From Thermus igniterrae ATCC 700962 (GTDB lineage Bacteria; Deinococcota; Deinococci; Deinococcales; Thermaceae), in NCBI RefSeq assembly GCF_000376265.1, contig NZ_AQWU01000063.1:1-64000 (forward strand): a stretch of DNA of 64,000 nt. The letters are read 5' to 3'. The translations under genes were made by a program, and so were the position numbers. Below the pieces are notes generated by a model, which was given only the letters and a program-made list of their open reading frames with translations, had not been told where the DNA came from and searched no databases. Positions 1-64,000 of this stretch are shown here, in pieces (the first letter of the stretch is position 1; each line of letters starts with the position of its first letter).

Positions 1-1
1 A

Positions 2-220
2 GGTGCGTACCGGAGGCTTTTGGGGCGGCGGTGGGAGCTGGAGACGGTCTTTGGTCTGCTGAAGGGGCCGATGGGGCTGGTGGGGGCGGTGGGGAGGGTA
101 CGGGGGCTGAAGGCGGTGGCCCTGCAAGTGGAAGCTTGGGTGATGGCCTGGAGCGTGGTGGCCCAGCTTCTTGGGCAGGCGGGTCTGCCCATCACCCGGG
201 TGTTGCGGGCGGTGGCGTGA
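2..220 (+). mobile_element. C-terminal fragment of a DDE transposase (IS4-like), cut by window edge
   Basis: The open frame runs in from the left edge and ends in TGA at 218-220, giving about 72 residues. It contains R-W-E-L-E-T-V-F-G-L-L-K, which fits the R-x3-E-x6-K part of the YREK signature of IS4-type DDE transposases; the Tyr position is Leu here. The Glu would be the third catalytic acid. The rest of the element lies outside the window, so an intact copy cannot be told from a remnant. No terminal inverted repeat could be paired. Family assignment below IS4-like is not possible. Confidence 0.6.
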
Positions 221-243
221 GGTGAGTACGCAGGTGAATATCC

Positions 244-259
244 GAAAAGGGGGCTTTTC
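244..259. terminator. Short hairpin after the transposase end
   Basis: GAAAAG, a GGGG loop and CTTTTC form a 6-bp stem, followed by a short T-containing stretch. It lies between the transposase end and the next gene. It may be a weak terminator or part of the insertion-sequence end. Confidence 0.3.
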
Positions 260-308
260 AAGGGATTTTCACAGGGAGGGTCTAGGGTGGGGATGAAGGG
301 GGGTGAAG

Positions 309-917
309 ATGGCCCTATTGGGAAATCTGAATTCCATTCGCCTGGAGGAGATTCTCCAGATCCTCGCCCAAAGGGAAGGGGCCCTGGAGCTTTGGAACCT
401 TAAGGACATCCCCCCCACCACCTTGTACCTGAAGCCGGGCCGGATCCGCTCCGTGGACCAGAAGGGGAAGCCCCTGGACCCCCTGGCGGCCAAGGCGGTG
501 TTGCAGGCCCTCCTCCAGGCACGGGAGGGAAGCTTTGAGTTCATCCCGGGGGCCAAGCCCCCCCACGGGGTGCGGCTGGGCTGGCCGGTGGAGCGGGTCC
601 TGCTGGGCCTCATCACCCTGCAGGACGAGATGGCGCAGTACCAGGCCCAGCTACCCCACCCCCAGATGGTCTTCCTCTACCGCCCCCCGGCCTGTCCCGG
701 GGAGGCCCTCGAGGCCCCAGGCCGGGACTTCCTGGAGCGGGCCCGGCCCCACCTGGAGCGGGGGGCCAGCGCCGAGGAGCTGGCCCAGGCCCTGGGGCTT
801 CCCCTGGACACCGTGCGCTTCTACCTCTTCCGCCTGGAGGCCAAGGGATGGGTACGGGCCGCGGGGTGGAGGAGGCCGGCCCAGGGCTGGCTGCGGTGGC
901 TTGGAGGTGGCCGGTGA
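309..917 (+). CDS. DUF4388 domain protein
   Basis: This 202-residue soluble protein begins with a DUF4388 (PatA N-terminal-like) domain: residues 1-100 carry the typical pattern GNLxSIxLEEILQxLAxxxxxGxLEL and then a phosphate-loop-free beta/alpha fold. Residues 140-190 look like a winged-helix segment (ASAEELAQALGLPLDTVRFY). DUF4388 proteins often partner with response regulators and small GTPase systems. The stop codon overlaps the start of the HD-GYP regulator (GTGA, 914-917), so the two are one operon. ATG 309 is preferred over GTG 303 because the purine run at 296-302 is better spaced. Its exact job is unknown. Confidence 0.75.
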   Translation: MALLGNLNSIRLEEILQILAQREGALELWNLKDIPPTTLYLKPGRIRSVDQKGKPLDPLAAKAVLQALLQAREGSFEFIPGAKPPHGVRLGWPVERVLLGLITLQDEMAQYQAQLPHPQMVFLYRPPACPGEALEAPGRDFLERARPHLERGASAEELAQALGLPLDTVRFYLFRLEAKGWVRAAGWRRPAQGWLRWLGGGR

Positions 918-1882
918 AGGCCTTCCAACGCCCCCCGCGGGTGCTGGTGGTGGACGACGATCCCCTGCAGCGCCGCCTCCTCCTCAAGGCCTTGGAACCC
1001 CTGGGGGTGGAGGCCGTGGAGGCCCGCAACGGCCAGGAGGCCTTGGACCTCCTGAGGGACGGCCTGCCCCACGTGGTCCTCACCGACCTCCACATGCCCT
1101 TCATGGACGGCCTGGAGCTCACCCGCCACCTGAAGGCCCAGGACCCCCTCCTCCCCGTCCTCCTCCTCACCGCGGATGGGGAGCGGGAACTACGCCTAAA
1201 GGGCATCGCCGCCGGGGCGGACGACTTCCTGAACCGTCCCGTGGACCTGGCCGAGCTCCGCCTGCGGGTCAAGGGGCACCTGGAAAGGCGCAAGCTCCAG
1301 GAGCGCCTCGAGGACCTGGAGCACACCCTCCTGGCCCTCATGCGGGCGGTGGAGGCCAAGGACGCCTACACCGCGGGCCACGGGGAGCGCGTGGCCCAGT
1401 ACGCCCTTTGGGCCGCGGAGGAGCTGGGGGCCGCAGAAAGGGAGCTAGAGGAACTCCGCCTGGGGGCCCTCCTCCACGATGTGGGCAAGATCGCCATCCC
1501 CGATCACATCCTCCGGGGGGACTACCCCCTCACGGAGCACGAGTGGCGCCTCATCCGCCAGCACCCGGTGAAGGGGGACGAGATCCTCAAGCCCCTCCGC
1601 ATCCACCCCCAGCTCCGCCCCTACGTGCGCTGGCACCACGAGCGGCTGGACGGCTCCGGCTACCCCGATGGCCTCACGGAGGTCCCCCCCCTGGTCCAGG
1701 TGCTGGCCGCCGCCGACCTCTACGATGCCCTCACCAGCGGGCGCACCTACCGCAGGCCGGTGCCCCCCGAGGAGGCGCTAAGGACCCTCGAGGCCGAGGT
1801 CCAGGCGGGCCGGCTGGAACGGGAGGTGGCGCGGGCCTTCCGCAGCGTTCTCCTGCGCAACCGCGTCCTCCGGGCCCCCTAG
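914..1882 (+). CDS. Response regulator with HD-GYP c-di-GMP phosphodiesterase domain
   Basis: The 322-residue protein starts at GTG 914 after GGAGGTGG, overlapping the upstream stop by 4 bases. Residues 8-125 form a receiver domain with acidic VVDDDP, phospho-acceptor Asp in LTDLHMP and the conserved Lys region replaced by NRPVD (Arg instead of Lys). Residues 135-320 form an HD-GYP domain with LLHDVGKIAIPDHIL, HHERLDGSGYP and ADLYDALTS, so all metal and GYP residues are present. It should hydrolyse c-di-GMP under phosphorylation control. No histidine kinase is encoded nearby. A diguanylate cyclase occurs at 45343 in this window. Confidence 0.9.
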   Translation: MKAFQRPPRVLVVDDDPLQRRLLLKALEPLGVEAVEARNGQEALDLLRDGLPHVVLTDLHMPFMDGLELTRHLKAQDPLLPVLLLTADGERELRLKGIAAGADDFLNRPVDLAELRLRVKGHLERRKLQERLEDLEHTLLALMRAVEAKDAYTAGHGERVAQYALWAAEELGAAERELEELRLGALLHDVGKIAIPDHILRGDYPLTEHEWRLIRQHPVKGDEILKPLRIHPQLRPYVRWHHERLDGSGYPDGLTEVPPLVQVLAAADLYDALTSGRTYRRPVPPEEALRTLEAEVQAGRLEREVARAFRSVLLRNRVLRAP

Positions 1883-3666
1883 AGGCCGTACTCCGGCCAG
1901 CGGGCCTCCACCAGGGCCTGGACCCTCTCGTCCATGCGGATGCGCTCGGGCCACACCCGGGAGAAGCCCTCCTCGGGGAGCTTGCGGGTGCCGTCCAGGA
2001 CCAGCACCGGCCCCTCCACCCCCGGCATCACCCGGGCGTCCCGCTCGGGGTCAATGTTGTTGAGCACGGCCCAAAGGAGCTCCTCGGGGGTGAGGGCGGT
2101 GTCGGCATCGGCCAGGAGGAGGAGGCGGATGCCCGCGCTCTCGGGGGCGGCCAGAAGGCGCTCCGCCAGGGCCCAGGCCTGCCCCGGGCGCACCTTGTGC
2201 AGGGTAACCCCCCAGACCCCGGGCCACTGCCGCTGGGCCTGGACCTCGAGGTCCTGGGGCAGGTGGGGGTGGGCCCGGGGGGTGAAGGGCACCTCCCCCC
2301 CCTCCTCGGGAAGCTTGCGGGTGCCGTCGATGACCAGCTTGCCCCCGAAGGCCATGGCGCGGGCGCTGTGGTCCAGGACGTCTATGGGCCCCCGCAGGAG
2401 GAGGGTGTCCCGGCCGGGTAGGGCCCGTTCCAGGGCCTTGAGGAGGGTCTGGAAGCCCGGCTTCACCGGCACCCCCTCGTCCACGACCACCATCACCTTG
2501 GCGAACATCATCTGCCCCAGGCCCAGCATCCCGTAGGCCACCTTGTAGGCCTGGCCGGGATACTCCTTCCGGAGGGCCACGTTCACCCAGTTGTGGGCCA
2601 CCCCCTCGGGGGGCATGTGGTAGTCGGCCACCTCGGGGAGGACCAGGCGGAGGGGGGGCAGGAAGAGGCGCTCGGAGGCCTCAATCAGGTAGGCGTCCTC
2701 CATGGGGGGCACGCCCACGATGGTGGCGGGGTAGATGGCCCCCCGGCGGTGGGTGAGGGCGGTCACGTGGAAGCGGGGGTAGAGGTCAGGGGGGGTGTAG
2801 AAGCCCGTGTGGTCCCCGAAGGGGCCCTCCACCACCAGGGGCTCCTCGGGGTCAATGTAGCCCTCGAGGACGATCTCCGCCTCCGCGGGTACCGGCAGGT
2901 CCACGCTGACCCCCCGGGCGAGCTCCATGGGCGCCCCCCGCAAAAACCCCGCCAGGTGGAACTCGCTCACCCCGGGCAGGGGGGGCAGGGGGGCGGTGGC
3001 CGCGTAGGTGAGCACCGGGTCCCCCCCCAGGGCCACGGCCACCTCCAGCCTCTTCCCCAGCCTCTTGGCCTTCTCCAGGTGGCGGCGGCCCACCTTGTGG
3101 AGCTGCCAGTGCATGGCGGTGCTCCTTCGGTCCAGAACCTGCATGCGGTACATGCCCAGGTTGAGCTCCCCCGTCTCCGGGTCCTTGGTGATCACCAGGG
3201 GGAGGGTGAGGAAGGGGCCGGCGTCCAGGGGCCAGCACTTGAGGACGGGCAGGCGGCTTAGGTCCACCGCCTCCCCCCTGTACACCACCTCCTGCACCGG
3301 GGCCCGGGCCACCCGGCGGGGGAAGAAGCCCCTAAGCATGGGCAGCTTGGGCAGGAGGCCCATGAGGGCCGACAACCCCCCCCTGCCGGGCCTCAGTTCC
3401 AGCAGGAGCTCCACCTTCTTGGCCAGCTCGTCCAGGTCCCGCACCCCAAGGGCAAAGGCCGTGCGCTCCCGGGTGCCGAAGAGGCCGATGGCCACGGGGA
3501 AGTCCTTGCCCACCACCCGTTCAAAGAGGAGGGCGGGGCCGCCCCTTTTGACCATGCGGTCGGCGATCTCCGTGATCTCCAGCTCGCTTTGCACGGGCAC
3601 CCGCACCCGCTTCAGCTCGCCCCGCGCCTCCAGGGCCTCCAGGTATGCCCGAAGGTTCCTAAACAC
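1879..3666 (-). CDS. UbiD-family decarboxylase (menaquinone biosynthesis type)
   Basis: A 595-residue prenyl-FMN-dependent UbiD-type decarboxylase, with the family signature EGPFGDHTGFYTP near residue 285 and the downstream HRRGAIYPATIVG block. It is about 100 residues longer than E. coli UbiD (about 497) and matches the longer group associated with futalosine-route menaquinone synthesis; Thermus uses that route. Its stop and the stop of the HD-GYP gene share the palindrome CTAG (1879-1882). The motif DGTRKLPEEG occurs twice, about 111 residues apart, in the C-terminal third. Start is GTG 3666. The substrate is inferred, not shown. Confidence 0.85.
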   Translation of the reverse strand: MFRNLRAYLEALEARGELKRVRVPVQSELEITEIADRMVKRGGPALLFERVVGKDFPVAIGLFGTRERTAFALGVRDLDELAKKVELLLELRPGRGGLSALMGLLPKLPMLRGFFPRRVARAPVQEVVYRGEAVDLSRLPVLKCWPLDAGPFLTLPLVITKDPETGELNLGMYRMQVLDRRSTAMHWQLHKVGRRHLEKAKRLGKRLEVAVALGGDPVLTYAATAPLPPLPGVSEFHLAGFLRGAPMELARGVSVDLPVPAEAEIVLEGYIDPEEPLVVEGPFGDHTGFYTPPDLYPRFHVTALTHRRGAIYPATIVGVPPMEDAYLIEASERLFLPPLRLVLPEVADYHMPPEGVAHNWVNVALRKEYPGQAYKVAYGMLGLGQMMFAKVMVVVDEGVPVKPGFQTLLKALERALPGRDTLLLRGPIDVLDHSARAMAFGGKLVIDGTRKLPEEGGEVPFTPRAHPHLPQDLEVQAQRQWPGVWGVTLHKVRPGQAWALAERLLAAPESAGIRLLLLADADTALTPEELLWAVLNNIDPERDARVMPGVEGPVLVLDGTRKLPEEGFSRVWPERIRMDERVQALVEARWPEYGL

Positions 3667-3712
3667 AGGGCCAAGCTTACCCCGGCCGGCCCACCCTGGG
3701 GAAAGGGACGGC

Positions 3713-4042
3713 CTACACTTCCAGCACCAGGTGTTCCAGGCGGAAGGCCCCCGGGGTTCCCCAGACCAACACCGCCTCCAGGCGCACCGGCAGGTCGTCC
3801 CGCCCCAGGAGGAAGCGGGCGCTTTGGAGAAGCCGGGCCACCTTCTTTGGGGTGAGGGCCTCTAAAGGGGTCCCGAAAGCCGCGGAGGCCCGTTGCTTCA
3901 CCTCCACCACCACATAGACCCCCTCCTTCTCCATGAGGAGGTCCACCTCGCCAAAGGGGGTGCGGCGGTTTTTGCCCAGGAGGCGGTAGCCCCGCCCTAG
4001 GAGGTAGTCCAGGGCAACCGCCTCAGCCCAGGCGCCCCGCAT
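3713..4042 (-). CDS. YraN family (UPF0102) putative endonuclease
   Basis: This 109-residue protein has the restriction-endonuclease-like core of the YraN/UPF0102 family: an N-terminal helix with GxWAExxAxxYLxxRGYxLLxKNxR, then [21 protein letters not shown], where the Asp and the ExK pair would bind metal. The family is widespread and its role is poorly known; it may act in recombination or DNA uptake. The ATG lies four bases after the stop of the PASTA gene, so the two are cotranscribed. A longer frame upstream of this start is only a shadow of the PASTA gene. Confidence 0.85.
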
Positions 4043-4046
4043 GGCC

Positions 4047-5381
4047 CTAGGGGGTCCACTCCTGGAAGGGTTCGCCATCCAGGTAGAGGCGGAAGCGGGC
4101 CTCCCCCTGGGCCTGGTAGGTGCCCTCGAGGCGAAGCCCCTCCTGCCCAGGCCCCTCGTAGACCACATGCTCCCCCCGGGCGTCCAGGAGGACAAGCCGC
4201 ACCTGGCGGCCCGCCGCCTCGGGGGGAAGGTCCAGGGCCAGGGCCACGGTGCGGAGCCCGGGTTCCGGGGGCGCCGGGGGCAGGAGGACCTCCCCCCGCA
4301 CGGCCACCCGCAACCGCACCCCGCCCCCCGGCGGCATGGGGGTGCCGGGGGCCGGCTCCTGGGCCAAGACGGTGTCCGGCGGGGCCCCGGCGGGCACCTC
4401 CTCCACCTCCACCTGGAGCCCCGCGGCATTGAGGAGGAAGAGGGCCTCCTGGCGGGAGAGCCCCGTGAGCTTGGGGAGGGGCAGGAGGGGGCCCGGCTCG
4501 GCCCCCCGGGAAAGGAGGAGGCGCACCCCACCCCCGGGGGCCAGGGGGGTGCCGGGGGGTGGGTCGGTGGCCAGCACCCTGCCCAGGGGCTCGGGGCTTT
4601 CCACCTGGGCCACCCCCTCCAGGACCAGGCCGAGCTCCCTGAGCCGGGCCTCGGCCTCCTCCCGCCGCAGGCCCCGCAGGTCGGGCAGGGGGTTGAGCCG
4701 GGCCTGGTTCAGGGTGAGGCGCACGGTGCGCCCCGCCCGGAGCCGGGTCCCCGGGGGAGGCTCCTGGGCCAGGACCACCTCCTTGGGCCTGGCGGGGTCG
4801 TTGCCCTCCACCACCTCCAGCTTTAGCCCGGTGTCCTTGAGGAGCAAAAAGGCCTCCCGGGCGCTCTTGCCCACCAGGTCGGGCACGGCGTACTCCGGGG
4901 GATTGAAGTAGCGGTAAAGCCCCTGGGCCAGGAGCCAGAGGCCCAGGAGGAGGAAGAGGAGGCCGGGGGCCACCCCCAGGAGGAAGCCCGGCCTCGGGCG
5001 GGCCCGCTCTCCCCCGGGCACCCGCCCCTTGAGGGGCCAGGGGGCCAGGTAGGCTACCTGGTCCTCGGCCATGGCCAGGTGCTCCCGGCCAAAGCCCAGG
5101 GGGGCTAAGGCCTCCAGGGCTTCCCGGGGCGGGGGCCTGTGGGAAAGGGGCCTTTCGGGAAAGAGGGCGTAGTAGCGCCCGGGCTTGGCGGAGACCTGGA
5201 CCTCCAGGAGGCCCAGGTCCTGCAGGCGCTTCAGGGCCGCCCGGTAGCGGTAGAACCGCTCCTTCTCCTCAGGGGTGCGCACCTGGAAGACGAAGGCCAG
5301 CCCCCCCTCTACCCGGTAGAGGGTGATGCCCTCTTTGGCCTCGAGGGTCTCCAGCACCGGGTAGCGGTCGTCCAAGAGCAT
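4047..5381 (-). CDS. PASTA-domain membrane protein with degenerate kinase-like N-terminus
   Basis: This 444-residue protein has a cytoplasmic part (1-130), one membrane helix (about 133-157, [20 protein letters not shown]) and an external part with three PASTA repeats beginning VPDLVGK, LPDLRGL and LPKLTGL. PASTA repeats bind peptidoglycan or muropeptides in PknB-type kinases and PBPs. Residues 5-75 ([10 protein letters not shown]...GITLYRV) resemble the first strands of a PknB kinase N-lobe, but no HRD or DFG catalytic motif follows. I read it as a kinase-derived cell-wall sensor without kinase activity. A TATAAT box on this strand at 5391-5396 suggests a leaderless mRNA starting at ATG 5381. 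Confidence 0.75.
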
Positions 5382-5390
5382 GCCAGGGCG

Positions 5391-5396
5391 ATTATA
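5391..5396 (-). promoter_or_regulatory. -10 box of the PASTA gene
   Basis: Perfect TATAAT on the minus strand, ending 9 bases before ATG 5381. No convincing -35 is visible. The spacing fits leaderless transcription. Confidence 0.6.
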
Positions 5397-5423
5397 CCCC
5401 CGGCCCCTCCCCCACCTTCCCCC

Positions 5424-5429
5424 TATACT
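5424..5429 (+). promoter_or_regulatory. -10 box of the flavoprotein gene
   Basis: TATACT lies 9 bases before ATG 5439. It diverges from the PASTA promoter 28 bases away. Confidence 0.55.
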
Positions 5430-5438
5430 CTAGGTGGT

Positions 5439-5981
5439 ATGTGGGACGTGCTCGTGGTGGGCGGTGGCCCCTCCGGTCTTTCTGCGGCCCTCTTCCTGGC
5501 CCGGGCCGGCCTCAAGGTGCTGGTCCTGGACGGGGGGCGTTCCCAGGTGCTCCAGGTGAGCCAGGTGCCCAACTACCCGGGGCTTCTGGACGAGCCCTCA
5601 GGGGAAGAGCTCCTGGCGCGGATGCGGGAACACGCCCGCCGCTATGGGGCCGAGGTGCAACCCGGGGTGGTGCGGGGGGTGCGGGACCTGGGCGGGGTCT
5701 TTGAGGTGGAGACCGAGGAGGGCGTGGTGGAGGCGGAGAGGCTCCTCCTCTGCACCCACAAGGACCCCACCCTGCCAAGCCTCCTGGGTCTGAACCGCAA
5801 GGGCACCTTCATTGAGACGGACGAGGGGGGAAGGACCAGCTACCCCCGGGTCTACGCCGCCGGGGTGGCCCGGGGCAAGGTGCCGGGCCACGCCATCGTG
5901 AGCGCCGGGGACGGGGCCTACGTGGCGGTGCAGCTGGTCTCCGACCTGCGGGGCGAGCCCTACAAGGACCACGCCAAGTAA
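5439..5981 (+). CDS. Small FAD-binding thioredoxin-reductase-like oxidoreductase
   Basis: The 180-residue protein opens with the dinucleotide-binding motif VVGGGPSGLSAALFLARAG and ends with the second FAD contact region (YAAGVARG). It keeps only the FAD-binding half of thioredoxin reductase: there is no NADPH-domain insertion and no CxxC active site. Thermus thermophilus has a protein of the same size that was solved structurally as a thioredoxin-reductase-related protein (from memory, TTHA0370). An electron partner is unknown. The start follows a TATACT box by 9 bases; longer upstream frames lack coding support. Confidence 0.8.
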   Translation: MWDVLVVGGGPSGLSAALFLARAGLKVLVLDGGRSQVLQVSQVPNYPGLLDEPSGEELLARMREHARRYGAEVQPGVVRGVRDLGGVFEVETEEGVVEAERLLLCTHKDPTLPSLLGLNRKGTFIETDEGGRTSYPRVYAAGVARGKVPGHAIVSAGDGAYVAVQLVSDLRGEPYKDHAK

Positions 5982-5984
5982 GGC

Positions 5985-6755
5985 CTAAACGGGCCTCCCC
6001 GCCATCATGAAGCTGGCGGTCATCCCCCCGTCCACGGGGAGGATGGCCCCGGTGATGAAGCTGGCCTTCTCCGAGGCCAAAAAGAGCACCGCCTCGGCCA
6101 CCTCCTCCGGGCGGCCAAGCCGCCTTAAGGCGTGGAGGTCCTCCCAGTCCCGCCGGGTCCTTTCGGGGTCCTCGGAGAGGGCGATGGCCTCGAGGACCGC
6201 CTCGGTGGCGATGGCCCCCGGGGCCACGGCATTTACCCGGATGCCCAGGGGGGCCAGGTCCAGGGCCAGGGAACGGGTGAGGTTGACCAGCCCTCCCTTG
6301 GAGGCGTTGTAGGCGGCGTTCTCCTGCTCGGCGAAAAGCCCCTGCACGCTGGCCACGTTGACGATGGCCCCACCCCCCACCTTGCGCATCTCCCGGGCGG
6401 CCAAGGCTGAGAGGTGCATGGGGGCGGTGAGGTTCACCTCCAGCACCTTGCGCCACTGGGAGAGGGGCACGGTGAGGGCCGAGCCGGGGACGGCGATGGC
6501 CGCGTTATTCACCAGCACGTCCACCCGGCCCAAGGCCCGGGCCGACTCCTCCACGAAGCGCACCCGGTCCCGCTCCTGCCCCAGGTCCGCCTGCACGAAA
6601 AACCCCCCGATGGCCTCCGCCACCTCCCGCCCCTCGGGGCGCAGGTCTGCCAGGGCCACCAGGGCCCCCTCGCGGGCGAAGGCCTGGGCGATGGCCCGCC
6701 CCAGGCCCCGGGCCGCCCCCGTGACCAGGACGCCCTTCCCCTCAAAAAGCCCCAT
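5985..6755 (-). CDS. SDR family oxidoreductase
   Basis: A 256-residue classical short-chain dehydrogenase/reductase. It has the cofactor motif TGAARGLG near residue 12, the structural motif NNAA, the catalytic Ser in NVASVQG, YNASK for the Tyr/Lys pair, and the PG motif [11 protein letters not shown]. An Asp after strand 2 (ALADLRP) suggests NAD(H) preference. The C-terminus (DGGMTASFM) is typical of FabG-like enzymes. The stop lies three bases from the stop of the convergent flavoprotein gene and the start four bases from the AlaX stop, so it probably follows alaX in one transcript. Substrate unknown. Confidence 0.85.
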
Positions 6756-6759
6756 GCCC

Positions 6760-7884
6760 CTAGCTTACGAGGTCCCGGTCCAGGGCCTCGGCCACCCGTT
6801 CCTTGGGCAAGGCCCCCTGAATCACCTCCTTCCCCCCACCCTTGGCCCCCAGGGCCCTGAGCCGCTCCAGCACCCTCTGGCGGTTGGGGCCCACCAGGGC
6901 AAAGCGCCCCTCGGGGGAAAGGAGGAGGAAGGTGCGTTCCCAGGAGAGAAGCTCCTTGGCAAGCTCCCCCAGGACCGGCTGGGGCACCAGGAGCACCCCC
7001 TCGGCCAGGGCCTGGGGCAGGAGGGCCCGCACCAGGGCCTCCTTGAGGGCCAGGTTCTCCCCCTTAAGGGCGTAGACCTCCTCCTGGAGCTTCTTTAGGG
7101 GCTTTTCCAGCTCCAAGGGACTGGTGGAAAAGGCCAGGGCCAGCCGGGAGAGGAGGGCATGCTTGGCGTGGTAGTCCTCCAGGGCCTCCCAGCCCGCGGT
7201 GAAGTAGACCCGGGTACCGCCCTTGTACCGCTCCCACTTGAGCACCTTGATGGGCCCGGCCTGGGCGCTGGTCTTCAGGTGGGTACCGCCGCAGGCGGCC
7301 AGGTCAAAGTCCCCGATGCGCACCAGGCGCACCCGGCCCTGCACCTTGGGGGGGCGCCTTAAGGGGTAGCGGGCAAGCTCCGCCTCGTCCACGAAGAAGG
7401 CCTCCACCGGGTAGTCGGCGTAGACGGCGAAGGCCGCCAGGGCCTCCGCCTCCCGCACCTTGGCCTCCTCCACCTCCTCGGCCAGGTCCACGGTGCACAC
7501 CGGGCCGTCCAGGCTCACGGCCACCGTGTGGTAGTCCCCGGCCCGGAGGAGGGCCTGGGAGAGGAGGTGCTGGGCGGTGTGCCGTTGCATGTGGCGGAAG
7601 CGCCTGGGCCAGTCAATCTCCCCCTCCACCTCCGCCCCCTCAGGGAGGGGGGCGGAAAGGACGTGGACCACATCGCCAAAGGCCTTTTCCTCCTCGAGGG
7701 CGTGAAGCACCTGCACCTCGCCAAACGCTCCCCGCAGCACCCCGGTGTCCGCCGGCTGCCCCCCGGACTCCGGGTAGAAGAGGGTCTCGGAGAGCACCGC
7801 GTAGTGCCCCCTGGCATCGCTCCAGGCCCGCACCACCCGGGCCTGGAAGCGGGTGGCGTAGCTGTCCAGCTGGTAAAGCCTCAT
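6760..7884 (-). CDS. Alanyl-tRNA editing protein AlaX (long form with DHHA1 domain)
   Basis: This 374-residue free-standing editing factor should hydrolyse mischarged Ser- or Gly-tRNA(Ala). The zinc site is visible as HTAQH (about residue 90) and CGGTH (about residue 185), and a C-terminal DHHA1 domain follows (from about 250, ending ALDRDLVS), which makes it an AlaX-L type. The start ATG 7884 is 7 bases after a TATCCT box. The frame is open further upstream, but that part overlaps the divergent pseudouridine synthase gene and has no AlaX similarity. Confidence 0.85.
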
Positions 7885-7890
7885 GCCCCT

Positions 7891-7897
7891 TAGGATA
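7891..7897. promoter_or_regulatory. Overlapping divergent -10 boxes (alaX / pseudouridine synthase)
   Basis: TAGGATA reads TAGGAT on the plus strand (7891-7896) and TATCCT on the minus strand (7897-7892). Each copy ends exactly 7 bases before a start codon (ATG 7904 plus, ATG 7884 minus). One seven-base element could therefore serve both genes as a leaderless promoter. Confidence 0.6.
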
Positions 7898-7903
7898 AGG
7901 AGG

Positions 7904-8635
7904 ATGCGGGGGGAGAGGCTGGACAAGCTCCTGGCCCGCATGGGCCTGGGTAGCCGCAAGGAGGTGGCCCGCCTGGTGCGCTCGGGCCGGGTGCGGGTGG
8001 CCGGGGAGGTGGTGCAAGACCCCGGGTACCTCTTGCCGGAAGGGGCTCCTTTGGAGGTGGAGGGGAGGCCCCTCAGGGTACGCCGGCACCACCACGTCCT
8101 CCTGCACAAGCCGGCGGGGTACGTGACCAGCCGCACGGAAGGCCCCTCGGTCTACGCCCTCCTCCAGGGCTTCCCCACCCGGGACCTCTCCCCCGTGGGC
8201 CGGCTGGACAAGGACACCGAGGGCCTCCTCCTCTTCACCACCGACGGCGAGCTCCTCCACCGCCTCACCCACCCCCGGCACAAGGTGGCCAAGCGCTACC
8301 TGGTCCACCTCCTCAACCCCGCCACGGCGGAGGACCAAAAGGCCTTTCGCGAGGGGCTCCTGCTGGATGGAAAGAGGCTCTTGCCCGCGGAGCTCTGCTG
8401 GGGGGAGGACCCCACCTGCGTGGAGCTCACCCTGCGGGAGGGGCGCTTCCACCAGGTCAAGCGCATGTTCGCCGCCCGGGGAAACCGGGTGGTCTACCTG
8501 AAGCGGCTGGCCCTGGGCCCCCTCCTCCTGGGGGACCTTCCCAAGGGAGAGGCCCGGCTCCTGACGGAGGCTGAGGAGGCGGCCCTGTACCAGGCGGTGG
8601 GCCTAGGGGGCCAGAACCCGCAGGGTGAGGTCTAG
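7904..8635 (+). CDS. RsuA/RluB family pseudouridine synthase
   Basis: A 243-residue pseudouridine synthase. Residues 1-60 form an S4 RNA-binding domain (RLDKLLARMGLGSRKEVARL), and the catalytic domain carries GRLDKDTEGLLLFT with the nucleophile Asp. It should modify rRNA (16S Psi516 or 23S Psi2605 type; which one cannot be told). ATG 7904 is chosen because TAGGAT lies 7 bases upstream and homologs start close to MRGERLDK. ATG 7883 would add seven poorly conserved residues. The 3' end overlaps the convergent PilO-like gene by 33 bases. Confidence 0.85.
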   Translation: MRGERLDKLLARMGLGSRKEVARLVRSGRVRVAGEVVQDPGYLLPEGAPLEVEGRPLRVRRHHHVLLHKPAGYVTSRTEGPSVYALLQGFPTRDLSPVGRLDKDTEGLLLFTTDGELLHRLTHPRHKVAKRYLVHLLNPATAEDQKAFREGLLLDGKRLLPAELCWGEDPTCVELTLREGRFHQVKRMFAARGNRVVYLKRLALGPLLLGDLPKGEARLLTEAEEAALYQAVGLGGQNPQGEV

Positions 8636-9073
8636 GGCCAGGCGTTCCCCCCGGCCCCCCCCGGCGGGGGCCAGGGTATACCCCTCCACCCAGAGGGGGT
8701 GGGGGACTTTGGGCAGGGCCTCGAGGTAGGCCAGAACCCCGGGATAGGACCCCTCCAGGGCAAGCTCTACCCGCCAGGCCCGCACCTCCCCCAGGCTCTC
8801 CGCCTCCCCCGGCTCCAGCCGCTTGAGGTCCAGCTCCCGGGCCGCCGCCAGGCGCAGGAGGGCCTCGTACACGGGGGGAAGCTCCTCGGCCGCCACCGGG
8901 GCCTGGGCCAGGGCCTGGGGGAGGCTACGGGTGAGGGCCTCGGCCTCCCGCTCCAGGGCCCGCACCTCGGCCCTGGCCCCCTGGTAGCGGGCGTAGGCCG
9001 AGGCCACCTCCCGGGCTCCCCAAAGGAGCACCGCCAGGGGAAGGACGAACCAGAGCCAGATAGGAGGCTTCAT
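8603..9073 (-). CDS. PilO/GspM-like inner-membrane assembly protein
   Basis: This 156-residue protein has one N-terminal membrane helix (PIWLWFVLPLAVLLW), a short coiled coil (residues 30-55) and a C-terminal ferredoxin-like region, the layout of PilO/GspM. It would pair with the PilN-like part of the fused gene at 11888 to form the inner-membrane alignment complex. It is the last gene of the pilus operon; its ATG overlaps the PilC stop (ATGA, 9070-9073). Sequence identity in this family is low, so the call rests on topology and context. Confidence 0.7.
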   Translation of the reverse strand: MKPPIWLWFVLPLAVLLWGAREVASAYARYQGARAEVRALEREAEALTRSLPQALAQAPVAAEELPPVYEALLRLAAARELDLKRLEPGEAESLGEVRAWRVELALEGSYPGVLAYLEALPKVPHPLWVEGYTLAPAGGGRGERLALDLTLRVLAP

Positions 9074-10260
9074 CGGCGCAGGATCCGGGAAAGGTCAAAG
9101 AGGGGTAGATACAAGGCCAAGGCGACCACCAGCATTATACCCCCGAGGAGAACGGTGAGCGCGGGCTCCAGGCTGGAGGAAAGGCGCTTCACCCCGTAGT
9201 CCACCTCCCGCTCCAGGTGGAAGGCCACCTGGTACAGCATGCGGTCCAGGCTCCCCGCTTCCTCCCCCACCAGGGCCAGGCGCACCACGATGGGGAGGAA
9301 GAGGGGCTCCCGGCTCATGGCGGCGCTCAGGGACTCCCCGCGGACCACCCGCTCCAGCACCCGGTCCAGGGCCTCGGCCAAGGCGGCGTTGCCCAACACG
9401 TTGCGGGTGGCCTCGAGGGCCTGGGTGATCAGCACCCCACCCTCGTAAAGGGTGGCCAGGGTGCGGGCAAAGCGGGCCATGGCCGCCTTGTGCAACACCG
9501 GCCCCACCAGGGGAAGCCGTAGGAGGAGGGCATCCAGGAGGCGGGCGCCCGCCGGGGTCTGGTGGAAACGGCGGAGAAAAAAGCCCAGGGCAAGGAGGAC
9601 CAGGAGGAGCCAAACCCCGTACTCGCGCACCAGGGAGGAGGCCCCCAGGATCAGGCGGGTGGGCCAGGGAAGCTCCACCCCCGCCGCCCCGTACAACCGG
9701 GCGAACACCGGGATGACGAAGAGGAGGAGCACGGCCACCACCAGGACCAAGACCGCCAGCACGAAGGAGGGGTAAAGGAGGGCGGTGCGTACCTTCTCCC
9801 GCAGGTCGTGGCTCCTGTCCAGATACTCGGCCACGCGCCGCAGGACCACCTCCAGGGCTCCGCCCACCTCCGCTGCCGCCACCAGGGCCCGGACCAGGGG
9901 GGGAAAGACCTCGGGGTAATGCCCCATGGCCTGGGCAAGCCCTTCCCCACCCTCCACCCGTTCCCGCACCCCCCGGGCCGCCTCCTTGAGGAGGGGATGG
10001 CGGCTTTCCAGGCTGAGGGTGTGCAGGGCCTGGGTCACGGGTACCCCCGCTTCCACCAGGGTGGCGAACTCCTCCATGAAGAGGACCAGCTCGGGCAAGG
10101 GCACCCGCCCCCGCAGGGGACGCCGTAGCCGCTCTAGGCGCAAGGGGTAGAGGCCCATCTCCCGCAGGCGCCGCCTCGCCCCCTGGGGGCTTTCTGCCTC
10201 CAACACCCCCCTATACACCCGCTCCCCCTTGGTGTCGGTGGCCTCGTAGAAAAAGCGCAT
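9070..10260 (-). CDS. PilC/GspF platform protein
   Basis: A 396-residue type II secretion F protein with two repeated T2SSF domains (about 60-185 and 265-390), each ending in a membrane segment, for example SFVLAVLVLVVAVLLLFVIP near 170 and LLGGIMLVVALALYLPLF at the C-terminus. It forms the rotor-like platform turned by the ATPase. The gene follows the ATPase by three bases and overlaps the PilO-like gene by four. The N-terminal residues (FFYEATDTKGERVYRG) are the usual PilC opening. Full length, no defects seen. Confidence 0.9.
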   Translation of the reverse strand: MRFFYEATDTKGERVYRGVLEAESPQGARRRLREMGLYPLRLERLRRPLRGRVPLPELVLFMEEFATLVEAGVPVTQALHTLSLESRHPLLKEAARGVRERVEGGEGLAQAMGHYPEVFPPLVRALVAAAEVGGALEVVLRRVAEYLDRSHDLREKVRTALLYPSFVLAVLVLVVAVLLLFVIPVFARLYGAAGVELPWPTRLILGASSLVREYGVWLLLVLLALGFFLRRFHQTPAGARLLDALLLRLPLVGPVLHKAAMARFARTLATLYEGGVLITQALEATRNVLGNAALAEALDRVLERVVRGESLSAAMSREPLFLPIVVRLALVGEEAGSLDRMLYQVAFHLEREVDYGVKRLSSSLEPALTVLLGGIMLVVALALYLPLFDLSRILRR

Positions 10261-10263
10261 GCC

Positions 10264-11910
10264 CTACTCCCAAAGCCCCAGCACCCGAAGGAGCTCCGCC
10301 CCGGTGGTGACCCCCGCCCGCACCTGCAAAAGCCCCACCCGCCGCAGGTCCCGGTGGCCCTTGAGCGCCGCCAGGCGCCGGAGCTCCTCTTCGGTACCCC
10401 CTTGGCCGAGGCGGTACAAGGATTCCCCGTCCGGGGCGTACACCTCGTAAAGGCCAAGCCGCCCCCGGTAGCCCGTCCCCCGGCAGTAGGGGCATCCCTC
10501 CCCCCGCATCTCCTCTGCCGGGGCCTCCTCGGCGAAGAAGAGGCGGGCCTCCTGGGAAAGGGGTGCGGGCCTGGCGCACTGGGGGCAGACCCGCCGCACC
10601 AGGCGCTGGGCCACGGTGCCGATCAGGGTGGAGGCCAGCAGGTGCCGCTCCGCCCCCATCTCCAGAAGCCGGGTGACGGCGGCGATGGCGTCGTTGGCGT
10701 GCAGGGTGGCCAGCACCAGGTGCCCGGTGAGGGCCGCCCTGAGGGCGGTGTCCAGGGTCTCGGTGTCCCGCACCTCCCCCACCAGGATCACGTCGGGGTC
10801 CAGCCGCAGCACGCTTTTCAGGGCCTCGGCGAAGGTGAGGCCGATCTTGGGCTGGACGGGAATCTGCACCACCCCCTCCAGGGGAAACTCCACCGGGTCC
10901 TCAATGGTCACGAAGGTCTTTTCCCTGGTGTAGAGCTGTTCTAAGGCCGCGTAGAGGGTGGTGGTCTTGCCGCTGCCCGTGGGGCCGGTGACGAACAGGA
11001 TGCCGTAAGGCCGCAGAAGGAGCCTACGGAAGCGGTCCAGCTCCTCAGGGAGCATGCCCAGCTGGGCAAGCCCCAGCCGCACCCCGGTGGGGTAGATGAT
11101 GCGCAGGGTGAGCTTTTCCCCGTGAAGTGTGCCCACGGAGGCCGCCCGCACCTCGTAGCGCCGGCCCTCAAAGGTGAAGGTGAAGTGCCCGTCCTGGGGA
11201 CGGCGCCGCTCGGCGATGTCCATGCCGGCCAGGACCTTGTAGCGGGCGGTGAGGGGGGCCTCGAGGTCTTTGGGAAGCCGCTCCAGCTCCTGCATCACCC
11301 CGTCCACCCGGGCCCGCACCGCCAGGTGGGTCTCCTCCGGGTCCAGGTGGAGGTCGCTGGCCGAAAGGGCGATGGCCCGCTCCAGGAGGGCCTGGGCCAA
11401 ACGCACCGCCGGCATGGCCTCGAGGGTGAGGTCCAGCTCCGCCGCCAGGTCCTCCGGCCCCTCCTCCCGTTGCGGCCTGGCCTGCTCGGCCAGGAGGCGG
11501 TCCAAGGCCTCCAGAATCTCCCGGTCGGGGGCCAGGTAGGGCACGATCTCCTTGCCGGTAAGGAACCGGAGCTCGTCCAGCAGGGCGAGATCAGAGGGAT
11601 GGGCCATGGCCACGTGGAGGCGGCCCCCCTCCAGCCGGAAGGGCAACACCCGCCTCTCCCGGGCAAAACGGGCGTCCAGCAGGGCCAAGGCTGCCGGGTC
11701 TGGGGCAAGCTCCCCCACGCGCACCAGGGGGGCTTTCTGCTGGTCCGCCAGGGCCCGCATCAGGTCCTCCTCCCGCACATACCCCCGGCGGAGGAGGACC
11801 TGCCCCAGGAGGTCCCCGGTGCGGGCCTGCTCCTCCAAAGCCGCCTGGAGCTGGTCCTCCGTCAGGTAGCCAAGCCGCAGGAGAAGCTCACCGAGCTTGG
11901 GCCTTGACAA
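10264..11910 (-). CDS. PilB/GspE assembly ATPase with single MshEN-like domain
   Basis: A 548-residue hexameric secretion ATPase. It has Walker A GPTGSGKTTTL, Asp box TIEDPVEF, Walker B LDPDVILVGEVRD, the His box LATLHANDA and a tetracysteine zinc motif (CPQC and CPYC). Residues 4-60 carry two MshEN-type repeats (KLGELLLRLGYLTEDQLQAAL, then LLGQVLLRRGY), a fold known to bind c-di-GMP. It is much shorter than the T. thermophilus PilF ATPase, which has three such domains. TTG 11910 is chosen because GGAGGTGG precedes it; ATG 11928 has no ribosome-binding site. It overlaps the upstream gene by 23 bases. Confidence 0.9.
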   Translation of the reverse strand: MSRPKLGELLLRLGYLTEDQLQAALEEQARTGDLLGQVLLRRGYVREEDLMRALADQQKAPLVRVGELAPDPAALALLDARFARERRVLPFRLEGGRLHVAMAHPSDLALLDELRFLTGKEIVPYLAPDREILEALDRLLAEQARPQREEGPEDLAAELDLTLEAMPAVRLAQALLERAIALSASDLHLDPEETHLAVRARVDGVMQELERLPKDLEAPLTARYKVLAGMDIAERRRPQDGHFTFTFEGRRYEVRAASVGTLHGEKLTLRIIYPTGVRLGLAQLGMLPEELDRFRRLLLRPYGILFVTGPTGSGKTTTLYAALEQLYTREKTFVTIEDPVEFPLEGVVQIPVQPKIGLTFAEALKSVLRLDPDVILVGEVRDTETLDTALRAALTGHLVLATLHANDAIAAVTRLLEMGAERHLLASTLIGTVAQRLVRRVCPQCARPAPLSQEARLFFAEEAPAEEMRGEGCPYCRGTGYRGRLGLYEVYAPDGESLYRLGQGGTEEELRRLAALKGHRDLRRVGLLQVRAGVTTGAELLRVLGLWE

Positions 11911-13078
11911 CCTCCACCTCCCACGCATAGACCGGGGGCGAACCCGCCTCCTCCCGCACCCCCCTCACCTGGCCCCCGAGCCGGCGGGCCAGGAGGAGGG
12001 GGGCGTAGGGGTCCAGGGCCTTTCCCTGGAGGGAAAGCCGTCCCTCCTCGGCCCGAAGCCCGGTGAGCCAAAGGGTCTCCGGCTTTTCCGAGGCCACCTT
12101 CAGGACCTGTTCCAGCCCTACCCCTCGAGGCCGGGCCGGCTGGAAGGCCTGGGCCCGAAGCAGGGCCACTTCCTGCCGCAGGGCCTCGGCCCGCCGCTTT
12201 TCCCCTGCCAGGCGGCTTTCCAAAAGCCCCTTGCCCACCAACCCCCCGGCGAAGAAGAGGGCCGCCAGGAAGACCGCCAGCTGAGCCTCCCGGGGAAGCC
12301 GCTCCCCCAAGGCCCTTCGGCGGGGGCGCAGGTCCAGGGCCAGCTCCTTGGCCAGGAGGCGGGGGCTAGCCCCCAGCTCCAGGGGTACCCGCTGCTCCAC
12401 CCGTTCGGCGGGAAGGCCCGGGGGCACGGGCGGGGGGGTGGGCAGGCCCAAAAGCCAGGCCTCCTCCACCCTCCCGCCTCCGCCGAAAAGACTCAGGGAA
12501 CGGGCCACCTCCTCCGCCAAGGCCTCATTCCCCGCATCGGCGGGCAGGGTGAGGTAGCGGAAGCCCTGGAGCACCCCCCCCTCGAAGAGGGCCACGGTGT
12601 GGCTCAGGTTCTCCAGGACCAAGAGGCGCCCCGCCCGGCTTTGCCCCAGGGCGTAACGCCAGAGGACCAGGGGAAGGGGTTCTATGCGCGCGGGCCGCAA
12701 CCGGGCAAGGAGGCGCGCCGCCTTCAGGGGCAGGGCGGCGAAGAGCACCCGTACCCGGCGCTCGTCCTCGGGGGCCACCAGCAGGTAATCCGCCAGGAGC
12801 TCCTCCCCAGCGAAGCGGGGACTGCGCTCCGCTTCCGCCAGCACCGCCTCTTCCAGGGGAAACCCCGGAAGGCTAGGGAAGGGTTGGAGCCTGAGCAAGG
12901 CGAACTCCGGCCCCAGGCCCAGGTAGGCCCCCTTTCCCCCAAGCCCCCGCAGATGATGGAGAAGGCGCTCGTACCGGGGCTGCCCCTCCTCCCCTACCAG
13001 ATCGGAAGCGGGAAAGCTTTCCACCTCGCCTTCACGAAGGCGCAGGATGCGTTCTCGGGTGGCCAAAAGAAGGGTCAT
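11888..13078 (-). CDS. Fused PilM-PilN-like (GspL-like) assembly protein
   Basis: In this 396-residue protein, residues 1-230 look like the actin-like cytoplasmic domain of PilM/GspL (LLVLENLSHTVALFEGG), residues 258-280 are a membrane helix (AVFLAALFFAGGLVGKGLL), then comes a short coiled coil and a C-terminal ferredoxin-like PilN domain (ETLWLTGLRAEEGRLSLQG). One polypeptide thus replaces the separate PilM and PilN of standard type IV pili, as GspL does in type II secretion. It sits between the minor pilins and the ATPase that its cytoplasmic half should contact. Confidence 0.75.
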   Translation of the reverse strand: MTLLLATRERILRLREGEVESFPASDLVGEEGQPRYERLLHHLRGLGGKGAYLGLGPEFALLRLQPFPSLPGFPLEEAVLAEAERSPRFAGEELLADYLLVAPEDERRVRVLFAALPLKAARLLARLRPARIEPLPLVLWRYALGQSRAGRLLVLENLSHTVALFEGGVLQGFRYLTLPADAGNEALAEEVARSLSLFGGGGRVEEAWLLGLPTPPPVPPGLPAERVEQRVPLELGASPRLLAKELALDLRPRRRALGERLPREAQLAVFLAALFFAGGLVGKGLLESRLAGEKRRAEALRQEVALLRAQAFQPARPRGVGLEQVLKVASEKPETLWLTGLRAEEGRLSLQGKALDPYAPLLLARRLGGQVRGVREEAGSPPVYAWEVEVVKAQAR

Positions 13079-13096
13079 GGCCGGGCTAGGTACAGT

Positions 13097-13645
13097 CTAA
13101 CCGCTACGCAAGGCCACCACCAAGGGTGGGAAGCGGTGGTCCTTCCCTCCCACCCGCAGGGTGAGGCCCTTCCCCGCCAGGCTGGCCAGGTCACAAGGGG
13201 CGTCCATGAACCCTACCGTCCTGGGATCGCTCGGGTCGTCGTAGCAGAAGGCGGCAAAGGGCAGGAGGGCAGGGGCCAGGAGGTTCTGGAAAACCCCCGT
13301 AGGGCTGGTGCAACTTCCCGTCCACTGCCGCCTCTCTAGGGCCTGGGTGGGCCCCAGGCGGTACTGGACGCAGACCGGGCTTCCCGCATACTGAACCTCG
13401 GCGATAAACCCCCCTGCGGTGGGGCTCTGCCCCGAGACCGCCACAATCCCCGTGGGGGTAACCCCCCTCAGCTCCTGCCCCAGGCGGTCCCGCAGGTCCT
13501 GGGCCAGGGCCTGGGCCTGGAGGGAGGAAGCCTCCCCCTGCGTGCGCACCCCCGAGAGGAACAGGGTGGAGAGGGCAAGCCCCAAAACCCCCAAAAGGAC
13601 CAAGACCATGGCCAGCTCCACCAGGGAAACGCCTCGAGGCCCCAT
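13097..13645 (-). CDS. Prepilin-like protein (PilW/GspJ-like)
   Basis: A 182-residue minor pilin. It has a class III signal PRG|VSLVELAMVLVLLGVLGLAL with Glu at +5, so cleavage by a prepilin peptidase is expected after Gly5. The rest is a small globular domain with four cysteines. Size and operon place suit a PilW/GspJ-type priming pseudopilin. ATG 13645 directly follows the upstream stop (TAG then ATG), so translation is coupled. Confidence 0.75.
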   Translation of the reverse strand: MGPRGVSLVELAMVLVLLGVLGLALSTLFLSGVRTQGEASSLQAQALAQDLRDRLGQELRGVTPTGIVAVSGQSPTAGGFIAEVQYAGSPVCVQYRLGPTQALERRQWTGSCTSPTGVFQNLLAPALLPFAAFCYDDPSDPRTVGFMDAPCDLASLAGKGLTLRVGGKDHRFPPLVVALRSG

Positions 13646-14380
13646 CTACCACCCCACCGAACACGAAACCGTATACGTGGTCGGGTTATTGCCTTGGCCC
13701 ACGAAAAGCTGCAGGGTAAAGGTGTAGTTGCCGGACCGCAGAGCTCGGTTAAAGACAAACTCCAGGGTCTGGCTGCCGAAAACCAGGCTCTGGCTCAGGG
13801 AGATCTGGGTCCCCTTCTTCACCCCTCTGTTGTTACTCCAAAGCTGGGTGGTCCCCGAGTAGACCGCCGTCACCTTCTTGTTCCCCTCGCCGTTCCAGAG
13901 GAGGGCGATGCGGTTGGTGGTCACCGAGGTACCTGTGTTGTTCACCGCCATGCGCAGGCGGGTAGCCGAAACCTTCTGGCAGGTAGCGGAAAAGTTGGGG
14001 CTGGGCGGGGGTGGAGGCGGGGAGCCCTCCCAGGCCACCCGGGTAAGGAAAAATACCTCCCCCGGGGAAGCGGTGGCGTCCTCAAAGCGGTAGGTGACCG
14101 CGGAAGCCGTCATGTTGGAGGGAGGGGTCAGGGAAAGCCGGGCCGGTTGCTGGCAGACCCGATAGGTCCTGTCCCCCAGCTGCACGGAGGCGGTGCTGGG
14201 GCAGGCAGGAGGGGAAAACCCGGCTTCCAAAAGGGTCTCGGCGGCCTGGAGCACCTCCTCCCTTGGCTCAATGTTGCTCCCGGCCTGCAGGGTCTGGGAA
14301 AGGGACAAGACCACATACGCCGCCGCCCCCACCAGGACCAGGGCCAAGGCCACCTCCACCAGGGTAAACCCCTGCCTCAC
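13646..14380 (-). CDS. Prepilin-like protein (PilV-like, large)
   Basis: This 244-residue protein begins with a class III signal MRQG|FTLVEVALALVLVGAAAYV (Glu +5). After the helix comes a globular region with a proline run (SPPPPPPSPN, about residue 124) and an Asn/Thr-rich C-terminal half that looks like an extracellular beta domain. It is larger than a usual PilV/GspI. It may be a tip pilin with a binding domain; that is inference. Its ATG overlaps the upstream PilX-like stop by four bases. Confidence 0.75.
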   Translation of the reverse strand: MRQGFTLVEVALALVLVGAAAYVVLSLSQTLQAGSNIEPREEVLQAAETLLEAGFSPPACPSTASVQLGDRTYRVCQQPARLSLTPPSNMTASAVTYRFEDATASPGEVFFLTRVAWEGSPPPPPPSPNFSATCQKVSATRLRMAVNNTGTSVTTNRIALLWNGEGNKKVTAVYSGTTQLWSNNRGVKKGTQISLSQSLVFGSQTLEFVFNRALRSGNYTFTLQLFVGQGNNPTTYTVSCSVGW

Positions 14381-14826
14381 GGGAGCACCTCCCAGGAAAG
14401 GATGGTCTGGTCGGTGGTGCGGTAGGTAAACCGCACCCAGCGGATGGTGCCATCCTTGGTCTTACCCAGGGCCCAAAGGTTCACAGAAGTGCCTCCCGAC
14501 AGGGAAGGCGCCGTGCAGTCCGCAGGCTGGGCCGTGGCGTAGGTGTAACACCCCACGTAGTCCGGGGAAGCAGGCCCGCAGGTGGTACCCGTCCCCTGGC
14601 ACACATAGACCACCGAGCCTGCGCTGGGATTGTTGGGGTTCACGTCCAGACGGGCGATGGCCTCTTGGGCCCCGGCCTCGGCCAGGTACAGGGCCTGCAA
14701 AGATGAGCTTGAGGTGAGCCCCCGCTCGGCGTTGAGCCGAGCCAGGAGGGAGTAGGGCAGGACCAGCACTCCCAGGAAGAGCAGGACCAGGGCCGTGATC
14801 AGCAGGACATACCCCGAAGAGCGCAT
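14377..14826 (-). CDS. PilX/GspK-like minor pilin
   Basis: A 149-residue protein with an N-terminal hydrophobic helix SSGYVLLITALVLLFLGVLVL. Position +5 after the Gly is Ile rather than Glu, as in GspK-type proteins that cap the pilus tip. The LYLAEAGAQEAI segment is typical of the PilX N-terminal family. ATG 14826 lies 8 bases after GGGGGAG; TTG 14832 is the alternative but is spaced too close. It is part of the pilin block, overlapping the next gene by four bases. Confidence 0.75.
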   Translation of the reverse strand: MRSSGYVLLITALVLLFLGVLVLPYSLLARLNAERGLTSSSSLQALYLAEAGAQEAIARLDVNPNNPSAGSVVYVCQGTGTTCGPASPDYVGCYTYATAQPADCTAPSLSGGTSVNLWALGKTKDGTIRWVRFTYRTTDQTILSWEVLP

Positions 14827-14828
14827 CT

Positions 14829-15278
14829 TCAAAACTCCCCCTGGCAGTAGTCGGCTATGCCTGAGGTATAGGGCCGGAAGACCACGATTTGGGCCTGAGG
14901 GTCCAAGGGGCTTCCGGCCTTGGCCAACTCCCCCAAAGGGTTGTAGCCGTCCATGCAGTACTCCCGGCCGGGACGGTAGCGGAGCACCACCTGATAGTTG
15001 TAATCATCGTAGGGATTGCGCTTGAGGAAGGGTTCCTCCCAGACGTCCTTTTTGTAGGGGGAGTCCAAACCGTCCCACACCTCGTCCAGGGTGGGGGGAC
15101 GGCCAAGCTTCACCGTGAGGATGCGCACCGTGGAGTTGAGGGCGGCCAGGGTCTGGCGGGCCGCCGCCCGTTCGGCTTCCAGGGTCAGGTCCACAAACCG
15201 GGGCACGGCCACTGCGGCCAACAGGCCGAGGACCACCAGGACCACCGCCAACTCCACCAAGGTAAAGCCCCTTCGCAT
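14829..15278 (-). CDS. Type IV pilin-like protein
   Basis: A 149-residue prepilin with MRRG|FTLVELAVVLVVLGLLAAVAVP, Glu +5, and the pilin-typical PRFVDLT after the helix. The globular part contains YKKDVWEEPFLKRNPYD and two cysteines, resembling GspG-type major pseudopilins with a calcium-site-like loop (not verified). The gene follows the pilin at 15289 with a 10-base gap. It could be a second structural or a minor pilin. Confidence 0.8.
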   Translation of the reverse strand: MRRGFTLVELAVVLVVLGLLAAVAVPRFVDLTLEAERAAARQTLAALNSTVRILTVKLGRPPTLDEVWDGLDSPYKKDVWEEPFLKRNPYDDYNYQVVLRYRPGREYCMDGYNPLGELAKAGSPLDPQAQIVVFRPYTSGIADYCQGEF

Positions 15279-15288
15279 GCCCTCCTCC

Positions 15289-15717
15289 TCAGTCTAGGGT
15301 ATCCGGGTGCCCCCGCAGGCAACGAATGGGCACGGTGACGGTGGTGGCGCTCACCGCGATGATAAAGGTCTGGCAGGCCTCGTCGGCGTAGAGGTAGGCC
15401 AGGCGCTCCCCAGCGTTGCAGAGGGCGTTGCCGTTGTGGTCCCAGTAGGCCACGGTGGTGCCGGAAGGACAGCTGGAAGAAAGCCTGAGGGGCGTGGGGT
15501 TGCCCATCAAGTTTTTGAGCTCGTTCCAGGTGGGGACCGTGCGATTCTGGACCAGATGCATGGCGTAGGCCGAACGCAGGTTGCGCAGGGTCTCCTGCCT
15601 CTGGGCCCTCTGCGCCTCCTCTTGAAGCGCCACATACCGGGGCACAAGGGCTGCGGTGAGGACCCCCACCAGGAGCAACACCAGGGCTAGCTCAGCCAAG
15701 GTGAACCCCTTAGCCAT
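15289..15717 (-). CDS. Type IV pilin-like protein
   Basis: A 142-residue prepilin with MAKG|FTLAELALVLLLVGVLTAALVP, Glu +5, followed by PRYVALQEEAQRAQRQETLRNLRSAYAMHLVQN, which aligns with the start of the major pilin at 17147. Four cysteines lie in the C-terminal domain, enough for two disulfides. The gene begins inside the end of the O-antigen-ligase gene (31-base overlap). It is likely a minor or alternative major pilin. Confidence 0.8.
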   Translation of the reverse strand: MAKGFTLAELALVLLLVGVLTAALVPRYVALQEEAQRAQRQETLRNLRSAYAMHLVQNRTVPTWNELKNLMGNPTPLRLSSSCPSGTTVAYWDHNGNALCNAGERLAYLYADEACQTFIIAVSATTVTVPIRCLRGHPDTLD

Positions 15718-17144
15718 ACCTCCTCCCCGGTGAACAGGGCTCCCAAGGCCAAGAGGGCCAGGGGCGTCACGTGCACGCTATCGTACCAGGTAAGCCCGTA
15801 GGCCAGGTACCCCGCCAACATCAGGGCCCAGGGGAGCTTCGGCCAGGAAGAGGCGGCCAACCCCAGCCCAAGCCAGAACAGGTAGGCCACCCCTCCCAGG
15901 AGGCCCACGGAAAGCAGGAGGTCTAGGAGGAGGTTATGGGCCTTGGCGAAGGGGGAAGGGGCGAGGAGGCGCTGGCCCTGGGAGTCTTCCAGGTAAATCA
16001 GGCGGTCCTCTCCCAAAACCACCCGCACCGGAGGCCGAAGAGCCACGGGCAGGCGGTGGTGGTCCGCCCCATTCCAATCCACCGCATAGGGATAGGCCCG
16101 GGCATACCCGTCAAATCCCCAGCCGAGAAGGGGCCGCACGGGAAGAGCCTGAACAGCCGTACGCCAAAGTTCCAGGCGGCCTGAGGAGTACGCATCCGTT
16201 TGGGAAAGGGAAAGCCCTAGTTCCGGAAAGCGCCGGGTCTCATACAGGCCAACCTGTCCGGCCCCCCAGTACAACCCGTAGGTGAAGCCCCCTACGGCCA
16301 GAAGGCCCAGGGCAGGGAGAAACGCCGGGGATCGCCGCCAGGCAAGGAAAAAGGCCAGGGCCACCAGGGGACCCCAAAGGGCCAACCACCCTCCCCGGGT
16401 CTGGGTGAACCAGAGGGCGAGGGCAGCCAGGGTAAAGAGAAGGAGAAGGCTCCCGCGGGGCCTTTGCAGGTAGAGCCCGGCGGCGAAAAGCCCGAGGAGG
16501 GCCAAAACGCCGGCCGCATGGCCCCGATGAGAGGTGAGGCCGATGGGCATCTGTGCCCGGTGGACCCCGGAAGCCGTGGCATCCGGGTTCTCGTAGCAGT
16601 CGGTTTGGGCCGCGTCAAAGCAACGGACATAGGTCTGGCCCTGGGTCGCGGTGTAGTCCAGCCTCCAGTCCCAGACTTGGGGGAAGATGGCTAGAGCATG
16701 CAGGCCCAAGGCCAGAAGGAGGGCCCTGGCAATACCCTGGGGGGAAAGGACACCCGCTTCCAGGGCCAGAAACACGGCCCAGGAGAAGGCCACGCCCAGG
16801 GCCCAGAAACGTAGCCCATCGCCCACGCTGGGGTAGCCCGTCCAGCTCCAGATGGGCTGGGGGGAAAGGAAGGTGGCGGCCGCACCGGCAAGGATAAACC
16901 CCGCCGAGGCCAAAAGAGGCCAAAGGACGCCCCTATTTAGGGGAAAAGCCCGCCTCTGCCCCCGTAAAAGAATGCCCACCAGGGCCCCCAAGGCGAATAG
17001 GGCCATGCCCCACTCCCGGGGGGCATTCCAGACCTCCTCGTGTCCCCGGCCCCAGGGATTCAGGCCGGCGAGGGCGAGCACCAGGGCCAAAAACAAAACC
17101 CCCTCGAGGGGGGAAGGCCTCGAGGGGGCTAGGGATTGGCCCAT
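15687..17144 (-). CDS. O-antigen ligase / pilin O-oligosaccharyltransferase-like membrane protein
   Basis: A 485-residue protein with about 11 membrane helices and a Wzy_C (O-antigen ligase) core: THRG-like SHRGHAAG (about 210), TQTRGGW (about 250), SGRLELWRTAVQALPVRPLLGWGFDGY (about 325) and AHNLLLDLLLSVGLLGG near 408. A large periplasmic loop lies between about 325 and 405. Position between the major pilin (2-base gap) and the next pilin strongly suggests a PglL/TfpO-type ligase that glycosylates pilin; a lipopolysaccharide-type role is the alternative. Two CCTCGAGG octamers lie 16 bases apart near its start. Confidence 0.75.
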   Translation of the reverse strand: MGQSLAPSRPSPLEGVLFLALVLALAGLNPWGRGHEEVWNAPREWGMALFALGALVGILLRGQRRAFPLNRGVLWPLLASAGFILAGAAATFLSPQPIWSWTGYPSVGDGLRFWALGVAFSWAVFLALEAGVLSPQGIARALLLALGLHALAIFPQVWDWRLDYTATQGQTYVRCFDAAQTDCYENPDATASGVHRAQMPIGLTSHRGHAAGVLALLGLFAAGLYLQRPRGSLLLLFTLAALALWFTQTRGGWLALWGPLVALAFFLAWRRSPAFLPALGLLAVGGFTYGLYWGAGQVGLYETRRFPELGLSLSQTDAYSSGRLELWRTAVQALPVRPLLGWGFDGYARAYPYAVDWNGADHHRLPVALRPPVRVVLGEDRLIYLEDSQGQRLLAPSPFAKAHNLLLDLLLSVGLLGGVAYLFWLGLGLAASSWPKLPWALMLAGYLAYGLTWYDSVHVTPLALLALGALFTGEEVWLRGSPWLS

Positions 17145-17146
17145 AC

Positions 17147-17542
17147 CTACTTGAAGCGTAGGTTCACCTTGAGGGCGTTGGCGCTGCTGTTATAGGTCTT
17201 GGCCCCGGTGGCGTAAATGGAGATGTCCGCGTTACCAGCCGCAGGGTCTGCGCTAGCGCAGGAAACCGTCACATTACCCGCCAGGGTTACCGAGCTAGAG
17301 CCGCTCCCGATGTTCACGCCCTCAAGCCCGTTGAGCACGTCGGCGCAGTAGTTGGGGTAGTCCTTGTTCTGAGCCACATAGATGGCATAGGCCGAGCGCA
17401 CCGAGCTGGCCGTGGCCTGAACCGCCGCATCCTTGGCGTCTCCGGAGAGGTCCACAAACCGCGGCACCGCGATGGCCACCAAGATGCCGATGATCACGAT
17501 TACGATGGCCAGCTCGATCAGGGTAAAACCTTTTGCCTTCAT
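17147..17542 (-). CDS. Major type IV pilin (PilA5-like)
   Basis: A 131-residue prepilin with a short leader MKAKG, then FTLIELAIVIVIIGILVAIAVP with Glu +5. The globular part (PRFVDLSGDAKDAAVQATASSVRSAYAIYVAQN) recalls, from memory, the narrow-pilus pilin PilA5 of T. thermophilus. Two cysteines (C66 and C95) can form a disulfide, and the C-terminal part is Ser/Thr/Asn-rich, suitable for O-glycosylation. It heads the operon, with its own promoter and the best ribosome-binding site of the region (AAAGGAGGG, spacing 5-6). ATG 17542 fits the usual leader length; the longer frame is not needed. Confidence 0.9.
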   Translation of the reverse strand: MKAKGFTLIELAIVIVIIGILVAIAVPRFVDLSGDAKDAAVQATASSVRSAYAIYVAQNKDYPNYCADVLNGLEGVNIGSGSSSVTLAGNVTVSCASADPAAGNADISIYATGAKTYNSSANALKVNLRFK

Positions 17543-17600
17543 CACTGCCCTCCTTTCACAGGCCCCAGCATGGGGGTGAGGTGTGAAAACGGTGTGAAAG
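17543..17600 (-). promoter_or_regulatory. Structured 5' leader of the pilin mRNA
   Basis: On the minus strand CTTTCACA (17600-17593) can pair with TGTGAAAG (17560-17553), which overlaps the start of the AAAGGAGGG ribosome-binding site. A second copy TTTCACACC (17588-17580) offers an alternative partner. An inner hairpin CCCCA-TGC-TGGGG lies at 17575-17563. Pairing would hide the ribosome-binding site. The two GGTGTGAAA copies on the plus strand are 11 bp apart and could instead be a protein-binding site. Confidence 0.45.
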
Positions 17601-17616
17601 CCAGAGCCTAGGGCCA

Positions 17617-17646
17617 AGGATACCCCGGGGCGGAGAAGGAGGCAAT
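17617..17646 (-). promoter_or_regulatory. Promoter of the pilus operon
   Basis: TTGCCT (17646-17641), an 18-bp spacer and TATCCT (17622-17617) form a good sigma-A promoter on the minus strand. Transcription would begin near 17610 and give a leader of about 70 nt. Confidence 0.6.
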
Positions 17647-17702
17647 AGGGGTTTTGTCCCCCGTTCACTGCCCTTTCATACCCCCCGTGCTAGCCTTGGG
17701 GC

Positions 17703-18836
17703 ATGCGAATACGGGCTCTGCCCCTCGCCCTCCTCCTCGCCGGCCTGGTGGGCCTAGGCCAGGGGGGGGAGCCCGTGGAGGCCCTTCTGGTCCTGCAGGA
17801 GGACGCCATTGAGGAGGGGCGCCTGGTGGCCTACACCGGGGTCCAGCGCTACCCCGTGGGCTCGGAAGCCGAACTCAAAGCCCTCCTAAGGAAGCTGGCC
17901 CGCCCACCCAGGCCCCCCCGGTTCATCCTGCAGGAGGGAAGGTGGCGGGGCGTGGAGAAGAAGGGCCTGAGCTTTGACGAGGGGGAGGCCCTGGCCGCCT
18001 ACCGGGAAGCCCTGGCCGCGGGCCGGCGAAGCTTCCGCCTGCCCGTGCGCTACACCCCTCCCAGGCCAAGCCTGCGGGAGCTCCACGCCCTGGGGGTGCG
18101 GGAGCACCTGGCCACGGGGGAGACGGACTTCCGGGGTTCCAGCCCCGCCCGCACCCACAACCTCCTCCTGGCCTCGAGCAAGCTGGATGGCCTCCTCATC
18201 CCCCCGGGCCCCTTCTCCTTCAACCGGGCCCTGGGCCCCGTCACCGAGGAGGAAGGGTACCGGGAGGCCTTTGTGATCGTGGGGGACCGGACCGAGCAGG
18301 GGATTGGCGGCGGGGTGTGCCAGGTGTCCACCACCCTGTTCCGCGCCTTCTTCTTCGCTGGGCTTCCCCTCCTGGAGCGCCACCCCCACAGCTACCAGGT
18401 GGCCTACTACAAGCCCACGGGCCTGGACGCCACGGTCATCGCCCCCTACCGGGACCTCCGGGTCCTGAACGACACCCCCGGGCACATCCTGGTGCAGCGC
18501 TCCGTGGTGGGCACCAAGCTCCGCTTCCACCTCTTCGGCACCAAGGACCGGGAGGTGCGGTGGGAAGGCCCCTTCATCTCCCAGCGCAAGCCCCCCCTGC
18601 CCACCCGGGAGATCCTGGACCCCTCCCTGCCCCCTGGGACCCGCAAGCAGATAGACTTCGCCGCCGAGGGAGCCAGGGTGGAGGTGCGCCGCACGGTGCG
18701 CTACGGGGACGGCCGGGTGCGGCAGGACAAGGTGGTGAGCGTCTACCGCCCCTGGGGAGCGGTGTACCTGGTGGGGCCTACCCCACCTGCAAAAGCACCG
18801 CCCGCTCCACGGGAAGGAGGCGGTGGGGTTCGCTGA
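17703..18836 (+). CDS. VanW family protein, exported
   Basis: A 377-residue protein with a signal peptide (residues 1-19, ALPLALLLAGLVGLGQG) and a VanW domain at about 130-280: TGETDFRGSSPARTHNLLLAS, FSFNRALGPV, GGGVCQVSTTLFRAFF, and HPHSYQVAYY. The C-terminal part (300-350) looks like a G5-type beta domain. VanW proteins are found near the cell wall; the VanW fold has been linked to peptidoglycan binding or modification, not directly to antibiotic resistance. It is divergent from the pilus operon. The 3' end overlaps the convergent small gene at 18778 by 59 bases. Confidence 0.85.
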   Translation: MRIRALPLALLLAGLVGLGQGGEPVEALLVLQEDAIEEGRLVAYTGVQRYPVGSEAELKALLRKLARPPRPPRFILQEGRWRGVEKKGLSFDEGEALAAYREALAAGRRSFRLPVRYTPPRPSLRELHALGVREHLATGETDFRGSSPARTHNLLLASSKLDGLLIPPGPFSFNRALGPVTEEEGYREAFVIVGDRTEQGIGGGVCQVSTTLFRAFFFAGLPLLERHPHSYQVAYYKPTGLDATVIAPYRDLRVLNDTPGHILVQRSVVGTKLRFHLFGTKDREVRWEGPFISQRKPPLPTREILDPSLPPGTRKQIDFAAEGARVEVRRTVRYGDGRVRQDKVVSVYRPWGAVYLVGPTPPAKAPPAPREGGGGVR

Positions 18837-19041
18837 TGCGGGCGGCCTCTCCCCGCCTGAGGTGCAGGTAGCGGCCCTGGGGGAGGTCTATGACCAGCTC
18901 GCCCTCGAGGAGCAGGTAGAACACCGCCTCCCCCGCACGCTCGGACTCCCCTTCCAGGGCGTAGGCCTGAACGGGCAGCCCCGGCACCTCCACCCGCCCC
19001 TCCCGGGCCAGGCGCAGGAGGTGGAGCTTGAAGCTCTCCAT
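18778..19041 (-). CDS. Small cupin-like hypothetical protein downstream of topA
   Basis: An 87-residue protein of all-beta look (FYLLLEGELVIDLPQGRYLHLRRGEAARI...HRLLPVERAVLLQVG), consistent with a single small cupin barrel, with one or two possible metal His residues. Its ATG overlaps the topA stop (ATGA, 19038-19041 region), so it is translated with topA. The overlap with the vanW end makes the reading less certain, but the coupled start and the cupin pattern support it. Function unknown. Confidence 0.65.
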   Translation of the reverse strand: MESFKLHLLRLAREGRVEVPGLPVQAYALEGESERAGEAVFYLLLEGELVIDLPQGRYLHLRRGEAARISEPHRLLPVERAVLLQVG

Positions 19042-21557
19042 CAGGACTTCACCACCTCCTTCTTGGCCCGCCCCTTGCGCATGCGCAGCTTGAAAATGGC
19101 CCGCTGGGCCAGGCGGGCGGCCCCTTCCCCGAGAGCCTCGCCCCGGGCCAGGGCCTCGGCCGCCTGGCGCTCCTCCGGGGTGAGCTCGCCCAGGAAGGGC
19201 AGAAGCTCGGGCCAGTCCTTGGGAAGTTTCGGGGAAGCCTTGGGGGCCCGTCCCCGGGCGGCCCTCCTCCCCTTCTCCTCCCGAGGGGCGGGCAGAAGCC
19301 TGGGGTCGTGGGCGGGGCAGGCGGGGTTGAGGCAGGCCCCCTCCCCCTTCCCCACCAGGGGCCAGCCGCACGCGGAGCAGGCCCTCTCCAACAGGGGATA
19401 GAAGGAGAGGAAATCGCAGGCGTTGTTCTCGCACTTGTAGTAGGGCTTGCCCCTTCGGCTCCGCTTCTCCAGCACCCGACCCCCACATTTGGGGCAGGGG
19501 TGGCCCGTGGCCTGGCCGTCGTCCCGGGTATAGCCGCACTCCGGGTAGCCCGAGCAGGCGATGAAGCTCCCATAGCGCCCCTCCTTGCGCACCAGGGGCC
19601 GGCCGCACTGGGGGCAGCTTTCCCCGATGGGCTCGGCCTCCTTCTTGCGCTCCAGGGGCTCGGTGTAGGTGCACTCCGGATAGCCCGTGCACCCCAGGAA
19701 CTGCCCGAAGCGGCTTACCTTGAGCTCCAGGGGCCGGCCGCACCGGGGGCAGGTCTTCTTGGGCACCTGGGCCAGCTCCCCCAAAAAGGGCTCATAGAAC
19801 TCCCACACCACCCTGGGCCAGGGAACCTTGCCCTCCTCCACCTCGTCCAGGCGGTCCTCCATGCGGGCGGTGAACTCGTAGGCCACCACCTGGGGGAAGC
19901 GCTCCCGCAGGTACCCGGTCACCTGGCGGCCCAAGGGGGTGGGGAGGAGGGTGCGCCCCTTGCGCTCCATGTAGCCCCGCTTCTCCAGGGTCTCCAGGGT
20001 GGGGGCGTAGGTGGAAGGGCGGCCGATGCCCAGCTCCTCCATGGTCTTCACCAGGGTGGCGTCGGTGTAGCGGGGCGGGGGCTCAGTGAAGTGCTCCTCG
20101 GGCCTTAACTCCAAAAGCCGGGCGTCGGCCCCCTGGGGCACAGCGGGCACGGGGGGCTCCTCCTCTTCCTCCCGCCCCCAGGCCCGAAGGTAGCCCTCAA
20201 ACTTGAGGACCGAGCCCGCGGCGCGGAAGGCGAAGCGGGGCCTTCCCCCCAGGTCTTCCAACAGCACCGTGGTCTGCTCGTAGAGGGCGTCGCGCATCTG
20301 GCTGGCCAAGAAGCGGCGCCAGATGAGGTCGTAAAGGCGGTACTCCTCCTCCGAGAGGTGGGGACGCACCCGCTCCGGGGTGCGCCTGGGGTCGGTGGGG
20401 CGGATGGCCTCGTGGGCGTCCTGCACCCCCTCCCTGCGGTTGCGGTAGACCCTGGGGGCCTCGGGAAGGTAGGCCTCCCCAAACACCTCGCGAATCACCT
20501 CCCGGGCCGAGGCCAAAGCCTCGGGGGAGACCCGCACCGAGTCCGTGCGCATGTAGGTGATGAGGCCCACGGTGCCCTCGGGCAGGTCCACGCCCTCGTA
20601 GAGGCGCTGGGCGATGCGCATGGTGCGGCTTGCCGTGTAGCCCAGCCGGCTGGAGGCCGCCTGCTGCAGGGTGGAGGTGGTGAAGGGAGGCGGGGGGGAT
20701 TTGCGCCGCTCCTTGGTTTCCACCTGGGCCACCCGGTAGGCCAGGGCCAGGGCCTCCTGGGCCAGGGCGCGGGCCTCCTCCTCCGTGGCCAGGTGAAGCC
20801 TCCCCTCCTTCTCCCCCTGGCCGGTCCAGAGCCTTCTTCCCTCCGCCTGGTAAAGCTGGGCGGAAAGGGGCTGGCCGGCCACCTGGAAGCGGGCCTCGAG
20901 GGTCCAGTAGGCCTCCTGCTGGAAGGCCTCAATCTCCTCCTCCCGCTCCACCAGAAGCCTCAGGGCCACGCTCTGCACCCTTCCGGCGGAAAGGGCCCGC
21001 TTGCGGAACTCCAGGGAGAGAAGCGGGGAAAGGTTGTAGCCCAGAAGCCGGTCCAGCACCCGGCGGGCCTGCTGGGCGTCCACCAGGTTCTGGTCAATGG
21101 GCCTGGGAGCCTCCACCGCCTTCTGCACCACCTTGGGGGTGATCTCGTGGAACTCCACGCGGATGGGCTCCCGGGGGTCCCGCCCCAGAAGCCGGGCCAC
21201 GTGCCAGCCGATGGCCTCTCCCTCCCGGTCGGGGTCGGTGGCGACGAGAAGGCGCTTACCTTCTGCGGCGCGGCGCAGTTCCTCCACCACCGGCTTCTTC
21301 TCCTTTTTCACCTCGTAGGTGGGAGCAAAGTCCTTGGCCACATCCACCCCCAGCTCCCGCTCCGGGAGGTCGGCCACGTGGCCCAGGCTCGCCCGCACCT
21401 CGTAGCCCGGGCCCAGCATCTTCTGGATGCTTTTGGCCTTGGCCGGGGACTCCACCACCACCAAGGTGGTGGCCCCACCTCGGGCTTCCGGGGCACGGGA
21501 GCGCCCAGCCGAGGCTTTGGCGCCAGGCCCTTGGCGTTTGCCCTTTTTCGCCGGCAT
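19041..21557 (-). CDS. topA: DNA topoisomerase I
   Basis: A type IA topoisomerase of 838 residues that relaxes negative supercoils. The TOPRIM domain begins TTLVVVESPAKAKSIQKMLG (about 30-50), TDPDREGEAIGWH follows, and the catalytic Tyr lies in GLITYMRTDS (about 335). The C-terminus has two canonical four-Cys zinc fingers (CPRCGRPL...CTGYPEC; CPQCGRPL...CSGYPEC), a third CPKC...C...C finger and a CSAC...C...C unit, then a basic tail. Residues 1-27 are Lys/Arg-rich. The promoter at 21565-21594 implies a leaderless mRNA from ATG 21557. Confidence 0.97.
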   Translation of the reverse strand: MPAKKGKRQGPGAKASAGRSRAPEARGGATTLVVVESPAKAKSIQKMLGPGYEVRASLGHVADLPERELGVDVAKDFAPTYEVKKEKKPVVEELRRAAEGKRLLVATDPDREGEAIGWHVARLLGRDPREPIRVEFHEITPKVVQKAVEAPRPIDQNLVDAQQARRVLDRLLGYNLSPLLSLEFRKRALSAGRVQSVALRLLVEREEEIEAFQQEAYWTLEARFQVAGQPLSAQLYQAEGRRLWTGQGEKEGRLHLATEEEARALAQEALALAYRVAQVETKERRKSPPPPFTTSTLQQAASSRLGYTASRTMRIAQRLYEGVDLPEGTVGLITYMRTDSVRVSPEALASAREVIREVFGEAYLPEAPRVYRNRREGVQDAHEAIRPTDPRRTPERVRPHLSEEEYRLYDLIWRRFLASQMRDALYEQTTVLLEDLGGRPRFAFRAAGSVLKFEGYLRAWGREEEEEPPVPAVPQGADARLLELRPEEHFTEPPPRYTDATLVKTMEELGIGRPSTYAPTLETLEKRGYMERKGRTLLPTPLGRQVTGYLRERFPQVVAYEFTARMEDRLDEVEEGKVPWPRVVWEFYEPFLGELAQVPKKTCPRCGRPLELKVSRFGQFLGCTGYPECTYTEPLERKKEAEPIGESCPQCGRPLVRKEGRYGSFIACSGYPECGYTRDDGQATGHPCPKCGGRVLEKRSRRGKPYYKCENNACDFLSFYPLLERACSACGWPLVGKGEGACLNPACPAHDPRLLPAPREEKGRRAARGRAPKASPKLPKDWPELLPFLGELTPEERQAAEALARGEALGEGAARLAQRAIFKLRMRKGRAKKEVVKS

Positions 21558-21564
21558 CGCCCCC

Positions 21565-21594
21565 TATTTAGGGGGGTTAAGGGCCGGTTGTCAA
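21565..21594 (-). promoter_or_regulatory. topA promoter
   Basis: Perfect TTGACA (21594-21589), 18-bp spacer and TAAATA (21570-21565) on the minus strand, 7 bases before ATG 21557. Confidence 0.7.
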
Positions 21595-21630
21595 GAGCAA
21601 GGATTAGGAGGCCCAGAAGAAAAACCCAGT

Positions 21631-22941
21631 TCAGCCCTTCACGTCCGCCCCCGGGTAGCTCCGGGGCAGGAGCCTGCGCTCCCAGGCCGCCTTGAGGAGT
21701 TCCTCGCGGAAGTCCGGGTGGGCGATCTGGATGAGGGCCAGGGCCCTCTCCCGCAAGGAGCGGCCAAAGAGCTCGGCCACGCCCCACTCCGTGACCACGT
21801 AGTGCACATCGGCCCGGGTGGTGACCACCCCCGCCCCCGGCTTCAGGTAGGGGACGATGCGGCTATGGCCCTTGGCCGTGGAGGGCAGGGCGATGATGGG
21901 CTTACCCCCCTCGCTCCTGGCCGCCCCGCGGATGAAGTCCAGCTGGCCGCCAAAGCCCGAGTAGATGCGGGTGCCGATGGAGTCCGCCACCACCTGGCCG
22001 GTGAGGTCCACCTCTATGGCGGAGTTGATGGCCACCATCTTGCGGTTCTGGGCCACCACGAAGGGGTCGTTCACGTAGTCCGCGGGGTGGAGTTCAAAGA
22101 GGGGGTTGTCGTGGACAAAACGGTAGAGGCGCTCCGAGCCCAGGACGAAGGTGCCAATAACCTTGCCGGGGTGCAGGGTCTTTTTGGCCCCGGTGATGAG
22201 CCCCTTCTCAAAGGCCTCCAGGACCCCATCGGAGATCATCTCCGTGTGCACCCCCAGGTCCCGGCGGCCCTCGAGGCTGGCCAAGACCGCATCGGGAATG
22301 GCCCCGATGCCCATCTGCAGGGTGGCCCCGTCCTCAATGAGGCCGGCCACGTGCTGGCCAATGCGCCGCTCCACCTCGCCAAACCCCTCCCGCCTCAGTT
22401 CGGGCAGGGGCCAGTCCATCTCCACAATGGCGGTGAAGCGGGAGACGTGGACGAAGGTGTCCCCCAGGGTGCGGGGCATCCGGGGGTTCACCATGGCGAT
22501 CACCATGGGGGCGGCCTCGAGGGCCGCCTTGGTGGCGATCACCTCCACCCCCAAGGAGCAGAAGCCGTGCTCGTCCGGGGGAGAGACCTGCACGATGGCC
22601 GCGTCCAGGGGAAGGACCCGGCGCTTGAAGAGCCAGGGCACCTGGTGGAGCATGATGGGCACGTAGTCCGCCCGGCCCTGGTTCACCGACTCCCGGTCGG
22701 CAGGGCCCACGAAGAGGGAGCGCCGCCTGAAGTGCCCCTCCATCTCGGGGGCGGCAAAGGGGTCCTCCCCCATCTGGAGAAGGTGGATGAGCTCCACACC
22801 CTGGAGCTCGTCCTTGCGGGCAGCCAGGGCCTTGAGGATGGGGGTGGGGGTGGCGGCGTTGCCGGAAACAAAGACCCGCATCCCAGAACGGATCAGGGTG
22901 ACGGCGTCCTCAGGGGAGGTCAGCTTCTTGCGGTAGCTCAT
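21631..22941 (-). CDS. Acetyl-CoA hydrolase/CoA-transferase family protein
   Basis: A 436-residue class I CoA-transferase of the acetyl-CoA hydrolase / 4-hydroxybutyrate CoA-transferase group. The catalytic Glu is in LGVHTEMISDG (about residue 240), and the oxyanion glycine loop region GFGGQLDFIRGAARSEGG (about 335) is intact. It could move CoA between acetate and another short acid, or hydrolyse acyl-CoA. It is translationally coupled to the upstream alanine-dehydrogenase-like gene (ATGA, 22938-22941), suggesting a shared amino-acid or organic-acid catabolic step. The acid substrate cannot be predicted. Confidence 0.85.
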   Translation of the reverse strand: MSYRKKLTSPEDAVTLIRSGMRVFVSGNAATPTPILKALAARKDELQGVELIHLLQMGEDPFAAPEMEGHFRRRSLFVGPADRESVNQGRADYVPIMLHQVPWLFKRRVLPLDAAIVQVSPPDEHGFCSLGVEVIATKAALEAAPMVIAMVNPRMPRTLGDTFVHVSRFTAIVEMDWPLPELRREGFGEVERRIGQHVAGLIEDGATLQMGIGAIPDAVLASLEGRRDLGVHTEMISDGVLEAFEKGLITGAKKTLHPGKVIGTFVLGSERLYRFVHDNPLFELHPADYVNDPFVVAQNRKMVAINSAIEVDLTGQVVADSIGTRIYSGFGGQLDFIRGAARSEGGKPIIALPSTAKGHSRIVPYLKPGAGVVTTRADVHYVVTEWGVAELFGRSLRERALALIQIAHPDFREELLKAAWERRLLPRSYPGADVKG

Positions 22942-23999
22942 TCTAGGTGGCCTCCTTTCTGGCCCAGGAGGAGGTAGGCCCCCTGGCGGAGCTCCGGCAC
23001 CTCCAAGGGGTCTTCCTCCATCCGGAGCAGGAAGGGCAGAAGGGTGGCGGTGAGGGCGTGGCTGGCGGTGCGGGGCACCAGGGCGGGCACGTTGGGCAGG
23101 CAGAAGTGGGTGATGCCCAGCTCCTGGTAGACCCCCGGGCGGCTGGTCTCCGCAATCCCCCCCTGGTCAATGGCGAAGTCCAGGAGCACCGAGCCCGGGC
23201 GCATGCGGGCCAGGAGGGCGCGGCTTAGGAGCACGGGGGTGCGCTCCCCGGGCACCGCCACCGCCCCCACCAGCACATCGGCGAAGGCCACGTACCGCTC
23301 CAGCCGGGACCCGGTGATGAGGGCGGTCACCGCCCCCCTGGCCTCGTGGGCGGCCTCCTCCAGGGCAGAAAGCTCCTTGTCCAACAGGTAAACCGAGGCC
23401 CCCGCCCCCAAAAAGGCCCGGGCCGCCGCCCGGCCCAGGACCCCGGCCCCCAGGATGACCACGTCCGCCGGGGGGATGCCGGGAAGGCCGGGGAGGAGCA
23501 CCCCGGGTCCCATGGGGGCCTCGAGGAGACGGCCGGCCACCTGGGGGGCCAGGCGGCCCGCGATCTCGCTCATGGCCTTGAGCACCGGCCGCTTCCCCTC
23601 CGCCCCCACCAGCTCGTAGCCGATGGCGGAAAGGCCCTTTGCCGCCATGGCCTCCACCAGGCCGGACTCGGCCACGGCCAGGTGCATGAAGGCCATCACC
23701 GTGGCCCCGGGGCGGAGCAGGGCCACCTCCTCCAGGGTGGGCCTCCCCACCTTGAGCACCACCTCGCCCCGGCCAAAGGCCTCCTCCCGGCTCACCAGCC
23801 GGGCCCCGGCCTCCTCGTAGGCGGCATCGGGGAAGCCCGCACGCTCCCCTGCCCCCCGCTCCACGTAGACCCGGTGGCCCCGGGCCACCAGCTCCCGCAC
23901 CCCCTGAGGGGTCAGGGCCACCCGCCCCTCGCGCACCTCCTCCCCAAAGGGAGGGGAGGTTTTCAGCGTGGCCTGCTCCTTGGGTAGGCCGAAATCCAT
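22938..23999 (-). CDS. Alanine dehydrogenase / PNT-alpha family protein
   Basis: A 353-residue AlaDH/PNT protein. Family residues are present: Arg in GRVALTP, Lys in VVLKVGRP, His in MAFMHLA, Rossmann GxGVxG as LGAGVLG, DFAIDQGGIAETS, and LPNVPALVPRTASHAL. The N-terminus differs from usual alanine dehydrogenases: about a dozen residues (ATLKTSPPFGEE) are inserted between GLPKE and RVALTP. It is therefore likely a paralog of the standard Thermus enzyme and may act on another amino acid. ATG 23999 follows GGAGGTGG; GTG 24005 is too close to it. Coupled to the CoA-transferase gene. Confidence 0.75.
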   Translation of the reverse strand: MDFGLPKEQATLKTSPPFGEEVREGRVALTPQGVRELVARGHRVYVERGAGERAGFPDAAYEEAGARLVSREEAFGRGEVVLKVGRPTLEEVALLRPGATVMAFMHLAVAESGLVEAMAAKGLSAIGYELVGAEGKRPVLKAMSEIAGRLAPQVAGRLLEAPMGPGVLLPGLPGIPPADVVILGAGVLGRAAARAFLGAGASVYLLDKELSALEEAAHEARGAVTALITGSRLERYVAFADVLVGAVAVPGERTPVLLSRALLARMRPGSVLLDFAIDQGGIAETSRPGVYQELGITHFCLPNVPALVPRTASHALTATLLPFLLRMEEDPLEVPELRQGAYLLLGQKGGHLE

Positions 24000-24025
24000 A
24001 CCCACCTCCTCGCCTCTGAGCTTAA

Positions 24026-24041
24026 GGCCCCCTAAGGGGCC
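24026..24041. promoter_or_regulatory. Inverted repeat between divergent genes
   Basis: GGCCCC-CTAA-GGGGCC sits between the alanine-dehydrogenase-like gene and the DUF456 gene. It has no T-tract on either side. It may be an operator or a leader hairpin. Confidence 0.35.
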
Positions 24042-24075
24042 GGATGTCCCTTTCCCTTCTCACCCGCGCCTCCCC

Positions 24076-24081
24076 TAGGCT
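24076..24081 (+). promoter_or_regulatory. -10 box of the DUF456 gene
   Basis: TAGGCT, 7 bases before ATG 24089, fits a leaderless start. The spacer also contains GGAGGG. Confidence 0.45.
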
Positions 24082-24088
24082 GGAGGGC

Positions 24089-24565
24089 ATGGAAGCCTTG
24101 GCGGACTGGCTCTTCGTGGCCCTGTGGCTGGCCGGGGTGGTCCTCACCCTGGTGCCCTTCGTCCCCGCCACCCTCGTGGTGCTCCTGGCGGCCTTCCTGC
24201 ACGAGCTCCTGTTGGGCTTCCGGGAGCTCTCCGTGGGGCTTTGGCTGGCCCTGGGGGTCCTGGCCCTCCTAGCCATGACCCTGGACAACGTGGCCGCCCT
24301 CCTGGGGGCCCGGCGCTACGGGGCCAGCCGGGCTGGCCTCTGGGGGGCCTTCCTAGGGGGTCTTTTGGGCCTCTTCCTGGGGGTGGTGGGGGTCCTGGTC
24401 CTGCCCTTCCTCCTGGCCTGGCTCCTGGAGTACCTCTCCGGCCGCAGGCCCGAGGAGGCCCTGCGAGCGGCCTGGGGCACCCTGGTGGGCCTCATGGGGG
24501 GAGTGGTGGCCAAGGTAATCCTCCACGTGGCCATGGGCCTTTTGGTCCTGCAGGCCATCTTCTAA
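24089..24565 (+). CDS. DUF456 family membrane protein
   Basis: A 158-residue protein with four to five hydrophobic helices separated by glycine-rich turns, for example GLWGAFLGGLLGLFLGVVGVL, the hallmark of DUF456. The N-terminal helix ends in VPATLVVLLAAFLHE. The function of the family is unknown. ATG 24089 is chosen because a TAGGCT box lies 7 bases upstream and the extra 15 residues of the longer frame are not hydrophobic. A glutaredoxin gene follows 15 bases later with its own -10 box. Confidence 0.8.
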   Translation: MEALADWLFVALWLAGVVLTLVPFVPATLVVLLAAFLHELLLGFRELSVGLWLALGVLALLAMTLDNVAALLGARRYGASRAGLWGAFLGGLLGLFLGVVGVLVLPFLLAWLLEYLSGRRPEEALRAAWGTLVGLMGGVVAKVILHVAMGLLVLQAIF

Positions 24566-24567
24566 AG

Positions 24568-24573
24568 TATGCT
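24568..24573 (+). promoter_or_regulatory. -10 box of the glutaredoxin gene
   Basis: TATGCT lies 7 bases before ATG 24581, fitting a leaderless mRNA that may continue into lgt. Confidence 0.55.
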
Positions 24574-24580
24574 CATCCCC

Positions 24581-24817
24581 ATGGAGCTCGTCCTCGTCAC
24601 CCGTGAGGGGTGCGGCCTCTGCGAGCGGGCGGAAAGGGCCCTTTGGAGCCTGGCAGTGCCCTACGTGCGCCGGGAGGTGGACCGGGAAGCGGAGCTCGCC
24701 CCCTATGCCTGGCGGGTACCCGTCCTCCTCCTGGGGGAGGAGGTCCTCCTGGAAGGAGCCTTTGCCGAAGCGGAGCTTCTTGCCCTCATGGAGGGCTTAC
24801 TGGGAGGTAACGCATGA
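24581..24817 (+). CDS. Glutaredoxin-like protein
   Basis: A 78-residue thioredoxin-fold protein with active site CGLC near residue 11 and the cis-Pro region [13 protein letters not shown], as in the glutaredoxin family DUF836. It would reduce or exchange disulfides in the cytoplasm. ATG 24581 is preferred over 24569 because TATGCT precedes it by 7 bases. The stop overlaps the lgt start (ATGA), so both are cotranscribed, although no functional link is known. Confidence 0.8.
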
Positions 24818-25659
24818 ACCCCACCATGATCCAGATCGGCCCCCTGCGCATCCAGTGGTACGGCTTCCTCCTCACCCTGGCCATCTTCGTGGGATTTGAG
24901 CTGGCCAAGCGCCGCCTTAGGGCCTGGGGCCTGGACGCGGAAAAGTTTGAGACCGTGGCCTTCTGGGCGGTGGTCTTTGGGGTGGTGGGGGCCCGGTTGG
25001 GCTATGTCCTCACCTCCCCGGGGTACTTCCTGGAAAACCCCGCGGAGGTGCTCTACATCTGGCGTGGGGGCCTCTCCTTCCACGGGGCCATCCTGGGGGG
25101 GGCTTTGGTCTTCCTCTACTACCACCGCAGGAAGGGCTACCCCCTCTGGCCCTACCTGGACGCGGCCACCCCGGGGGTGGCCCTAGGCATCATCGCCGGC
25201 CGCATCGGCAACCTGATGAACGGCTCGGATACCGTGGGCCGCCTCACCACCTTGCCCATCGGCTTCACCTGGCCGGAGTGGGCCAAGGGCTTCCCCGGGG
25301 TCTGCCCCGGGATTGAGGACATCTCCCAGGTCTACCGTTGCGCCGAACTCCTGAGGGGCCCCGTCCACCTCACCCAGGTCTACGGGGCCGTGGTGGGCCT
25401 CCTCCTCCTGCCCCTTTCCTACTACTGGTTGCGGAAAAAGCCCTTCTACGGCTACGCCTTCTGGCAGTTCCTGCTCTGGTACAGCGTTTTCCGCTCGGTG
25501 CTGGAGGAGCCCTTCCGCCTAAACCCCCTCTGGCTTCCCGTCTACCGCAACGAGGAGCTGGGCATCGGCCTCTTCACCGCCACCCAGGTGGTGAGCCTGC
25601 CCCTCATCCTGCTCTCCCTTTACATGCTGAGGCGTCTGGGGCAGGGGCAAAAGGGGTGA
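24814..25659 (+). CDS. lgt: Prolipoprotein diacylglyceryl transferase
   Basis: A 281-residue inner-membrane enzyme with seven helices that transfers diacylglycerol from phosphatidylglycerol to the lipobox Cys of prolipoproteins. Visible motifs: QWYGFLL at the N-terminus, [12 protein letters not shown] with the conserved His (about 92), and GRIGNLMNG (about 130). The last deviates from the usual signature GRxGNFxNxE: Phe is Leu, the Glu position is Ser followed by Asp, and one residue is added before the next Gly. A two-Cys loop (about 167-181) follows. Being the only copy here and otherwise intact, it is probably active. Confidence 0.93.
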
Positions 25660-25670
25660 GGCCCTCACGG

Positions 25671-25676
25671 TAAGAT
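25671..25676 (+). promoter_or_regulatory. -10 box of the aminotransferase gene
   Basis: TAAGAT lies 6 bases before ATG 25683, fitting a leaderless mRNA. Confidence 0.5.
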
Positions 25677-25682
25677 AGCCCC

Positions 25683-26753
25683 ATGGTGTTGCCTCCCCGC
25701 AAGGACTCCCTCAAGTGGAGCGCCTACCCCGAGGACGTGCTGCCCCTCTGGGTGGCGGACATGGACTTCCCCGTGGCCGAGCCCATACGGAAGGCCATCC
25801 GCGAGCGGGCCGAGGGGTTTTTGGGCTACCCCCCCCGTGAGGGGGACCCGGAGCTCAAGGACCTCCTGCGGGAGAAGGCCGGCCTGGAGGGGGAGGTGGC
25901 CTTCATGCCCGGGGTGGTGGTGGGGCTTTATGCGGCGGTGGCCGCCTTCACCGCCCCGGGGCAGGGGGTCCTTACCCAGGTGCCCATCTACCCCCCCTTC
26001 CTGGCCGCCATCCGGGAGCAGAAGCGCACGGTCCTGGCCAACCCCCTGAGGGAGACCGAGGGGGGCTACCGGCTGGACCTCGAGGGCCTGGAGCGCCTGG
26101 CCTACGCCACCCGGCTCCTCCTCTTCTGCCACCCCCACAACCCCACGGGCCGGGTCTTCACCGAGGAGGAATTGGCCGCCCTGGCGGCCATCGCCCGCAA
26201 GCACGACCTGATCGTGGTCTCCGATGAGCTCCACGCCCCCCTCACCTACCACCGGGCCCACACCCCCCTGGCCCGCCTCCTCCCCGAGCGCACGCTCACC
26301 CTCCTGGGGCCGGGCAAGGCCTACAACCTGGCCGGGCTACCCCTGGGAGCGGCGGTGGGCCCCAAGCCCCTGGTGGAGGCCCTGAGGCGCCACCTGCCCC
26401 ACACCTTCCCCAACGTCCTGGCCATGGCCGCCTGGAAAGCCGCCCTGGAGGAAGGGGAGGGCTGGCTGAGGGAAACCCTGGAGCGCCTTAAGGCCAACCG
26501 GGAGCGGGTGGCCGCCTGGGCCAAGGCGGCGGGCCTGGGCCACTTTCCCCCGGAGGGCACCTACCTGGCCTGGCTCAAGACCCCCATCCCCAAGGCGGCG
26601 GCCTTCTTCCTCAAGGAGGCCCGGGTGGCCCTGAACCCCGGGGAGAACTTTGGCGAAGGGTACGACCGCTACGTGCGCCTCAACTTCGCCACCTACCCCG
26701 AGGTGCTGGAAGAAGCCCTGAGGCGGCTTTCTGAGGCCCTAAAAAAGGCCTAA
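25683..26753 (+). CDS. MalY/PatB-type PLP-dependent aminotransferase (cystathionine beta-lyase-like)
   Basis: A 356-residue fold-type I PLP enzyme. Its start, [22 protein letters not shown], is the MalY/PatB signature. Other landmarks are [21 protein letters not shown] (PLP-Asp) and [14 protein letters not shown] with the Schiff-base Lys. Such proteins cleave cystathionine or other C-S bonds, or act as aminotransferases; some also regulate gene expression. It stands alone between lgt and a bidirectional terminator. C-terminal Arg for carboxylate binding is in [10 protein letters not shown]. Confidence 0.88.
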
Positions 26754-26777
26754 CCCCCGGGAAGACCCCGGGGGTTA
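26751..26777. terminator. Bidirectional terminator between aminotransferase and hsp20
   Basis: A perfect 11-bp stem (TAACCCCCGGG / CCCGGGGGTTA) with a 5-base loop sits between two convergent genes and includes the aminotransferase stop codon. No long T-run follows, as is common in Thermus. Confidence 0.7.
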
Positions 26778-26789
26778 AGCGCCTGGGCC

Positions 26790-27254
26790 CTACTGGACCA
26801 CCTCAATGGGGATGCGCTTGGCCCGGGCCTCGGCCACCTTGGGCAGGGTGAGCCTCAGGATGCCGTGGCGGAACTCGGCCTTGGCCTGGGCGGTGTCCAC
26901 CTCCACCGGCAGGGTGAAGGTGCGGAGGAAGGAGCCGTGGGGGATCTCCTGCAGGTAGTAGCGGCGCACCTTGGGCTCCTCCACCGGCTTCACCTGGCCG
27001 CGCACCGTGAGCTTGGTGCCCTCGAGGCTCACCTCCAGGTCCTCCGGGGCCAGGCCGGGCACGGCCATCTCCAGGATCAGGGCCTCGTCCGTCTCGTAGA
27101 GGTCCGCAGGGGCCACGTAGGCCACCGCGGGCCGGCCAAAGTCGCCCAGAACCTCCTCAAAGAGCCGGTTGGCCTCCTCCAGGAGGGAAAGAGGCCCCCA
27201 GGTCCGGAAGGGGGTGAGCTCGGTGGGCCGCATCTCCCTACGCACCAGGGCCAT
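26790..27254 (-). CDS. Hsp20 / small heat-shock protein
   Basis: A 154-residue alpha-crystallin-type holdase. The alpha-crystallin domain spans about 50-140 (PADLYETDEALILEMAVPGL, LTVRGQVKP, GSFLRTFTLPVEVD, HGILRLTLPK) and the C-terminal anchor motif IPI is present (RIPIEVVQ). It should form oligomers that hold unfolding proteins. ATG 27254 follows GAGGTGG by five bases; GTG 27269 is less likely. It has a near-consensus sigma-A promoter (27275-27303) with a palindrome at its centre. Confidence 0.93.
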   Translation of the reverse strand: MALVRREMRPTELTPFRTWGPLSLLEEANRLFEEVLGDFGRPAVAYVAPADLYETDEALILEMAVPGLAPEDLEVSLEGTKLTVRGQVKPVEEPKVRRYYLQEIPHGSFLRTFTLPVEVDTAQAKAEFRHGILRLTLPKVAEARAKRIPIEVVQ

Positions 27255-27274
27255 ATCTACCACCTCCACCTCCG

Positions 27275-27303
27275 CTTATATCAAATGCGCGCACCTTTGT
27301 CAA
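27275..27303 (-). promoter_or_regulatory. hsp20 promoter with central palindrome
   Basis: On the minus strand TTGACA (27303-27298), a 17-bp spacer and TATAAG (27280-27275). The spacer is centred on the self-complementary TGCGCGCA (27286-27293), a possible repressor site. Confidence 0.7.
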
Positions 27304-27339
27304 GTATGTTTAGGAGGACCCACCTACCCTTGCGCCCCT

Positions 27340-27345
27340 TATAAT
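27340..27345 (+). promoter_or_regulatory. -10 box of the rhodanese gene
   Basis: Perfect TATAAT, 7 bases before ATG 27353, fits a leaderless mRNA. No clear -35. Confidence 0.6.
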
Positions 27346-27352
27346 CAAGCCC

Positions 27353-28045
27353 ATGGAGCTACCCGAAGGCGCCGTCCTGGTGGACACCCGTCCCCGGCCG
27401 GCCTATGAGGCGGGCCACCTGCCCGGGGCCCGCCACCTGGACCTTTCCGCCCCCAGGCTCCGCCTGCGGGAGGAGGGGGAGCTCAAGGCCCTGGAGGCGG
27501 GGCTTACCGAGCTCTTCCGGTCCCTGGGGCTCAAAAGCCCCGTGGTCCTCTACGACGAGGGGCTCACCAGCCGCCTCTGCCGCACGGCCTTTTTCCTGGG
27601 CTTAGGCGGGCTGGAGGTGGAGCTTTGGACCGAGGGGTGGGAGGCCTACGCCACCGAGCGGGAGGAGCCCAAGCCCGAGCCCACGGAAGTCCAGGCCCGC
27701 CTGCGGCGGGAGTGGCTTCTCACCGCGGACGAGGCTGCCCGCCATCCCCTCCTGCTGGACGTGCGCAGCCCGGAGGAGTTCCAGGGTAAGGTCCATCCCC
27801 CCTGCTGCCCCCGGGGAGGGCGCATTCCCGGAAGCCAAAACGCCCCCCTGGAGCTCTTCCTGGAGCCGGGGAAGGTGCTGGAACGCCTGGGGCTGAGCCC
27901 GGGGCAGGAGGTGGGCCTTTACTGCCACTCCGGGGCCCGGAGCGCCGTGGCCTTCTTCGTGCTCCGGAGCCTGGGGGTGAGGGCCAGGAACTACCTGGGC
28001 TCCATGCACGAGTGGCTCCAGGAGGGCCTGCCCACGGAGCCATGA
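27353..28045 (+). CDS. Two-domain rhodanese-like sulfurtransferase
   Basis: A 230-residue protein with two rhodanese domains. The C-terminal domain (about 115-230) has the active loop CHSGARS with the catalytic Cys at about 194. The N-terminal domain (1-100, VLVDTRPRPAYEAGHLPGARHLDL) lacks a Cys in the matching loop (YDEGLTSRL) and is structural. Thiosulfate or persulfide would be the sulfur donor. It is the first gene of an operon with the hydrolase at 28042 (ATGA overlap) and the zinc-ribbon protein; rhodanese plus this type of hydrolase often act in persulfide or sulfide metabolism. Confidence 0.88.
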   Translation: MELPEGAVLVDTRPRPAYEAGHLPGARHLDLSAPRLRLREEGELKALEAGLTELFRSLGLKSPVVLYDEGLTSRLCRTAFFLGLGGLEVELWTEGWEAYATEREEPKPEPTEVQARLRREWLLTADEAARHPLLLDVRSPEEFQGKVHPPCCPRGGRIPGSQNAPLELFLEPGKVLERLGLSPGQEVGLYCHSGARSAVAFFVLRSLGVRARNYLGSMHEWLQEGLPTEP

Positions 28046-28671
28046 GGGTCTTTTCCCTTACCCTGGGCCCCCTGGGGGAAAACGCCTACCTGGTGGCAGG
28101 CGATGAGGAGGTGGTGCTCATTGACCCCGGGGACGAGCCCGAGCGCATCCTGGCCCTGGTGGAGGAGACCGGCCTAAGGCCCCAGGCCATCCTCCTCACC
28201 CACGCCCACTTTGACCACGTGGGGGCCGTGGCCCCCCTGGTGGCCGCCTGGGGGCTTCCCGTGTACCTCCACCCCCTGGACCTCCCCCTTTACCAGCGGG
28301 CGGCGGAGGTGGCCGCGGCCTTCGGCCTCTCCCTGCCCTCCCCGCCCCTTCCCGTGGCGCCCCTGGAGGAGGGCATGCGCCTTTACGGCCTCAGCGTCTG
28401 GCACCTCCCCGGCCACAGCCCGGGCCACGTGGCCTTTTTGGCCCTGGAGGAGGATCCTCCCCAGCTCTTTTCCGGCGACCTCCTCTTCCGGGGAAGCATC
28501 GGCCGCTACGACCTGCCCGGGGCCGATCCCGAGGCCCTTTTCCGTTCCCTAAAGCGCCTCCTCCGCCTGCCCCCGGAAACCCGGGTCTACCCCGGCCACG
28601 GCCCGCCCACCACCCTGGGCCTCGAGGCCCGCACGAACCCCTTCCTCACGGGGTTAGAATGGGAAACGTGA
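28042..28671 (+). CDS. Metallo-beta-lactamase-fold hydrolase (glyoxalase II-like)
   Basis: A 209-residue MBL-fold enzyme with THAHFDHVGA (metal site), GHSPGHVAF, SGDLLFRGSIGRYDLPG and the final His in YPGHGPPTT. It is shorter than true glyoxalase II. T. thermophilus has a structurally solved protein of this size (from memory TTHA1623). The substrate is unknown; the upstream rhodanese makes a glutathione-like or low-molecular-weight thiol persulfide plausible, but this is inference. Start ATG 28042 overlaps the rhodanese stop; the upstream part of the frame is not needed. Confidence 0.85.
   Translation: MRVFSLTLGPLGENAYLVAGDEEVVLIDPGDEPERILALVEETGLRPQAILLTHAHFDHVGAVAPLVAAWGLPVYLHPLDLPLYQRAAEVAAAFGLSLPSPPLPVAPLEEGMRLYGLSVWHLPGHSPGHVAFLALEEDPPQLFSGDLLFRGSIGRYDLPGADPEALFRSLKRLLRLPPETRVYPGHGPPTTLGLEARTNPFLTGLEWET
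28655..28660 (+). promoter_or_regulatory. Internal -10 box before the zinc-ribbon gene
   Basis: TAGAAT lies 7 bases before GTG 28668, inside the end of the hydrolase gene. It could give a second, leaderless transcript. Confidence 0.45.
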
Positions 28672-29411
28672 ACGGGGCGGACCCTCCCCACAAGGGACAG
28701 CTTGACGCGCTCAGGGCGCTTTTCAGCCTCCAGGAGAAGGATCTGGAGATAGACCGGCTGCAAAAGGAGGTGGAGAGCCTCCCCGAGGAGCTCCTCTCCG
28801 TCCGGGCCCAGGTGGAGGCCCTGGAGGGCAAGCTGCAGGACCTTCTGGAGCGCCAAGCGGAGCTGCGCAAGGAGTACAACCGCCACAGCCTGGACATCGA
28901 GGACCTCACCGCCAAGGAAAAGCAGGCGGAGGCCGAGCAACGCCAGGCGCAAAGCGCCCGGGAACAGACCCAGTACGAAAACCGCATCCAGCAGATCAAG
29001 GACCGCATCAAGGAACTCCTGGAGCTCTCCACCCCCCTGATGGAGGCCATGGAGAACCTGGAGGAGGAGATTGCCCAGGTGGAGGCCGAGCTGGCCGGCC
29101 TCCGGCCCAGGCTGGAGGCGCTTTTGGAGGCCAACCGGGAGCGGGTGGAAGCCCTGAAGCAGGAGATGGCCAAGCGCCTGGAGGAGCGGGCGGCCATGGC
29201 CCAGGGCATCCCCACCACGGTCCTCAAGGAGTACGAGGCCATCCGCCGCGCCCGCAAGGGCACGGGGGTGGTGCGCATGCACCGCCAGGGCCAGGTGTTC
29301 CGTTGCGAGGGGTGCAACGTGGTCCTACCCACCCACGTGGCCCAGAAGGTGGTGCAGGGGCAGCTGGTGCGCTGCCCCTCCTGTGGCCGGCTCCTGTGGA
29401 AGGGGGAGTGA
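28668..29411 (+). CDS. C4-type zinc ribbon coiled-coil protein (DUF164-like)
   Basis: A 247-residue protein with a long antiparallel coiled coil (residues about 12-180, Glu/Lys/Leu-rich heptads) and a C-terminal zinc ribbon, CEGC...CPSC. This is the layout of the CT398/DUF164 family, proposed to act with nucleic acids or RpoN-linked machinery in some bacteria; its role in Thermus is unknown. GTG 28668 is chosen because it overlaps the preceding stop (GTGA) and lies 7 bases after a TAGAAT box; ATG 28659 is the alternative. Confidence 0.82.
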   Translation: MNGADPPHKGQLDALRALFSLQEKDLEIDRLQKEVESLPEELLSVRAQVEALEGKLQDLLERQAELRKEYNRHSLDIEDLTAKEKQAEAEQRQAQSAREQTQYENRIQQIKDRIKELLELSTPLMEAMENLEEEIAQVEAELAGLRPRLEALLEANRERVEALKQEMAKRLEERAAMAQGIPTTVLKEYEAIRRARKGTGVVRMHRQGQVFRCEGCNVVLPTHVAQKVVQGQLVRCPSCGRLLWKGE

Positions 29412-29414
29412 GCC

Positions 29415-29843
29415 CTAGACCAGGCGGGCCTCGAGGCGGACCTCCCCCACCCCCGCCAGGGCCCGGGAAACGGGGCAGCCCTCCTTGGCCGCCTGGGCAA
29501 TCTCCTGGAACTTCTCGGGGGAGATCCCCGGTACTTCCGCTTCCGTCAAAAGCTCAATCCGGGTAATCGTGGCCTTGCCCTCCACCATCTCCAGGTGCAC
29601 CCGGGCCTGGGTGGCCACCCGCTTGGGGGGGAAACCTTCCCGTTCCAAGGCGGCCGAAAGGGCCATGGAGAAGCAACCCGCATGGGCCGCGGCGATGAGC
29701 TCCTCGGGGTTGGTGCCCGGCCCCTCCTCAAAGCGGGAGGGGAAGGAATAAGGCCCCTCAAAGGCCTGGCTCCCCAGGCGCATAACGCCCTTACCGCTCC
29801 GCAACCCGCCCTCCCATACCGCGCTGGCTTGGCGTACCGGCAT
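29415..29843 (-). CDS. OsmC-family peroxiredoxin
   Basis: A 142-residue OsmC/Ohr-type thiol peroxidase. The two reactive cysteines are in AHAGCFSMAL (about 57) and EGCPVSRAL (about 123), the OsmC pattern. NPEELIAAAHAG is the usual helix before the first Cys. It should reduce organic hydroperoxides in the cytoplasm. ATG 29843 is preceded by GGAGGG at good spacing, and TATCCT at 29861-29866 may be its -10. The neighbouring gene ends four bases away in the opposite direction. Confidence 0.9.
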   Translation of the reverse strand: MPVRQASAVWEGGLRSGKGVMRLGSQAFEGPYSFPSRFEEGPGTNPEELIAAAHAGCFSMALSAALEREGFPPKRVATQARVHLEMVEGKATITRIELLTEAEVPGISPEKFQEIAQAAKEGCPVSRALAGVGEVRLEARLV

Positions 29844-29913
29844 ACTTTCCCTCCGGTTCCAGGATACCCTTTTCTCCCAAAGGCCATTTGCGGCCAAAGC
29901 CCCAATCCCAGGG

Positions 29914-30732
29914 ATGGCCCTGGCGCCTTACCGCCTCCTGGTCCAGACTAAGGGGGTGCTCTTCCTCTTCGTGGACGGCCTGGGCCTGGGGGAGGCCCTG
30001 GAGGAGCTTTTCCCCCTGCTCCTGGAGCTCTCCCCCCACCCCCTGGACGCCACCTTAGGGGTGGAGGGCCTGCCCCAGTCGGGCACCGGCCAGACCACCC
30101 TCCTCACCGGGGTGAACGCGGCCAGGCTGCTGGGCCACCACCAAGGCCCCTTCCCCAGCCCCAGGCTCCGCCCCCTCTTGCAGCAAAGCCTCTACGCCTG
30201 GGCCCGGGCGCAGGGCCTCAGGGTCCTCCACGCCAACGGCTACCGGCCGGAGTACCTGCAAAAGGCCACGGGGGGCAGGCGCCTCCTCCTCTCGGCCTTT
30301 GCCCAAGCGGCGCTTCTTGCCGGCCTTCCCCTCCACCCTTTGGGCCACCCCCTGGCCCTCCCTCCCGCCTTCTGGGAGGACCCCTACGCCGTGGGGGCTG
30401 GGGCCGCGGCCCTGGCCCGGGCCTTTGACCTGGTGGTCCTGGAGTACTGGGCCCTGGACCTGGCGGCCCACCGGGCCCCGGAGACCCTAGGGGCGCGCTT
30501 TCGGGAACTTGCCCTATTCCTCCAGGGCTTTTTGCAGGAAGGGGGCACCCTCCTCCTCACCTCCGACCATGGCAACGCGGAAGAGCCCTGGCATGGGCAG
30601 CACACCCGAAACCCCGTCCCCCTGGTGTACACCGGTCCAGCCCCCTTCTGGCCCCAGGACCTGACGGGGGTGTTTCCCTGGTTGCAAGTGATTATCACTT
30701 CTAATCTTATAAAATCCGACCGGAATACTTGA
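29914..30732 (+). CDS. Alkaline-phosphatase superfamily metalloenzyme (phosphoglycerate-mutase-like)
   Basis: A 272-residue protein with FVDGLGLG (first metal site), LPQSGTGQTTLLTG with a Ser/Thr nucleophile region, VVLEYWALDLAAHR, and TSDHGNAEEPWHGQHTRNPVPL (metal His/Asp), the layout of cofactor-independent phosphoglycerate mutase and related phosphatases. It is far shorter than iPGM, so it is more likely a phosphatase or phosphodiesterase. GTG 29956 (giving MLFLFVDGLG) is a possible alternative start. The C-terminal tail overlaps a Fur-like palindrome and the -35 box of the iron operon. Confidence 0.75.
   Translation: MALAPYRLLVQTKGVLFLFVDGLGLGEALEELFPLLLELSPHPLDATLGVEGLPQSGTGQTTLLTGVNAARLLGHHQGPFPSPRLRPLLQQSLYAWARAQGLRVLHANGYRPEYLQKATGGRRLLLSAFAQAALLAGLPLHPLGHPLALPPAFWEDPYAVGAGAAALARAFDLVVLEYWALDLAAHRAPETLGARFRELALFLQGFLQEGGTLLLTSDHGNAEEPWHGQHTRNPVPLVYTGPAPFWPQDLTGVFPWLQVIITSNLIKSDRNT
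30686..30700. promoter_or_regulatory. Fur-like operator upstream of the iron transporter
   Basis: AAGTGAT-T-ATCACTT is a perfect 7-1-7 palindrome containing TGATTATCA, the core of the Fur box. It lies 109 bases before the iron-binding-protein start and inside the 3' end of the preceding gene. A TTGCAA...TTATAA pair around it could be a second promoter. Confidence 0.6.
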
Positions 30733-30757
30733 CTTTTCCTCCCCCCTGGGGTACAGT
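30729..30757 (+). promoter_or_regulatory. Promoter of the iron transport operon
   Basis: TTGACT (30729-30734), 17-bp spacer and TACAGT (30752-30757). The -35 overlaps the stop codon of the upstream gene. Transcription would start near 30764, leaving a leader of about 30 nt with AGGAGG at 30785-30790. Confidence 0.7.
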
Positions 30758-30794
30758 GCCCAGGCAGAGGGCGCCCTCGCCCACAGGAGGCCAT

Positions 30795-31787
30795 ATGCGA
30801 AGAAGCATCCTTGCCCTAATCGGTCTAACGGCCCTCAGCCTGGCCCTGGCCCAATCCCAAACCCTGACCCTCTACTCCGGCCGGGGGCAGAGCCTGGTGG
30901 AACCCCTGGTCAAACAGTTCCAGGAGGAGACCGGGATCCGGGTCCAGGTGCGCTACGGCACCGACGCCCAGATCCTGGCCGCCCTGCAGGAGGAAGGGGC
31001 CCGCTCCCCGGCGGACATCTTCTGGGCCAACACCGCCGGCGCCTTAGGCCAGGCGGCGGCCAAGGGGCTTCTCCGTCCCCTGGGGGAGACCCTCCTCAAG
31101 CAGCCCGTGGCCTTTGCCCCCGCCTCCAAGGCCTGGGTGCCGGTGACGGTGCGGCTTAGGGTGCTGGCCTACAACCCCCAAAGGATCAAGCCGGAAGAGC
31201 TTCCCCAAAGCCTCCTGGACCTTCCCCGCTTCGTCCAGGAAAAGGGCCTGGCGGGGCGGATCGGCTGGACCCCCACCTACTCCAGCTTCCAGGACATGGT
31301 GGCGGGGATCATCGCCCTCCACGGGGAGGCCAAGGCCCGGGAGTGGCTTATGAGCATGAAGGCCCTCTCCCCCAAGGCCTACGCCTCCAACCCGGCCATG
31401 CTGGACGCCATCCGCGCCGGGGAGGTAGACCTAGGCTCCACCAACCACTACTACGTGGTGCGCTTCCGCCGGGCGGGGTACAACCTGGGCATGCACCACT
31501 TCAAGGAGGGGGATGTGGGCAACCTGGCCCTGGTGACCGGGGCGGGCATCCTGAAGACCTCCAAGAACCTGGTGGCCGCCAACCGCTTCCTCACCTACCT
31601 CCTCTCCGCCAAGGGCCAGCAGTACTTCGTGGGCAACGTGGGGGAGTACCCCCTGGTCAGGGGGGTGGTGGCCGACCCCAACCTCCTGCCCCTGGAGGAG
31701 GCCTTGAGGAAGAGCCCCAGGCTGGACTTTGAAAAGCTCCCCCTGGACCAGGCCCTCAGGCTTCTGAGGGAGCTGGGCATTCTCTAG
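30795..31787 (+). CDS. fbpA: Fe(III) ABC transporter substrate-binding protein
   Basis: A 330-residue periplasmic binding protein of the FbpA/FutA type. It has a signal peptide (MRRSILALIGLTALSLALAQ). It then has LTLYSGRGQSLVEPLVKQF, the usual opening, and the paired tyrosines in STNHYYVVRF that bind Fe(III). ATG 30795 follows AGGAGG by four bases; the longer frame includes promoter sequence. It is the first gene of a three-gene iron importer with the permease and ATPase, and is probably Fur-regulated through the palindrome at 30686. Confidence 0.92.
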   Translation: MRRSILALIGLTALSLALAQSQTLTLYSGRGQSLVEPLVKQFQEETGIRVQVRYGTDAQILAALQEEGARSPADIFWANTAGALGQAAAKGLLRPLGETLLKQPVAFAPASKAWVPVTVRLRVLAYNPQRIKPEELPQSLLDLPRFVQEKGLAGRIGWTPTYSSFQDMVAGIIALHGEAKAREWLMSMKALSPKAYASNPAMLDAIRAGEVDLGSTNHYYVVRFRRAGYNLGMHHFKEGDVGNLALVTGAGILKTSKNLVAANRFLTYLLSAKGQQYFVGNVGEYPLVRGVVADPNLLPLEEALRKSPRLDFEKLPLDQALRLLRELGIL

Positions 31788-31817
31788 GGGCTGTCCTGGC
31801 CGGGGCGGAAACTTCCC

Positions 31818-33371
31818 ATGACCAAGGCGCGAAGCCTACACCACCTCACGGGGCTCCTCCCCTTCCTGGTGCCCGCCCTCCTCACGGGGGGCGGGGTGGC
31901 CCTGCCCCTCCTCTACCTGGTCCTGCGGGCCCTCGAGGCCGACCCCGAGACCCTCAAGGAGATCCTCCTCCGCCCCAAAAACCTGGAGCTTCTGGGGAAC
32001 ACCCTGGCCTTCCTCCTGGGGGTACTGGCCCTCACCACCCTCCTCGCCCTGCCCCTGGCCTTCCTCACCACCCGCACGGACCTAAGGGGCAAGCGCTTCC
32101 TGGCCGTCCTCCTCACCCTGCCCCTGGCCATACCCGGGTACGTGGGAGCCTACGTGCTCCTGGCGGCCACCGGCCCCGGGGGGCTTCTCCCCCTGCCCCG
32201 GCCCGAGGGGTACTGGGGAGCCCTTCTGGTGCTCTCCCTCATCACCTACCCCTACCTCTTCCTCTCCCTGCGCGCCGCCTTTTTGGGCCTGGACCCCTCC
32301 CTGGAGGAAGCGGCAAGAACCCTGGGGGCAGGCCCCTGGCGGGCCTTCTTCCAGGCGGCCTTCCCCCAGCTCCTGCCCGCCCTCCTTTCCGGCTACCTGG
32401 TGGTGGGGCTCCACGTGCTGGGGGATTTCGGCACGGTAAGCCTCCTGCGCTACGAGACCTTCTCCTACGCCATCTACCTGCAGTACAACGCCGCCTTTGA
32501 CCGGGTGTACGCCGCCTGGCTGGCCCTCTTCCTCCTCCTCTTCACCGGGGGGCTTCTCCTCCTGGAAGGGCTTCTGCTCCGCCCCCTCTCCCTGGCCCGT
32601 ACCGGTAAAGGCTCGGGCCGCCGGGCAAAGCCCATACGCCTAGGGGCCTGGACCCCCCTGGCCTACCTCCTCCTCCTGGTGCCCATCCTCCTGGCCCTCG
32701 CCCTCCCCTTCTACGCCCTCTTCCACCTGGCAAGCCGCTTTCCTCGGGAAAGCCTTTCGGGGCTCCTCGAGGCCCTGGGCCACTCCGCCCTGGCGGCGGT
32801 GCCCGCGGCCTTCCTGGCCGTGGGCATGGCCCTGCCCCTGGCCTACCTGGGGGTGCGCTACCCTTCCCCCGCCTCCCGGCTCCTGGAACGGGTGGCCTAC
32901 CTGGGCTACGCCGTCCCCCCCCTGGCCTTCGCCCTGGCCTGGATCTTCCTCAGCCTCCGCACCTTCCCCTTCCTCTACGGCACCCTGCCCCTTTTGGTCC
33001 TGGTGCTGGCCTTCCACTTCCTGGCGGAGAGCCTGGGGCCGGTGCGGGGGGCGCTTTACCAGGTGCCCAAGCGGCTGGAGGAGGCGGCGAGAACCCTGGG
33101 GGAAACCCCCACCCGGGCCTTTTTCCGCATCACCTTTCCCCTCCTCTGGCGGGGGGCGGCAGCGGGGGGAGCCCTGGCCTTCATCGGCGCGGTGAAGGAG
33201 CTACCCCTCACCCTGCTCCTGGCGCCCATGGGCTACGCCACCCTGGCCACCCGGGTTTTCGGCTACACTCAGGAGGCCATGTTCGCCGAGGCCGCTCCCT
33301 TCGCCCTCCTCATCGCCCTCCTCTCGGCGGCCTTCGTGGGGGTGTTGCTTTGGAGCGAGCGCCGCTTCTAG
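31818..33371 (+). CDS. fbpB: Fe(III) ABC transporter permease, fused double-domain
   Basis: A 517-residue permease with two BPD_transp_1 domains, about twelve helices in total. The two EAA loops are LEEAARTLGAGPWRAFFQAAFPQL (about 160) and LEEAARTLGETPTRAFFRITFPLL (about 420), so both docking sites for the ATPase are on one chain, as in FbpB/CysTW-like iron permeases. A charged linker (about 255-275) joins the halves. It follows the binding-protein gene by 30 bases and overlaps the ATPase gene by 22. Confidence 0.92.
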   Translation: MTKARSLHHLTGLLPFLVPALLTGGGVALPLLYLVLRALEADPETLKEILLRPKNLELLGNTLAFLLGVLALTTLLALPLAFLTTRTDLRGKRFLAVLLTLPLAIPGYVGAYVLLAATGPGGLLPLPRPEGYWGALLVLSLITYPYLFLSLRAAFLGLDPSLEEAARTLGAGPWRAFFQAAFPQLLPALLSGYLVVGLHVLGDFGTVSLLRYETFSYAIYLQYNAAFDRVYAAWLALFLLLFTGGLLLLEGLLLRPLSLARTGKGSGRRAKPIRLGAWTPLAYLLLLVPILLALALPFYALFHLASRFPRESLSGLLEALGHSALAAVPAAFLAVGMALPLAYLGVRYPSPASRLLERVAYLGYAVPPLAFALAWIFLSLRTFPFLYGTLPLLVLVLAFHFLAESLGPVRGALYQVPKRLEEAARTLGETPTRAFFRITFPLLWRGAAAGGALAFIGAVKELPLTLLLAPMGYATLATRVFGYTQEAMFAEAAPFALLIALLSAAFVGVLLWSERRF

Positions 33372-34405
33372 AACTCAAGGGCATCGCCAAGCGCTTCGGG
33401 GAGCACGAGGTGCTCAAGGGGATTGACCTCCAGGTCTTCCCCGGGGAGATCCTGGCCCTCCTGGGCCCCTCGGGCTGCGGTAAGACCACCCTCCTGCGGG
33501 TGGTGGCGGGGCTGGAAAACCCGGACCGCGGCCAGGTCTTGCTGGAGGGGCAGGAAATCACCGCCCTGCCCCCGGAGCGGCGGGGCATCGGCTTCGTCTT
33601 CCAGGACTACGCCCTCTTCCCCCACCTCACCGCCTTGGGCAACGTGGCCTTTGGCCTGAAGGGAAAGGACCGGCTGGAGCGGGCCAGGAAGGCCCTGGAG
33701 CGGGTGGGCATGACCCTCTTCCAGCACCGCAAGCCGGGGGAGCTCTCGGGGGGCCAGCAACAGCGCATCGCCCTGGCCCGGGCCCTGGCCCCGGGGCCCA
33801 GGCTGGTCCTCCTGGACGAGCCCTTCTCCAGCCTGGACGCCAGCCTGCGGGCGGCCACCCGGGAGGAGGTGCGGCGCATCCTGAAGGAGACGGGGACCAC
33901 TGCCCTCCTGGTCACCCACGACCAGGAGGAGGCCCTCTCCTTCGCCGACCGCCTGGGGGTGATGCGCGGGGGGAGGCTGGAGCAGGTGGGCACGCCGGAG
34001 GAGGTCTACCTGCGGCCCAGGACCCCCTTCGTGGCCCAGTTCCTGGGGCGCACCAACCTCCTCCCCGGGGAGGGGCGGGGGCGGCAGGCGGAGACCTGCC
34101 TGGGCCCTGTGCCCCTGGCGGAGGCCGCCCAGGGACCCCTCCTCCTCTCCTTGCGCCCCGAGGCCCTGAGGCTCCTCCCCCCGGAAGAGGGTCCCCCGGG
34201 CGCTTTGGGGGTGGTGGTGGCCCGGGAGTTCAAGGGGCACGACCTCACCTACCGGGTGCGCCTTCTTGCCCCGGAGCGGGAGGTCCTGGTGCAGGAGGGG
34301 CCGGAAAGCCCCTTCCGCGTGGGGGACCGGGTGCGGGTGGCGGTGGCCGGGGTGGGGGTGGCCCTCGAGGGCCACCCCTCCAAGGCCCCCGTGGGCACGG
34401 ACTAA
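33350..34405 (+). CDS. fbpC: Fe(III) ABC transporter ATP-binding protein
   Basis: A 351-residue ABC ATPase: Walker A GPSGCGKTTL, Q-loop FQDYALFPHL, signature LSGGQQQRIALARAL, Walker B LVLLDEPFSSLDA, and switch His in VTHDQEEAL. The C-terminal 110 residues form a TOBE-type domain (LSLRPEALRLL). The start is TTG 33350, inside the end of the permease gene, as often in this operon type. It powers iron import with the two preceding products. Confidence 0.92.
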   Translation: MERAPLLELKGIAKRFGEHEVLKGIDLQVFPGEILALLGPSGCGKTTLLRVVAGLENPDRGQVLLEGQEITALPPERRGIGFVFQDYALFPHLTALGNVAFGLKGKDRLERARKALERVGMTLFQHRKPGELSGGQQQRIALARALAPGPRLVLLDEPFSSLDASLRAATREEVRRILKETGTTALLVTHDQEEALSFADRLGVMRGGRLEQVGTPEEVYLRPRTPFVAQFLGRTNLLPGEGRGRQAETCLGPVPLAEAAQGPLLLSLRPEALRLLPPEEGPPGALGVVVAREFKGHDLTYRVRLLAPEREVLVQEGPESPFRVGDRVRVAVAGVGVALEGHPSKAPVGTD

Positions 34406-34408
34406 GCT
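34403..34408 (+). promoter_or_regulatory. -10 box of truA
   Basis: TAAGCT, overlapping the fbpC stop, lies 7 bases before GTG 34416; fits a leaderless start. Confidence 0.45.
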
Positions 34409-34415
34409 TTAGGGC

Positions 34416-35177
34416 GTGCGCCGCATCCTCATCCTCACGGAGTACGAGGGGACCCTCTTTGCCGGCCTCCAGCGGCAAGGGGAGGGCCTGCGCACGGTGC
34501 AGGGGGAGCTGGAAAGGGCCCTGGCCGGCATCGGGGCCCTCCCCAAGGCGGTGGCCGCGGGCCGCACCGACGCCGGGGTGCACGCCCTGGCCATGCCCTT
34601 CCACTTTGACCTTCCCGGCAGGATCCCCGCGGAAAAGATCCCCCAGGCCCTAAACCGCCTCCTTCCCGAGGACCTCAAGGTGCTTTCCGCCCAGGAGGTG
34701 GCCCCCGACTTCCACGCCCGGCGGGATGCCCTCTGGCGGGCCTACCTCTACCGGGTCCTGGTGCGGCCCCACCCCTCCCCCCTGCTGCGCCACCGGGCCC
34801 ACTGGGTGCGGGGGCCCCTGGACCTGGCCGCCATGCGGGAGGCCCTGCCCCTCCTCCTGGGGGAGCACAATTTCCTAGGGTTTGCCAAGGAGGAGGTGCG
34901 CCAGGGGCGGCGCACCCTCCTCAAGGCCCAGGTGGAGGCGGTGGAGGGGGAGGTGGGCCTCGAGGTTCGCCTCTACTTCCGGGGCACGAGCTTTCTGCGG
35001 GGGCAGGTCCGGGGCATGGTGGGGACCCTGCTGGAGGTAGGGCTCGGAAAACGCCCTCCGGAGAGCCTCGAGGCCATCCTGAAGACCGCCGACCGCCGCC
35101 TGGCGGGCCCCACCGCCCCGGCCCACGGCCTCTACTTCGTGGAGGCCGCCTACCCGGAGGAGAAGCTCAGCCCCTAA
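34416..35177 (+). CDS. truA: tRNA pseudouridine(38-40) synthase
   Basis: A 253-residue TruA enzyme that modifies the tRNA anticodon arm. The catalytic Asp is in [12 protein letters not shown] (about residue 52). The [17 protein letters not shown] and [20 protein letters not shown] blocks are typical. The start is GTG 34416, 7 bases after TAAGCT. The gene stands between the iron operon and a strong palindromic terminator. Confidence 0.95.
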
Positions 35178-35190
35178 GCCCCTAGCCAAA

Positions 35191-35222
35191 ACTCCTGTGC
35201 GGGCTTAAGCCCGCACAGGAGT
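35191..35222. terminator. 32-bp perfect palindrome, bidirectional terminator
   Basis: Two perfectly complementary 16-base arms (ACTCCTGTGCGGGCTT and its complement) sit between the convergent truA and peptide-transporter genes. The central TTAA would be the loop. It is the longest perfect palindrome I saw. Confidence 0.8.
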
Positions 35223-35226
35223 GGCC

Positions 35227-36411
35227 TTAAAGGCGGCTCCTTGGGTCCAAGGCGTCCCTAAGCCCGTCCCCCAGGTAGTTGAAGGCCAGAACCGTGATGA
35301 AGATCATGAAGCCCGGCGGCAGGGCCAGCCATGGGGCGGTGAAGATGTACTCCTGGGCGTTGGTGAGCATGTTCCCCCAGGTGGCCACCGGGGGCTGGAT
35401 GCCAAAGCCCAGGAAGGAAAGGGCAGCCTCGGTGAGGATGGCCCCGCCGATCTGCAGGGTGGCCTGCACGATGAGGGGGGCCATGGTGTTGGGCACCAGG
35501 TGGCGGAACATGATGCGGGCGTCCGTGGCCCCCAGGGCCCGGGCGGCGGTGGCGTAGTCCTGCTCCCTCAGGGAGAGGATGCTCCCCCGCACCAGCCGGG
35601 CGGTGCCCAACCAGCCGAAGAGGACCAGGATGGTGATGATGATGAAGACGCTGGCGGCATCCCCAAACACCCCCTGGGCCCACTGCCCCACCTTAACCCC
35701 GGGGTCCCGGAGCAGGGCGGAAAGCACCAAGAGGAGGGGCAGGGTGGGGATGGTGAGCATGAAGTCAATGAGCCGGCTGATGAGGATGTCCAGGTCCAGG
35801 CGGATCTCGCCTTTGAGGCCGTACCAGGCGGCCCAGAGCCCCAGGGCCAGGGCCAGGCCAAAGCCCAGGTAGCTCCCCAGGCTCCCCGCCTGGATCCCGT
35901 CTTTAGCCAGGGCCCAGGCGATGGAAAGGGCCAGGTAGAGCACCCCGTAGTAGAGGACCCAGGAGAAGACCCGCCAAAGGGCAAAGCTCCAGGGGTAAAA
36001 CCCCTCCCGCTCCCGGCGCAGGGGACCCAGGTAGAAGCGCAGGGGACGCCCGGAGAAGTACCCCGCCAGCGTCCCCATGATGGTCCCCAGGATCACGCTG
36101 GAGAAGGCCACGGCAAAGCCCACCAGCAAGGAGATGCGGGAGCCATAGATGATGCGGGAAAGCACATCCCGCCCCAGGTCGTCCGTGCCCAGGGGGTGCT
36201 CCCGGGAAGGGGGGTTGAAGTAGTACTGGCCCACGTCCTCCCCCGTGGGCTGGGCCGTGGGGTCGTGGGGGGCGATCCAGGGGGCGAGGATGGCCATGAG
36301 GATGAGGAGGACGATGATCACCAGACCGGCCATGGCCAGCCGGTGCCGCTTGAGGCGGCGCCAGAACAGGCCAAAGGGGGTGCGGGACTTAGCGGAAGCA
36401 AGGGTCGCCAT
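35227..36411 (-). CDS. Peptide ABC transporter permease (DppC-like) with insertion
   Basis: A 394-residue DppC/OppC-type permease. Landmarks: N-terminal APWIAPHDP, HPLGTDDLGRDVLSRIIYG, and the EAA-like RALGATDARIMFRHLVPN. It is about 90 residues longer than usual because an extra segment with two or three hydrophobic helices (about residues 128-225) is inserted between the first core helices and ISRLIDFMLTIPTL. The pair with the DppB-like gene is coupled (its ribosome-binding site overlaps that stop). It ends next to the 32-bp palindromic terminator. Confidence 0.88.
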   Translation of the reverse strand: MATLASAKSRTPFGLFWRRLKRHRLAMAGLVIIVLLILMAILAPWIAPHDPTAQPTGEDVGQYYFNPPSREHPLGTDDLGRDVLSRIIYGSRISLLVGFAVAFSSVILGTIMGTLAGYFSGRPLRFYLGPLRREREGFYPWSFALWRVFSWVLYYGVLYLALSIAWALAKDGIQAGSLGSYLGFGLALALGLWAAWYGLKGEIRLDLDILISRLIDFMLTIPTLPLLLVLSALLRDPGVKVGQWAQGVFGDAASVFIIITILVLFGWLGTARLVRGSILSLREQDYATAARALGATDARIMFRHLVPNTMAPLIVQATLQIGGAILTEAALSFLGFGIQPPVATWGNMLTNAQEYIFTAPWLALPPGFMIFITVLAFNYLGDGLRDALDPRSRL

Positions 36412-36420
36412 GGTTCACCT

Positions 36421-37431
36421 CTAGCTGTAGCGGATGCGGGGGTCCACCACCGCGTAGGCCAGGTCCGCCAGCAGGTTGAAAAGCGCCGTCATCAGGGCCA
36501 GAAAGGCCAGGGCGGCCATGGCCACGTTGTAGTCCTTCTCCACCAGGGCGTCAAAGATGGCCCGGCCCATGCCGGGGTAGCTGAAGATGGTCTCGGTGAT
36601 GGTGGCCCCGCCCAGGACCCCGGGGATGGCCAGGCCCACCAGGGTGACGATGGGAATCAGGGCGTTGCGGAGGGCGTGCTTGTAGAGCACCACCCGCTCG
36701 GCCAAGCCCTTGGCCCGGGCGGTGCGGATGTAGTCCTGGGAAAGCACCTCCAGCAAGGAAGCCCGCATGAACCGGGTCCACTCCGCCATCTGCAAGGAGG
36801 AAAGGGCGATGACCGGCAGGATGAGGTGCCAGGCCCATTGCCCCAGGAAGTACCAAAAGCTTATCGCCCCCGAGCGCACATCCTCCCAGAGCACCCCGGG
36901 CACCCCCCCGGTGGGGAAACGGGGGAAGCCCGGGATGTGGTCGGGTAACCAGATGGCGAAGAGGTAAAGGAGCAGGATGCCCAGGAAGAAGACAGGCATG
37001 GAAAACCCCACGAAGGAGAAAAAGGTGATGACGTAATCCGCCAGGGAGTACTGGCGCACGGCGGAGAAGATGCCCACGGGGATGGCCACCAGGAGGGCCA
37101 GGGTCAGGGCCAAGCCCGAGAGGAGGAGGGTCTTGGGCAGGCGCTGGACGAAGATGTACTCCGCCGCAGGGATGCCGTAGGTACGGCTATAACCGAGGTC
37201 CCCCCGCACCGCCCGGGAAAGCCACTTGAAGTAGCGGATGTGGATGGGCTGGTCCAGGCCGTAGGCCCGCTTCAAGGCCTCAAACTGCTCGGCGGTGATG
37301 CGGGGATTCTGCCGCTTGAGCTCCTCCAAGGGATCCCCCGGCTGCAGGGCCAGAAGCGCATAGATGACCACGCTGGCCGCCAGGAGCAGGGGGACCATCT
37401 GCAAAAGCCTGCGCACCGTGTAGGCAAACAC
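36421..37431 (-). CDS. Peptide ABC transporter permease (DppB-like)
   Basis: A 336-residue DppB/OppB-type permease with six helices. It starts with the usual amphipathic YTVRRLLQMVPLLLAASVVIYALL, has GDLGYSRTYG after helix 1, and the ATPase-docking loop DYIRTARAKGLAERVVLYKHALRN (about 228). Normal length. It follows the binding-protein gene after a terminator-like hairpin, so it is likely expressed at a lower level. No ATPase gene is present in the operon; it must be elsewhere. Confidence 0.92.
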   Translation of the reverse strand: MFAYTVRRLLQMVPLLLAASVVIYALLALQPGDPLEELKRQNPRITAEQFEALKRAYGLDQPIHIRYFKWLSRAVRGDLGYSRTYGIPAAEYIFVQRLPKTLLLSGLALTLALLVAIPVGIFSAVRQYSLADYVITFFSFVGFSMPVFFLGILLLYLFAIWLPDHIPGFPRFPTGGVPGVLWEDVRSGAISFWYFLGQWAWHLILPVIALSSLQMAEWTRFMRASLLEVLSQDYIRTARAKGLAERVVLYKHALRNALIPIVTLVGLAIPGVLGGATITETIFSYPGMGRAIFDALVEKDYNVAMAALAFLALMTALFNLLADLAYAVVDPRIRYS

Positions 37432-37461
37432 CCTTTTACCTCCCGTTTATGCCATTAAAAA

Positions 37462-37485
37462 GCCCGCTGGGAAACCCCAGCGGGC
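37462..37485 (-). terminator. Intercistronic terminator/attenuator after the binding-protein gene
   Basis: GCCCGCTGGG / CCCAGCGGGC, a perfect 10-bp stem with a 4-base loop, is followed on the minus strand by TTTTTAAT. It lies between the binding protein and permease genes and should end most transcripts there. Confidence 0.8.
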
Positions 37486-37503
37486 CCCACTATACCACCC
37501 GGG

Positions 37504-39372
37504 CTAGCGGATGGAAAGCGCGTACTTCGCCTGGTCCCACTTCTTCACGGCGCCGCGGCTTTCCCAGCCGATCTCCCAGGCGTTCCAGCCGGGGTGACCG
37601 TAGCCGCCCGCGTAAGCGCTGGCCACGTAGTTGACCAGGCCCTTGCGCACCACGTAGGGGTTGGCCCGGAAGTAGAGGGGCAGGGCGGGCAGCTCCTCGG
37701 CCCAGATCTCCTGGGCCCTCCAGAAGAGCTGCTTCCGCCTGGCCTCGTCAAACTCCAGGACACCCTGGCTCGTCAGGCGGTCAAACTCGTCGTTGCGCCA
37801 GCCGCCGATGTTCTGGCCCTGGTAGTTGTTCTCCTTGGTGGGGACCTGGATGGTGCCGGTGTTCAGGTTCTTGTACTGGAAGAGGGAGCCGTCCTCGCGC
37901 AGGTTGGACACCCAGGCGAACTCAAACAGCCCCGTCCACTTGCACTCGCTCGCCCTCTGGATGAACTCGTCGGCGAAGACCACGGCGGAGGGGGCGTTGT
38001 TGATCTTCACCGCGATGCCGATCTTCTTCAGGTCCTCGGCGAAGAACTGCTGCGTGCGCTCCCGGATGGCGTTGCCCGCGGTGGTGACGAACTCAATCTC
38101 AAAGCGCACGGTGCGGCCACCCACGGTGCGCTGAAGGATGCCGTCCGGCCCCTTCCTCCAGCCCATCTCCGCCAAGAGCGCCTCCGCCTTCTTCAGGTCA
38201 AACTCGTACTTCCGCACATTGGGGTTGAAGAGGGGGTTGACGGGGGCGATCCAGGTGTGGGCCACGGGCTGGAGGCCGTCAAAGAAGGCCTTTACCAGCC
38301 CTTCCCGGTTCAGGGCGTGCAGGATGGCCTGGCGGGTGCGCACATCGTCCAGGCCTAGGTCCTTCACCTGCTGGCAGTTAGAGAACTTGTTGATGTCAAT
38401 GTGCTCCCAGATGGCCCCGGGCACGAACCAGATGTCAAAGCGGCCGGGGGCGCGGGAAGTGAGCTGCCTGGAGCGGGCCTGGTCAAAGGTGAGGGAAACG
38501 CTGGAGGTGGCGTCAATCCCCCCGCCGATCACCGCCACCAGGAGGGAGTTGGTGTTCTGGATGAAGCGGTAGACCACCTTCTGCACGTACTTGCTCTCCC
38601 CGCCCTCGGGCTTGATGGGGAAGTTGGGGTTCCGCTCCATCTCAATGGAGTTCCCCGGCACCCAGCGCTTGAGCTTGAAGGCCCCGGAGTAGACCATGGT
38701 GCCCTTGTTGAGCTCCGCCGGGGTGGCGAACTTGAGGAAGAAGTTGCGGTAGAGCTCGTTGAGGCGCTGGGCGTCCTTGTCGGGGTCCAGGTTGCGGGCC
38801 GCGGCCTTCACCTTCTCCCACTCGGGGCCCATCACGTGCTTGGGAGCGTAGCCGATGGGGGAGCCGTAGGTGTCGTAGTAGTAGGCGGGCTCAAAGATCA
38901 CGGTGAAGTTGCGGGCGTCCTTCACCTGGAGCTGCACGCGCTCCCAGTAGTCGGGGTTCAGGACGGGCATGCCCTTGGCCTTGCCCACCTCGTAGTAGAA
39001 GGCCACGTCCTCGGTGGTGATGGGGCGGCCGTCGGACCAGCGGGCGTCTGGGCGGATGGTGAGGTCCATCTCCAGGCGCTTCTTGCCGCCGCCGATGTCC
39101 CGGACCCGCAGGCGCCCGTTCTGCTGGGTGGGCACCTCGGTGGCCAGAACGGGGAAGTTCTGGCTGTCGGCGTTGAAGCCGATCAGGGGGGCGAAGAGGT
39201 ACTGCTCAATCTCGCTCTTGATGGACTGGTTGGAGATGACGCTGAGGAAGTCCCCCGCCAGCACCCGGGGCTCCTGGGAAGAGCCGATCACCAGGCTGTT
39301 GTCCTGAGGCCCCGCCAGGGCCAGGCCCAGGGCGGTTAAACCGAGTACAGCCAGCTTACCTACTTTTCTCAT
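37504..39372 (-). CDS. Peptide ABC transporter substrate-binding protein (family 5)
   Basis: A 622-residue SBP_bac_5 protein with an N-terminal signal peptide ending ALA|GPQ and no lipobox Cys. The family core includes IRPDARWSDGRPITTEDVAFYYE, VRTRQAILHALNREGLVKAF and the C-terminal LFWRAQEIWAEELPALPLY. It would bind oligopeptides for the two downstream permeases. ATG 39372 follows AGGAGG by five bases; the 13-base stretch AGGAGGCCATATG is identical to that of the iron-binding-protein gene. It has a good promoter at 39418-39445. Confidence 0.92.
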   Translation of the reverse strand: MRKVGKLAVLGLTALGLALAGPQDNSLVIGSSQEPRVLAGDFLSVISNQSIKSEIEQYLFAPLIGFNADSQNFPVLATEVPTQQNGRLRVRDIGGGKKRLEMDLTIRPDARWSDGRPITTEDVAFYYEVGKAKGMPVLNPDYWERVQLQVKDARNFTVIFEPAYYYDTYGSPIGYAPKHVMGPEWEKVKAAARNLDPDKDAQRLNELYRNFFLKFATPAELNKGTMVYSGAFKLKRWVPGNSIEMERNPNFPIKPEGGESKYVQKVVYRFIQNTNSLLVAVIGGGIDATSSVSLTFDQARSRQLTSRAPGRFDIWFVPGAIWEHIDINKFSNCQQVKDLGLDDVRTRQAILHALNREGLVKAFFDGLQPVAHTWIAPVNPLFNPNVRKYEFDLKKAEALLAEMGWRKGPDGILQRTVGGRTVRFEIEFVTTAGNAIRERTQQFFAEDLKKIGIAVKINNAPSAVVFADEFIQRASECKWTGLFEFAWVSNLREDGSLFQYKNLNTGTIQVPTKENNYQGQNIGGWRNDEFDRLTSQGVLEFDEARRKQLFWRAQEIWAEELPALPLYFRANPYVVRKGLVNYVASAYAGGYGHPGWNAWEIGWESRGAVKKWDQAKYALSIR

Positions 39373-39417
39373 ATGGCCTCCTTTCGTGGTTGCGGCACTA
39401 TCTTAGTGGCCAAGGGT

Positions 39418-39445
39418 ATTATAAGGCCCCTTCCCCATAGGTCAA
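39418..39445 (-). promoter_or_regulatory. Promoter of the peptide transporter operon
   Basis: TTGACC (39445-39440), 16-bp spacer and perfect TATAAT (39423-39418) on the minus strand. The leader contains a small CACTA-TCT-TAGTG hairpin. Confidence 0.7.
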
Positions 39446-39480
39446 TGGGAAAACGCTAAGGGGGATGGGAAGAAGGTTAA

Positions 39481-39502
39481 GGGGGCCTTGACCCAGGCCC
39501 CC
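39481..39502 (-). terminator. Terminator after the Fe-S carrier gene
   Basis: GGGGGCCT / AGGCCCCC, 8-bp stem with 6-base loop, followed on the minus strand by TTAACCTTCTT. Confidence 0.6.
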
Positions 39503-39517
39503 TCCTCCCTGCAAAGC

Positions 39518-39898
39518 TCAGTGGCCGCAGGTGCGGGCCTCCCCCTCCTGGTCCTTGGTGCGGAAGGAGTGGCCGCACCCGCAGGTGCTGGCGGCGTTGG
39601 GGTTGTGCACGGTGAAGCCGCCCCCCATGAGGCTCTCCACCCAGTCAATCTCCGAACCCACCAGGTAGGGCAAGGACATGGGGTCCACCACCAGGCGCAC
39701 CCCGTGCATCTCCACGAAGGTGTCCCCCTCCAGTTCCCTTTCGTCCACCGCCATGCCGTACTGGAAGCCCGAGCAACCCCCGGACTTGATGTAGACGCGG
39801 ATGGCTGCGTGTTCCTTGCCGTAGCGGGCCAGGATCTCCTTGGCCTTTTCCGCCGCCAGCGGGGTGATGCGGATGACCGCTTCCTGGGTTTCTACCAT
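39518..39898 (-). CDS. Iron-sulfur cluster insertion protein (ErpA/IscA family)
   Basis: A 126-residue A-type Fe-S carrier with the three conserved cysteines: one in [10 protein letters not shown] (about 42) and two in STCGCGHSF (about 107). The C-terminal tail after these is about 17 residues longer than in standard ErpA and contains one more Cys and a His (TCGH end). It should pass 4Fe-4S or 2Fe-2S clusters to target proteins. ATG 39898 has AAGGAGG upstream at 8 bases. It is transcribed alone, away from other Fe-S genes. Confidence 0.9.
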
Positions 39899-39980
39899 GC
39901 CCCAGACCTCCTTACCCCCCACCCTAGCACGGGCAGGCCGGGAAAAGGTGAAGCAGGTTCCAGGGGCTTAGGATGGGGGC

Positions 39981-41111
39981 ATGGACCTGGTGCGCCTGCA
40001 GAAGGTTATGGGGGAGGAGAGGGTGGACGGCTGGCTCCTCCTCTCCTTTGGCCGGAGCAATCCCGTGGCCCTCGAGGCCCTGGGGCTTGCCCACCTCCAC
40101 CTCACCCGCCGCTTCGCCTACCTCATCCCCCAGGAGGGGGAGCCCACCCTGCTCTGCCACGCCATAGAGGAAAGCCTCTTCCCCCCCCTGCCCGGGAGGC
40201 GGCGCACCTACCACCACTGGCAGGGGTTTTTGGCCGAGCTGGGCACGCTCCTGGAAGGAAGGCGGCGCCTGGCCCTGGAGTACGTGCCCGGGGGGCAGAT
40301 CCCCTACCTCTCCCGGGTGGACGGGGGCACGGTGGACCTCCTGCGGGGCCTGGGCCTGGAACTGGTCTCCTCCTGGCCCCTCCTCCTCCTCTTCCAGACC
40401 TGGGACCAAGGGAGGCTGGCAAGCCACCGGCGGGCCGTCCAGGGCCTGGTGGCTGCCAAGGAGCGGGCCCTCGCCTACCTGCGCCAGAACCCCAAGGCCA
40501 CGGAAGGGGAGGTGCAGGGGGAGATGGTCAGGGTGCTCCAGGGGCTTGGGCTGGTCTTTGACCACCCCCCCATGGTGGCCTTTGGGAAAAACGCCGCCAA
40601 CCCCCACCACCAGCCCACGGAAAAGCCCCTGGAGGCGGGGGAGGTGGTCCTCCTGGACCTCTGGGCCAAGGAGCCCGGGGGCGTCTACGCCGACCTCACC
40701 TGGATGGCCGGCCTAAACCCCCCGGAGGCCGCCCACCGGGCCTTCCTGGCGGTGGTCCAGGCCCGGGACGAGGCCTTGCGCTTCGTGGCCGAGGCCTATC
40801 GGGAAGGCCGCCACCCCAAGGGGTACGAGGTGGACCGGGTGGCCCGGGGCGTGCTGGAGGCCCAGGGCTACGGGGCCCACGTGCGCCACCGCACCGGGCA
40901 CAACCTGGGGGAGGAGGTGCACGGGACCGGTCCCCATCTGGACGACCTGGAGACCCACGACTTCCGCCCCCTGGTACCGGGGCTGGCCTTCACCGTGGAG
41001 CCCGGGGTCTACCTGCCGGAGTTTGGCGTGCGCACCGAGGTGGACGTCTACCTGCACCCGGAGGGCCCGGAGGTGACCACTCCCCTCCAGGAGGGCCTCA
41101 CCCTCCTCTAG
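39981..41111 (+). CDS. M24-family metallopeptidase (Xaa-Pro aminopeptidase-like)
   Basis: A 376-residue pita-bread peptidase. The metal ligands are visible: Asp in [18 protein letters not shown] (two Asp, about 216 and 227), His in [14 protein letters not shown], Glu in [13 protein letters not shown] and Glu in VRTEVDVY. The N-terminal half (1-155) resembles the creatinase-N domain but is divergent. It should remove N-terminal residues before Pro. Start ATG 39981 is 6 bases after TAGGAT. Confidence 0.88.
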
Positions 41112-41139
41112 GCCAGAAGCCCATACCCCGGGGGCGTGC

Positions 41140-41145
41140 TATGCT
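41140..41145 (+). promoter_or_regulatory. -10 box of prs
   Basis: TATGCT lies 10 bases before ATG 41156; the spacer contains GGGGAG. Confidence 0.45.
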
Positions 41146-41155
41146 GGGGAGCGGC

Positions 41156-42088
41156 ATGGACCGCCCCCTCTTGATCTTTTCCGGCCAGTCCAACCGTCCC
41201 CTGGCCCAGGCCATCGCCGAGGCCCTGGGCCTCCCCCTGGGCAAAAGCTCCACGGTGCGCTTCGCCAACGACAACCTCTTCGTGCGCTTTGAGGAGAGCC
41301 TGCGGGAAGGCGATGTCTTCATCGTGCAGTCCCTCACCCCCCCGGTGCAGGACCACCTGATGGAGCTCCTCATGATGATTGACGCCGCCAAGGGGGCCAG
41401 CGCCGCCCGGGTCACCGCGGTCATCCCCTACTTCTCCTACGCCCGGAGCGACAAGAAGGACGCCCCCCGCATCTCCATCGCCGCCCGGCTCATCGCTGAC
41501 CTCCTGCAGACCGCGGGGGCCGACCGGGTCCTCACCATGACCCTCCACTCCCCCCAGGTGCACGGCTTCTTCAAAATCCCCGTGGACCACCTTTCCGCCG
41601 AACCGGTGATCGCCAACCACTTCGCCACCCGGGTGGACCTGGAAAACGCCGTGGTGGTGGCCCCGGACGCCGGGGACATCAAGCGGGCCAGCGCCCTGGC
41701 CCGCAGGCTCCGCCTCCCCCTGGCCTTCATTGATAAAGAGCGGGTCTCCGACACCGAGGTGCGGGTGCGCATGCTGGTGGGGGAGGTGGCGGGCAAGACG
41801 GCCCTGATCGTGGACGACGAGATCTCCACCGCCGGGAGCCTGGTGGAGGCGGTGGAGGCCCTGCTCCAGGCGGGGGCCAAGGAGGTCTACGCCGCCGCTA
41901 CCCACGGGGTCTACGTGGGCCCGGCCCTGGAGCGCATCGCCAGGAGCCCGGTCAAGGAGGTGGCCGCCACCGACACCTGCCTCCCCAAGGCCGGCCCCAA
42001 GCTCAAGACCCTCACCGTGGCCCCCCTCTTCGCCGAGGCCATCTGGCGCATCCACCGGGGGGAGTCGGTGTCCAGCCTCTTCACCTGA
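41156..42088 (+). CDS. prs: Ribose-phosphate pyrophosphokinase
   Basis: A 310-residue PRPP synthase: makes phosphoribosyl pyrophosphate from ribose-5-phosphate and ATP. Motifs seen are [30 protein letters not shown] (flexible loop), the PRPP-binding loop [13 protein letters not shown] (about 218-230) and the HGVYVGPA segment. ATG 41156 ([10 protein letters not shown]) matches the family start better than ATG 41141, which lies inside the -10 box. It probably begins a transcript that includes the esterase gene four bases later. Confidence 0.95.
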
Positions 42089-42092
42089 GGCC

Positions 42093-42830
42093 ATGGAAGG
42101 GGTGCGCGAGGAACGGCTGGTCCTGGCGGGAGTGCCCGCCCGGGTCCGGATACCCCCCCACCCCAAGGGCCTCCTCCTGGTCCTCCACGGCCTCCAGGGG
42201 TCCAAGGAGCACATCCTCTCCCTGCTCCCCGGCTACGCGGAGGCAGGGTGGCTCCTGGTGGCCTTTGACGCCCCCCGGCACGGGGAACGGGAAGGCCCTC
42301 CCCCCTCCTCCAAGGACCCCTTCTACGTGGAACGGGTGTACCAGGTGGCCCTGGGCTTTGCCGAGGAGGCCCTGGAGGTGGCGGAGGCGGCCCAAAGGCG
42401 CTTTGGCCTTCCCCTCTTCCTGGCGGGGGGGAGCCTGGGGGCCTTCGTGGTCCACCTCCTCCTCTCCCAGGGCTTTCGCCCCCAAGCGGCCCTGGCCTTC
42501 ATCGGGGCCGGCTTTCCCATGAAGCTCCCCCAGGGGCAGGAGGTGAAGGACCCCCGGGTCCTGGCCCTCTACGAGACCCCCCCGGCCCTCAAGGGGGAGG
42601 CCTACGGCCAGGTGCCCCTTTTGCACCTCCACGGCACCAAGGACCTGATCGTGCCCCTGGCCCGCATGGAGAAGACGGTGGAGGCCTTGAGGCCCCACTA
42701 CGGGGAAGGGCGGCTGGCCCGCTTCGTGGAGGAGGGGGCCGGGCACCTGATCACCCCCCTGATGGCCCGGGTGGGGCGGGCCTTCCTGGAGGGCTTTTTG
42801 GAGGAGGGGGTTGGTCCTCGAGGGGCTTAG
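42093..42830 (+). CDS. Alpha/beta hydrolase (esterase)
   Basis: A 245-residue serine hydrolase with nucleophile elbow GGSLG (Ser about 112), Asp in HGTKDLIVP (about 190) and His in GAGHLITP (about 216). Residues 30-70 (LLLVLHGLQGSKEHIL, FDAPRHGEREGPPP) are nearly identical to a T. thermophilus HB8 protein of known structure (from memory, TT1662, PDB 1UFO). The natural substrate is unknown; short-chain ester cleavage is likely. The gene follows prs closely and overlaps the DUF72 gene by 20 bases. Confidence 0.9.
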   Translation: MEGVREERLVLAGVPARVRIPPHPKGLLLVLHGLQGSKEHILSLLPGYAEAGWLLVAFDAPRHGEREGPPPSSKDPFYVERVYQVALGFAEEALEVAEAAQRRFGLPLFLAGGSLGAFVVHLLLSQGFRPQAALAFIGAGFPMKLPQGQEVKDPRVLALYETPPALKGEAYGQVPLLHLHGTKDLIVPLARMEKTVEALRPHYGEGRLARFVEEGAGHLITPLMARVGRAFLEGFLEEGVGPRGA

Positions 42831-43410
42831 GGGATACCGGGGCTACCCCGGGGGGTTCAAGGCCTACCGAAAGGCCTTTCCCACGGTGGAGCTCTCCTGG
42901 TGGCACCGGGTGCCAGACACGAGGACCATCGCCCGCCTGAGGGCCCTGGCCCCCGAGGGCTTCCGCTTTAGCGTTTACGGGCACAAGCACCTCACCTTCC
43001 GCCCCTCCGGGGAGGAAAGGCGGACCCTAAGGAGGTTTCTCCGCCGCTTCCGCCTTTTTGGGAGCAAGCGGGGGGCGGTGCGCCTCCTAGTGCCCGAGGG
43101 AGTGGAACCCGAAGCCTTTAGGGCCTGGCTGGACCTCCTGGAGGGGGTGCTGGCCGAGGTGGGCCCGGTCCCCCTGGCCTTCCAGGCCCCCAAGCCCCTT
43201 CACCCCCTCCTCCGGGAGCGGGGCCACGTCCTGGTCAACGAGCCCGGGGGGCCTTTCCTCTACCTGGTGGACCCTGAGGCGCCCCCTGGGGAAGGGGTGG
43301 GCTTCCTCTACCGGAGGCCCCCGGAAGGCCTGGCCCCAAGCCCAGGCACAAGCTCTTCACAAGGCGCCCCTTCCGCCCTACACTCAAGGGCGGAGGTTGA
43401 CCCAGATTGA
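42811..43410 (+). CDS. DUF72 family protein
   Basis: A 199-residue protein of the DUF72 TIM-barrel family. The opening GYRGYPGGFKAYRKAFPTVELSWW is a version of the GTSGW...F...FxTVEINxTFY motif, and FRFSVYGHKHLTF follows. It is shorter than usual (about 240) and the C-terminal 30 residues are low-complexity. The start TTG 42811 is uncertain: the GGAGGGGG before it is very close. The gene ends over the start of speA, and the speA promoter lies in its 3' end. Confidence 0.7.
   Translation: MVLEGLRGYRGYPGGFKAYRKAFPTVELSWWHRVPDTRTIARLRALAPEGFRFSVYGHKHLTFRPSGEERRTLRRFLRRFRLFGSKRGAVRLLVPEGVEPEAFRAWLDLLEGVLAEVGPVPLAFQAPKPLHPLLRERGHVLVNEPGGPFLYLVDPEAPPGEGVGFLYRRPPEGLAPSPGTSSSQGAPSALHSRAEVDPD
43356..43384 (+). 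promoter_or_regulatory. speA promoter
   Basis: TTCACA (43356-43361), 17-bp spacer and TACACT (43379-43384) inside the DUF72 gene end. A start near 43391 would leave a short leader containing GGAGG. Confidence 0.5.
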
Positions 43411-45299
43411 AGACGGCCAGGCGCTTTTCCCCCAAGGAAGCCGAGGAAATCTACCTGGTGCCCCACTGGGGGGCAGGGTTCTTCCGGGTGGGGCGGGACG
43501 GGGAGCTGGAGGTCACCCCCTTAGGCCCCGAGGGCCCGGCGGCTTCCCTCCTGGAGATCGTGGAGGCCTTGCGGGACGAGGGGCGGCCTTTGCCCCTGGT
43601 GTTGCGCTTTCCCCAGATCCTCGAGGCCCGGGTGCGGGAGCTCAACGAGGCCTTCCTCCGGGCCATGGAGAAGTACGGGTACCAGGGGGGGTACCGGGGG
43701 GTCTACCCGGCAAAGGTGAACCAGCGCCGCCTGGTGCTGGAGACGGTGGCCCGGGCGGGCCGGCCCTACCACTATGGCCTCGAGGCCGGCAGCAAGGCGG
43801 AGCTGGCCCTCATCCTGGCGCAAAACCTCTCCCCGGAAGCCCTCATCACCACCAACGGCTTCAAGGATGACGACTTCATCCGCCTGGCCCTCACGGGGAG
43901 GAAGCTGGGGCGCAACGTGATCATCACCCTGGAAAAGTTCGCCGAGCTCTCCCGGGTGGTGCGCCTTTCCAAGGAGCTTGGGGTGCGGCCCCTGCTGGGC
44001 ATCCGCTACAAGCTGAAGGCCAAAGGAGCGGGGCAGTGGGAGGCCTCGGGGGGGGAGAACGCCAAGTTTGGCCTCACCACCCCGGAGATCGTGCGGGCGG
44101 TGGAGATCCTCAAGGAGGAGGGCCTCCTGGACACCCTGGTCATGGTGCACGCCCACATCGGCAGCCAGGTCACGGACATCCGCAAGATCAAGGCGGCGGT
44201 GCGGGAAGCGGCCCAGACCTACGTGCAGCTGAGGAAGCTGGGGGCGCCCCTCACCTACCTGAACCTGGGCGGGGGACTGGCGGTGGACTACGACGGCTCC
44301 AAGACCAACTTCTACGCCTCCGCCAACTACACCCTCTCCGAGTACGCCGAGGACCTGGTCTACGTGACCAAGGAGGTGGTGGAGGCCCAGAACGAGCCCC
44401 ACCCCATCCTGGTCACGGAGTCGGGCCGGGCGGTGACCGCCTACCACCAGGTGCTGGTCCTGGAGGTGATTGACGTCATCACCCCCCCCGGGGAGGCCCG
44501 GCCGGAACCCCCCCCTGAGGAGGCCCACCCCCTGGTGAAGGAACTTTGGGAGAGCTGGAAGAGCCTTTCCCCCAAGAACTTCCGCGAGGTCTACCACGAC
44601 GCCTTCGCCGACAAGGAGACCCTGCAGACCCTTTACGACCTGGGCCTGGTCTCCCTAAAGGACCGGGCCCTGGCGGAGGAGATCTTCTACCAGATCGCCC
44701 GGCGGGTCTACGCCATCGTCCGGGAGCTACCCTACGCCCCCGACGAGTTTGAGGACCTGGAGAAGCTCCTGGCCGACAAGCTGGTGTGCAACTTTTCCAT
44801 CTTCCAAAGCCTCCCCGACGCCTGGGCCATCCACCAGCTCTTCCCCATCGTCCCCCTAAGCCGCCTCCACGAGCCCCCCACCCGCCAGGCCACCCTAGTG
44901 GACATCTCCTGCGACTCCGACGGCAAGATAGACCGCTTCATTGACCTGCACGACGTGCGCCAGACCCTGCCCGTCCACCCCATCCGCCCGGGAGAGCCCT
45001 ACTACCTGGGGGTCTTCCTGGTGGGGGCCTACCAGGACGTGCTGGGGAGCAACCACAACCTCTTCGGCCAGGTGGGGGAGGCCCACGTGGTGGTGGACGA
45101 GGAGGGCTTCGCCATTGAGCGCTTCGTCCCCGGGGAGACCGCGGAAAAGGTCATTGAGAAGATGGGCTTCACCGCCCGGGAGCTTTTCCTGGGGGTGGAG
45201 CGCCTGGTGCGGCAAAGCCGCCTCTCTCCCGCGGAGAAGGGGGCCTTTTTGGAGCGGTACGCCCGGGAGCTCCAGGGGTACACCTACTTGGAGGACTGA
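43407..45299 (+). CDS. speA: Biosynthetic arginine decarboxylase
   Basis: A 630-residue PLP-dependent enzyme that makes agmatine from arginine, the first step of Thermus polyamine synthesis. The PLP Lys is in GVYPAKVNQ (about 104), HAHIGSQ binds cofactor (about 250), and LVDISCDSDGKIDRF with LPVHPI is the C-terminal active-site block. Size is the usual SpeA size. It starts at TTG 43407, overlapping the DUF72 stop (TTGA), with GGAGG ten bases upstream. In Thermus agmatine feeds aminopropylagmatine and long or branched polyamines; those later genes are not in this window. Confidence 0.93.
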   Translation: MKTARRFSPKEAEEIYLVPHWGAGFFRVGRDGELEVTPLGPEGPAASLLEIVEALRDEGRPLPLVLRFPQILEARVRELNEAFLRAMEKYGYQGGYRGVYPAKVNQRRLVLETVARAGRPYHYGLEAGSKAELALILAQNLSPEALITTNGFKDDDFIRLALTGRKLGRNVIITLEKFAELSRVVRLSKELGVRPLLGIRYKLKAKGAGQWEASGGENAKFGLTTPEIVRAVEILKEEGLLDTLVMVHAHIGSQVTDIRKIKAAVREAAQTYVQLRKLGAPLTYLNLGGGLAVDYDGSKTNFYASANYTLSEYAEDLVYVTKEVVEAQNEPHPILVTESGRAVTAYHQVLVLEVIDVITPPGEARPEPPPEEAHPLVKELWESWKSLSPKNFREVYHDAFADKETLQTLYDLGLVSLKDRALAEEIFYQIARRVYAIVRELPYAPDEFEDLEKLLADKLVCNFSIFQSLPDAWAIHQLFPIVPLSRLHEPPTRQATLVDISCDSDGKIDRFIDLHDVRQTLPVHPIRPGEPYYLGVFLVGAYQDVLGSNHNLFGQVGEAHVVVDEEGFAIERFVPGETAEKVIEKMGFTARELFLGVERLVRQSRLSPAEKGAFLERYARELQGYTYLED

Positions 45300-45319
45300 G
45301 GCGTTAAGCCGGCGTTAAG
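45300..45319 (+). repeat. Tandem 9-base repeat upstream of the diguanylate cyclase gene
   Basis: GGCGTTAAG at 45300-45308 and 45311-45319, an 11-bp period (one helical turn). It sits in the 43-base gap before the GGDEF gene and resembles sites bound by OmpR/PhoB-type regulators. Confidence 0.5.
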
Positions 45320-45342
45320 GGACCGGGGGACAAAATACCCCC

Positions 45343-46419
45343 ATGGCCTGGCCCAAGGTGGGGTACGCTGGGGGGGAGTTGCGCCCCACCCTGGAGCTCC
45401 TGGACCCCCTCCACCCCCTCAGGCGGCGGACCGCCCTTTGGCTCCTGCCCCTAGGGGGCCTCCTGGCCCTGGTGGCCTACGGGACCTCCCGCCAGGTGGG
45501 GCTGGACCCCGTGGACCGGGTCTTCCTGCCCCTCCTCATCCTGGGGTTCTTTGGGCTCGCCCTGGCCCTCTGGCGCCTTCCCCGATCCGCCCGCTGGGTC
45601 CTCCCCGCCGCCCACGGCCTGGTCGGCCTCTACCTCCTGGCCACCCTGGCCTACCAGCTCCTCCTCCGGCCCAACCCTCAGGGCCTCTCCCCCGCGGCCT
45701 TCTGGGTGCCCTTCGTCTACTTCAGCAGCTTCCTCTTCTTCCAGACCCGGCAGGCGGTGCGCCTGGCCCTCCTTTACCTCCTTGTCCTTTTCCTCCTCTC
45801 GGCCATGGGGGCCTTCCGCGGCCACTTCCAGGCCGCTCACCTGAACGCCCTCGCCCAGTTCTTCGGGGCCAACCTGGCCTACGTGGGCCTCCTCTACATG
45901 CTGGTCCGGATCAAGGAGGGGTACCTCGAGGCCCAGTTGGACGCCTACACCGACTTCCTCACCGGCCTAAGAAACCGGCGCTACCTGGAGCTGGTCCTGG
46001 AACGGGAGCTCTTCCGCGTGGGGCGCTACGGCCGCCCCCTCTGCCTCATGGTGCTGGACCTGGACGGGTTCAAGCACGTCAACGACACCCACGGGCACGA
46101 GGCGGGGGACCGGGTGCTGAAGGCCCTGGCCGCCTGCCTAGAGGGGCACATCCGGCAAAGCGACCGGGCGGTGCGCCTCGGGGGAGAGGAGTTCGCCATC
46201 CTGCTTCCGGAAACCGAGTTGGGCCAGGCCCTGGCCTTGGCGGAAAGGCTCCGCCAAGCAGTGGCCGCCCTGAAGGTCCCTCCCGTGGAAGCCCTTTCCG
46301 CCAGCTTCGGCCTGGTCCAGGCCACCCCCACCGACTCCCCCCTTTCCCTCCTCAAACGGGCGGACGAGGCCATGTACCGGGCCAAGCGGCGGGGGAAAAA
46401 CCGGGTGGAGGTGGGCTAA
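45343..46419 (+). CDS. Membrane diguanylate cyclase (GGDEF)
   Basis: A 358-residue protein. Residues 30-190 contain six hydrophobic helices, then the GGDEF domain (about 195-355) with DFLTGLRNRRYLE, the active site LGGEEFAILLPE (about 283) and an inhibitory I-site RQSD five residues before it. It should make c-di-GMP with product inhibition. The membrane part is a 5-6TM sensor of unknown ligand. It is monocistronic, between a tandem-repeat operator candidate and a bidirectional terminator. It would oppose the HD-GYP regulator at 914. Confidence 0.9.
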   Translation: MAWPKVGYAGGELRPTLELLDPLHPLRRRTALWLLPLGGLLALVAYGTSRQVGLDPVDRVFLPLLILGFFGLALALWRLPRSARWVLPAAHGLVGLYLLATLAYQLLLRPNPQGLSPAAFWVPFVYFSSFLFFQTRQAVRLALLYLLVLFLLSAMGAFRGHFQAAHLNALAQFFGANLAYVGLLYMLVRIKEGYLEAQLDAYTDFLTGLRNRRYLELVLERELFRVGRYGRPLCLMVLDLDGFKHVNDTHGHEAGDRVLKALAACLEGHIRQSDRAVRLGGEEFAILLPETELGQALALAERLRQAVAALKVPPVEALSASFGLVQATPTDSPLSLLKRADEAMYRAKRRGKNRVEVG

Positions 46420-46423
46420 AAGG

Positions 46424-46451
46424 CCCTGCCCGGGCCAAGGCCCGGGCAGGG
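46424..46451. terminator. Bidirectional terminator between the GGDEF gene and metK
   Basis: CCCTGCCCGGGCC / GGCCCGGGCAGGG is a perfect 13-bp stem around AA, between two convergent genes. Confidence 0.75.
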
Positions 46452-46458
46452 GGTGGGG

Positions 46459-47646
46459 TCAGAGGCCTGCTTCCCGCCGCAGGGCCTCCACCCGGTCGGT
46501 CTCCTCCCAGGGGAAGCCGTGGCGGCCGAAGTGGCCGTAGGCGCTGGTGGGGGTGTAGATGGGCCTCAGGAGGTCCAGCTCCTCAATGATGGCCAGGGGC
46601 CTGGGGTCAAAGACCCGCTTGGCGATCTCGGTGAGCTTCTCGTCGGGCAGAATCCCGGTGCCGAAGGTCTCCACCCGCAGGGAGACCGGCCGGGCCTTGC
46701 CGATGGCGTAGGCCAGTTCCACCATAGCCCGCCGGGCCAGGCCCGCCGCCACCAGGTTCTTGGCCATGTAGCGGGCGTAGTAGCTGGCGGAGCGGTCCAC
46801 CTTGGTGGGGTCCTTGCCGCTGAAGGCCCCACCCCCGTGGGGCACCGCCCCCCCGTAGGTGTCCACGATGATCTTCCGGCCGGTGAGCCCGGTGTCCGCA
46901 TGGGGCCCGCCCAGGATGAAGCGGCCCGAGGGGTTGATGAGGTACTCCGTCTCCCCCTCCTTGAGGTACTCCGGGGGAATGGCCTGGCGCACCACCTCGC
47001 GGATCAGGTCCTCCCGGAGCTGCTCCTGCTCCACCTCGGGGGAGTGCTGGGCGGAGACCACCACGGTCTTCACGTATAGGGGCTTATCCCCCTCGTAGAC
47101 CACGGTGACCTGGGCCTTGCCGTCGGGGCGCAGGTAGGGCAGGAGCCCGGTCTTGCGCACCTCCGCCAGGCGCATGGTGAGGCGGTGGGCCAGGGTGATG
47201 GGGAGGGGCATGAGCTCGGGGGTCTCGTCGGTGGCGTAGCCGAACATGAGGCCCTGGTCCCCGGCGCCCGTGCGGTCCAGGGGGTCGGTGGACTTCAGCA
47301 CCCGCCACTCGTAGGCCAGGTTCACCCCGCCGGCGATGTCTGGGGACTGCTCGTCAATGGCGGTGAGGACGGCGCAGGTGTCGGCGTCAAAGCCGTACTT
47401 GGCCCGGGTGTAGCCCACCTCCCGCACCGTCTTGCGCACCAGGCCCGGGATGTCCACATACCCCTCGGTGGTGATCTCACCCGCCACAAACACCAGACCG
47501 GTGGTGACCAGGGTCTCCGCCGCCACCCGGGCCTTCTTGTCCTGGGCGATGAGGGCGTCCAGGATGGCGTCGGAGATCCGGTCCGCCAGCTTGTCGGGGT
47601 GTCCTTCCGTGACCGATTCGGACGTGACCAGCCGCAACTTGCGCAC
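46459..47646 (-). CDS. metK: S-adenosylmethionine synthetase
   Basis: A 395-residue enzyme that forms SAM from ATP and methionine. It shows [32 protein letters not shown], the P-loop-like [23 protein letters not shown] and [11 protein letters not shown]-type C-terminus ([15 protein letters not shown]). GTG 47646 matches the family start length; TTG 47637 has better ribosome-binding-site spacing (AAGGAGGTG then six bases) and is a real alternative. The -10 at 47684-47689 gives a leader of about 30-40 nt, too short for a SAM riboswitch. Confidence 0.95.
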
Positions 47647-47683
47647 CTCCTTCAGGACCCGCCCCCTCCGGGGCAACCCTGAT

Positions 47684-47689
47684 AGTATA
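47684..47689 (-). promoter_or_regulatory. -10 box of metK
   Basis: TATACT on the minus strand, about 38 bases before GTG 47646, facing away from the murI promoter. Confidence 0.5.
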
Positions 47690-47712
47690 GCACCCCCCCT
47701 CCGCCGTCCAGG

Positions 47713-47718
47713 TATGAT
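47713..47718 (+). promoter_or_regulatory. -10 box of murI
   Basis: TATGAT, 8 bases before GTG 47727, fits a leaderless start. Confidence 0.5.
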
Positions 47719-47726
47719 GGCCGGCC

Positions 47727-48500
47727 GTGAAGGAGCCTGGAAGGCCCATCGGCGTCTTTGACTCGGGGGTGGGAGGGCTCACCGTGCTCCAAGCCCTCAA
47801 GGAGGCCCTGCCCCGGGAGGACTTCCTCTACTTCGGGGACACCGCCCGGGTACCCTACGGGGGCAAGCCCCTGGCCATGGTGCGGCGCTTCGCCTGGGAA
47901 ATCTCGGGCTTTCTCCTGCGGCAGGGGGTGAAGGCCATCGTGGTGGCCTGCAACACCGCCAGCTCCGCCGCCCTGCCCGACCTGGCCGAGGACCTCTCGG
48001 TGCCCGTGTTTGGCGTGCTGGAGCCCGCGGCCCGGGTGGCCCGCGCCCACGGCAAGGTGGGGCTCATCGGCACCCAGGCCACGGTGGAAAGCCGGGCCTA
48101 CGAGCGCTACGTGCCCCTGGCCTGGGCCAAGGCCTGTCCCCTCTTCGTCCCCCTGGTGGAGGAGGGGCTTTGGGACGACCCCGTGGCCCTCCTGGTGGCC
48201 CGCCACTACCTGGAGGAAGCCCCCAAGGACCTCGAGGCCCTCATCCTGGGATGCACCCACTACCCCTTCCTGAAGGGCACCCTGCGGAAGGTGCTCCCCG
48301 GGGTGCGGCTCATCGACTCCGCCGAGGCCACGGCCAAGGAGGTGGCCGAGGCCCTGGCCCGGGAGGGGCTTCTGAACCCCCACGGCAGGGGGGAGGTGGT
48401 GCACTACGTCACCGGCGACCCGGAAAGCTACAAGAACCTGGCCGAGCGCCTGGGGGTGCGGGTGGAGGTCCTCAAGCGGGTGAGCCTGGAAGAGCTCTAG
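47727..48500 (+). CDS. murI: Glutamate racemase
   Basis: A 257-residue racemase providing D-glutamate for peptidoglycan. The two catalytic cysteines are in VACNTASS (about 74) and LGCTHYPFL (about 183), and the opening [13 protein letters not shown] and the [11 protein letters not shown] segment are typical. Start GTG 47727, 8 bases after TATGAT. The run continues into the LOG protein, rdgB and the DUF155 gene on the same strand. Confidence 0.95.
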
Positions 48501-48520
48501 CGGGCGTGGTAGAACGGGGC

Positions 48521-49165
48521 ATGGTCAAAAAGCCCCTCATAGACCAGCTCCACCACGAGGACGCCTGGCGGCTTTTCCGCATCCTGGCGGAGTTCGTGGA
48601 GGGGTTTGAGGCCTTAGGGGAAATAGGGGTGCCCTTGGTCTCCGTCTTCGGCTCCGCCCGCTTTGGGGAGGAGCATCCGGCCTACGCCCTGGGCTACCGC
48701 CTAGGCAAGGCCCTGGCGGAAGCGGGCTTCGGGGTGGTAACGGGGGGCGGGGGCGGGGTGATGGAGGCGGTGAACCGCGGGGCCTACGAGGCGGGAGGGG
48801 TAAGCGTGGGCCTCAACATAGAGCTCCCCCACGAGCAAAAGCCCAACCCCTACCAGACCCACGCCCTTTCCCTGCGCTACTTCTTCGTGCGCAAGGTGCT
48901 CTTCGTGCGCTACGCCGTGGGCTTCGTCTTCCTCCCCGGGGGTCTGGGCACCCTGGACGAGCTTTCGGAGGTGCTGGTCCTCATCCAGACGGCCAAGGTC
49001 CATCCCTTCCCCGTCTTCGCCCTGGACCGGGCCTACTGGCGGGGGCTCCTCTCCTGGCTGGAGTTCCTGGTGGAGAGGGGGGCCATAGACCCCGAGGACC
49101 TTAAGCTCCTCACCCCCCTGGACGCGCCAGAGGAAGTGGTGGAAAGGCTAAAAAGGGTATCATGA
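48521..49165 (+). CDS. LOG family (TIGR00730-type) protein
   Basis: A 214-residue Rossmann-fold protein with GGGGGVMEAVNRGAY and PGGLGTLDELSE, the PGGxGTxxE motif of LOG / lysine-decarboxylase-like proteins. Members are cytokinin-riboside 5'-monophosphate phosphoribohydrolases or related nucleotide hydrolases; a decarboxylase role is an old mis-annotation. ATG 48521 is 5 bases after TAGAAC. The stop overlaps the rdgB start (ATGA), so a nucleotide-clean-up role shared with RdgB is plausible. Confidence 0.88.
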   Translation: MVKKPLIDQLHHEDAWRLFRILAEFVEGFEALGEIGVPLVSVFGSARFGEEHPAYALGYRLGKALAEAGFGVVTGGGGGVMEAVNRGAYEAGGVSVGLNIELPHEQKPNPYQTHALSLRYFFVRKVLFVRYAVGFVFLPGGLGTLDELSEVLVLIQTAKVHPFPVFALDRAYWRGLLSWLEFLVERGAIDPEDLKLLTPLDAPEEVVERLKRVS

Positions 49166-49782
49166 GGGAGATGCGCGTGGTCTTGGCCACCTCTAACCCC
49201 GGCAAGGTGCGGGAGCTCCAAGCCGGCCTCGCCCCCTTGGGCTGGACCCTCCTTTCCCTGGCGGACTTCCCCTTGCGCATGCCCAAGGAGGAGGGGGCCA
49301 CCTTCCTGGACAACGCCCTCTTAAAGGCCGCCCACGTGGCCAGGGCCACCGGGCTTCCCGCCCTGGCGGACGACTCGGGCCTGGTGGTGCCCGCCCTCGG
49401 GGGGGAGCCCGGGGTCTACTCCGCCCGCTACGGGGGCCGGGAGACCGACCGGGAGCGGAACGTCTACCTGCTGGAAAGGATGCGCCACCTCAAAGGGGAG
49501 GAGCGGAAGGCGCGCTTCGTGGCCGTGCTGGTCCTGGCCTATCCCGATGGGCACGCCGAGGCCTACGAGGGAAGCGTGGAGGGGGTCATCCTCGAGGCCC
49601 CCCGGGGGGAAGGGGGGTTTGGCTACGACCCCCTCTTCTTCGTCCCCGAGGCGGGCAAGACCTTCGCCGAGATGAGCCTGGAGGAGAAGGCCCAGTACTC
49701 CCACCGGGGCAGGGCCCTGAAGGCCCTCCTGGAGGCCTACCGGGAAGGCCCCCCGCCCCGGGAGGTCTCCAAGCTGGAATGA
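49162..49782 (+). CDS. Non-canonical purine NTP pyrophosphatase (RdgB/HAM1)
   Basis: A 206-residue Ham1-fold enzyme that removes (d)ITP and XTP. Motifs: LATSNPGKVREL at the start, LADDSGLVVPALGGEPGVYSARYGG (about 75) and GFGYDPLFFVPE (about 160). Both overlaps, with the LOG gene before and the DUF155 gene after, are four bases (ATGA), so the three are one operon. Full length. Confidence 0.94.
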   Translation: MREMRVVLATSNPGKVRELQAGLAPLGWTLLSLADFPLRMPKEEGATFLDNALLKAAHVARATGLPALADDSGLVVPALGGEPGVYSARYGGRETDRERNVYLLERMRHLKGEERKARFVAVLVLAYPDGHAEAYEGSVEGVILEAPRGEGGFGYDPLFFVPEAGKTFAEMSLEEKAQYSHRGRALKALLEAYREGPPPREVSKLE

Positions 49783-50810
49783 ACCTCCTCTCCCCCCACA
49801 TCGCCCTCTACCGCCTCTACGACCTGGCGGACGAGATTGACCTCTCTCGCCTGGCCACCCCCCGCCTGCGCCTCTCCCGCCCCCGGCTGGGGGCGGTGCG
49901 CTTCCAAAACCCCCCGGCGGAGATTGAGCTTGGGGTGCGGAGCGTGGAGGGGATATCCGGCCTCCTCACCGCCCGCCTTTACGAGTTCGGCGTGGTCTCC
50001 CTCTCCTTGCGCATCCACCTGGGGGAGCGGGTCCCCTGGGAAGCCTTCCTGGAAAAGGCCCTCCGCCTTCCCGAGCTCCCCTTCTGGGAGGGCTTTTTCC
50101 TGGCGGAACTGGCTGCCTTGGAACCCTATTTGCAAGGCGCCCTCCTGCGCCCGGAGGAGAAGCGCCTCTCCGAGGAGTTCACCGTCTACCACGCCCTGGG
50201 CCTGGAGGGGGAGAAGGCCCACGCCCCCTCGGTGGACCTCACCCCCCTCTGGATGGGGGCCAAGGAGGATTTCGCCCCCGAGGTGCGGCGGGAGATGGAG
50301 CGCTACCGCTACAGCTATTCCACCGAGGACCTGGCCCTTCTGGGCTTTGACCGGGTGCTCATCCTGGACTCCGAGGGCATCTGGGACGTGGCCGACCTGG
50401 TGGAGTTCGTCCACGCCCAGCTCCTGGAGCTTTCCTACTACGACCGGGTCCTCACGGAGGAACTGGAGGCGGTGCCCGAGGTGCTGAAGCCCCGGGGGCT
50501 TTGGGGGTATGGGCGGCTCCAGCGCTTAAGGCGCCGCCTCATGGCCCGCCACGCGGAGATCGCCGACGTGCGGGCCCGCATGGAAGGGGCCTTGCGCATC
50601 ACCGAGGACCTCTTCTACGCCAAGATCTACCGGGCGGCCCTGGAGCTTTACGGGGCCCACGAGCTGGAGCGGGGAGTGGAGGAAAAGCTTAGGGTCCTCG
50701 AGGCCACCTACGAGATGGTCACGGAGGAGGTGGCCCACCTGCGCACCCAGGCGGTGGAGGTGGCCATCCTGGCCCTCATCGCCTTTGAGGTGGTGCGGGC
50801 CCTCCACTGA
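49779..50810 (+). CDS. DUF155/RMD1-like protein with C-terminal membrane helix
   Basis: A 343-residue protein with a mixed alpha/beta N-terminal part (1-190), a helical part with a coiled-coil-like stretch (about 230-300) and a single C-terminal hydrophobic helix (VEVAILALIAFEVVRAL). The end LRVLEATYEMVTEEVAHLRTQAVEVAILALI resembles the C-terminal block of the DUF155/RMD1-YagE family, known mostly from mitochondria. Function in bacteria is unknown. It is coupled to rdgB by ATGA. I am fairly sure it is a real gene and less sure of the family. Confidence 0.65.
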   Translation: MNLLSPHIALYRLYDLADEIDLSRLATPRLRLSRPRLGAVRFQNPPAEIELGVRSVEGISGLLTARLYEFGVVSLSLRIHLGERVPWEAFLEKALRLPELPFWEGFFLAELAALEPYLQGALLRPEEKRLSEEFTVYHALGLEGEKAHAPSVDLTPLWMGAKEDFAPEVRREMERYRYSYSTEDLALLGFDRVLILDSEGIWDVADLVEFVHAQLLELSYYDRVLTEELEAVPEVLKPRGLWGYGRLQRLRRRLMARHAEIADVRARMEGALRITEDLFYAKIYRAALELYGAHELERGVEEKLRVLEATYEMVTEEVAHLRTQAVEVAILALIAFEVVRALH

Positions 50811-50819
50811 CCCAGGGAC

Positions 50820-50846
50820 TTGTGCCCCGGCCCAACGTGGTATGCT
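50820..50846 (+). promoter_or_regulatory. Promoter of the maltose operon
   Basis: TATGCT at 50841-50846 with TTGTGC 15 bases upstream. The start would be near 50853, giving a leader of about 58 nt with GGAGGTGG before ATG 50911. Confidence 0.5.
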
Positions 50847-50875
50847 CAAGGGGCAGGGCGCAGGGTTAAAATCCA

Positions 50876-50889
50876 TAGCGGAAACGCTA
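50876..50889 (+). promoter_or_regulatory. Inverted repeat in the maltose-operon leader
   Basis: TAGCG-GAAA-CGCTA lies 22 bases before malE. It could be a LacI-family-type operator or, in RNA, a stable GNRA-tetraloop hairpin. Confidence 0.45.
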
Positions 50890-50910
50890 CCATGCGCCCG
50901 GAGGTGGGAT

Positions 50911-52107
50911 ATGAGAAAAGCGTTGGCGGTGCTGGCCCTCGGGCTTTCCCTGGCCTTGGCCCAGGGAAAGATCACGGTTTGGACCCACTTCGGCGGCCCG
51001 GAGCTGGAGTGGCTCAAGAAGCAGGCCCAGGCCTTTGAGCGCACCTCCGGCACCAAGGTGGAGGTGGTGGAGGTCCCCTTCGGGGACATCAAGCAGAAGT
51101 TCATCCTGGGCGCTCCCCAGGGACAGGCGGCGGACCTGGTGGTGAGCATCCCCCACGACTGGCTGGGGGAGATGGCCCAAGCCGGGGTGCTGGAGCCCAT
51201 GGGCAAGTACGTGACCCAGGGCTACCTGGCCGACCTCCAGGACGTGGCCATTGACGCCTTCACCTTCGGGGGCAAGCTCTTCGGCCTCCCCGCCTTCGCG
51301 GAAAGCGTGGCCCTCATCTACAACAAGAAGTACGTGAAGGAGGCCCCCAAGACCTGGGAGGAGTTCCTGGCCCTGGCCCGGCAGCACACCACCGGCTCCA
51401 CCTTCGGCTTCCTCTACAACATCGGCGACCCCTACTTCAACTTCGGCTTCTTCAAGGCCTTCGGGGCGGAAAACGTCTTCCCCAAGGACGCCAAGGGCAA
51501 CCTGGACCCCTCCCGGCTCCTCCTGAGCGGCGAGGCGGCGGAAAGGGCCCTCACCTTCATCCGCGACCTGCGCTTCCGCTACAACTTGGTGCCTGAGGGC
51601 GTGGACTACGGGGTGGCCGACGGGGCCTTCAAGGACGGGGCCCTGGCCATGATCATCAACGGCCCCTGGGCCCTTGGGGACTACAAGAAGGCCAAGATTG
51701 ACTTCGGCATCGCCCCCTTCCCCACCCCGCCGGGGGCCCGGGCGCCCTGGGGTCCCTTCCTGGGGGTGCAGGGGGTGGTGGTGAACGCCTACTCCAAGAA
51801 CAAGACCGCCGCGGTGAACTTCGCCAAGACCCTCATCACCGGCAAGAACCTGGTCTCCTTCAACCAGGCGGGGGGCCGCATCCCCGTGTCCAAGAGCGCG
51901 GCCAAGACCCTGGAGAAGGACCCGGTGGTAGCCGGCTTCTCCCGGGTCTTCGCCCTGGGCACCCCCATGCCCAACATCCCCGAGATGGGCAAGGTCTGGG
52001 GCCCCTGGGCCAACGCCATCAACCTGGCCATCCAGCGGCCCGACTCCAACATCAAGAAGATCGTGGAGGACATGGTGGCCGAGATCCGCAAGGGGATCGG
52101 CCGCTAG
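50911..52107 (+). CDS. malE: Maltose/maltodextrin ABC transporter substrate-binding protein
   Basis: A 398-residue periplasmic sugar-binding protein with signal peptide MRKALAVLALGLSLALAQ and no lipobox. The mature start KITVWTHFGGPELEWLKKQ, DLVVSIPHDWLGEMAQAGVLEPM and IINGPWALGDYKKA are MalE-type. ATG 50911 follows GGAGGTGG by four bases; the longer frame upstream covers the leader. It heads a malE-malF-malG-GH13 operon. No malK is present; a shared ATPase elsewhere must power it. Confidence 0.9.
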   Translation: MRKALAVLALGLSLALAQGKITVWTHFGGPELEWLKKQAQAFERTSGTKVEVVEVPFGDIKQKFILGAPQGQAADLVVSIPHDWLGEMAQAGVLEPMGKYVTQGYLADLQDVAIDAFTFGGKLFGLPAFAESVALIYNKKYVKEAPKTWEEFLALARQHTTGSTFGFLYNIGDPYFNFGFFKAFGAENVFPKDAKGNLDPSRLLLSGEAAERALTFIRDLRFRYNLVPEGVDYGVADGAFKDGALAMIINGPWALGDYKKAKIDFGIAPFPTPPGARAPWGPFLGVQGVVVNAYSKNKTAAVNFAKTLITGKNLVSFNQAGGRIPVSKSAAKTLEKDPVVAGFSRVFALGTPMPNIPEMGKVWGPWANAINLAIQRPDSNIKKIVEDMVAEIRKGIGR

Positions 52108-52119
52108 GGACCATGCCTG

Positions 52120-52151
52120 CCCCCCACGGGACTTCCCTACCCCGTGGGGGG
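52120..52151 (+). terminator. Attenuator-like hairpin between malE and malF
   Basis: CCCCCCACGGG / CCCGTGGGGGG, a perfect 11-bp stem with a 10-base loop, followed by TCTATCTTT. It should reduce read-through from malE. A possible TATCTT -10 (52154-52159) lies 6 bases before malF. Confidence 0.7.
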
Positions 52152-52165
52152 TCTATCTTTAGGAC

Positions 52166-53494
52166 ATGAGACACCCTCCTGGCCTCAAAGGCTTTCTCCT
52201 GGCCCTTGCCCTGCTCCTGGGCCTGGTCCTCCTGGCCGCCGGGGTGGGCCTCTTGGGGTTTTTCACCCTCGAGGCCTACGTGGCCCTTCCGGGGTGGACC
52301 ATCCTGGTCCTGGCCCTTTTGGTCCTGGTGCCGGGAGCGGTGGCGGTAGGGCGGCTTTTCCCCTGGCTTTCCGACTGGTACTACTTCCTCCCCGCCCTGG
52401 CCTTCCTCCTGGTCTTCACCCTCTACCCCATCGGCCTCACCGTCTACCTGGCCTTCACCGACTATTCGGGGGCCAGAAACGGCTTCCCCGACCGCTCCAC
52501 GGAAACCCGGGTGGTGGGGCAGGAAGGGGCCAGGCTCCGCCTGGAAGAGCCGGTCAAGGAGGCCCTGCGGTGCGACCCCTGTGTGGGGGAGCCGGTGGAG
52601 GTTTACGCGGAGGGGCATCGGATGCGGGCCCGCATCCTGGAGGCGGAGGGGGAGACCCTCCTCCTGGACCGCACCCCTCCCTTTGCCGCGGGGTTTGTGG
52701 CCAAGGTGAACGCCTTCCGCTTCGTGGGGCTCAAGAACTTCGCCTTCATCCTCTCCCAGGCCAGCCAGGCCCTTCTGCCCGTCTTCGCCTGGAACGTGGT
52801 CTTCGCCGGTAGCACCGTGCTCCTCAACGCCCTTTTGGGCCTGGTGCTGGGCCTGGTGCTGAACAACCGCGCCCTCAAGCTCAGGAACTTCTACCGCACG
52901 GTGCTCATCGTCTCCTGGGCCCTGCCGGGGGTCATCACCGTGCAGGTCTGGGTGGCCCTCCTCAACTACAACTTCGGGGCCATCAACCGCCTTTTGGGGG
53001 TGCTGGGGGTCTACCCCATCCCCTGGCTCAACGACCCCGACTGGGCCAAGGTGGCCATCCTCCTGGTGAACCTGTGGCTGGGCTTCCCCTACATGATGAC
53101 CGCCACCCTGGGGGCGCTTTCCACCATCCCCGATGAGCTCTACGAGGCGGCCAAGGTGGACGGGGCCACCCCCTGGCAGGCCCTTTGGGGCATCACCCTG
53201 CCCCTTTTGGAGAAGCCCATGGTGCCCATCCTCCTCTCCTCCTTCGCCTTCAACTTCAACAACTTCTACATCATCTACCTGCTCACCGGGGGCGGCCCGG
53301 CCCAGGAGGGGCGGCTGGCCACGGCCCAGGCCACGGACATCCTCATCTCCTGGGCCTACAAGACGGCCTTCAGCGCCGAGGGGCAGTCGGCCTACGGCCT
53401 GGGGGCGGCCATCAGCCTCCTCATCTTCGCCATCACCGTGGCCATCAGCCTGGTGAACTTCCGGGCCACGGGGGCCCTGAGGGAGGTGCGGTAG
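52166..53494 (+). CDS. malF: Maltose ABC transporter permease MalF
   Basis: A 442-residue permease with eight helices. Three helices come first. A MalF-type external P2-like loop follows (about 115-195), beginning after the TDYSGARNGF segment and containing CDPC, and then six core helices. The docking loop is YEAAKVDGATPWQALWGITLPLL (about 330). It pairs with MalG, whose ATG directly follows its stop. Confidence 0.92.
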   Translation: MRHPPGLKGFLLALALLLGLVLLAAGVGLLGFFTLEAYVALPGWTILVLALLVLVPGAVAVGRLFPWLSDWYYFLPALAFLLVFTLYPIGLTVYLAFTDYSGARNGFPDRSTETRVVGQEGARLRLEEPVKEALRCDPCVGEPVEVYAEGHRMRARILEAEGETLLLDRTPPFAAGFVAKVNAFRFVGLKNFAFILSQASQALLPVFAWNVVFAGSTVLLNALLGLVLGLVLNNRALKLRNFYRTVLIVSWALPGVITVQVWVALLNYNFGAINRLLGVLGVYPIPWLNDPDWAKVAILLVNLWLGFPYMMTATLGALSTIPDELYEAAKVDGATPWQALWGITLPLLEKPMVPILLSSFAFNFNNFYIIYLLTGGGPAQEGRLATAQATDILISWAYKTAFSAEGQSAYGLGAAISLLIFAITVAISLVNFRATGALREVR

Positions 53495-54814
53495 ATGCGG
53501 CGGCTTTTTTACCTCCTCCTGGGCGGCCTGGTCCTCTACGGGGCCTACTGGTTCGCCGCCCACCGGCTTTTTGACGAGGGGTCCTACCGCAAGCAGGTGG
53601 CCTTCGGCAGCGTGTTCGTGCCCTACGGTTGGGCCTACGCCCTGGGCTTCCTCCTGGGGCTTGTGCTCCTCCTGCTACTCTATAGCCTCCTACACACCGC
53701 GGTGGCCAACCGCCTCCAGGGGCGGAGGCGGAGCCCCTGGCCCCTCTTCCTCCAGGGGCTCACCCACCTCTTCCTCTGGGTGCTCATCCTTCTGGTCTAC
53801 TACCCCGTGGTCCAGGTGGTGGCCGCCAGCTTTGACCCCACCAACAACCTCTTCAGCTTCCGCCGCCCCGAAACGGGGTTCCTGCTCCTGGACGCCAAGG
53901 TCATCCCCTACCTGCCCAGGCCCTCCCTGGAGAACTACGCCGCCTTGGTCCAGGGGGTGGTCCTCTACCCCTACCAGGTGGGCCTCCTCCTCCTGGCGGG
54001 GCTGGCCCTTGTGGGGGTGGCCCTGATTGGCCTCCTGCGCCGCCTCCTGCCCGAGGAGGATTGGATGGACCTGTGGCAGGGGAGGCTCCTCCTCCTCCTG
54101 ACCCTGGCCGTCTTCGCCCTGGCCCTCCTCCTTTCCCCCAGGCAGTTCACCGGCCAGGGCACGGAGGCCAAGTTCCTCCTCTGGGTGCGGAACACCTTCC
54201 TCATCTCCGGGCTCACGGGCCTCCTGGCGGTCCTCCTCACGGCCACCGCCGGCTACGCCTTCGCCCGCTTCCGCCACCTGCCGGGGCGCTACCCCATGCT
54301 CCTCTTCTTCATCTTCGTGCAGATGTTCCCGGGCTTTTTGGCCCTGGTGGCCATCTACTACCTCCTGTCCCGGCTGGACCTCCTGAACACCTTCACGGGG
54401 TTGGTCCTGGCCTACTCCGGGGGCATCATCAGCTTCGGCACCTGGGTGTACAAGGGCTACCTGGAGAGCATCAGCCCGAGCCTCGAGGAGGCGGCCATGG
54501 TGGACGGGGCCACCAAGTGGCAGGTCTTCACCAAGATCCTCCTGCCCCTTTCCGCCCCCATGTTCGTCTTCATCTTCCTCCTGCAGTTCGTGGGCACCTA
54601 CTCGGAGTTCGTGCTGGCCAACCTGGTGCTCACCGGGGTGGAGAGCTGGAACGTGGGGGTGGGGCTTAGGAGCTTCACCACCGGCCAGTTCCAGACCAAG
54701 TGGGGCATCTTCGCCGCGGCCAGCGTGCTGGGCTCCCTGCCCATCCTCTTCCTCTTCTACGGCTTCCAGCAGTACTTCGTGTCCGGCTACACCGCGGGGG
54801 CGGTGAAGGAGTGA
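53495..54814 (+). CDS. malG: Maltose ABC transporter permease MalG, long form
   Basis: A 439-residue permease, about 150 residues longer than E. coli MalG. Extra N-terminal helices (about 5-25, 43-68, 87-110) and one around 165-185 precede the six-helix core. The core keeps FARFRHLPGR, the docking loop LEEAAMVDGATKWQVFTKILLPL (about 330) and the C-terminal YTAGAVKE typical of MalG. It starts right after the malF stop and overlaps the glucosidase start (GTGA). Confidence 0.92.
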   Translation: MRRLFYLLLGGLVLYGAYWFAAHRLFDEGSYRKQVAFGSVFVPYGWAYALGFLLGLVLLLLLYSLLHTAVANRLQGRRRSPWPLFLQGLTHLFLWVLILLVYYPVVQVVAASFDPTNNLFSFRRPETGFLLLDAKVIPYLPRPSLENYAALVQGVVLYPYQVGLLLLAGLALVGVALIGLLRRLLPEEDWMDLWQGRLLLLLTLAVFALALLLSPRQFTGQGTEAKFLLWVRNTFLISGLTGLLAVLLTATAGYAFARFRHLPGRYPMLLFFIFVQMFPGFLALVAIYYLLSRLDLLNTFTGLVLAYSGGIISFGTWVYKGYLESISPSLEEAAMVDGATKWQVFTKILLPLSAPMFVFIFLLQFVGTYSEFVLANLVLTGVESWNVGVGLRSFTTGQFQTKWGIFAAASVLGSLPILFLFYGFQQYFVSGYTAGAVKE

Positions 54815-56523
54815 ACCACCACGACCTGGAACACGTCCATCCTCCCCTTCCCCAGCTGGGGGAGGAGGTGGAGCTTTTCCTGGAGACCCCGGCCAGGGAA
54901 GGGCTTCTCCTCTACGAGAAGGATGGGGAGCTTCACAAAAAACCCCTGGAGCGGGCCCAAGGGGGCCTGAGGGTGCGGGTGGCGGTGCATGCAAGCCCCT
55001 TCCGCTACCTCTTCCGCCTGCCCCAGGGCTTTTTGGGGAGCCACGGCCTGGAGAAGACCCTGCCCCGCTACGACCGCTTCTTCCACCTCCTGGCGGGGCC
55101 CTTGCCTCCCGCCTGGGCCCTGGGGGCGGTCTACTACCAGATCTTCCCCGACCGCTTCCGCCAAGGCCGGCCGGAGCTGGCCCCCAAGGAGGGGGCGTGG
55201 CGCCTCCTGGGGCGGCCCATCCGCAGGAAGGCCTGGCACGAACCCCCGGGGCCCGAGGGGGCCTGGGAGTTCTACGGGGGGGACCTCTATGGGGTGCTGG
55301 AGGCCCTGCCCCACCTGGAGGCCCTGGGGGTGGAGGTCCTCTACCTTACCCCCATCTTCCAAAGCCCCTCCAGCCACCGCTACGACACCGAGGACTACCT
55401 GCGGGTGGACCCCCACCTGGGGGGCGAGGAGGCCCTGGCGGCCCTTTACCGGGCCCTCGAGGCCCGGGGGATGCGGCTCATCCTGGACGGGGTCTTCAAC
55501 CACGTGGGGGCCACCCACCCCTGGTTCCAGAGGGCCCTTAAAGACCCCCAAAGCCCCGAGCGGGGGATGTTCACCTTTTACCCCGAGGGCACCTACGCCA
55601 GCTTCTGGGGGGTAAAGTCCATGCCCAAGCTGGACTACGCCTCCCCCCTCACCCAGGAGCGCTTCGTGTGGGGCAAGGAGGCCCCCATCCGCCACTGGAT
55701 GGGCTACGCCCACGGCTGGCGGCTGGACGTGGCCCACTCCCTGGGGGAAGGGGGCACCAACCGCAAAAACGCCCGCTGGCTGCGGGCCCTGGCCCGGGCG
55801 GCCAAGGAGGCGAGACCGGACGCCCTGGTCATCGGCGAGCTCTCCTACGACACCATCCCCACCCTGCGGGCCCACACCCTGGACGGGGCCATGCACTATG
55901 CCGGCTTCGCCCACCCGGTGATGGAATGGCTCTCCGGGCAGGACGTGCACGGGGAAAGGGTTTCCGTGGAGGCCCAGGCCGCCTGGGCGGCGCTTTGGGA
56001 CCACTACCAGGCCCTGCCCCTGCAGGTGCGCCACGCCATGTACACCCTCCTCTCCTCCCACGACATCCCCCGGGCCCTGTGGCGGCTTGGCGGGGACGTG
56101 GAGCGCTTCAAGCTGGCCTACGCCCTCCTCTTCGCCTTTCCCGGAAGCCCCGCCATCTACTACGGGGACGAGATCGGCCTTTCCCAGCCCAATCCCCCCA
56201 CGGAGTGGCGGGGGGACCCCTACTGCCGCGCCCCCTTCCCCTGGGACGAGGGGGCTTGGAACCGGGAGGTGCTGGCCTTCCTGAAGCGGCTTGTGCGGCT
56301 CAAGAAAACCCATCCCGCCCTGCGCCTGGGAGGGCTTTTGCCCCTGGAGGCGCCCCCGGGAGTCCTGGCCTTCCGCCGGCGCCACGGGGGAAAGGAGGTT
56401 TGGGCCTACTTCGCCCCCCAGGGGGTGCGCCTTAGGCTCCCCCGGGGGGTGGACCTCCTTTCGGGGGAGGAGGTCTTTGGGGAGGTGGAGGTCCACCACC
56501 TCCTCTTCCAGCCCTTAGACTAG
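54811..56523 (+). CDS. GH13 alpha-glucosidase / neopullulanase-like enzyme
   Basis: A 570-residue GH13 enzyme. Motifs: region I DGVFNHVG, nucleophile Asp in GWRLDVAHS (about 305), acid Glu in VIGELSYD (about 347), and SSHDIPRA for the third Asp; the usual NHD is SHD here. It has an N-terminal beta domain (1-100) as in neopullulanase/cyclomaltodextrinase and no signal peptide, so it acts on imported malto-oligosaccharides in the cytoplasm. GTG 54811 overlaps the malG stop. Specificity between alpha-glucosidase and neopullulanase cannot be settled. Confidence 0.9.
   Translation: MNHHDLEHVHPPLPQLGEEVELFLETPAREGLLLYEKDGELHKKPLERAQGGLRVRVAVHASPFRYLFRLPQGFLGSHGLEKTLPRYDRFFHLLAGPLPPAWALGAVYYQIFPDRFRQGRPELAPKEGAWRLLGRPIRRKAWHEPPGPEGAWEFYGGDLYGVLEALPHLEALGVEVLYLTPIFQSPSSHRYDTEDYLRVDPHLGGEEALAALYRALEARGMRLILDGVFNHVGATHPWFQRALKDPQSPERGMFTFYPEGTYASFWGVKSMPKLDYASPLTQERFVWGKEAPIRHWMGYAHGWRLDVAHSLGEGGTNRKNARWLRALARAAKEARPDALVIGELSYDTIPTLRAHTLDGAMHYAGFAHPVMEWLSGQDVHGERVSVEAQAAWAALWDHYQALPLQVRHAMYTLLSSHDIPRALWRLGGDVERFKLAYALLFAFPGSPAIYYGDEIGLSQPNPPTEWRGDPYCRAPFPWDEGAWNREVLAFLKRLVRLKKTHPALRLGGLLPLEAPPGVLAFRRRHGGKEVWAYFAPQGVRLRLPRGVDLLSGEEVFGEVEVHHLLFQPLD
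56516..56521 (+). promoter_or_regulatory. -10 box of the small gene
   Basis: TAGACT at the end of the GH13 gene, 7 bases before ATG 56529. Confidence 0.45.
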
Positions 56524-56528
56524 GGAGG

Positions 56529-56759
56529 ATGCGGCGCAAGGGGTCTGTGGACGGGGTACGGGGAAAATCCCCTAAAGCCCTCCTTCAAAGAGCCCTGGAC
56601 CTTGCCAAGGAGGGCTGGGAGCGCCTTTCCCCAGAGGAGCGGCAACAGCTTCTTTTCCTCCTCCTCTCCCTCCTGCCCTGGGGAAGGCTGGGCCGGCTTG
56701 GGCGCCTTTTGGGAAGGGCCGAGGTTCTCTGGACCCTCCTGCGGCTTCTTAAGCGTTAG
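56529..56759 (+). CDS. Small hypothetical protein with C-terminal hydrophobic helix
   Basis: A 76-residue basic protein (many Arg/Lys). Residues 18-55 form helices (ALDLAKEGWERLSPEERQQLLFLLLSLLPW), the second hydrophobic enough to sit in a membrane, and the C-terminus is Leu/Arg-rich. I recognise no family. Support for a real gene: a TAGACT box 7 bases before ATG, consistent codon use, and an otherwise unexplained gap between the GH13 gene and mutS2. Confidence 0.55.
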   Translation: MRRKGSVDGVRGKSPKALLQRALDLAKEGWERLSPEERQQLLFLLLSLLPWGRLGRLGRLLGRAEVLWTLLRLLKR

Positions 56760-56761
56760 GG

Positions 56762-56767
56762 TATAGT
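56762..56767 (+). promoter_or_regulatory. -10 box of mutS2
   Basis: TATAGT lies 8 bases before GTG 56776, fitting a leaderless start. Confidence 0.55.
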
Positions 56768-56775
56768 AGGGTTTT

Positions 56776-59010
56776 GTGCGCGACGTCCTCGAGGTCCTGG
56801 AGTTTCCCCGGATCCGCGCCCTCCTGGCGGAAAAGGCCCAGACCTCCCTGGGCACCGAGCAGGCCCTAGGCCTCCGTCCCCTCTCCCGGGAGGAGGCGGA
56901 AAGGCGCCACCAGCTCACCCAGGAGGCCCTGGCCTACCCCTACACCCTTCCCCCCGCGGGGGAGCTCCGCGAGGCCTACCGGCGGGCCCGGGCCGGGGCC
57001 AGGCTCTCGGGGCCCGAGCTCCTCAAGGCGGCCTCGGCCCTCCGGGAGGCCATGGACCTCAAGGCGGAACTCCTCCCCCTGCAAAACGCCCTCAGCGGGG
57101 TGGCGGAGGGCATTGGGGACCACCGGGCCTTCCTCCTGCGGGTGGACAAGGCCCTGGACGAGGAGGGGGGGGTGCGGGACGAGGCCAGCCCCAGGCTGGC
57201 CCAGATCCGCCGGGAACTCAGGCCCTTGCGCCAGCAAATCCTGGACCGCCTCTATGCCCTCATGGACCGCCACCGGGAGGCCATCCAGGACCGCTTCGTC
57301 ACCCTCAGGCGGGACCGCTACTGCATCCCCGTGCGGGCGGGGATGGGCCAGAAGGTACCGGGCCTCCTCCTGGACGAGTCCGAGTCCGGGGCCACCCTCT
57401 TCATTGAGCCCCTTTCCGTGGTGAAGCTCAACAACCGCCTCCAGGCCCTGCGCCTGCAGGAGGAGGAGGAGGTGAACCGCATCCTGCGGGAACTTTCTGA
57501 GCGCCTGGCGGAGGACGAGGGGGTGCCGGGCACCCTCGAGGCCCTGGCCCTTTTGGACCTGGTCCAGGCCCAGGCCGCCTTGGCCCGGGAGCTGGGGCTG
57601 AGCCGGCCCCGCTTCGGGGAGCGGTACCAGCTGGAGGAGGCCTTCCACCCCCTCATCCAAAACCCGGTGAGGAACTCCTTCACCCTGGACGAGACCACCC
57701 GCCTCATCCTCATCTCCGGGCCCAACATGGGGGGGAAGACCGCCCTCCTGAAAACCCTGGGCCTGGCGGTGCTCATGGCCCAGTCGGGCCTCTTCGTGGC
57801 GGCCAAGAGGGCCCTTTTGGCCTGGCCCGACCGCGTCTTCGCCGACATCGGGGACGAGCAGTCCCTGCAGGAGAGCCTCTCCACCTTCGCCGGCCACCTG
57901 CGGCGGCTCAAGGAGATGCTGGAGGGGGCCACGGAGAGGAGCCTGGTCCTCATTGACGAGCTGGGAAGCGGCACCGACCCCGAGGAGGGGGCCGCCCTCT
58001 CCCAGGCCATACTGGAGGCCCTCCTCCAGCGGGGGGTTAAAGGGATGGTCACCACCCACCTCTCCCCCCTGAAGGCCTTTGCCCAGGGGCGGGAGGGCAT
58101 CCTGAACGCCTCCATGCGCTTTGACCTGGAGGGCCTGCGCCCCACCTACGAGCTGGTCCTGGGGGTGCCGGGGCGGAGCTACGCCCTGGCCATCGCCCGC
58201 AGGCTCTCCCTCCCCGAGGGGATTTTGGCCCGGGCAGAGGCCCTCCTGCCCGAGGGGAGCAGGTTGGAAGGCCTCCTGGAGAGGCTGGAGGGGCAAAGGC
58301 TGGAGCTGGAGAGGGAAAGGCGGCGCCTGCAGGAGGAGCTCGCCCGGGCGGAGGCCCTCCGGCGGCAGCTGGAGGAGCGGGAGGCCCGCTACGCCGAGGA
58401 GCGGGCGGAAAGGATGCGGGCCCTGGAGGAGGAGGTGCGGCAACAACTCCTCAAGGTGGAGGCCGAGCTCAAGGCCCTGAAGGAGAAGGCCCGGACCGAG
58501 GGCAAGCGGGACGCCCTCCGCGAGCTCATGGCCCTGCGGGAGCGCTACGCCAAAAAGGCCCCGCCCCCGCCCCCCCCGCCGGGCCTGGCCCCCGGGCAGA
58601 TGGTGGAGGTGCCCTCCCTGGGCAAGCGGGGCCGGGTGCTGGAGCTGAGGGGAGAAGAGGCCCTGGTGCAGGTGGGGCCCTTGAAGATGAGCCTGAAGGC
58701 CAAGGAGCTCAAACCCCTGCCCGAGGAGGCCGCCCCCAAGCCCCTCCTGGCCAAACCGCGGCGGGAGGTGCGGGAGGTGGACCTCCGGGGCCTCAGCGTG
58801 GAGGAGGCCCTTCTGGAGGTGGACCAGGCCCTGGCGGAGGCCCAGGCCCTGGGCCTCCCCACCCTCCGCCTCCTCCACGGCAAGGGCACGGGGGCCCTGA
58901 GGCAGGCCATCCGCGACTACCTGCGCCGGGACAAGCGGGTGGAGGGCTTTGCCGATGCCCCGCCCCACGAGGGGGGGCACGGGGTCACGGTGGTGGCCCT
59001 GCGGGGCTAG
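56776..59010 (+). CDS. mutS2: MutS2 protein (Smr-domain recombination suppressor)
   Basis: A 744-residue MutS2. It has a clamp region, Walker A GPNMGGKTALL (about 320), LIDELGSGTDPEEG Walker B (about 395), a long coiled coil (about 495-600), a proline hinge (APPPPPPPG), a KOW-like segment and a C-terminal Smr domain (EVDLRGLSVEEALLEVDQAL, LHGKGTGALRQ). Thermus MutS2 is known to have nuclease activity in the Smr domain and to limit recombination. Start GTG 56776. Its stop shares CTAG (59007-59010) with the convergent thioesterase gene. Confidence 0.95.
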   Translation: MRDVLEVLEFPRIRALLAEKAQTSLGTEQALGLRPLSREEAERRHQLTQEALAYPYTLPPAGELREAYRRARAGARLSGPELLKAASALREAMDLKAELLPLQNALSGVAEGIGDHRAFLLRVDKALDEEGGVRDEASPRLAQIRRELRPLRQQILDRLYALMDRHREAIQDRFVTLRRDRYCIPVRAGMGQKVPGLLLDESESGATLFIEPLSVVKLNNRLQALRLQEEEEVNRILRELSERLAEDEGVPGTLEALALLDLVQAQAALARELGLSRPRFGERYQLEEAFHPLIQNPVRNSFTLDETTRLILISGPNMGGKTALLKTLGLAVLMAQSGLFVAAKRALLAWPDRVFADIGDEQSLQESLSTFAGHLRRLKEMLEGATERSLVLIDELGSGTDPEEGAALSQAILEALLQRGVKGMVTTHLSPLKAFAQGREGILNASMRFDLEGLRPTYELVLGVPGRSYALAIARRLSLPEGILARAEALLPEGSRLEGLLERLEGQRLELERERRRLQEELARAEALRRQLEEREARYAEERAERMRALEEEVRQQLLKVEAELKALKEKARTEGKRDALRELMALRERYAKKAPPPPPPPGLAPGQMVEVPSLGKRGRVLELRGEEALVQVGPLKMSLKAKELKPLPEEAAPKPLLAKPRREVREVDLRGLSVEEALLEVDQALAEAQALGLPTLRLLHGKGTGALRQAIRDYLRRDKRVEGFADAPPHEGGHGVTVVALRG

Positions 59011-59417
59011 GGGGCCAGGAGGGCGCGGCCCTCGAGGGCCTCTATCCGCTCCCGGATGGCCGGGGGCAGGGGGGCGGGCCTGCCCCCCTCCAGCCACACC
59101 TGGACCGTCTTGCCCCGGGCCGCGGGCTCGCCCTGGGCGGTGAGGAGGTACTCCATGTCAAAGCTGGAGCGCCCCAGGCGCACCACCCTTACCCCCACCT
59201 CCACCCTATCCCCCAGGTGCACGGGCCGCAGGAAGTCCACCTCCGCCCGGGCCAGGATGAAGTGGCCCTTCGCCAGCCAGTCCCGCTCCAAGTGGGCGAA
59301 ATAGGCCACCCGGGCCACCTCGAAGTAGCTCAGGTAGACGGCGTTGTTCACGTGCCCCAAGGCGTCCAGGTCGCGGAAGCGCACCTCTACGGGTACCACC
59401 ACGGGAAAACCTTCCAC
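59007..59417 (-). CDS. Acyl-CoA thioesterase, hotdog fold (4HBT-like)
   Basis: A 136-residue hotdog-fold thioesterase with the 4-hydroxybenzoyl-CoA thioesterase/YbgC signature VRFRDLDALGHVNNAVYLSYFEVAR, where the Asp is catalytic. Substrate is unknown; short or aromatic acyl-CoA is likely. GTG 59417 is chosen because TAGGCT lies 8 bases upstream and homologs begin close to the beta strand; a longer frame has no similarity. It converges on mutS2 with a shared CTAG stop. Confidence 0.88.
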   Translation of the reverse strand: MEGFPVVVPVEVRFRDLDALGHVNNAVYLSYFEVARVAYFAHLERDWLAKGHFILARAEVDFLRPVHLGDRVEVGVRVVRLGRSSFDMEYLLTAQGEPAARGKTVQVWLEGGRPAPLPPAIRERIEALEGRALLAP

Positions 59418-59425
59418 GGGGGAAG

Positions 59426-59431
59426 AGCCTA
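59426..59431 (-). promoter_or_regulatory. -10 box of the thioesterase gene
   Basis: TAGGCT on the minus strand, 8 bases before GTG 59417. Confidence 0.45.
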
Positions 59432-59459
59432 CCACACCGGGGCTGACCCGTGGGTCAGG

Positions 59460-59465
59460 TATAGT
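59460..59465 (+). promoter_or_regulatory. -10 box of pepF
   Basis: TATAGT, 6 bases before GTG 59472; diverges from the thioesterase promoter about 30 bases away. Confidence 0.55.
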
Positions 59466-59471
59466 GGGGGC

Positions 59472-61160
59472 GTGGAAACCACCTGGGACCTTACCCCCCT
59501 CTTCCCCGGCCTGGAAACCCCCGAGTTCCAAAGGGCCTGGGAGGGGCTGAAGGGCCGCATCGGTCAGCTTAAGGACCTTCTGGAGCGGGAGGCCTCTTTG
59601 GGCGAGGTCCTCACCGCCCTGGACGCCATCCTGGAGGAGAGCACCCCCCTCTGGGCCTACCTCTACGCCCGCTTCAGCGCCGACACCTCCGACGAGGCCG
59701 CCTTGGCCAAGTTCTCCGAGCTGGAGATGCTCTTCCTGGACTTCCAGCGCCTAAGGCCCCGCCTCACCCGCTACCTGGCGCTCCAGGACCCCGCGGAGGC
59801 CGGCCCCTACCGCATCCTGGTGGAGGAGGCCAAGGAGGAAGCCCTCCACATGATGCCCGAGGGCGAGGAGGTGCTGGCGGCGGAGCTCAGCCTCTCGGGC
59901 CGGCAGGCCTGGGCCAAGCTCCACGAGAACCTCACCAGCCAGATCACCGCGGTGGTGGACGGGGAGGAGTTGCCCATCACCCAGGTGCGCAACCTCTACT
60001 TCCGCCCCGAAGAGGCGGTGCGCAAGAAGGCCTATGAGGCCGAGCTCCGGGCCTGGGAGCGGCACGAGGTGCCCCTGGCCTACGCCCTGAACGGGGTCAA
60101 GGGGGAGGCCGGCGTGCTGAACCGCCGCCGGGGCTACCGGGATGACCTAGAGCCCACCCTCCACCGCAACCGCATCACCCGGAGGGCCCTTGGGGCCATG
60201 CAGGAGGCGGTGCGGGAGAGCCTGCCCCTCTTCCGCCGCTACTTTGCCCTCAAGGCCAAGGCCCTGGGCAAGGAACGCCTGGACTGGTGGGACCTCTTCG
60301 CCCCCATCGGCCAGGGCCGGCCGTGGACCCTGGAGGAGGCCCGGCGCTTCATCCGGGAAAAGCTGGCCGCCTTCTCGGAAAACGCCGCCTCCGTGGCCGA
60401 GGCCGCCTTCGCCGAGCGCTGGATGGACCTCCTCCCCCGCAAGGGCAAGGTGGGCGGGGCCTACTGCATGCCCCGGGGCGGGGGAAAAAGCCTCATCCTG
60501 GCCAACTACGAGGAGAGCTTTGAGTCCCTCTCCACCCTGGCCCACGAGCTGGGGCACGCCTACCACAACTTCGCCCTGGCCCGGGTGCCCGCCGCCCTGC
60601 GCGAGGTGCCCATGACCCTGGCGGAGACCGCCAGCATCATGAACGAGACCCTGGTGGTGGAGGCCGCCCTGAAGGAGGCCTCCCCCGAGGAGGGCCTCCT
60701 CATCCTGGACGCCTACCTCCAGGGGGCGGCCCAGGTGGTGGTGGACATCCACAGCCGCTTCCTCTTCGAGTCCTGGGTCTTCCAGGGGCGGAAGGCACGG
60801 GAGCTCTCCCCCCGGGAGTTCAAGGAGCTCATGCTGAAGGCCCAGGAGGAGGCCTACGGCGAGGCCCTGGCCACCCGCCACCCCTACATGTGGGCGGTGA
60901 AGGGCCACTACTACGGCGCGGACTTCTACAACTACCCCTACACCTTCGGCCTCCTCTTCGGCCTGGCGGTCTACGGCGAGGCCAAGGAGGACCCCCACTT
61001 CGCCCAGCGCTACGAGGAGCTCCTGGCGGCCTCGGGGATGTACACCGCCAGGGAGCTGGCCCTGCGCTTCGGGTTTGACCTGGAAAGCCCCGCCTTCTGG
61101 CGCAAGGGCCTGGGGGTGCTGGCGGACAAGGTGGCCGAGCTGGAAAGGCGGCTTGCCTGA
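59472..61160 (+). CDS. pepF: Oligoendopeptidase F (M3B family)
   Basis: A 562-residue zinc peptidase. The active site is TLAHELGHAYHNFALA (HExxH, about 358) with the third ligand Glu in PMTLAETASIMNETLVVEA, and the C-terminal HYYGADFYNYPYTFGLLFG block typical of M3B. It should cleave medium peptides in the cytoplasm, which fits the peptide importer at 35227-39372. Start GTG 59472 is 6 bases after TATAGT. Confidence 0.94.
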   Translation: METTWDLTPLFPGLETPEFQRAWEGLKGRIGQLKDLLEREASLGEVLTALDAILEESTPLWAYLYARFSADTSDEAALAKFSELEMLFLDFQRLRPRLTRYLALQDPAEAGPYRILVEEAKEEALHMMPEGEEVLAAELSLSGRQAWAKLHENLTSQITAVVDGEELPITQVRNLYFRPEEAVRKKAYEAELRAWERHEVPLAYALNGVKGEAGVLNRRRGYRDDLEPTLHRNRITRRALGAMQEAVRESLPLFRRYFALKAKALGKERLDWWDLFAPIGQGRPWTLEEARRFIREKLAAFSENAASVAEAAFAERWMDLLPRKGKVGGAYCMPRGGGKSLILANYEESFESLSTLAHELGHAYHNFALARVPAALREVPMTLAETASIMNETLVVEAALKEASPEEGLLILDAYLQGAAQVVVDIHSRFLFESWVFQGRKARELSPREFKELMLKAQEEAYGEALATRHPYMWAVKGHYYGADFYNYPYTFGLLFGLAVYGEAKEDPHFAQRYEELLAASGMYTARELALRFGFDLESPAFWRKGLGVLADKVAELERRLA

Positions 61161-61196
61161 CGGCCCTCTGACCCTGGGCCCTTAGGCTTAGGGAGG

Positions 61197-61649
61197 ATGC
61201 GGCTTCTGGTCCTCTGCACCCACAACTCGGCCCGCAGCCAGATGGCCGAGGCCTGGCTCCGCCACCACGCCCAGGCCCTGGGGGTGGCCCTGGAGGTCCA
61301 CTCCGCCGGCACGGAGAAGACCTTCGTCAAGGAGGAGGCGCGGCAGGTGATGGCCGAGGTGGGCCTGGACCTCTCCCACCACGTCTCCAAGACGCTTTGG
61401 GAAGTGCCCGACCCCTGGGGCTTTGACCTGGTCCTCACCCTGTGCGCCGAGGCCGAGGCGGCCTGCCCCACCTACCCCGCCCCCACCCAAAGGCGCCACG
61501 TCCCCTTCCCCGACCCCACGGGGCAGGGCCTCGAGGCCTGGCGCCAGGTGCGGGACGCCCTAGGCCGCATGAGCCGCTTCCTGGTGGAGCGCTTACGGGA
61601 GGGACAAATCCCCTCCGAGGAGGACCTGAGGCAGAGGGCGGGCCTCTAG
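61197..61649 (+). CDS. arsC: Arsenate reductase (thioredoxin-dependent, LMW-PTP fold)
   Basis: A 150-residue ArsC of the low-molecular-weight phosphatase fold. The active loop is VLCTHNSARS (Cys7 ... Arg), with the disulfide-shuttle cysteines at 83 and 90 (TLCAEAEAACPTYP). This matches the known single arsenate reductase of T. thermophilus; no arsB or arsR gene is nearby, so the ars genes are not clustered. It may also retain phosphatase activity. ATG 61197 has GGGAGG directly upstream. Confidence 0.9.
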   Translation: MRLLVLCTHNSARSQMAEAWLRHHAQALGVALEVHSAGTEKTFVKEEARQVMAEVGLDLSHHVSKTLWEVPDPWGFDLVLTLCAEAEAACPTYPAPTQRRHVPFPDPTGQGLEAWRQVRDALGRMSRFLVERLREGQIPSEEDLRQRAGL

Positions 61650-61653
61650 CGCC

Positions 61654-62355
61654 CTACCCGTCCCCCACGTGGATGGCCGCCACCCCAAAGGTGAGGAGCT
61701 CGTAGCGCACCCTAAACCCCGCCGCCTCCATCAGGGCCTTGAGGGCCTCCGGGCTGGGGAAGGCCTCCACGCTCTCCGGCAGGTAGCGGTAGGCCCCGAA
61801 GCTCCCCGAGACCAGCCCCCCCACCAGGGGGAGGACCCGCCCGAAGTAGAGGCGGTAGACCAGGCCGAAGACCCCCCTGGGGGGCGGGGGAAACTCCAGG
61901 ATCACCAGCCGCCCCCCGGGGGCCAGGACCCGGCGGAGCTCGGCCAGGGCTTTGGGGTAGTCGGCGAAGTTGCGGAAACCAAAGGCGATGGTGATGGCGT
62001 CAAAGTGGGCATGGGGAAAGGGCAGGGCCAGGGCGTCCCCTTCCTGGAAGGCCACCCTGAGGCCCAGGGCCTCGGCCTTCTTCCGGGCAATCTCCAGCAT
62101 GGGCCGGGCGAAGTCCACCCCCACCACCTCGGCCTCTGGGGCCCGCCGCTTCAGCATGAGGGCCAGGTCCCCCGTGCCCGTGGCCAGGTCCAGGATGCGC
62201 CTGGGCCTCCTTTCCAGGGCCAGGGCCACCGCCCGCTTGCGCCAGCGCAGGTCGGCCCCGAAGGACAAGAGCCGGTTGAGGAGGTCGTACCGCGGGGCGA
62301 TCTCCGAGAACATCCGCTGCACCTGCTTGGCCTTTTCCTCCGGCGAAAGCGCCAC
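61654..62355 (-). CDS. ubiE: Demethylmenaquinone methyltransferase (UbiE/MenG)
   Basis: A 233-residue SAM-dependent methyltransferase. Motifs: VQRMFSEIAPRYDLLNRLLSFGADLRWRK at the start, SAM loop LDLATGTGDLA (about 57), FGFRNFADYPKALAELRRVLAPGG (about 130) and the UbiE signature RYLPESVEAFPSPEALKALM. It methylates demethylmenaquinone, the last step of menaquinone synthesis, and so belongs with the UbiD-type gene at 1879. Start GTG 62355, 6 bases after TAGACT on this strand. Confidence 0.93.
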   Translation of the reverse strand: MALSPEEKAKQVQRMFSEIAPRYDLLNRLLSFGADLRWRKRAVALALERRPRRILDLATGTGDLALMLKRRAPEAEVVGVDFARPMLEIARKKAEALGLRVAFQEGDALALPFPHAHFDAITIAFGFRNFADYPKALAELRRVLAPGGRLVILEFPPPPRGVFGLVYRLYFGRVLPLVGGLVSGSFGAYRYLPESVEAFPSPEALKALMEAAGFRVRYELLTFGVAAIHVGDG

Positions 62356-62361
62356 GAGGGG

Positions 62362-62367
62362 AGTCTA
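62362..62367 (-). promoter_or_regulatory. -10 box of ubiE
   Basis: TAGACT on the minus strand, 6 bases before GTG 62355. Confidence 0.45.
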
Positions 62368-62403
62368 GCACCCTGGGGGCCCTTGGGACCAACGGGGGTA
62401 GGG

Positions 62404-62409
62404 TACAAT
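62404..62409 (+). promoter_or_regulatory. -10 box of the nucleoside permease gene
   Basis: TACAAT, 7 bases before GTG 62417. Confidence 0.55.
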
Positions 62410-62416
62410 CTTGGGC

Positions 62417-64000
62417 GTGTTGACGGACCGTAGGCGCCTGGGGGTCCTGGTCCTGGCGGGGGGCGGGATAGCCCTCCTCCTCTGGTACCTGGCGCCCTGG
62501 GCCGTACCCCACCGCCTCTTCGGGGGGGAGGGCGTCCTCCTCAACCCCTTTGGCCACCACCTGCCCGAGGGTACCCTGCCCCAGGGCTACCGGGACGGCT
62601 GGCTCTTTGCCGTCTTCTACCTCTCCTTGGCCTGGCTCCTCCTCACCCTGTTGGCCCCCTGGACTAAGGCCCCCACCAAGGCCCTCTACGCCCTGGGCCT
62701 CCTGGGGCTTGGCCTCTTCCTCTTGGGCTACGTCCTCTTCCAGCAGAGCGTGGCCCAGGTGAACGCCCCCCTGGAGCGCCCCCTCCTGAGGCGCTACAGC
62801 CTGGGCCTGGGGAGCTACGCTACCCTGGGCTATAGCCTCTACCTCCTCCTCCTGGCCCGGGTCTTCTCCCCCGGGGGGCTGGCCTTCCTGGTGCGGCGGC
62901 GGGGGGTGGTGGTGCCCCTCTTCTCCCTGCTCCTGGCCACCCTGATCGGGGGGGTGATCGTGGCCATCCTGCGGGAAAGCCCCGCCCTGCCCCAGGACCT
63001 GCGCCATGCCCTCCTCCTCAAGCTGGACCTCATCACCTACACCTACCAGCTCCTCTTCAGCCCCCTGGTGAACCCCTCGGGCTTCCTGCAAAGCCTCCTC
63101 CTGGCCACCCCCCTCATCTTCACGGGTTTGGCGGTGGCCCTGGGCTTCCGCGGAGGGCTCTTCAACATCGGGGCTCCGGGACAGCTCATCCTGGGGGCCA
63201 TCGCCGCCATGCTGGTGGGGGTCTACCTGCCGGGGCCCAGGTGGCTGGTCCTGCCCCTGGCCATCCTGGCCGCCGCCCTGGCCGGGGGGCTATGGGGGGC
63301 TTTGCCGGGCTGGCTCAAAGCCCGCTTCGGGGCCCACGAGGTCATCAACACCATCATGCTGAACTACATCGCCGCCAGCCTCTTCCTCTTCCTCATCTCC
63401 GCCAACGAGTACAAGTTCTTCGGCTCCACCCTCTACCTGCCCTTCAAGTACCCGGGCTACGAGGCCCGCAGCCACGAGATCCGCCCCGAGGCCCGCATCC
63501 CCCACTGGACCGACCTGGTGGCCCCGGGGGGGGAGCTCTCCTTCGCCCTGCCCCTGGCCCTCCTCCTGGGGGTGGCGGGGTACCTCCTGGCCCGAAGGAG
63601 CCTGGGCCACCGGGTGCTCTTCGGCCTCCTGGGGGCCGGGATAGGGTACGTGGTGGGCGGGCTTCTCCCGGGACCCCAGGTGAGCTTTGGCCCGGACCTC
63701 ACCTCGGTGCGCCTCAACGGGGCCTTCCTCCTGGCCCTCCTGGCCCTCCTCTTCTTCCACTTCTACGTGTTCCGCACCGTAGGGGGGTATGAGCTCAGGG
63801 CCATGGGCCTGGCCCCCAAGGCGGCGGAGTACGGGGGGGTGCTGGCGGGCAGGAAGGTGGTCCTCATCATGTTCCTGGCGGGGGCCCTGGCGGGACTGGC
63901 CGCCACCCACTACGTGCTGGGGGGCGGGATTGACGAGTACCGCCTGAAGCAGGCCCTTCCCTACTCGGTGGGCTTTGACGGCATCGCCGTGGCCCTCATG
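62417..64000 (+). CDS. Nucleoside/sugar ABC transporter permease (BmpC/YufP-like), partial
   Basis: The frame runs from GTG 62417 to the right edge without a stop (528 codons). It encodes a BPD_transp_2 permease with the family mark LGFRGGLFNIGAPGQLILG (about 240) and the AHEVINTIMLNYIA segment (about 310), as in nucleoside or basic-membrane-protein-type importers. The N-terminal 200 residues add four to five helices and are more variable. The C-terminus, second permease, ATPase and binding protein should lie beyond 64000. Start supported by TACAAT 7 bases upstream. Confidence 0.88.
   Translation, partial: MLTDRRRLGVLVLAGGGIALLLWYLAPWAVPHRLFGGEGVLLNPFGHHLPEGTLPQGYRDGWLFAVFYLSLAWLLLTLLAPWTKAPTKALYALGLLGLGLFLLGYVLFQQSVAQVNAPLERPLLRRYSLGLGSYATLGYSLYLLLLARVFSPGGLAFLVRRRGVVVPLFSLLLATLIGGVIVAILRESPALPQDLRHALLLKLDLITYTYQLLFSPLVNPSGFLQSLLLATPLIFTGLAVALGFRGGLFNIGAPGQLILGAIAAMLVGVYLPGPRWLVLPLAILAAALAGGLWGALPGWLKARFGAHEVINTIMLNYIAASLFLFLISANEYKFFGSTLYLPFKYPGYEARSHEIRPEARIPHWTDLVAPGGELSFALPLALLLGVAGYLLARRSLGHRVLFGLLGAGIGYVVGGLLPGPQVSFGPDLTSVRLNGAFLLALLALLFFHFYVFRTVGGYELRAMGLAPKAAEYGGVLAGRKVVLIMFLAGALAGLAATHYVLGGGIDEYRLKQALPYSVGFDGIAVALM

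Follow-up and report, generated by a model that had tools for sequence, protein, structure and literature searches.

A TTTCACA direct-repeat box common to both major pilin genes of Thermus, a predicted activator site

The two major pilin genes of Thermus igniterrae, pilA5 and pilA4, are both preceded by an 18-bp direct repeat of TTTCACA. The exact sequence, TTTCACACCGTTTTCACA, occurs just twice in the genome, once before pilA5 in the window (here the whole analysed stretch of 64,000 nucleotides) and a second time 214 nt upstream of pilA4. We consider it probable, with reasonable confidence, that the TTTCACA copies are half-sites for a dimeric transcription activator, most likely a response regulator of the OmpR/PhoB type. 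The genome comparisons predict a previously undescribed regulon common to both major pilins and a dozen other surface or signalling genes.

The pilA5 locus

The pilin gene of the window (17147-17542, minus strand, ATG at 17542) encodes a protein of 131 aa which starts MKAKGFTLIELAIVIVIIGIL and carries the N_methyl Pfam domain; it is of the PilA5 type (top PDB match 8qqj, PilA5, E 2e-22). On the same strand, the box TTTCACA-CCGT-TTTCACA (17599-17582) consists of two 7-bp direct half-sites, 17599-17593 and 17588-17582, with an 11-bp period. CTTTCACA at 17600-17593 and TTTCACA at 17588-17582 belong to an exact 9-nt direct repeat, 11 bp apart, with identical units GGTGTGAAA/GGTGTGAAA. Such a repeat would hardly arise by chance (with ≤2 mismatches allowed, the window is expected to contain 0.05 matches), and an earlier interpretation of these letters, the sequence-only reading, had described the 11-bp-spaced repeat.

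Nine bp downstream of the box lies the predicted -10 element, CATGCT (17572-17567), of a promoter termed P2. Its start is placed at 17560-17559, 7-8 nt after the -10, because of the -10 spacing and the 39-41 nt between box and ATG in leaderless relatives; the predicted leader, GUGAAAGGAGGGCAGUG, has 17 nt. The Shine-Dalgarno sequence AAAGGAGG (17556-17549, minus strand) is overlapped by TGTGAAAG (17560-17553). An upstream promoter, P1, reads TTGCCT-N17-TATCCT (17645-17617, minus strand), with TTGCCT at 17645-17640 and TATCCT at 17622-17617; both elements had been recognised in the sequence-only reading, with a spacer given wrongly as 18 nt. At the threshold used, pilA5 orthologs were found in 8/27 Thermus genomes. 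Seven of the eight preserve P1 as TTGCNN-N17-TANNNT, always 17 nt away from the box, and the eighth has a variant form of it.

Divergent to pilA5 is a VanW-like gene (17703-18836, plus strand; Pfam VanW, E 2e-41), found in 26/27 Thermus genomes. Its own box, GTTCACTGCCCTTTCATA (17663-17680, plus strand), starts 40 nt before the ATG and is a degenerate copy with 3 mismatches, better copies being present in several orthologs. A -10 element, TAGCCT (17691-17696, plus strand), lies 6 nt before the ATG in a leaderless layout, and the gene is probably co-controlled with pilA5. A further box in the window, TTTTCAAGGGATTTTCACA, with the -10 TAGGGT (255-288 together, plus strand), precedes a DUF4388 gene (303-917) and the ORF of an HD-GYP response regulator (848-1882).

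Directly behind pilA5 the window encodes a Wzy_C/O-antigen-ligase-like protein (15687-17144, minus strand), followed by pilin-like genes to 13646. This protein is a candidate for the oligosaccharyltransferase that would act on the pilin of the narrow pilus, which in T. thermophilus is O-glycosylated.

A genus-wide box with a -10 companion

Searched as TTTCACA-N4-TTTCACA with at most one mismatch, the box was found in 27/27 Thermus genomes, and the reversed control pattern in none. About 100 sites, selected on the box alone, were aligned and gave the consensus Y-TTTCACA-NNN-Y-TTTCACA, in which both half-sites are equally conserved with a period of about 11 bp. Outside the search pattern, a TANNNT-like -10 emerged 9-10 bp downstream (A29 86%, T33 77%). 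NANNNT was present at the main offset in 86/111 box sites, against a background of about 2, and within 1 nt of it in most of the others. Box and -10 together gave 2-8 sites per genome in all 27 genomes (156 in total; reversed control, 0), many of them orthologous and hence not independent of one another.

Of the 111 genomes compared in the class, the 27 Thermus genomes and G071, of a sister genus, had the motif with its -10; otherwise a single genome had a single site. G071 carries four motif sites (L199 to L202), one of them upstream of pilA4, and is the sole non-Thermus genome with several, which recommends it as an outgroup for the regulon. A scan for the sigma-70 consensus found nothing, and searching genome contigs with the pilin added no useful Thermus orthologs. 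The box, the -10 that accompanies it and the recurrence of both at orthologous genes within these phylogenetic limits are features of the genomes compared. They support the dimeric activator site which the sequence-only reading had entered as the rival of its own proposal.

Target genes

Clustering of the downstream genes revealed sets of orthologous targets: pilA4 and pilA5 (>30 sites), VanW (16), a secreted protein family (15), receiver-like proteins (12), DUF4388 (about 11), a histidine kinase (9), MscL (7) and GGDEF proteins (6). The DUF4388 targets adjoin an HD-GYP response regulator, while the histidine kinase target is followed by a lone receiver and then by a glycosyltransferase-like gene. 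A metallophosphatase and several secreted proteins without Pfam family are also among the targets. Identities were assigned by Pfam, except that MscL, metallophosphatase and glycosyltransferase were named from sequence, without profile search. No phosphate gene was recognised among the target clusters at the strong sites surveyed. In two loci (L217, 1269-4148; L218, 5585-8470), the histidine kinase, lone receiver, a membrane protein and the glycosyltransferase-like protein form a box-associated operon that looks like a regulated exopolysaccharide locus.

The distance from box start to ATG is 39-41 nt in many targets, and 40-41 nt at most of the 16 VanW sites. With this spacing the -10 lies some six nt ahead of the ATG, a leaderless arrangement; the box would then span about -40 to -23 of short-leader promoters. 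Leaderless genes are reported to be common in Deinococcus-Thermus (PMC12340547).

Proposed mode of action

We infer activation, the start sites, and the family and identity of the regulator. The 18-bp box would replace the -35 element of P2, and two monomers bound in tandem would recruit RNA polymerase, the pilA5 mRNA starting near 17559. The resulting transcript would have a short, unstructured leader carrying the Shine-Dalgarno sequence. Boxes of the same type would serve to activate pilA4, the divergent vanW-like gene and further genes concerned with the surface, c-di-GMP and exopolysaccharide, and both pilus types would be switched together through them.

Two observations temper the role of the box promoter at the pilins. 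The first base of their -10s is C (CATNCT), and this weak match counts against it. Also, each pilin gene has a second conserved promoter, P1 for pilA5 and TTGACA-N18-NANAAT for pilA4, so that the box promoter may be other than the main one. The position of the box relative to P1, at about +10 to +28 and constant in 7/8 orthologs, would suit a protein acting at pilA5 mainly as a repressor through the same DNA, for example by blocking P1 elongation. However, most targets have the box at the -35 of a promoter with its own -10, which is an activator position, and we regard such repression as improbable.

pilA4

In the genomes compared here the box starts 211-231 nt upstream of pilA4. The second conserved promoter was seen in L001 (1500-1716) and 24 other loci. 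Directly before it stands a C-rich/G-rich hairpin, CCCCCC-AAAA-GGGGGG, and the start predicted for the box promoter falls close to where this hairpin begins. About 60 nt before the ATG there is also a near-invariant block, GGCAACAGGCACTCATGG-CCGCGC-loop-GCGCGG (L001 1631-1716 and 20 orthologs). Length differences of 1-2 nt in its loop speak against a coding frame, and its stem is invariant, so that covariation is uninformative either way. The block had no match in Rfam, where the pilA4 and pilA5 leaders gave no family and no match near the gathering score; it is possibly a conserved pilin leader RNA.

The part of the published study that describes pilA4 promoter activity (PMC10507856) finds it high at 68 °C and low at 80 °C, with an increase in minimal medium, and names no regulator. 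According to the same part, a short fragment (-25 to -231) loses activity and temperature response compared with a 499-bp fragment (PMC10507856). With the distances taken from the genomes used here, and the HB27 position assumed to agree, the box would fall near the edge of that short fragment. Total pili rise at 55 °C while the ratio of wide (PilA4) to narrow (PilA5) pili remains similar (PMC7203116); a joint rise of both is as expected from a shared activator.

The inverted repeat of pilA5

The box of pilA5 is flanked by an inverted repeat specific to this gene, with a 5′ arm AGGCTCTGGC (17609-17600, minus strand) which begins at the predicted P1 +1 (A17609), and a 3′ arm GCTGGGGCCT (17569-17560) which overlaps the P2 -10 and start. 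The sequence that pairs with the segment just before the Shine-Dalgarno sequence begins seven nt after the P1 -10. The stem is AGGTCCCAG/CTGGGACCT in most orthologs; the species of the window has three G.U pairs and one compensated pair, and G015 has a 12-bp stem of quite different sequence. RNAalifold preferred this stem over the helices of the sequence-only reading.

In the P1 transcript these arms could form a functional 5′-terminal stem, which would stabilise the mRNA while keeping the Shine-Dalgarno sequence unpaired. Their complementarity is strong in all pilA5 orthologs tested (shuffle p ≤0.01), with energies from -14.7 to -22.6 kcal/mol; the median for other box sites is -8.9. The unlike stem of G015, two pairs with changes on both sides and the position of the 5′ arm at +1 point the same way. 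Against this, covariation lies within that of shuffles (89/500, six sequences), the arms could be a DNA operator, and the P1 start is itself a prediction. We regard an RNA stem here as a genuine but doubtful possibility, compatible with an activator bound at the box and not an alternative to it. The repeat might protect the 5′ end as a stem, serve as an operator, or belong to a switch between P1 and P2. In that last form, P1 would yield a transcript with the conserved 5′ stem when the regulator is absent. When it is present, the bound box would block P1 and activate P2 with its short unstructured leader, and throughout Thermus a single regulator would couple the two pilus types, c-di-GMP turnover and exopolysaccharide. 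Taken as a whole, this scheme is speculative and rather unlikely.

Candidate regulator

Seven proteins of the genome exceed the cut-off for Trans_reg_C. The best candidate regulator is an orphan response regulator encoded beside glgC/glgA (G000:C39:10683-11354), proposed from shared distribution only. Its orthologs were found in 27/27 Thermus genomes at 83-100% identity and in G071 at 77%; elsewhere the highest value was 56%, about as similar as the paralog L163. A tree that included three outgroup genomes placed it, alone among these regulators, in a well-supported pair with a G071 protein and showed no close outgroup partner for it. The distributions of regulator and motif match, which is a correlation and not a demonstration. 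PhoB, encoded next to PhoR and PhoU, was rejected: its ortholog is also present in motif-less genomes, and no phosphate gene was recognised among the targets surveyed. Similarly, the other OmpR-type regulators (L163, L165 to L168) have orthologs in outgroup genomes lacking the motif (tree).

Repeats about one helical turn apart are also used by CII-like and MerR/CarH-like families. Since the regulator here is a candidate proposed from sequence, the box might be bound by a direct-repeat regulator of one of these or of another family, not of OmpR/PhoB type. On the other hand, the pho box has this same spacing, 7+4+7 bp and then a -10 some 10 bp further on, and an OmpR-type protein with the distribution of the motif exists. 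Regulators of CRP/FNR type bind inverted repeats (PMC8465061). We judge a regulator of another family to be quite unlikely, and retain the OmpR/PhoB-type activator.

The proposed RNA switch

In the sequence-only reading, TGTGAAAG pairs alternately with either TTTCACA copy in the P1 transcript and so hides the ribosome-binding site. Its components were all confirmed on the minus strand: the two TTTCACA copies, the CCCCA/TGGGG hairpin, and TGTGAAAG over the ribosome-binding site. The pairs are able to form, P1 is conserved, and a TTTCACA/TGTGAAA-type helix appears in the best predicted fold of the P1 leader at 70 °C in this species, G019 and G022.

The comparison of orthologs speaks otherwise. 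Both TTTCACA copies are invariant in 8/8 pilA5 orthologs, whereas TGTGAAAG is kept in three, replaced by TGTAAGGG in four and missing in one. The change to TGTAAGGG introduces a central C.A mismatch plus G.U pairs into the proposed helix. Pairing in these four is weakened but not abolished, which goes part of the way towards the outcome, loss of pairing with conserved single-strand sequence, that the sequence-only reading had named as its second ground for refutation. All informative changes are on the partner side and none is compensating; in an alignment of six distinct leaders, the central pair of the proposed helices was lost in half of the sequences. Covariation in other Thermus species, by which the reading was to be checked, therefore goes against it.

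TGTGAAA follows the box at 3 pilA5 promoters but at 0/129 other box sites; the box is thus conserved where no such RNA could form, and more than 120 sites do without the partner. Complementarity to TGTGAAAG is within chance (shuffle p ~0.19 for the box/partner duplex in this sequence), and the folding of several candidate leaders is unremarkable against shuffles, with z-scores of -1.8 to +0.4, the value of -1.8 coming from one construct. About half of the TGTGAAAG bases belong to the extended Shine-Dalgarno sequence. A start downstream of 17580, which the sequence-only reading had named as evidence against itself, fits the P2 start we infer near 17559: with P2 as promoter, the mRNA would contain neither TTTCACA copy nor the hairpin. 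Accordingly, with the repeat invariant, its partner weakened in 4/8 and missing in 1/8 and compensating changes absent, the switch is highly improbable. What looks like an RNA switch can be a side effect of a protein-binding repeat whose sequence happens to complement a strong Shine-Dalgarno sequence.

Comparison with known systems

The architecture of the box is of a known kind, while for the half-site, the regulon and the candidate regulator we found no prior description in the literature searched. The top Thermus match for TTTCACA was a CRP-type inverted-repeat site, and nothing was found there on a TTTCACA direct repeat. The E. coli pho box consists of 7+4+7 bp and is followed after about 10 bp by the -10. 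Like it, the Thermus box has 18 bp, two 7-bp direct half-sites and a 4-bp spacer and is located at -35. OmpR/PhoB proteins bind direct repeats as tandem dimers (PMC3348028). The half-site is however CTGTCAT in E. coli and TTTCACA in Thermus, and the targets seen here are pili, c-di-GMP and surface genes, with no phosphate genes recognised in the target clusters surveyed.

The sites of the Thermus CRP/FNR protein TTHA1359 have the same half-site letters (TCACA/TGTGA) but are inverted repeats, TGTRA-N6-TYACA (PMC8465061), in contrast to the direct repeats with 11-bp period described here. A CRP/FNR site was thus rejected, the letters fitting and the orientation not. The RpoN-dependent pilin promoters of Pseudomonas and Geobacter, governed by PilS/PilR, resemble the Thermus case in two-component control of major pilin transcription, for which Thermus has a candidate. 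They differ in having a sigma-54 promoter with distant enhancer sites, instead of a TANNNT-type -10 with a box at -35.

A further published case is the pilA4 promoter of T. thermophilus HB27. This promoter serves the same gene family, depends on temperature and medium, and needs a longer upstream fragment for full activity and temperature response (PMC10507856). The -35/-10 predicted for it in silico lies at -131 to -170; the box promoter is further upstream and is not mentioned in the portion of that work concerned with the promoter (PMC10507856). A single box at both major pilins, together with a short list of other targets and one candidate regulator in every Thermus genome, makes the question of pilA4 regulation directly testable, and would connect natural transformation with twitching, c-di-GMP and surface polysaccharide.
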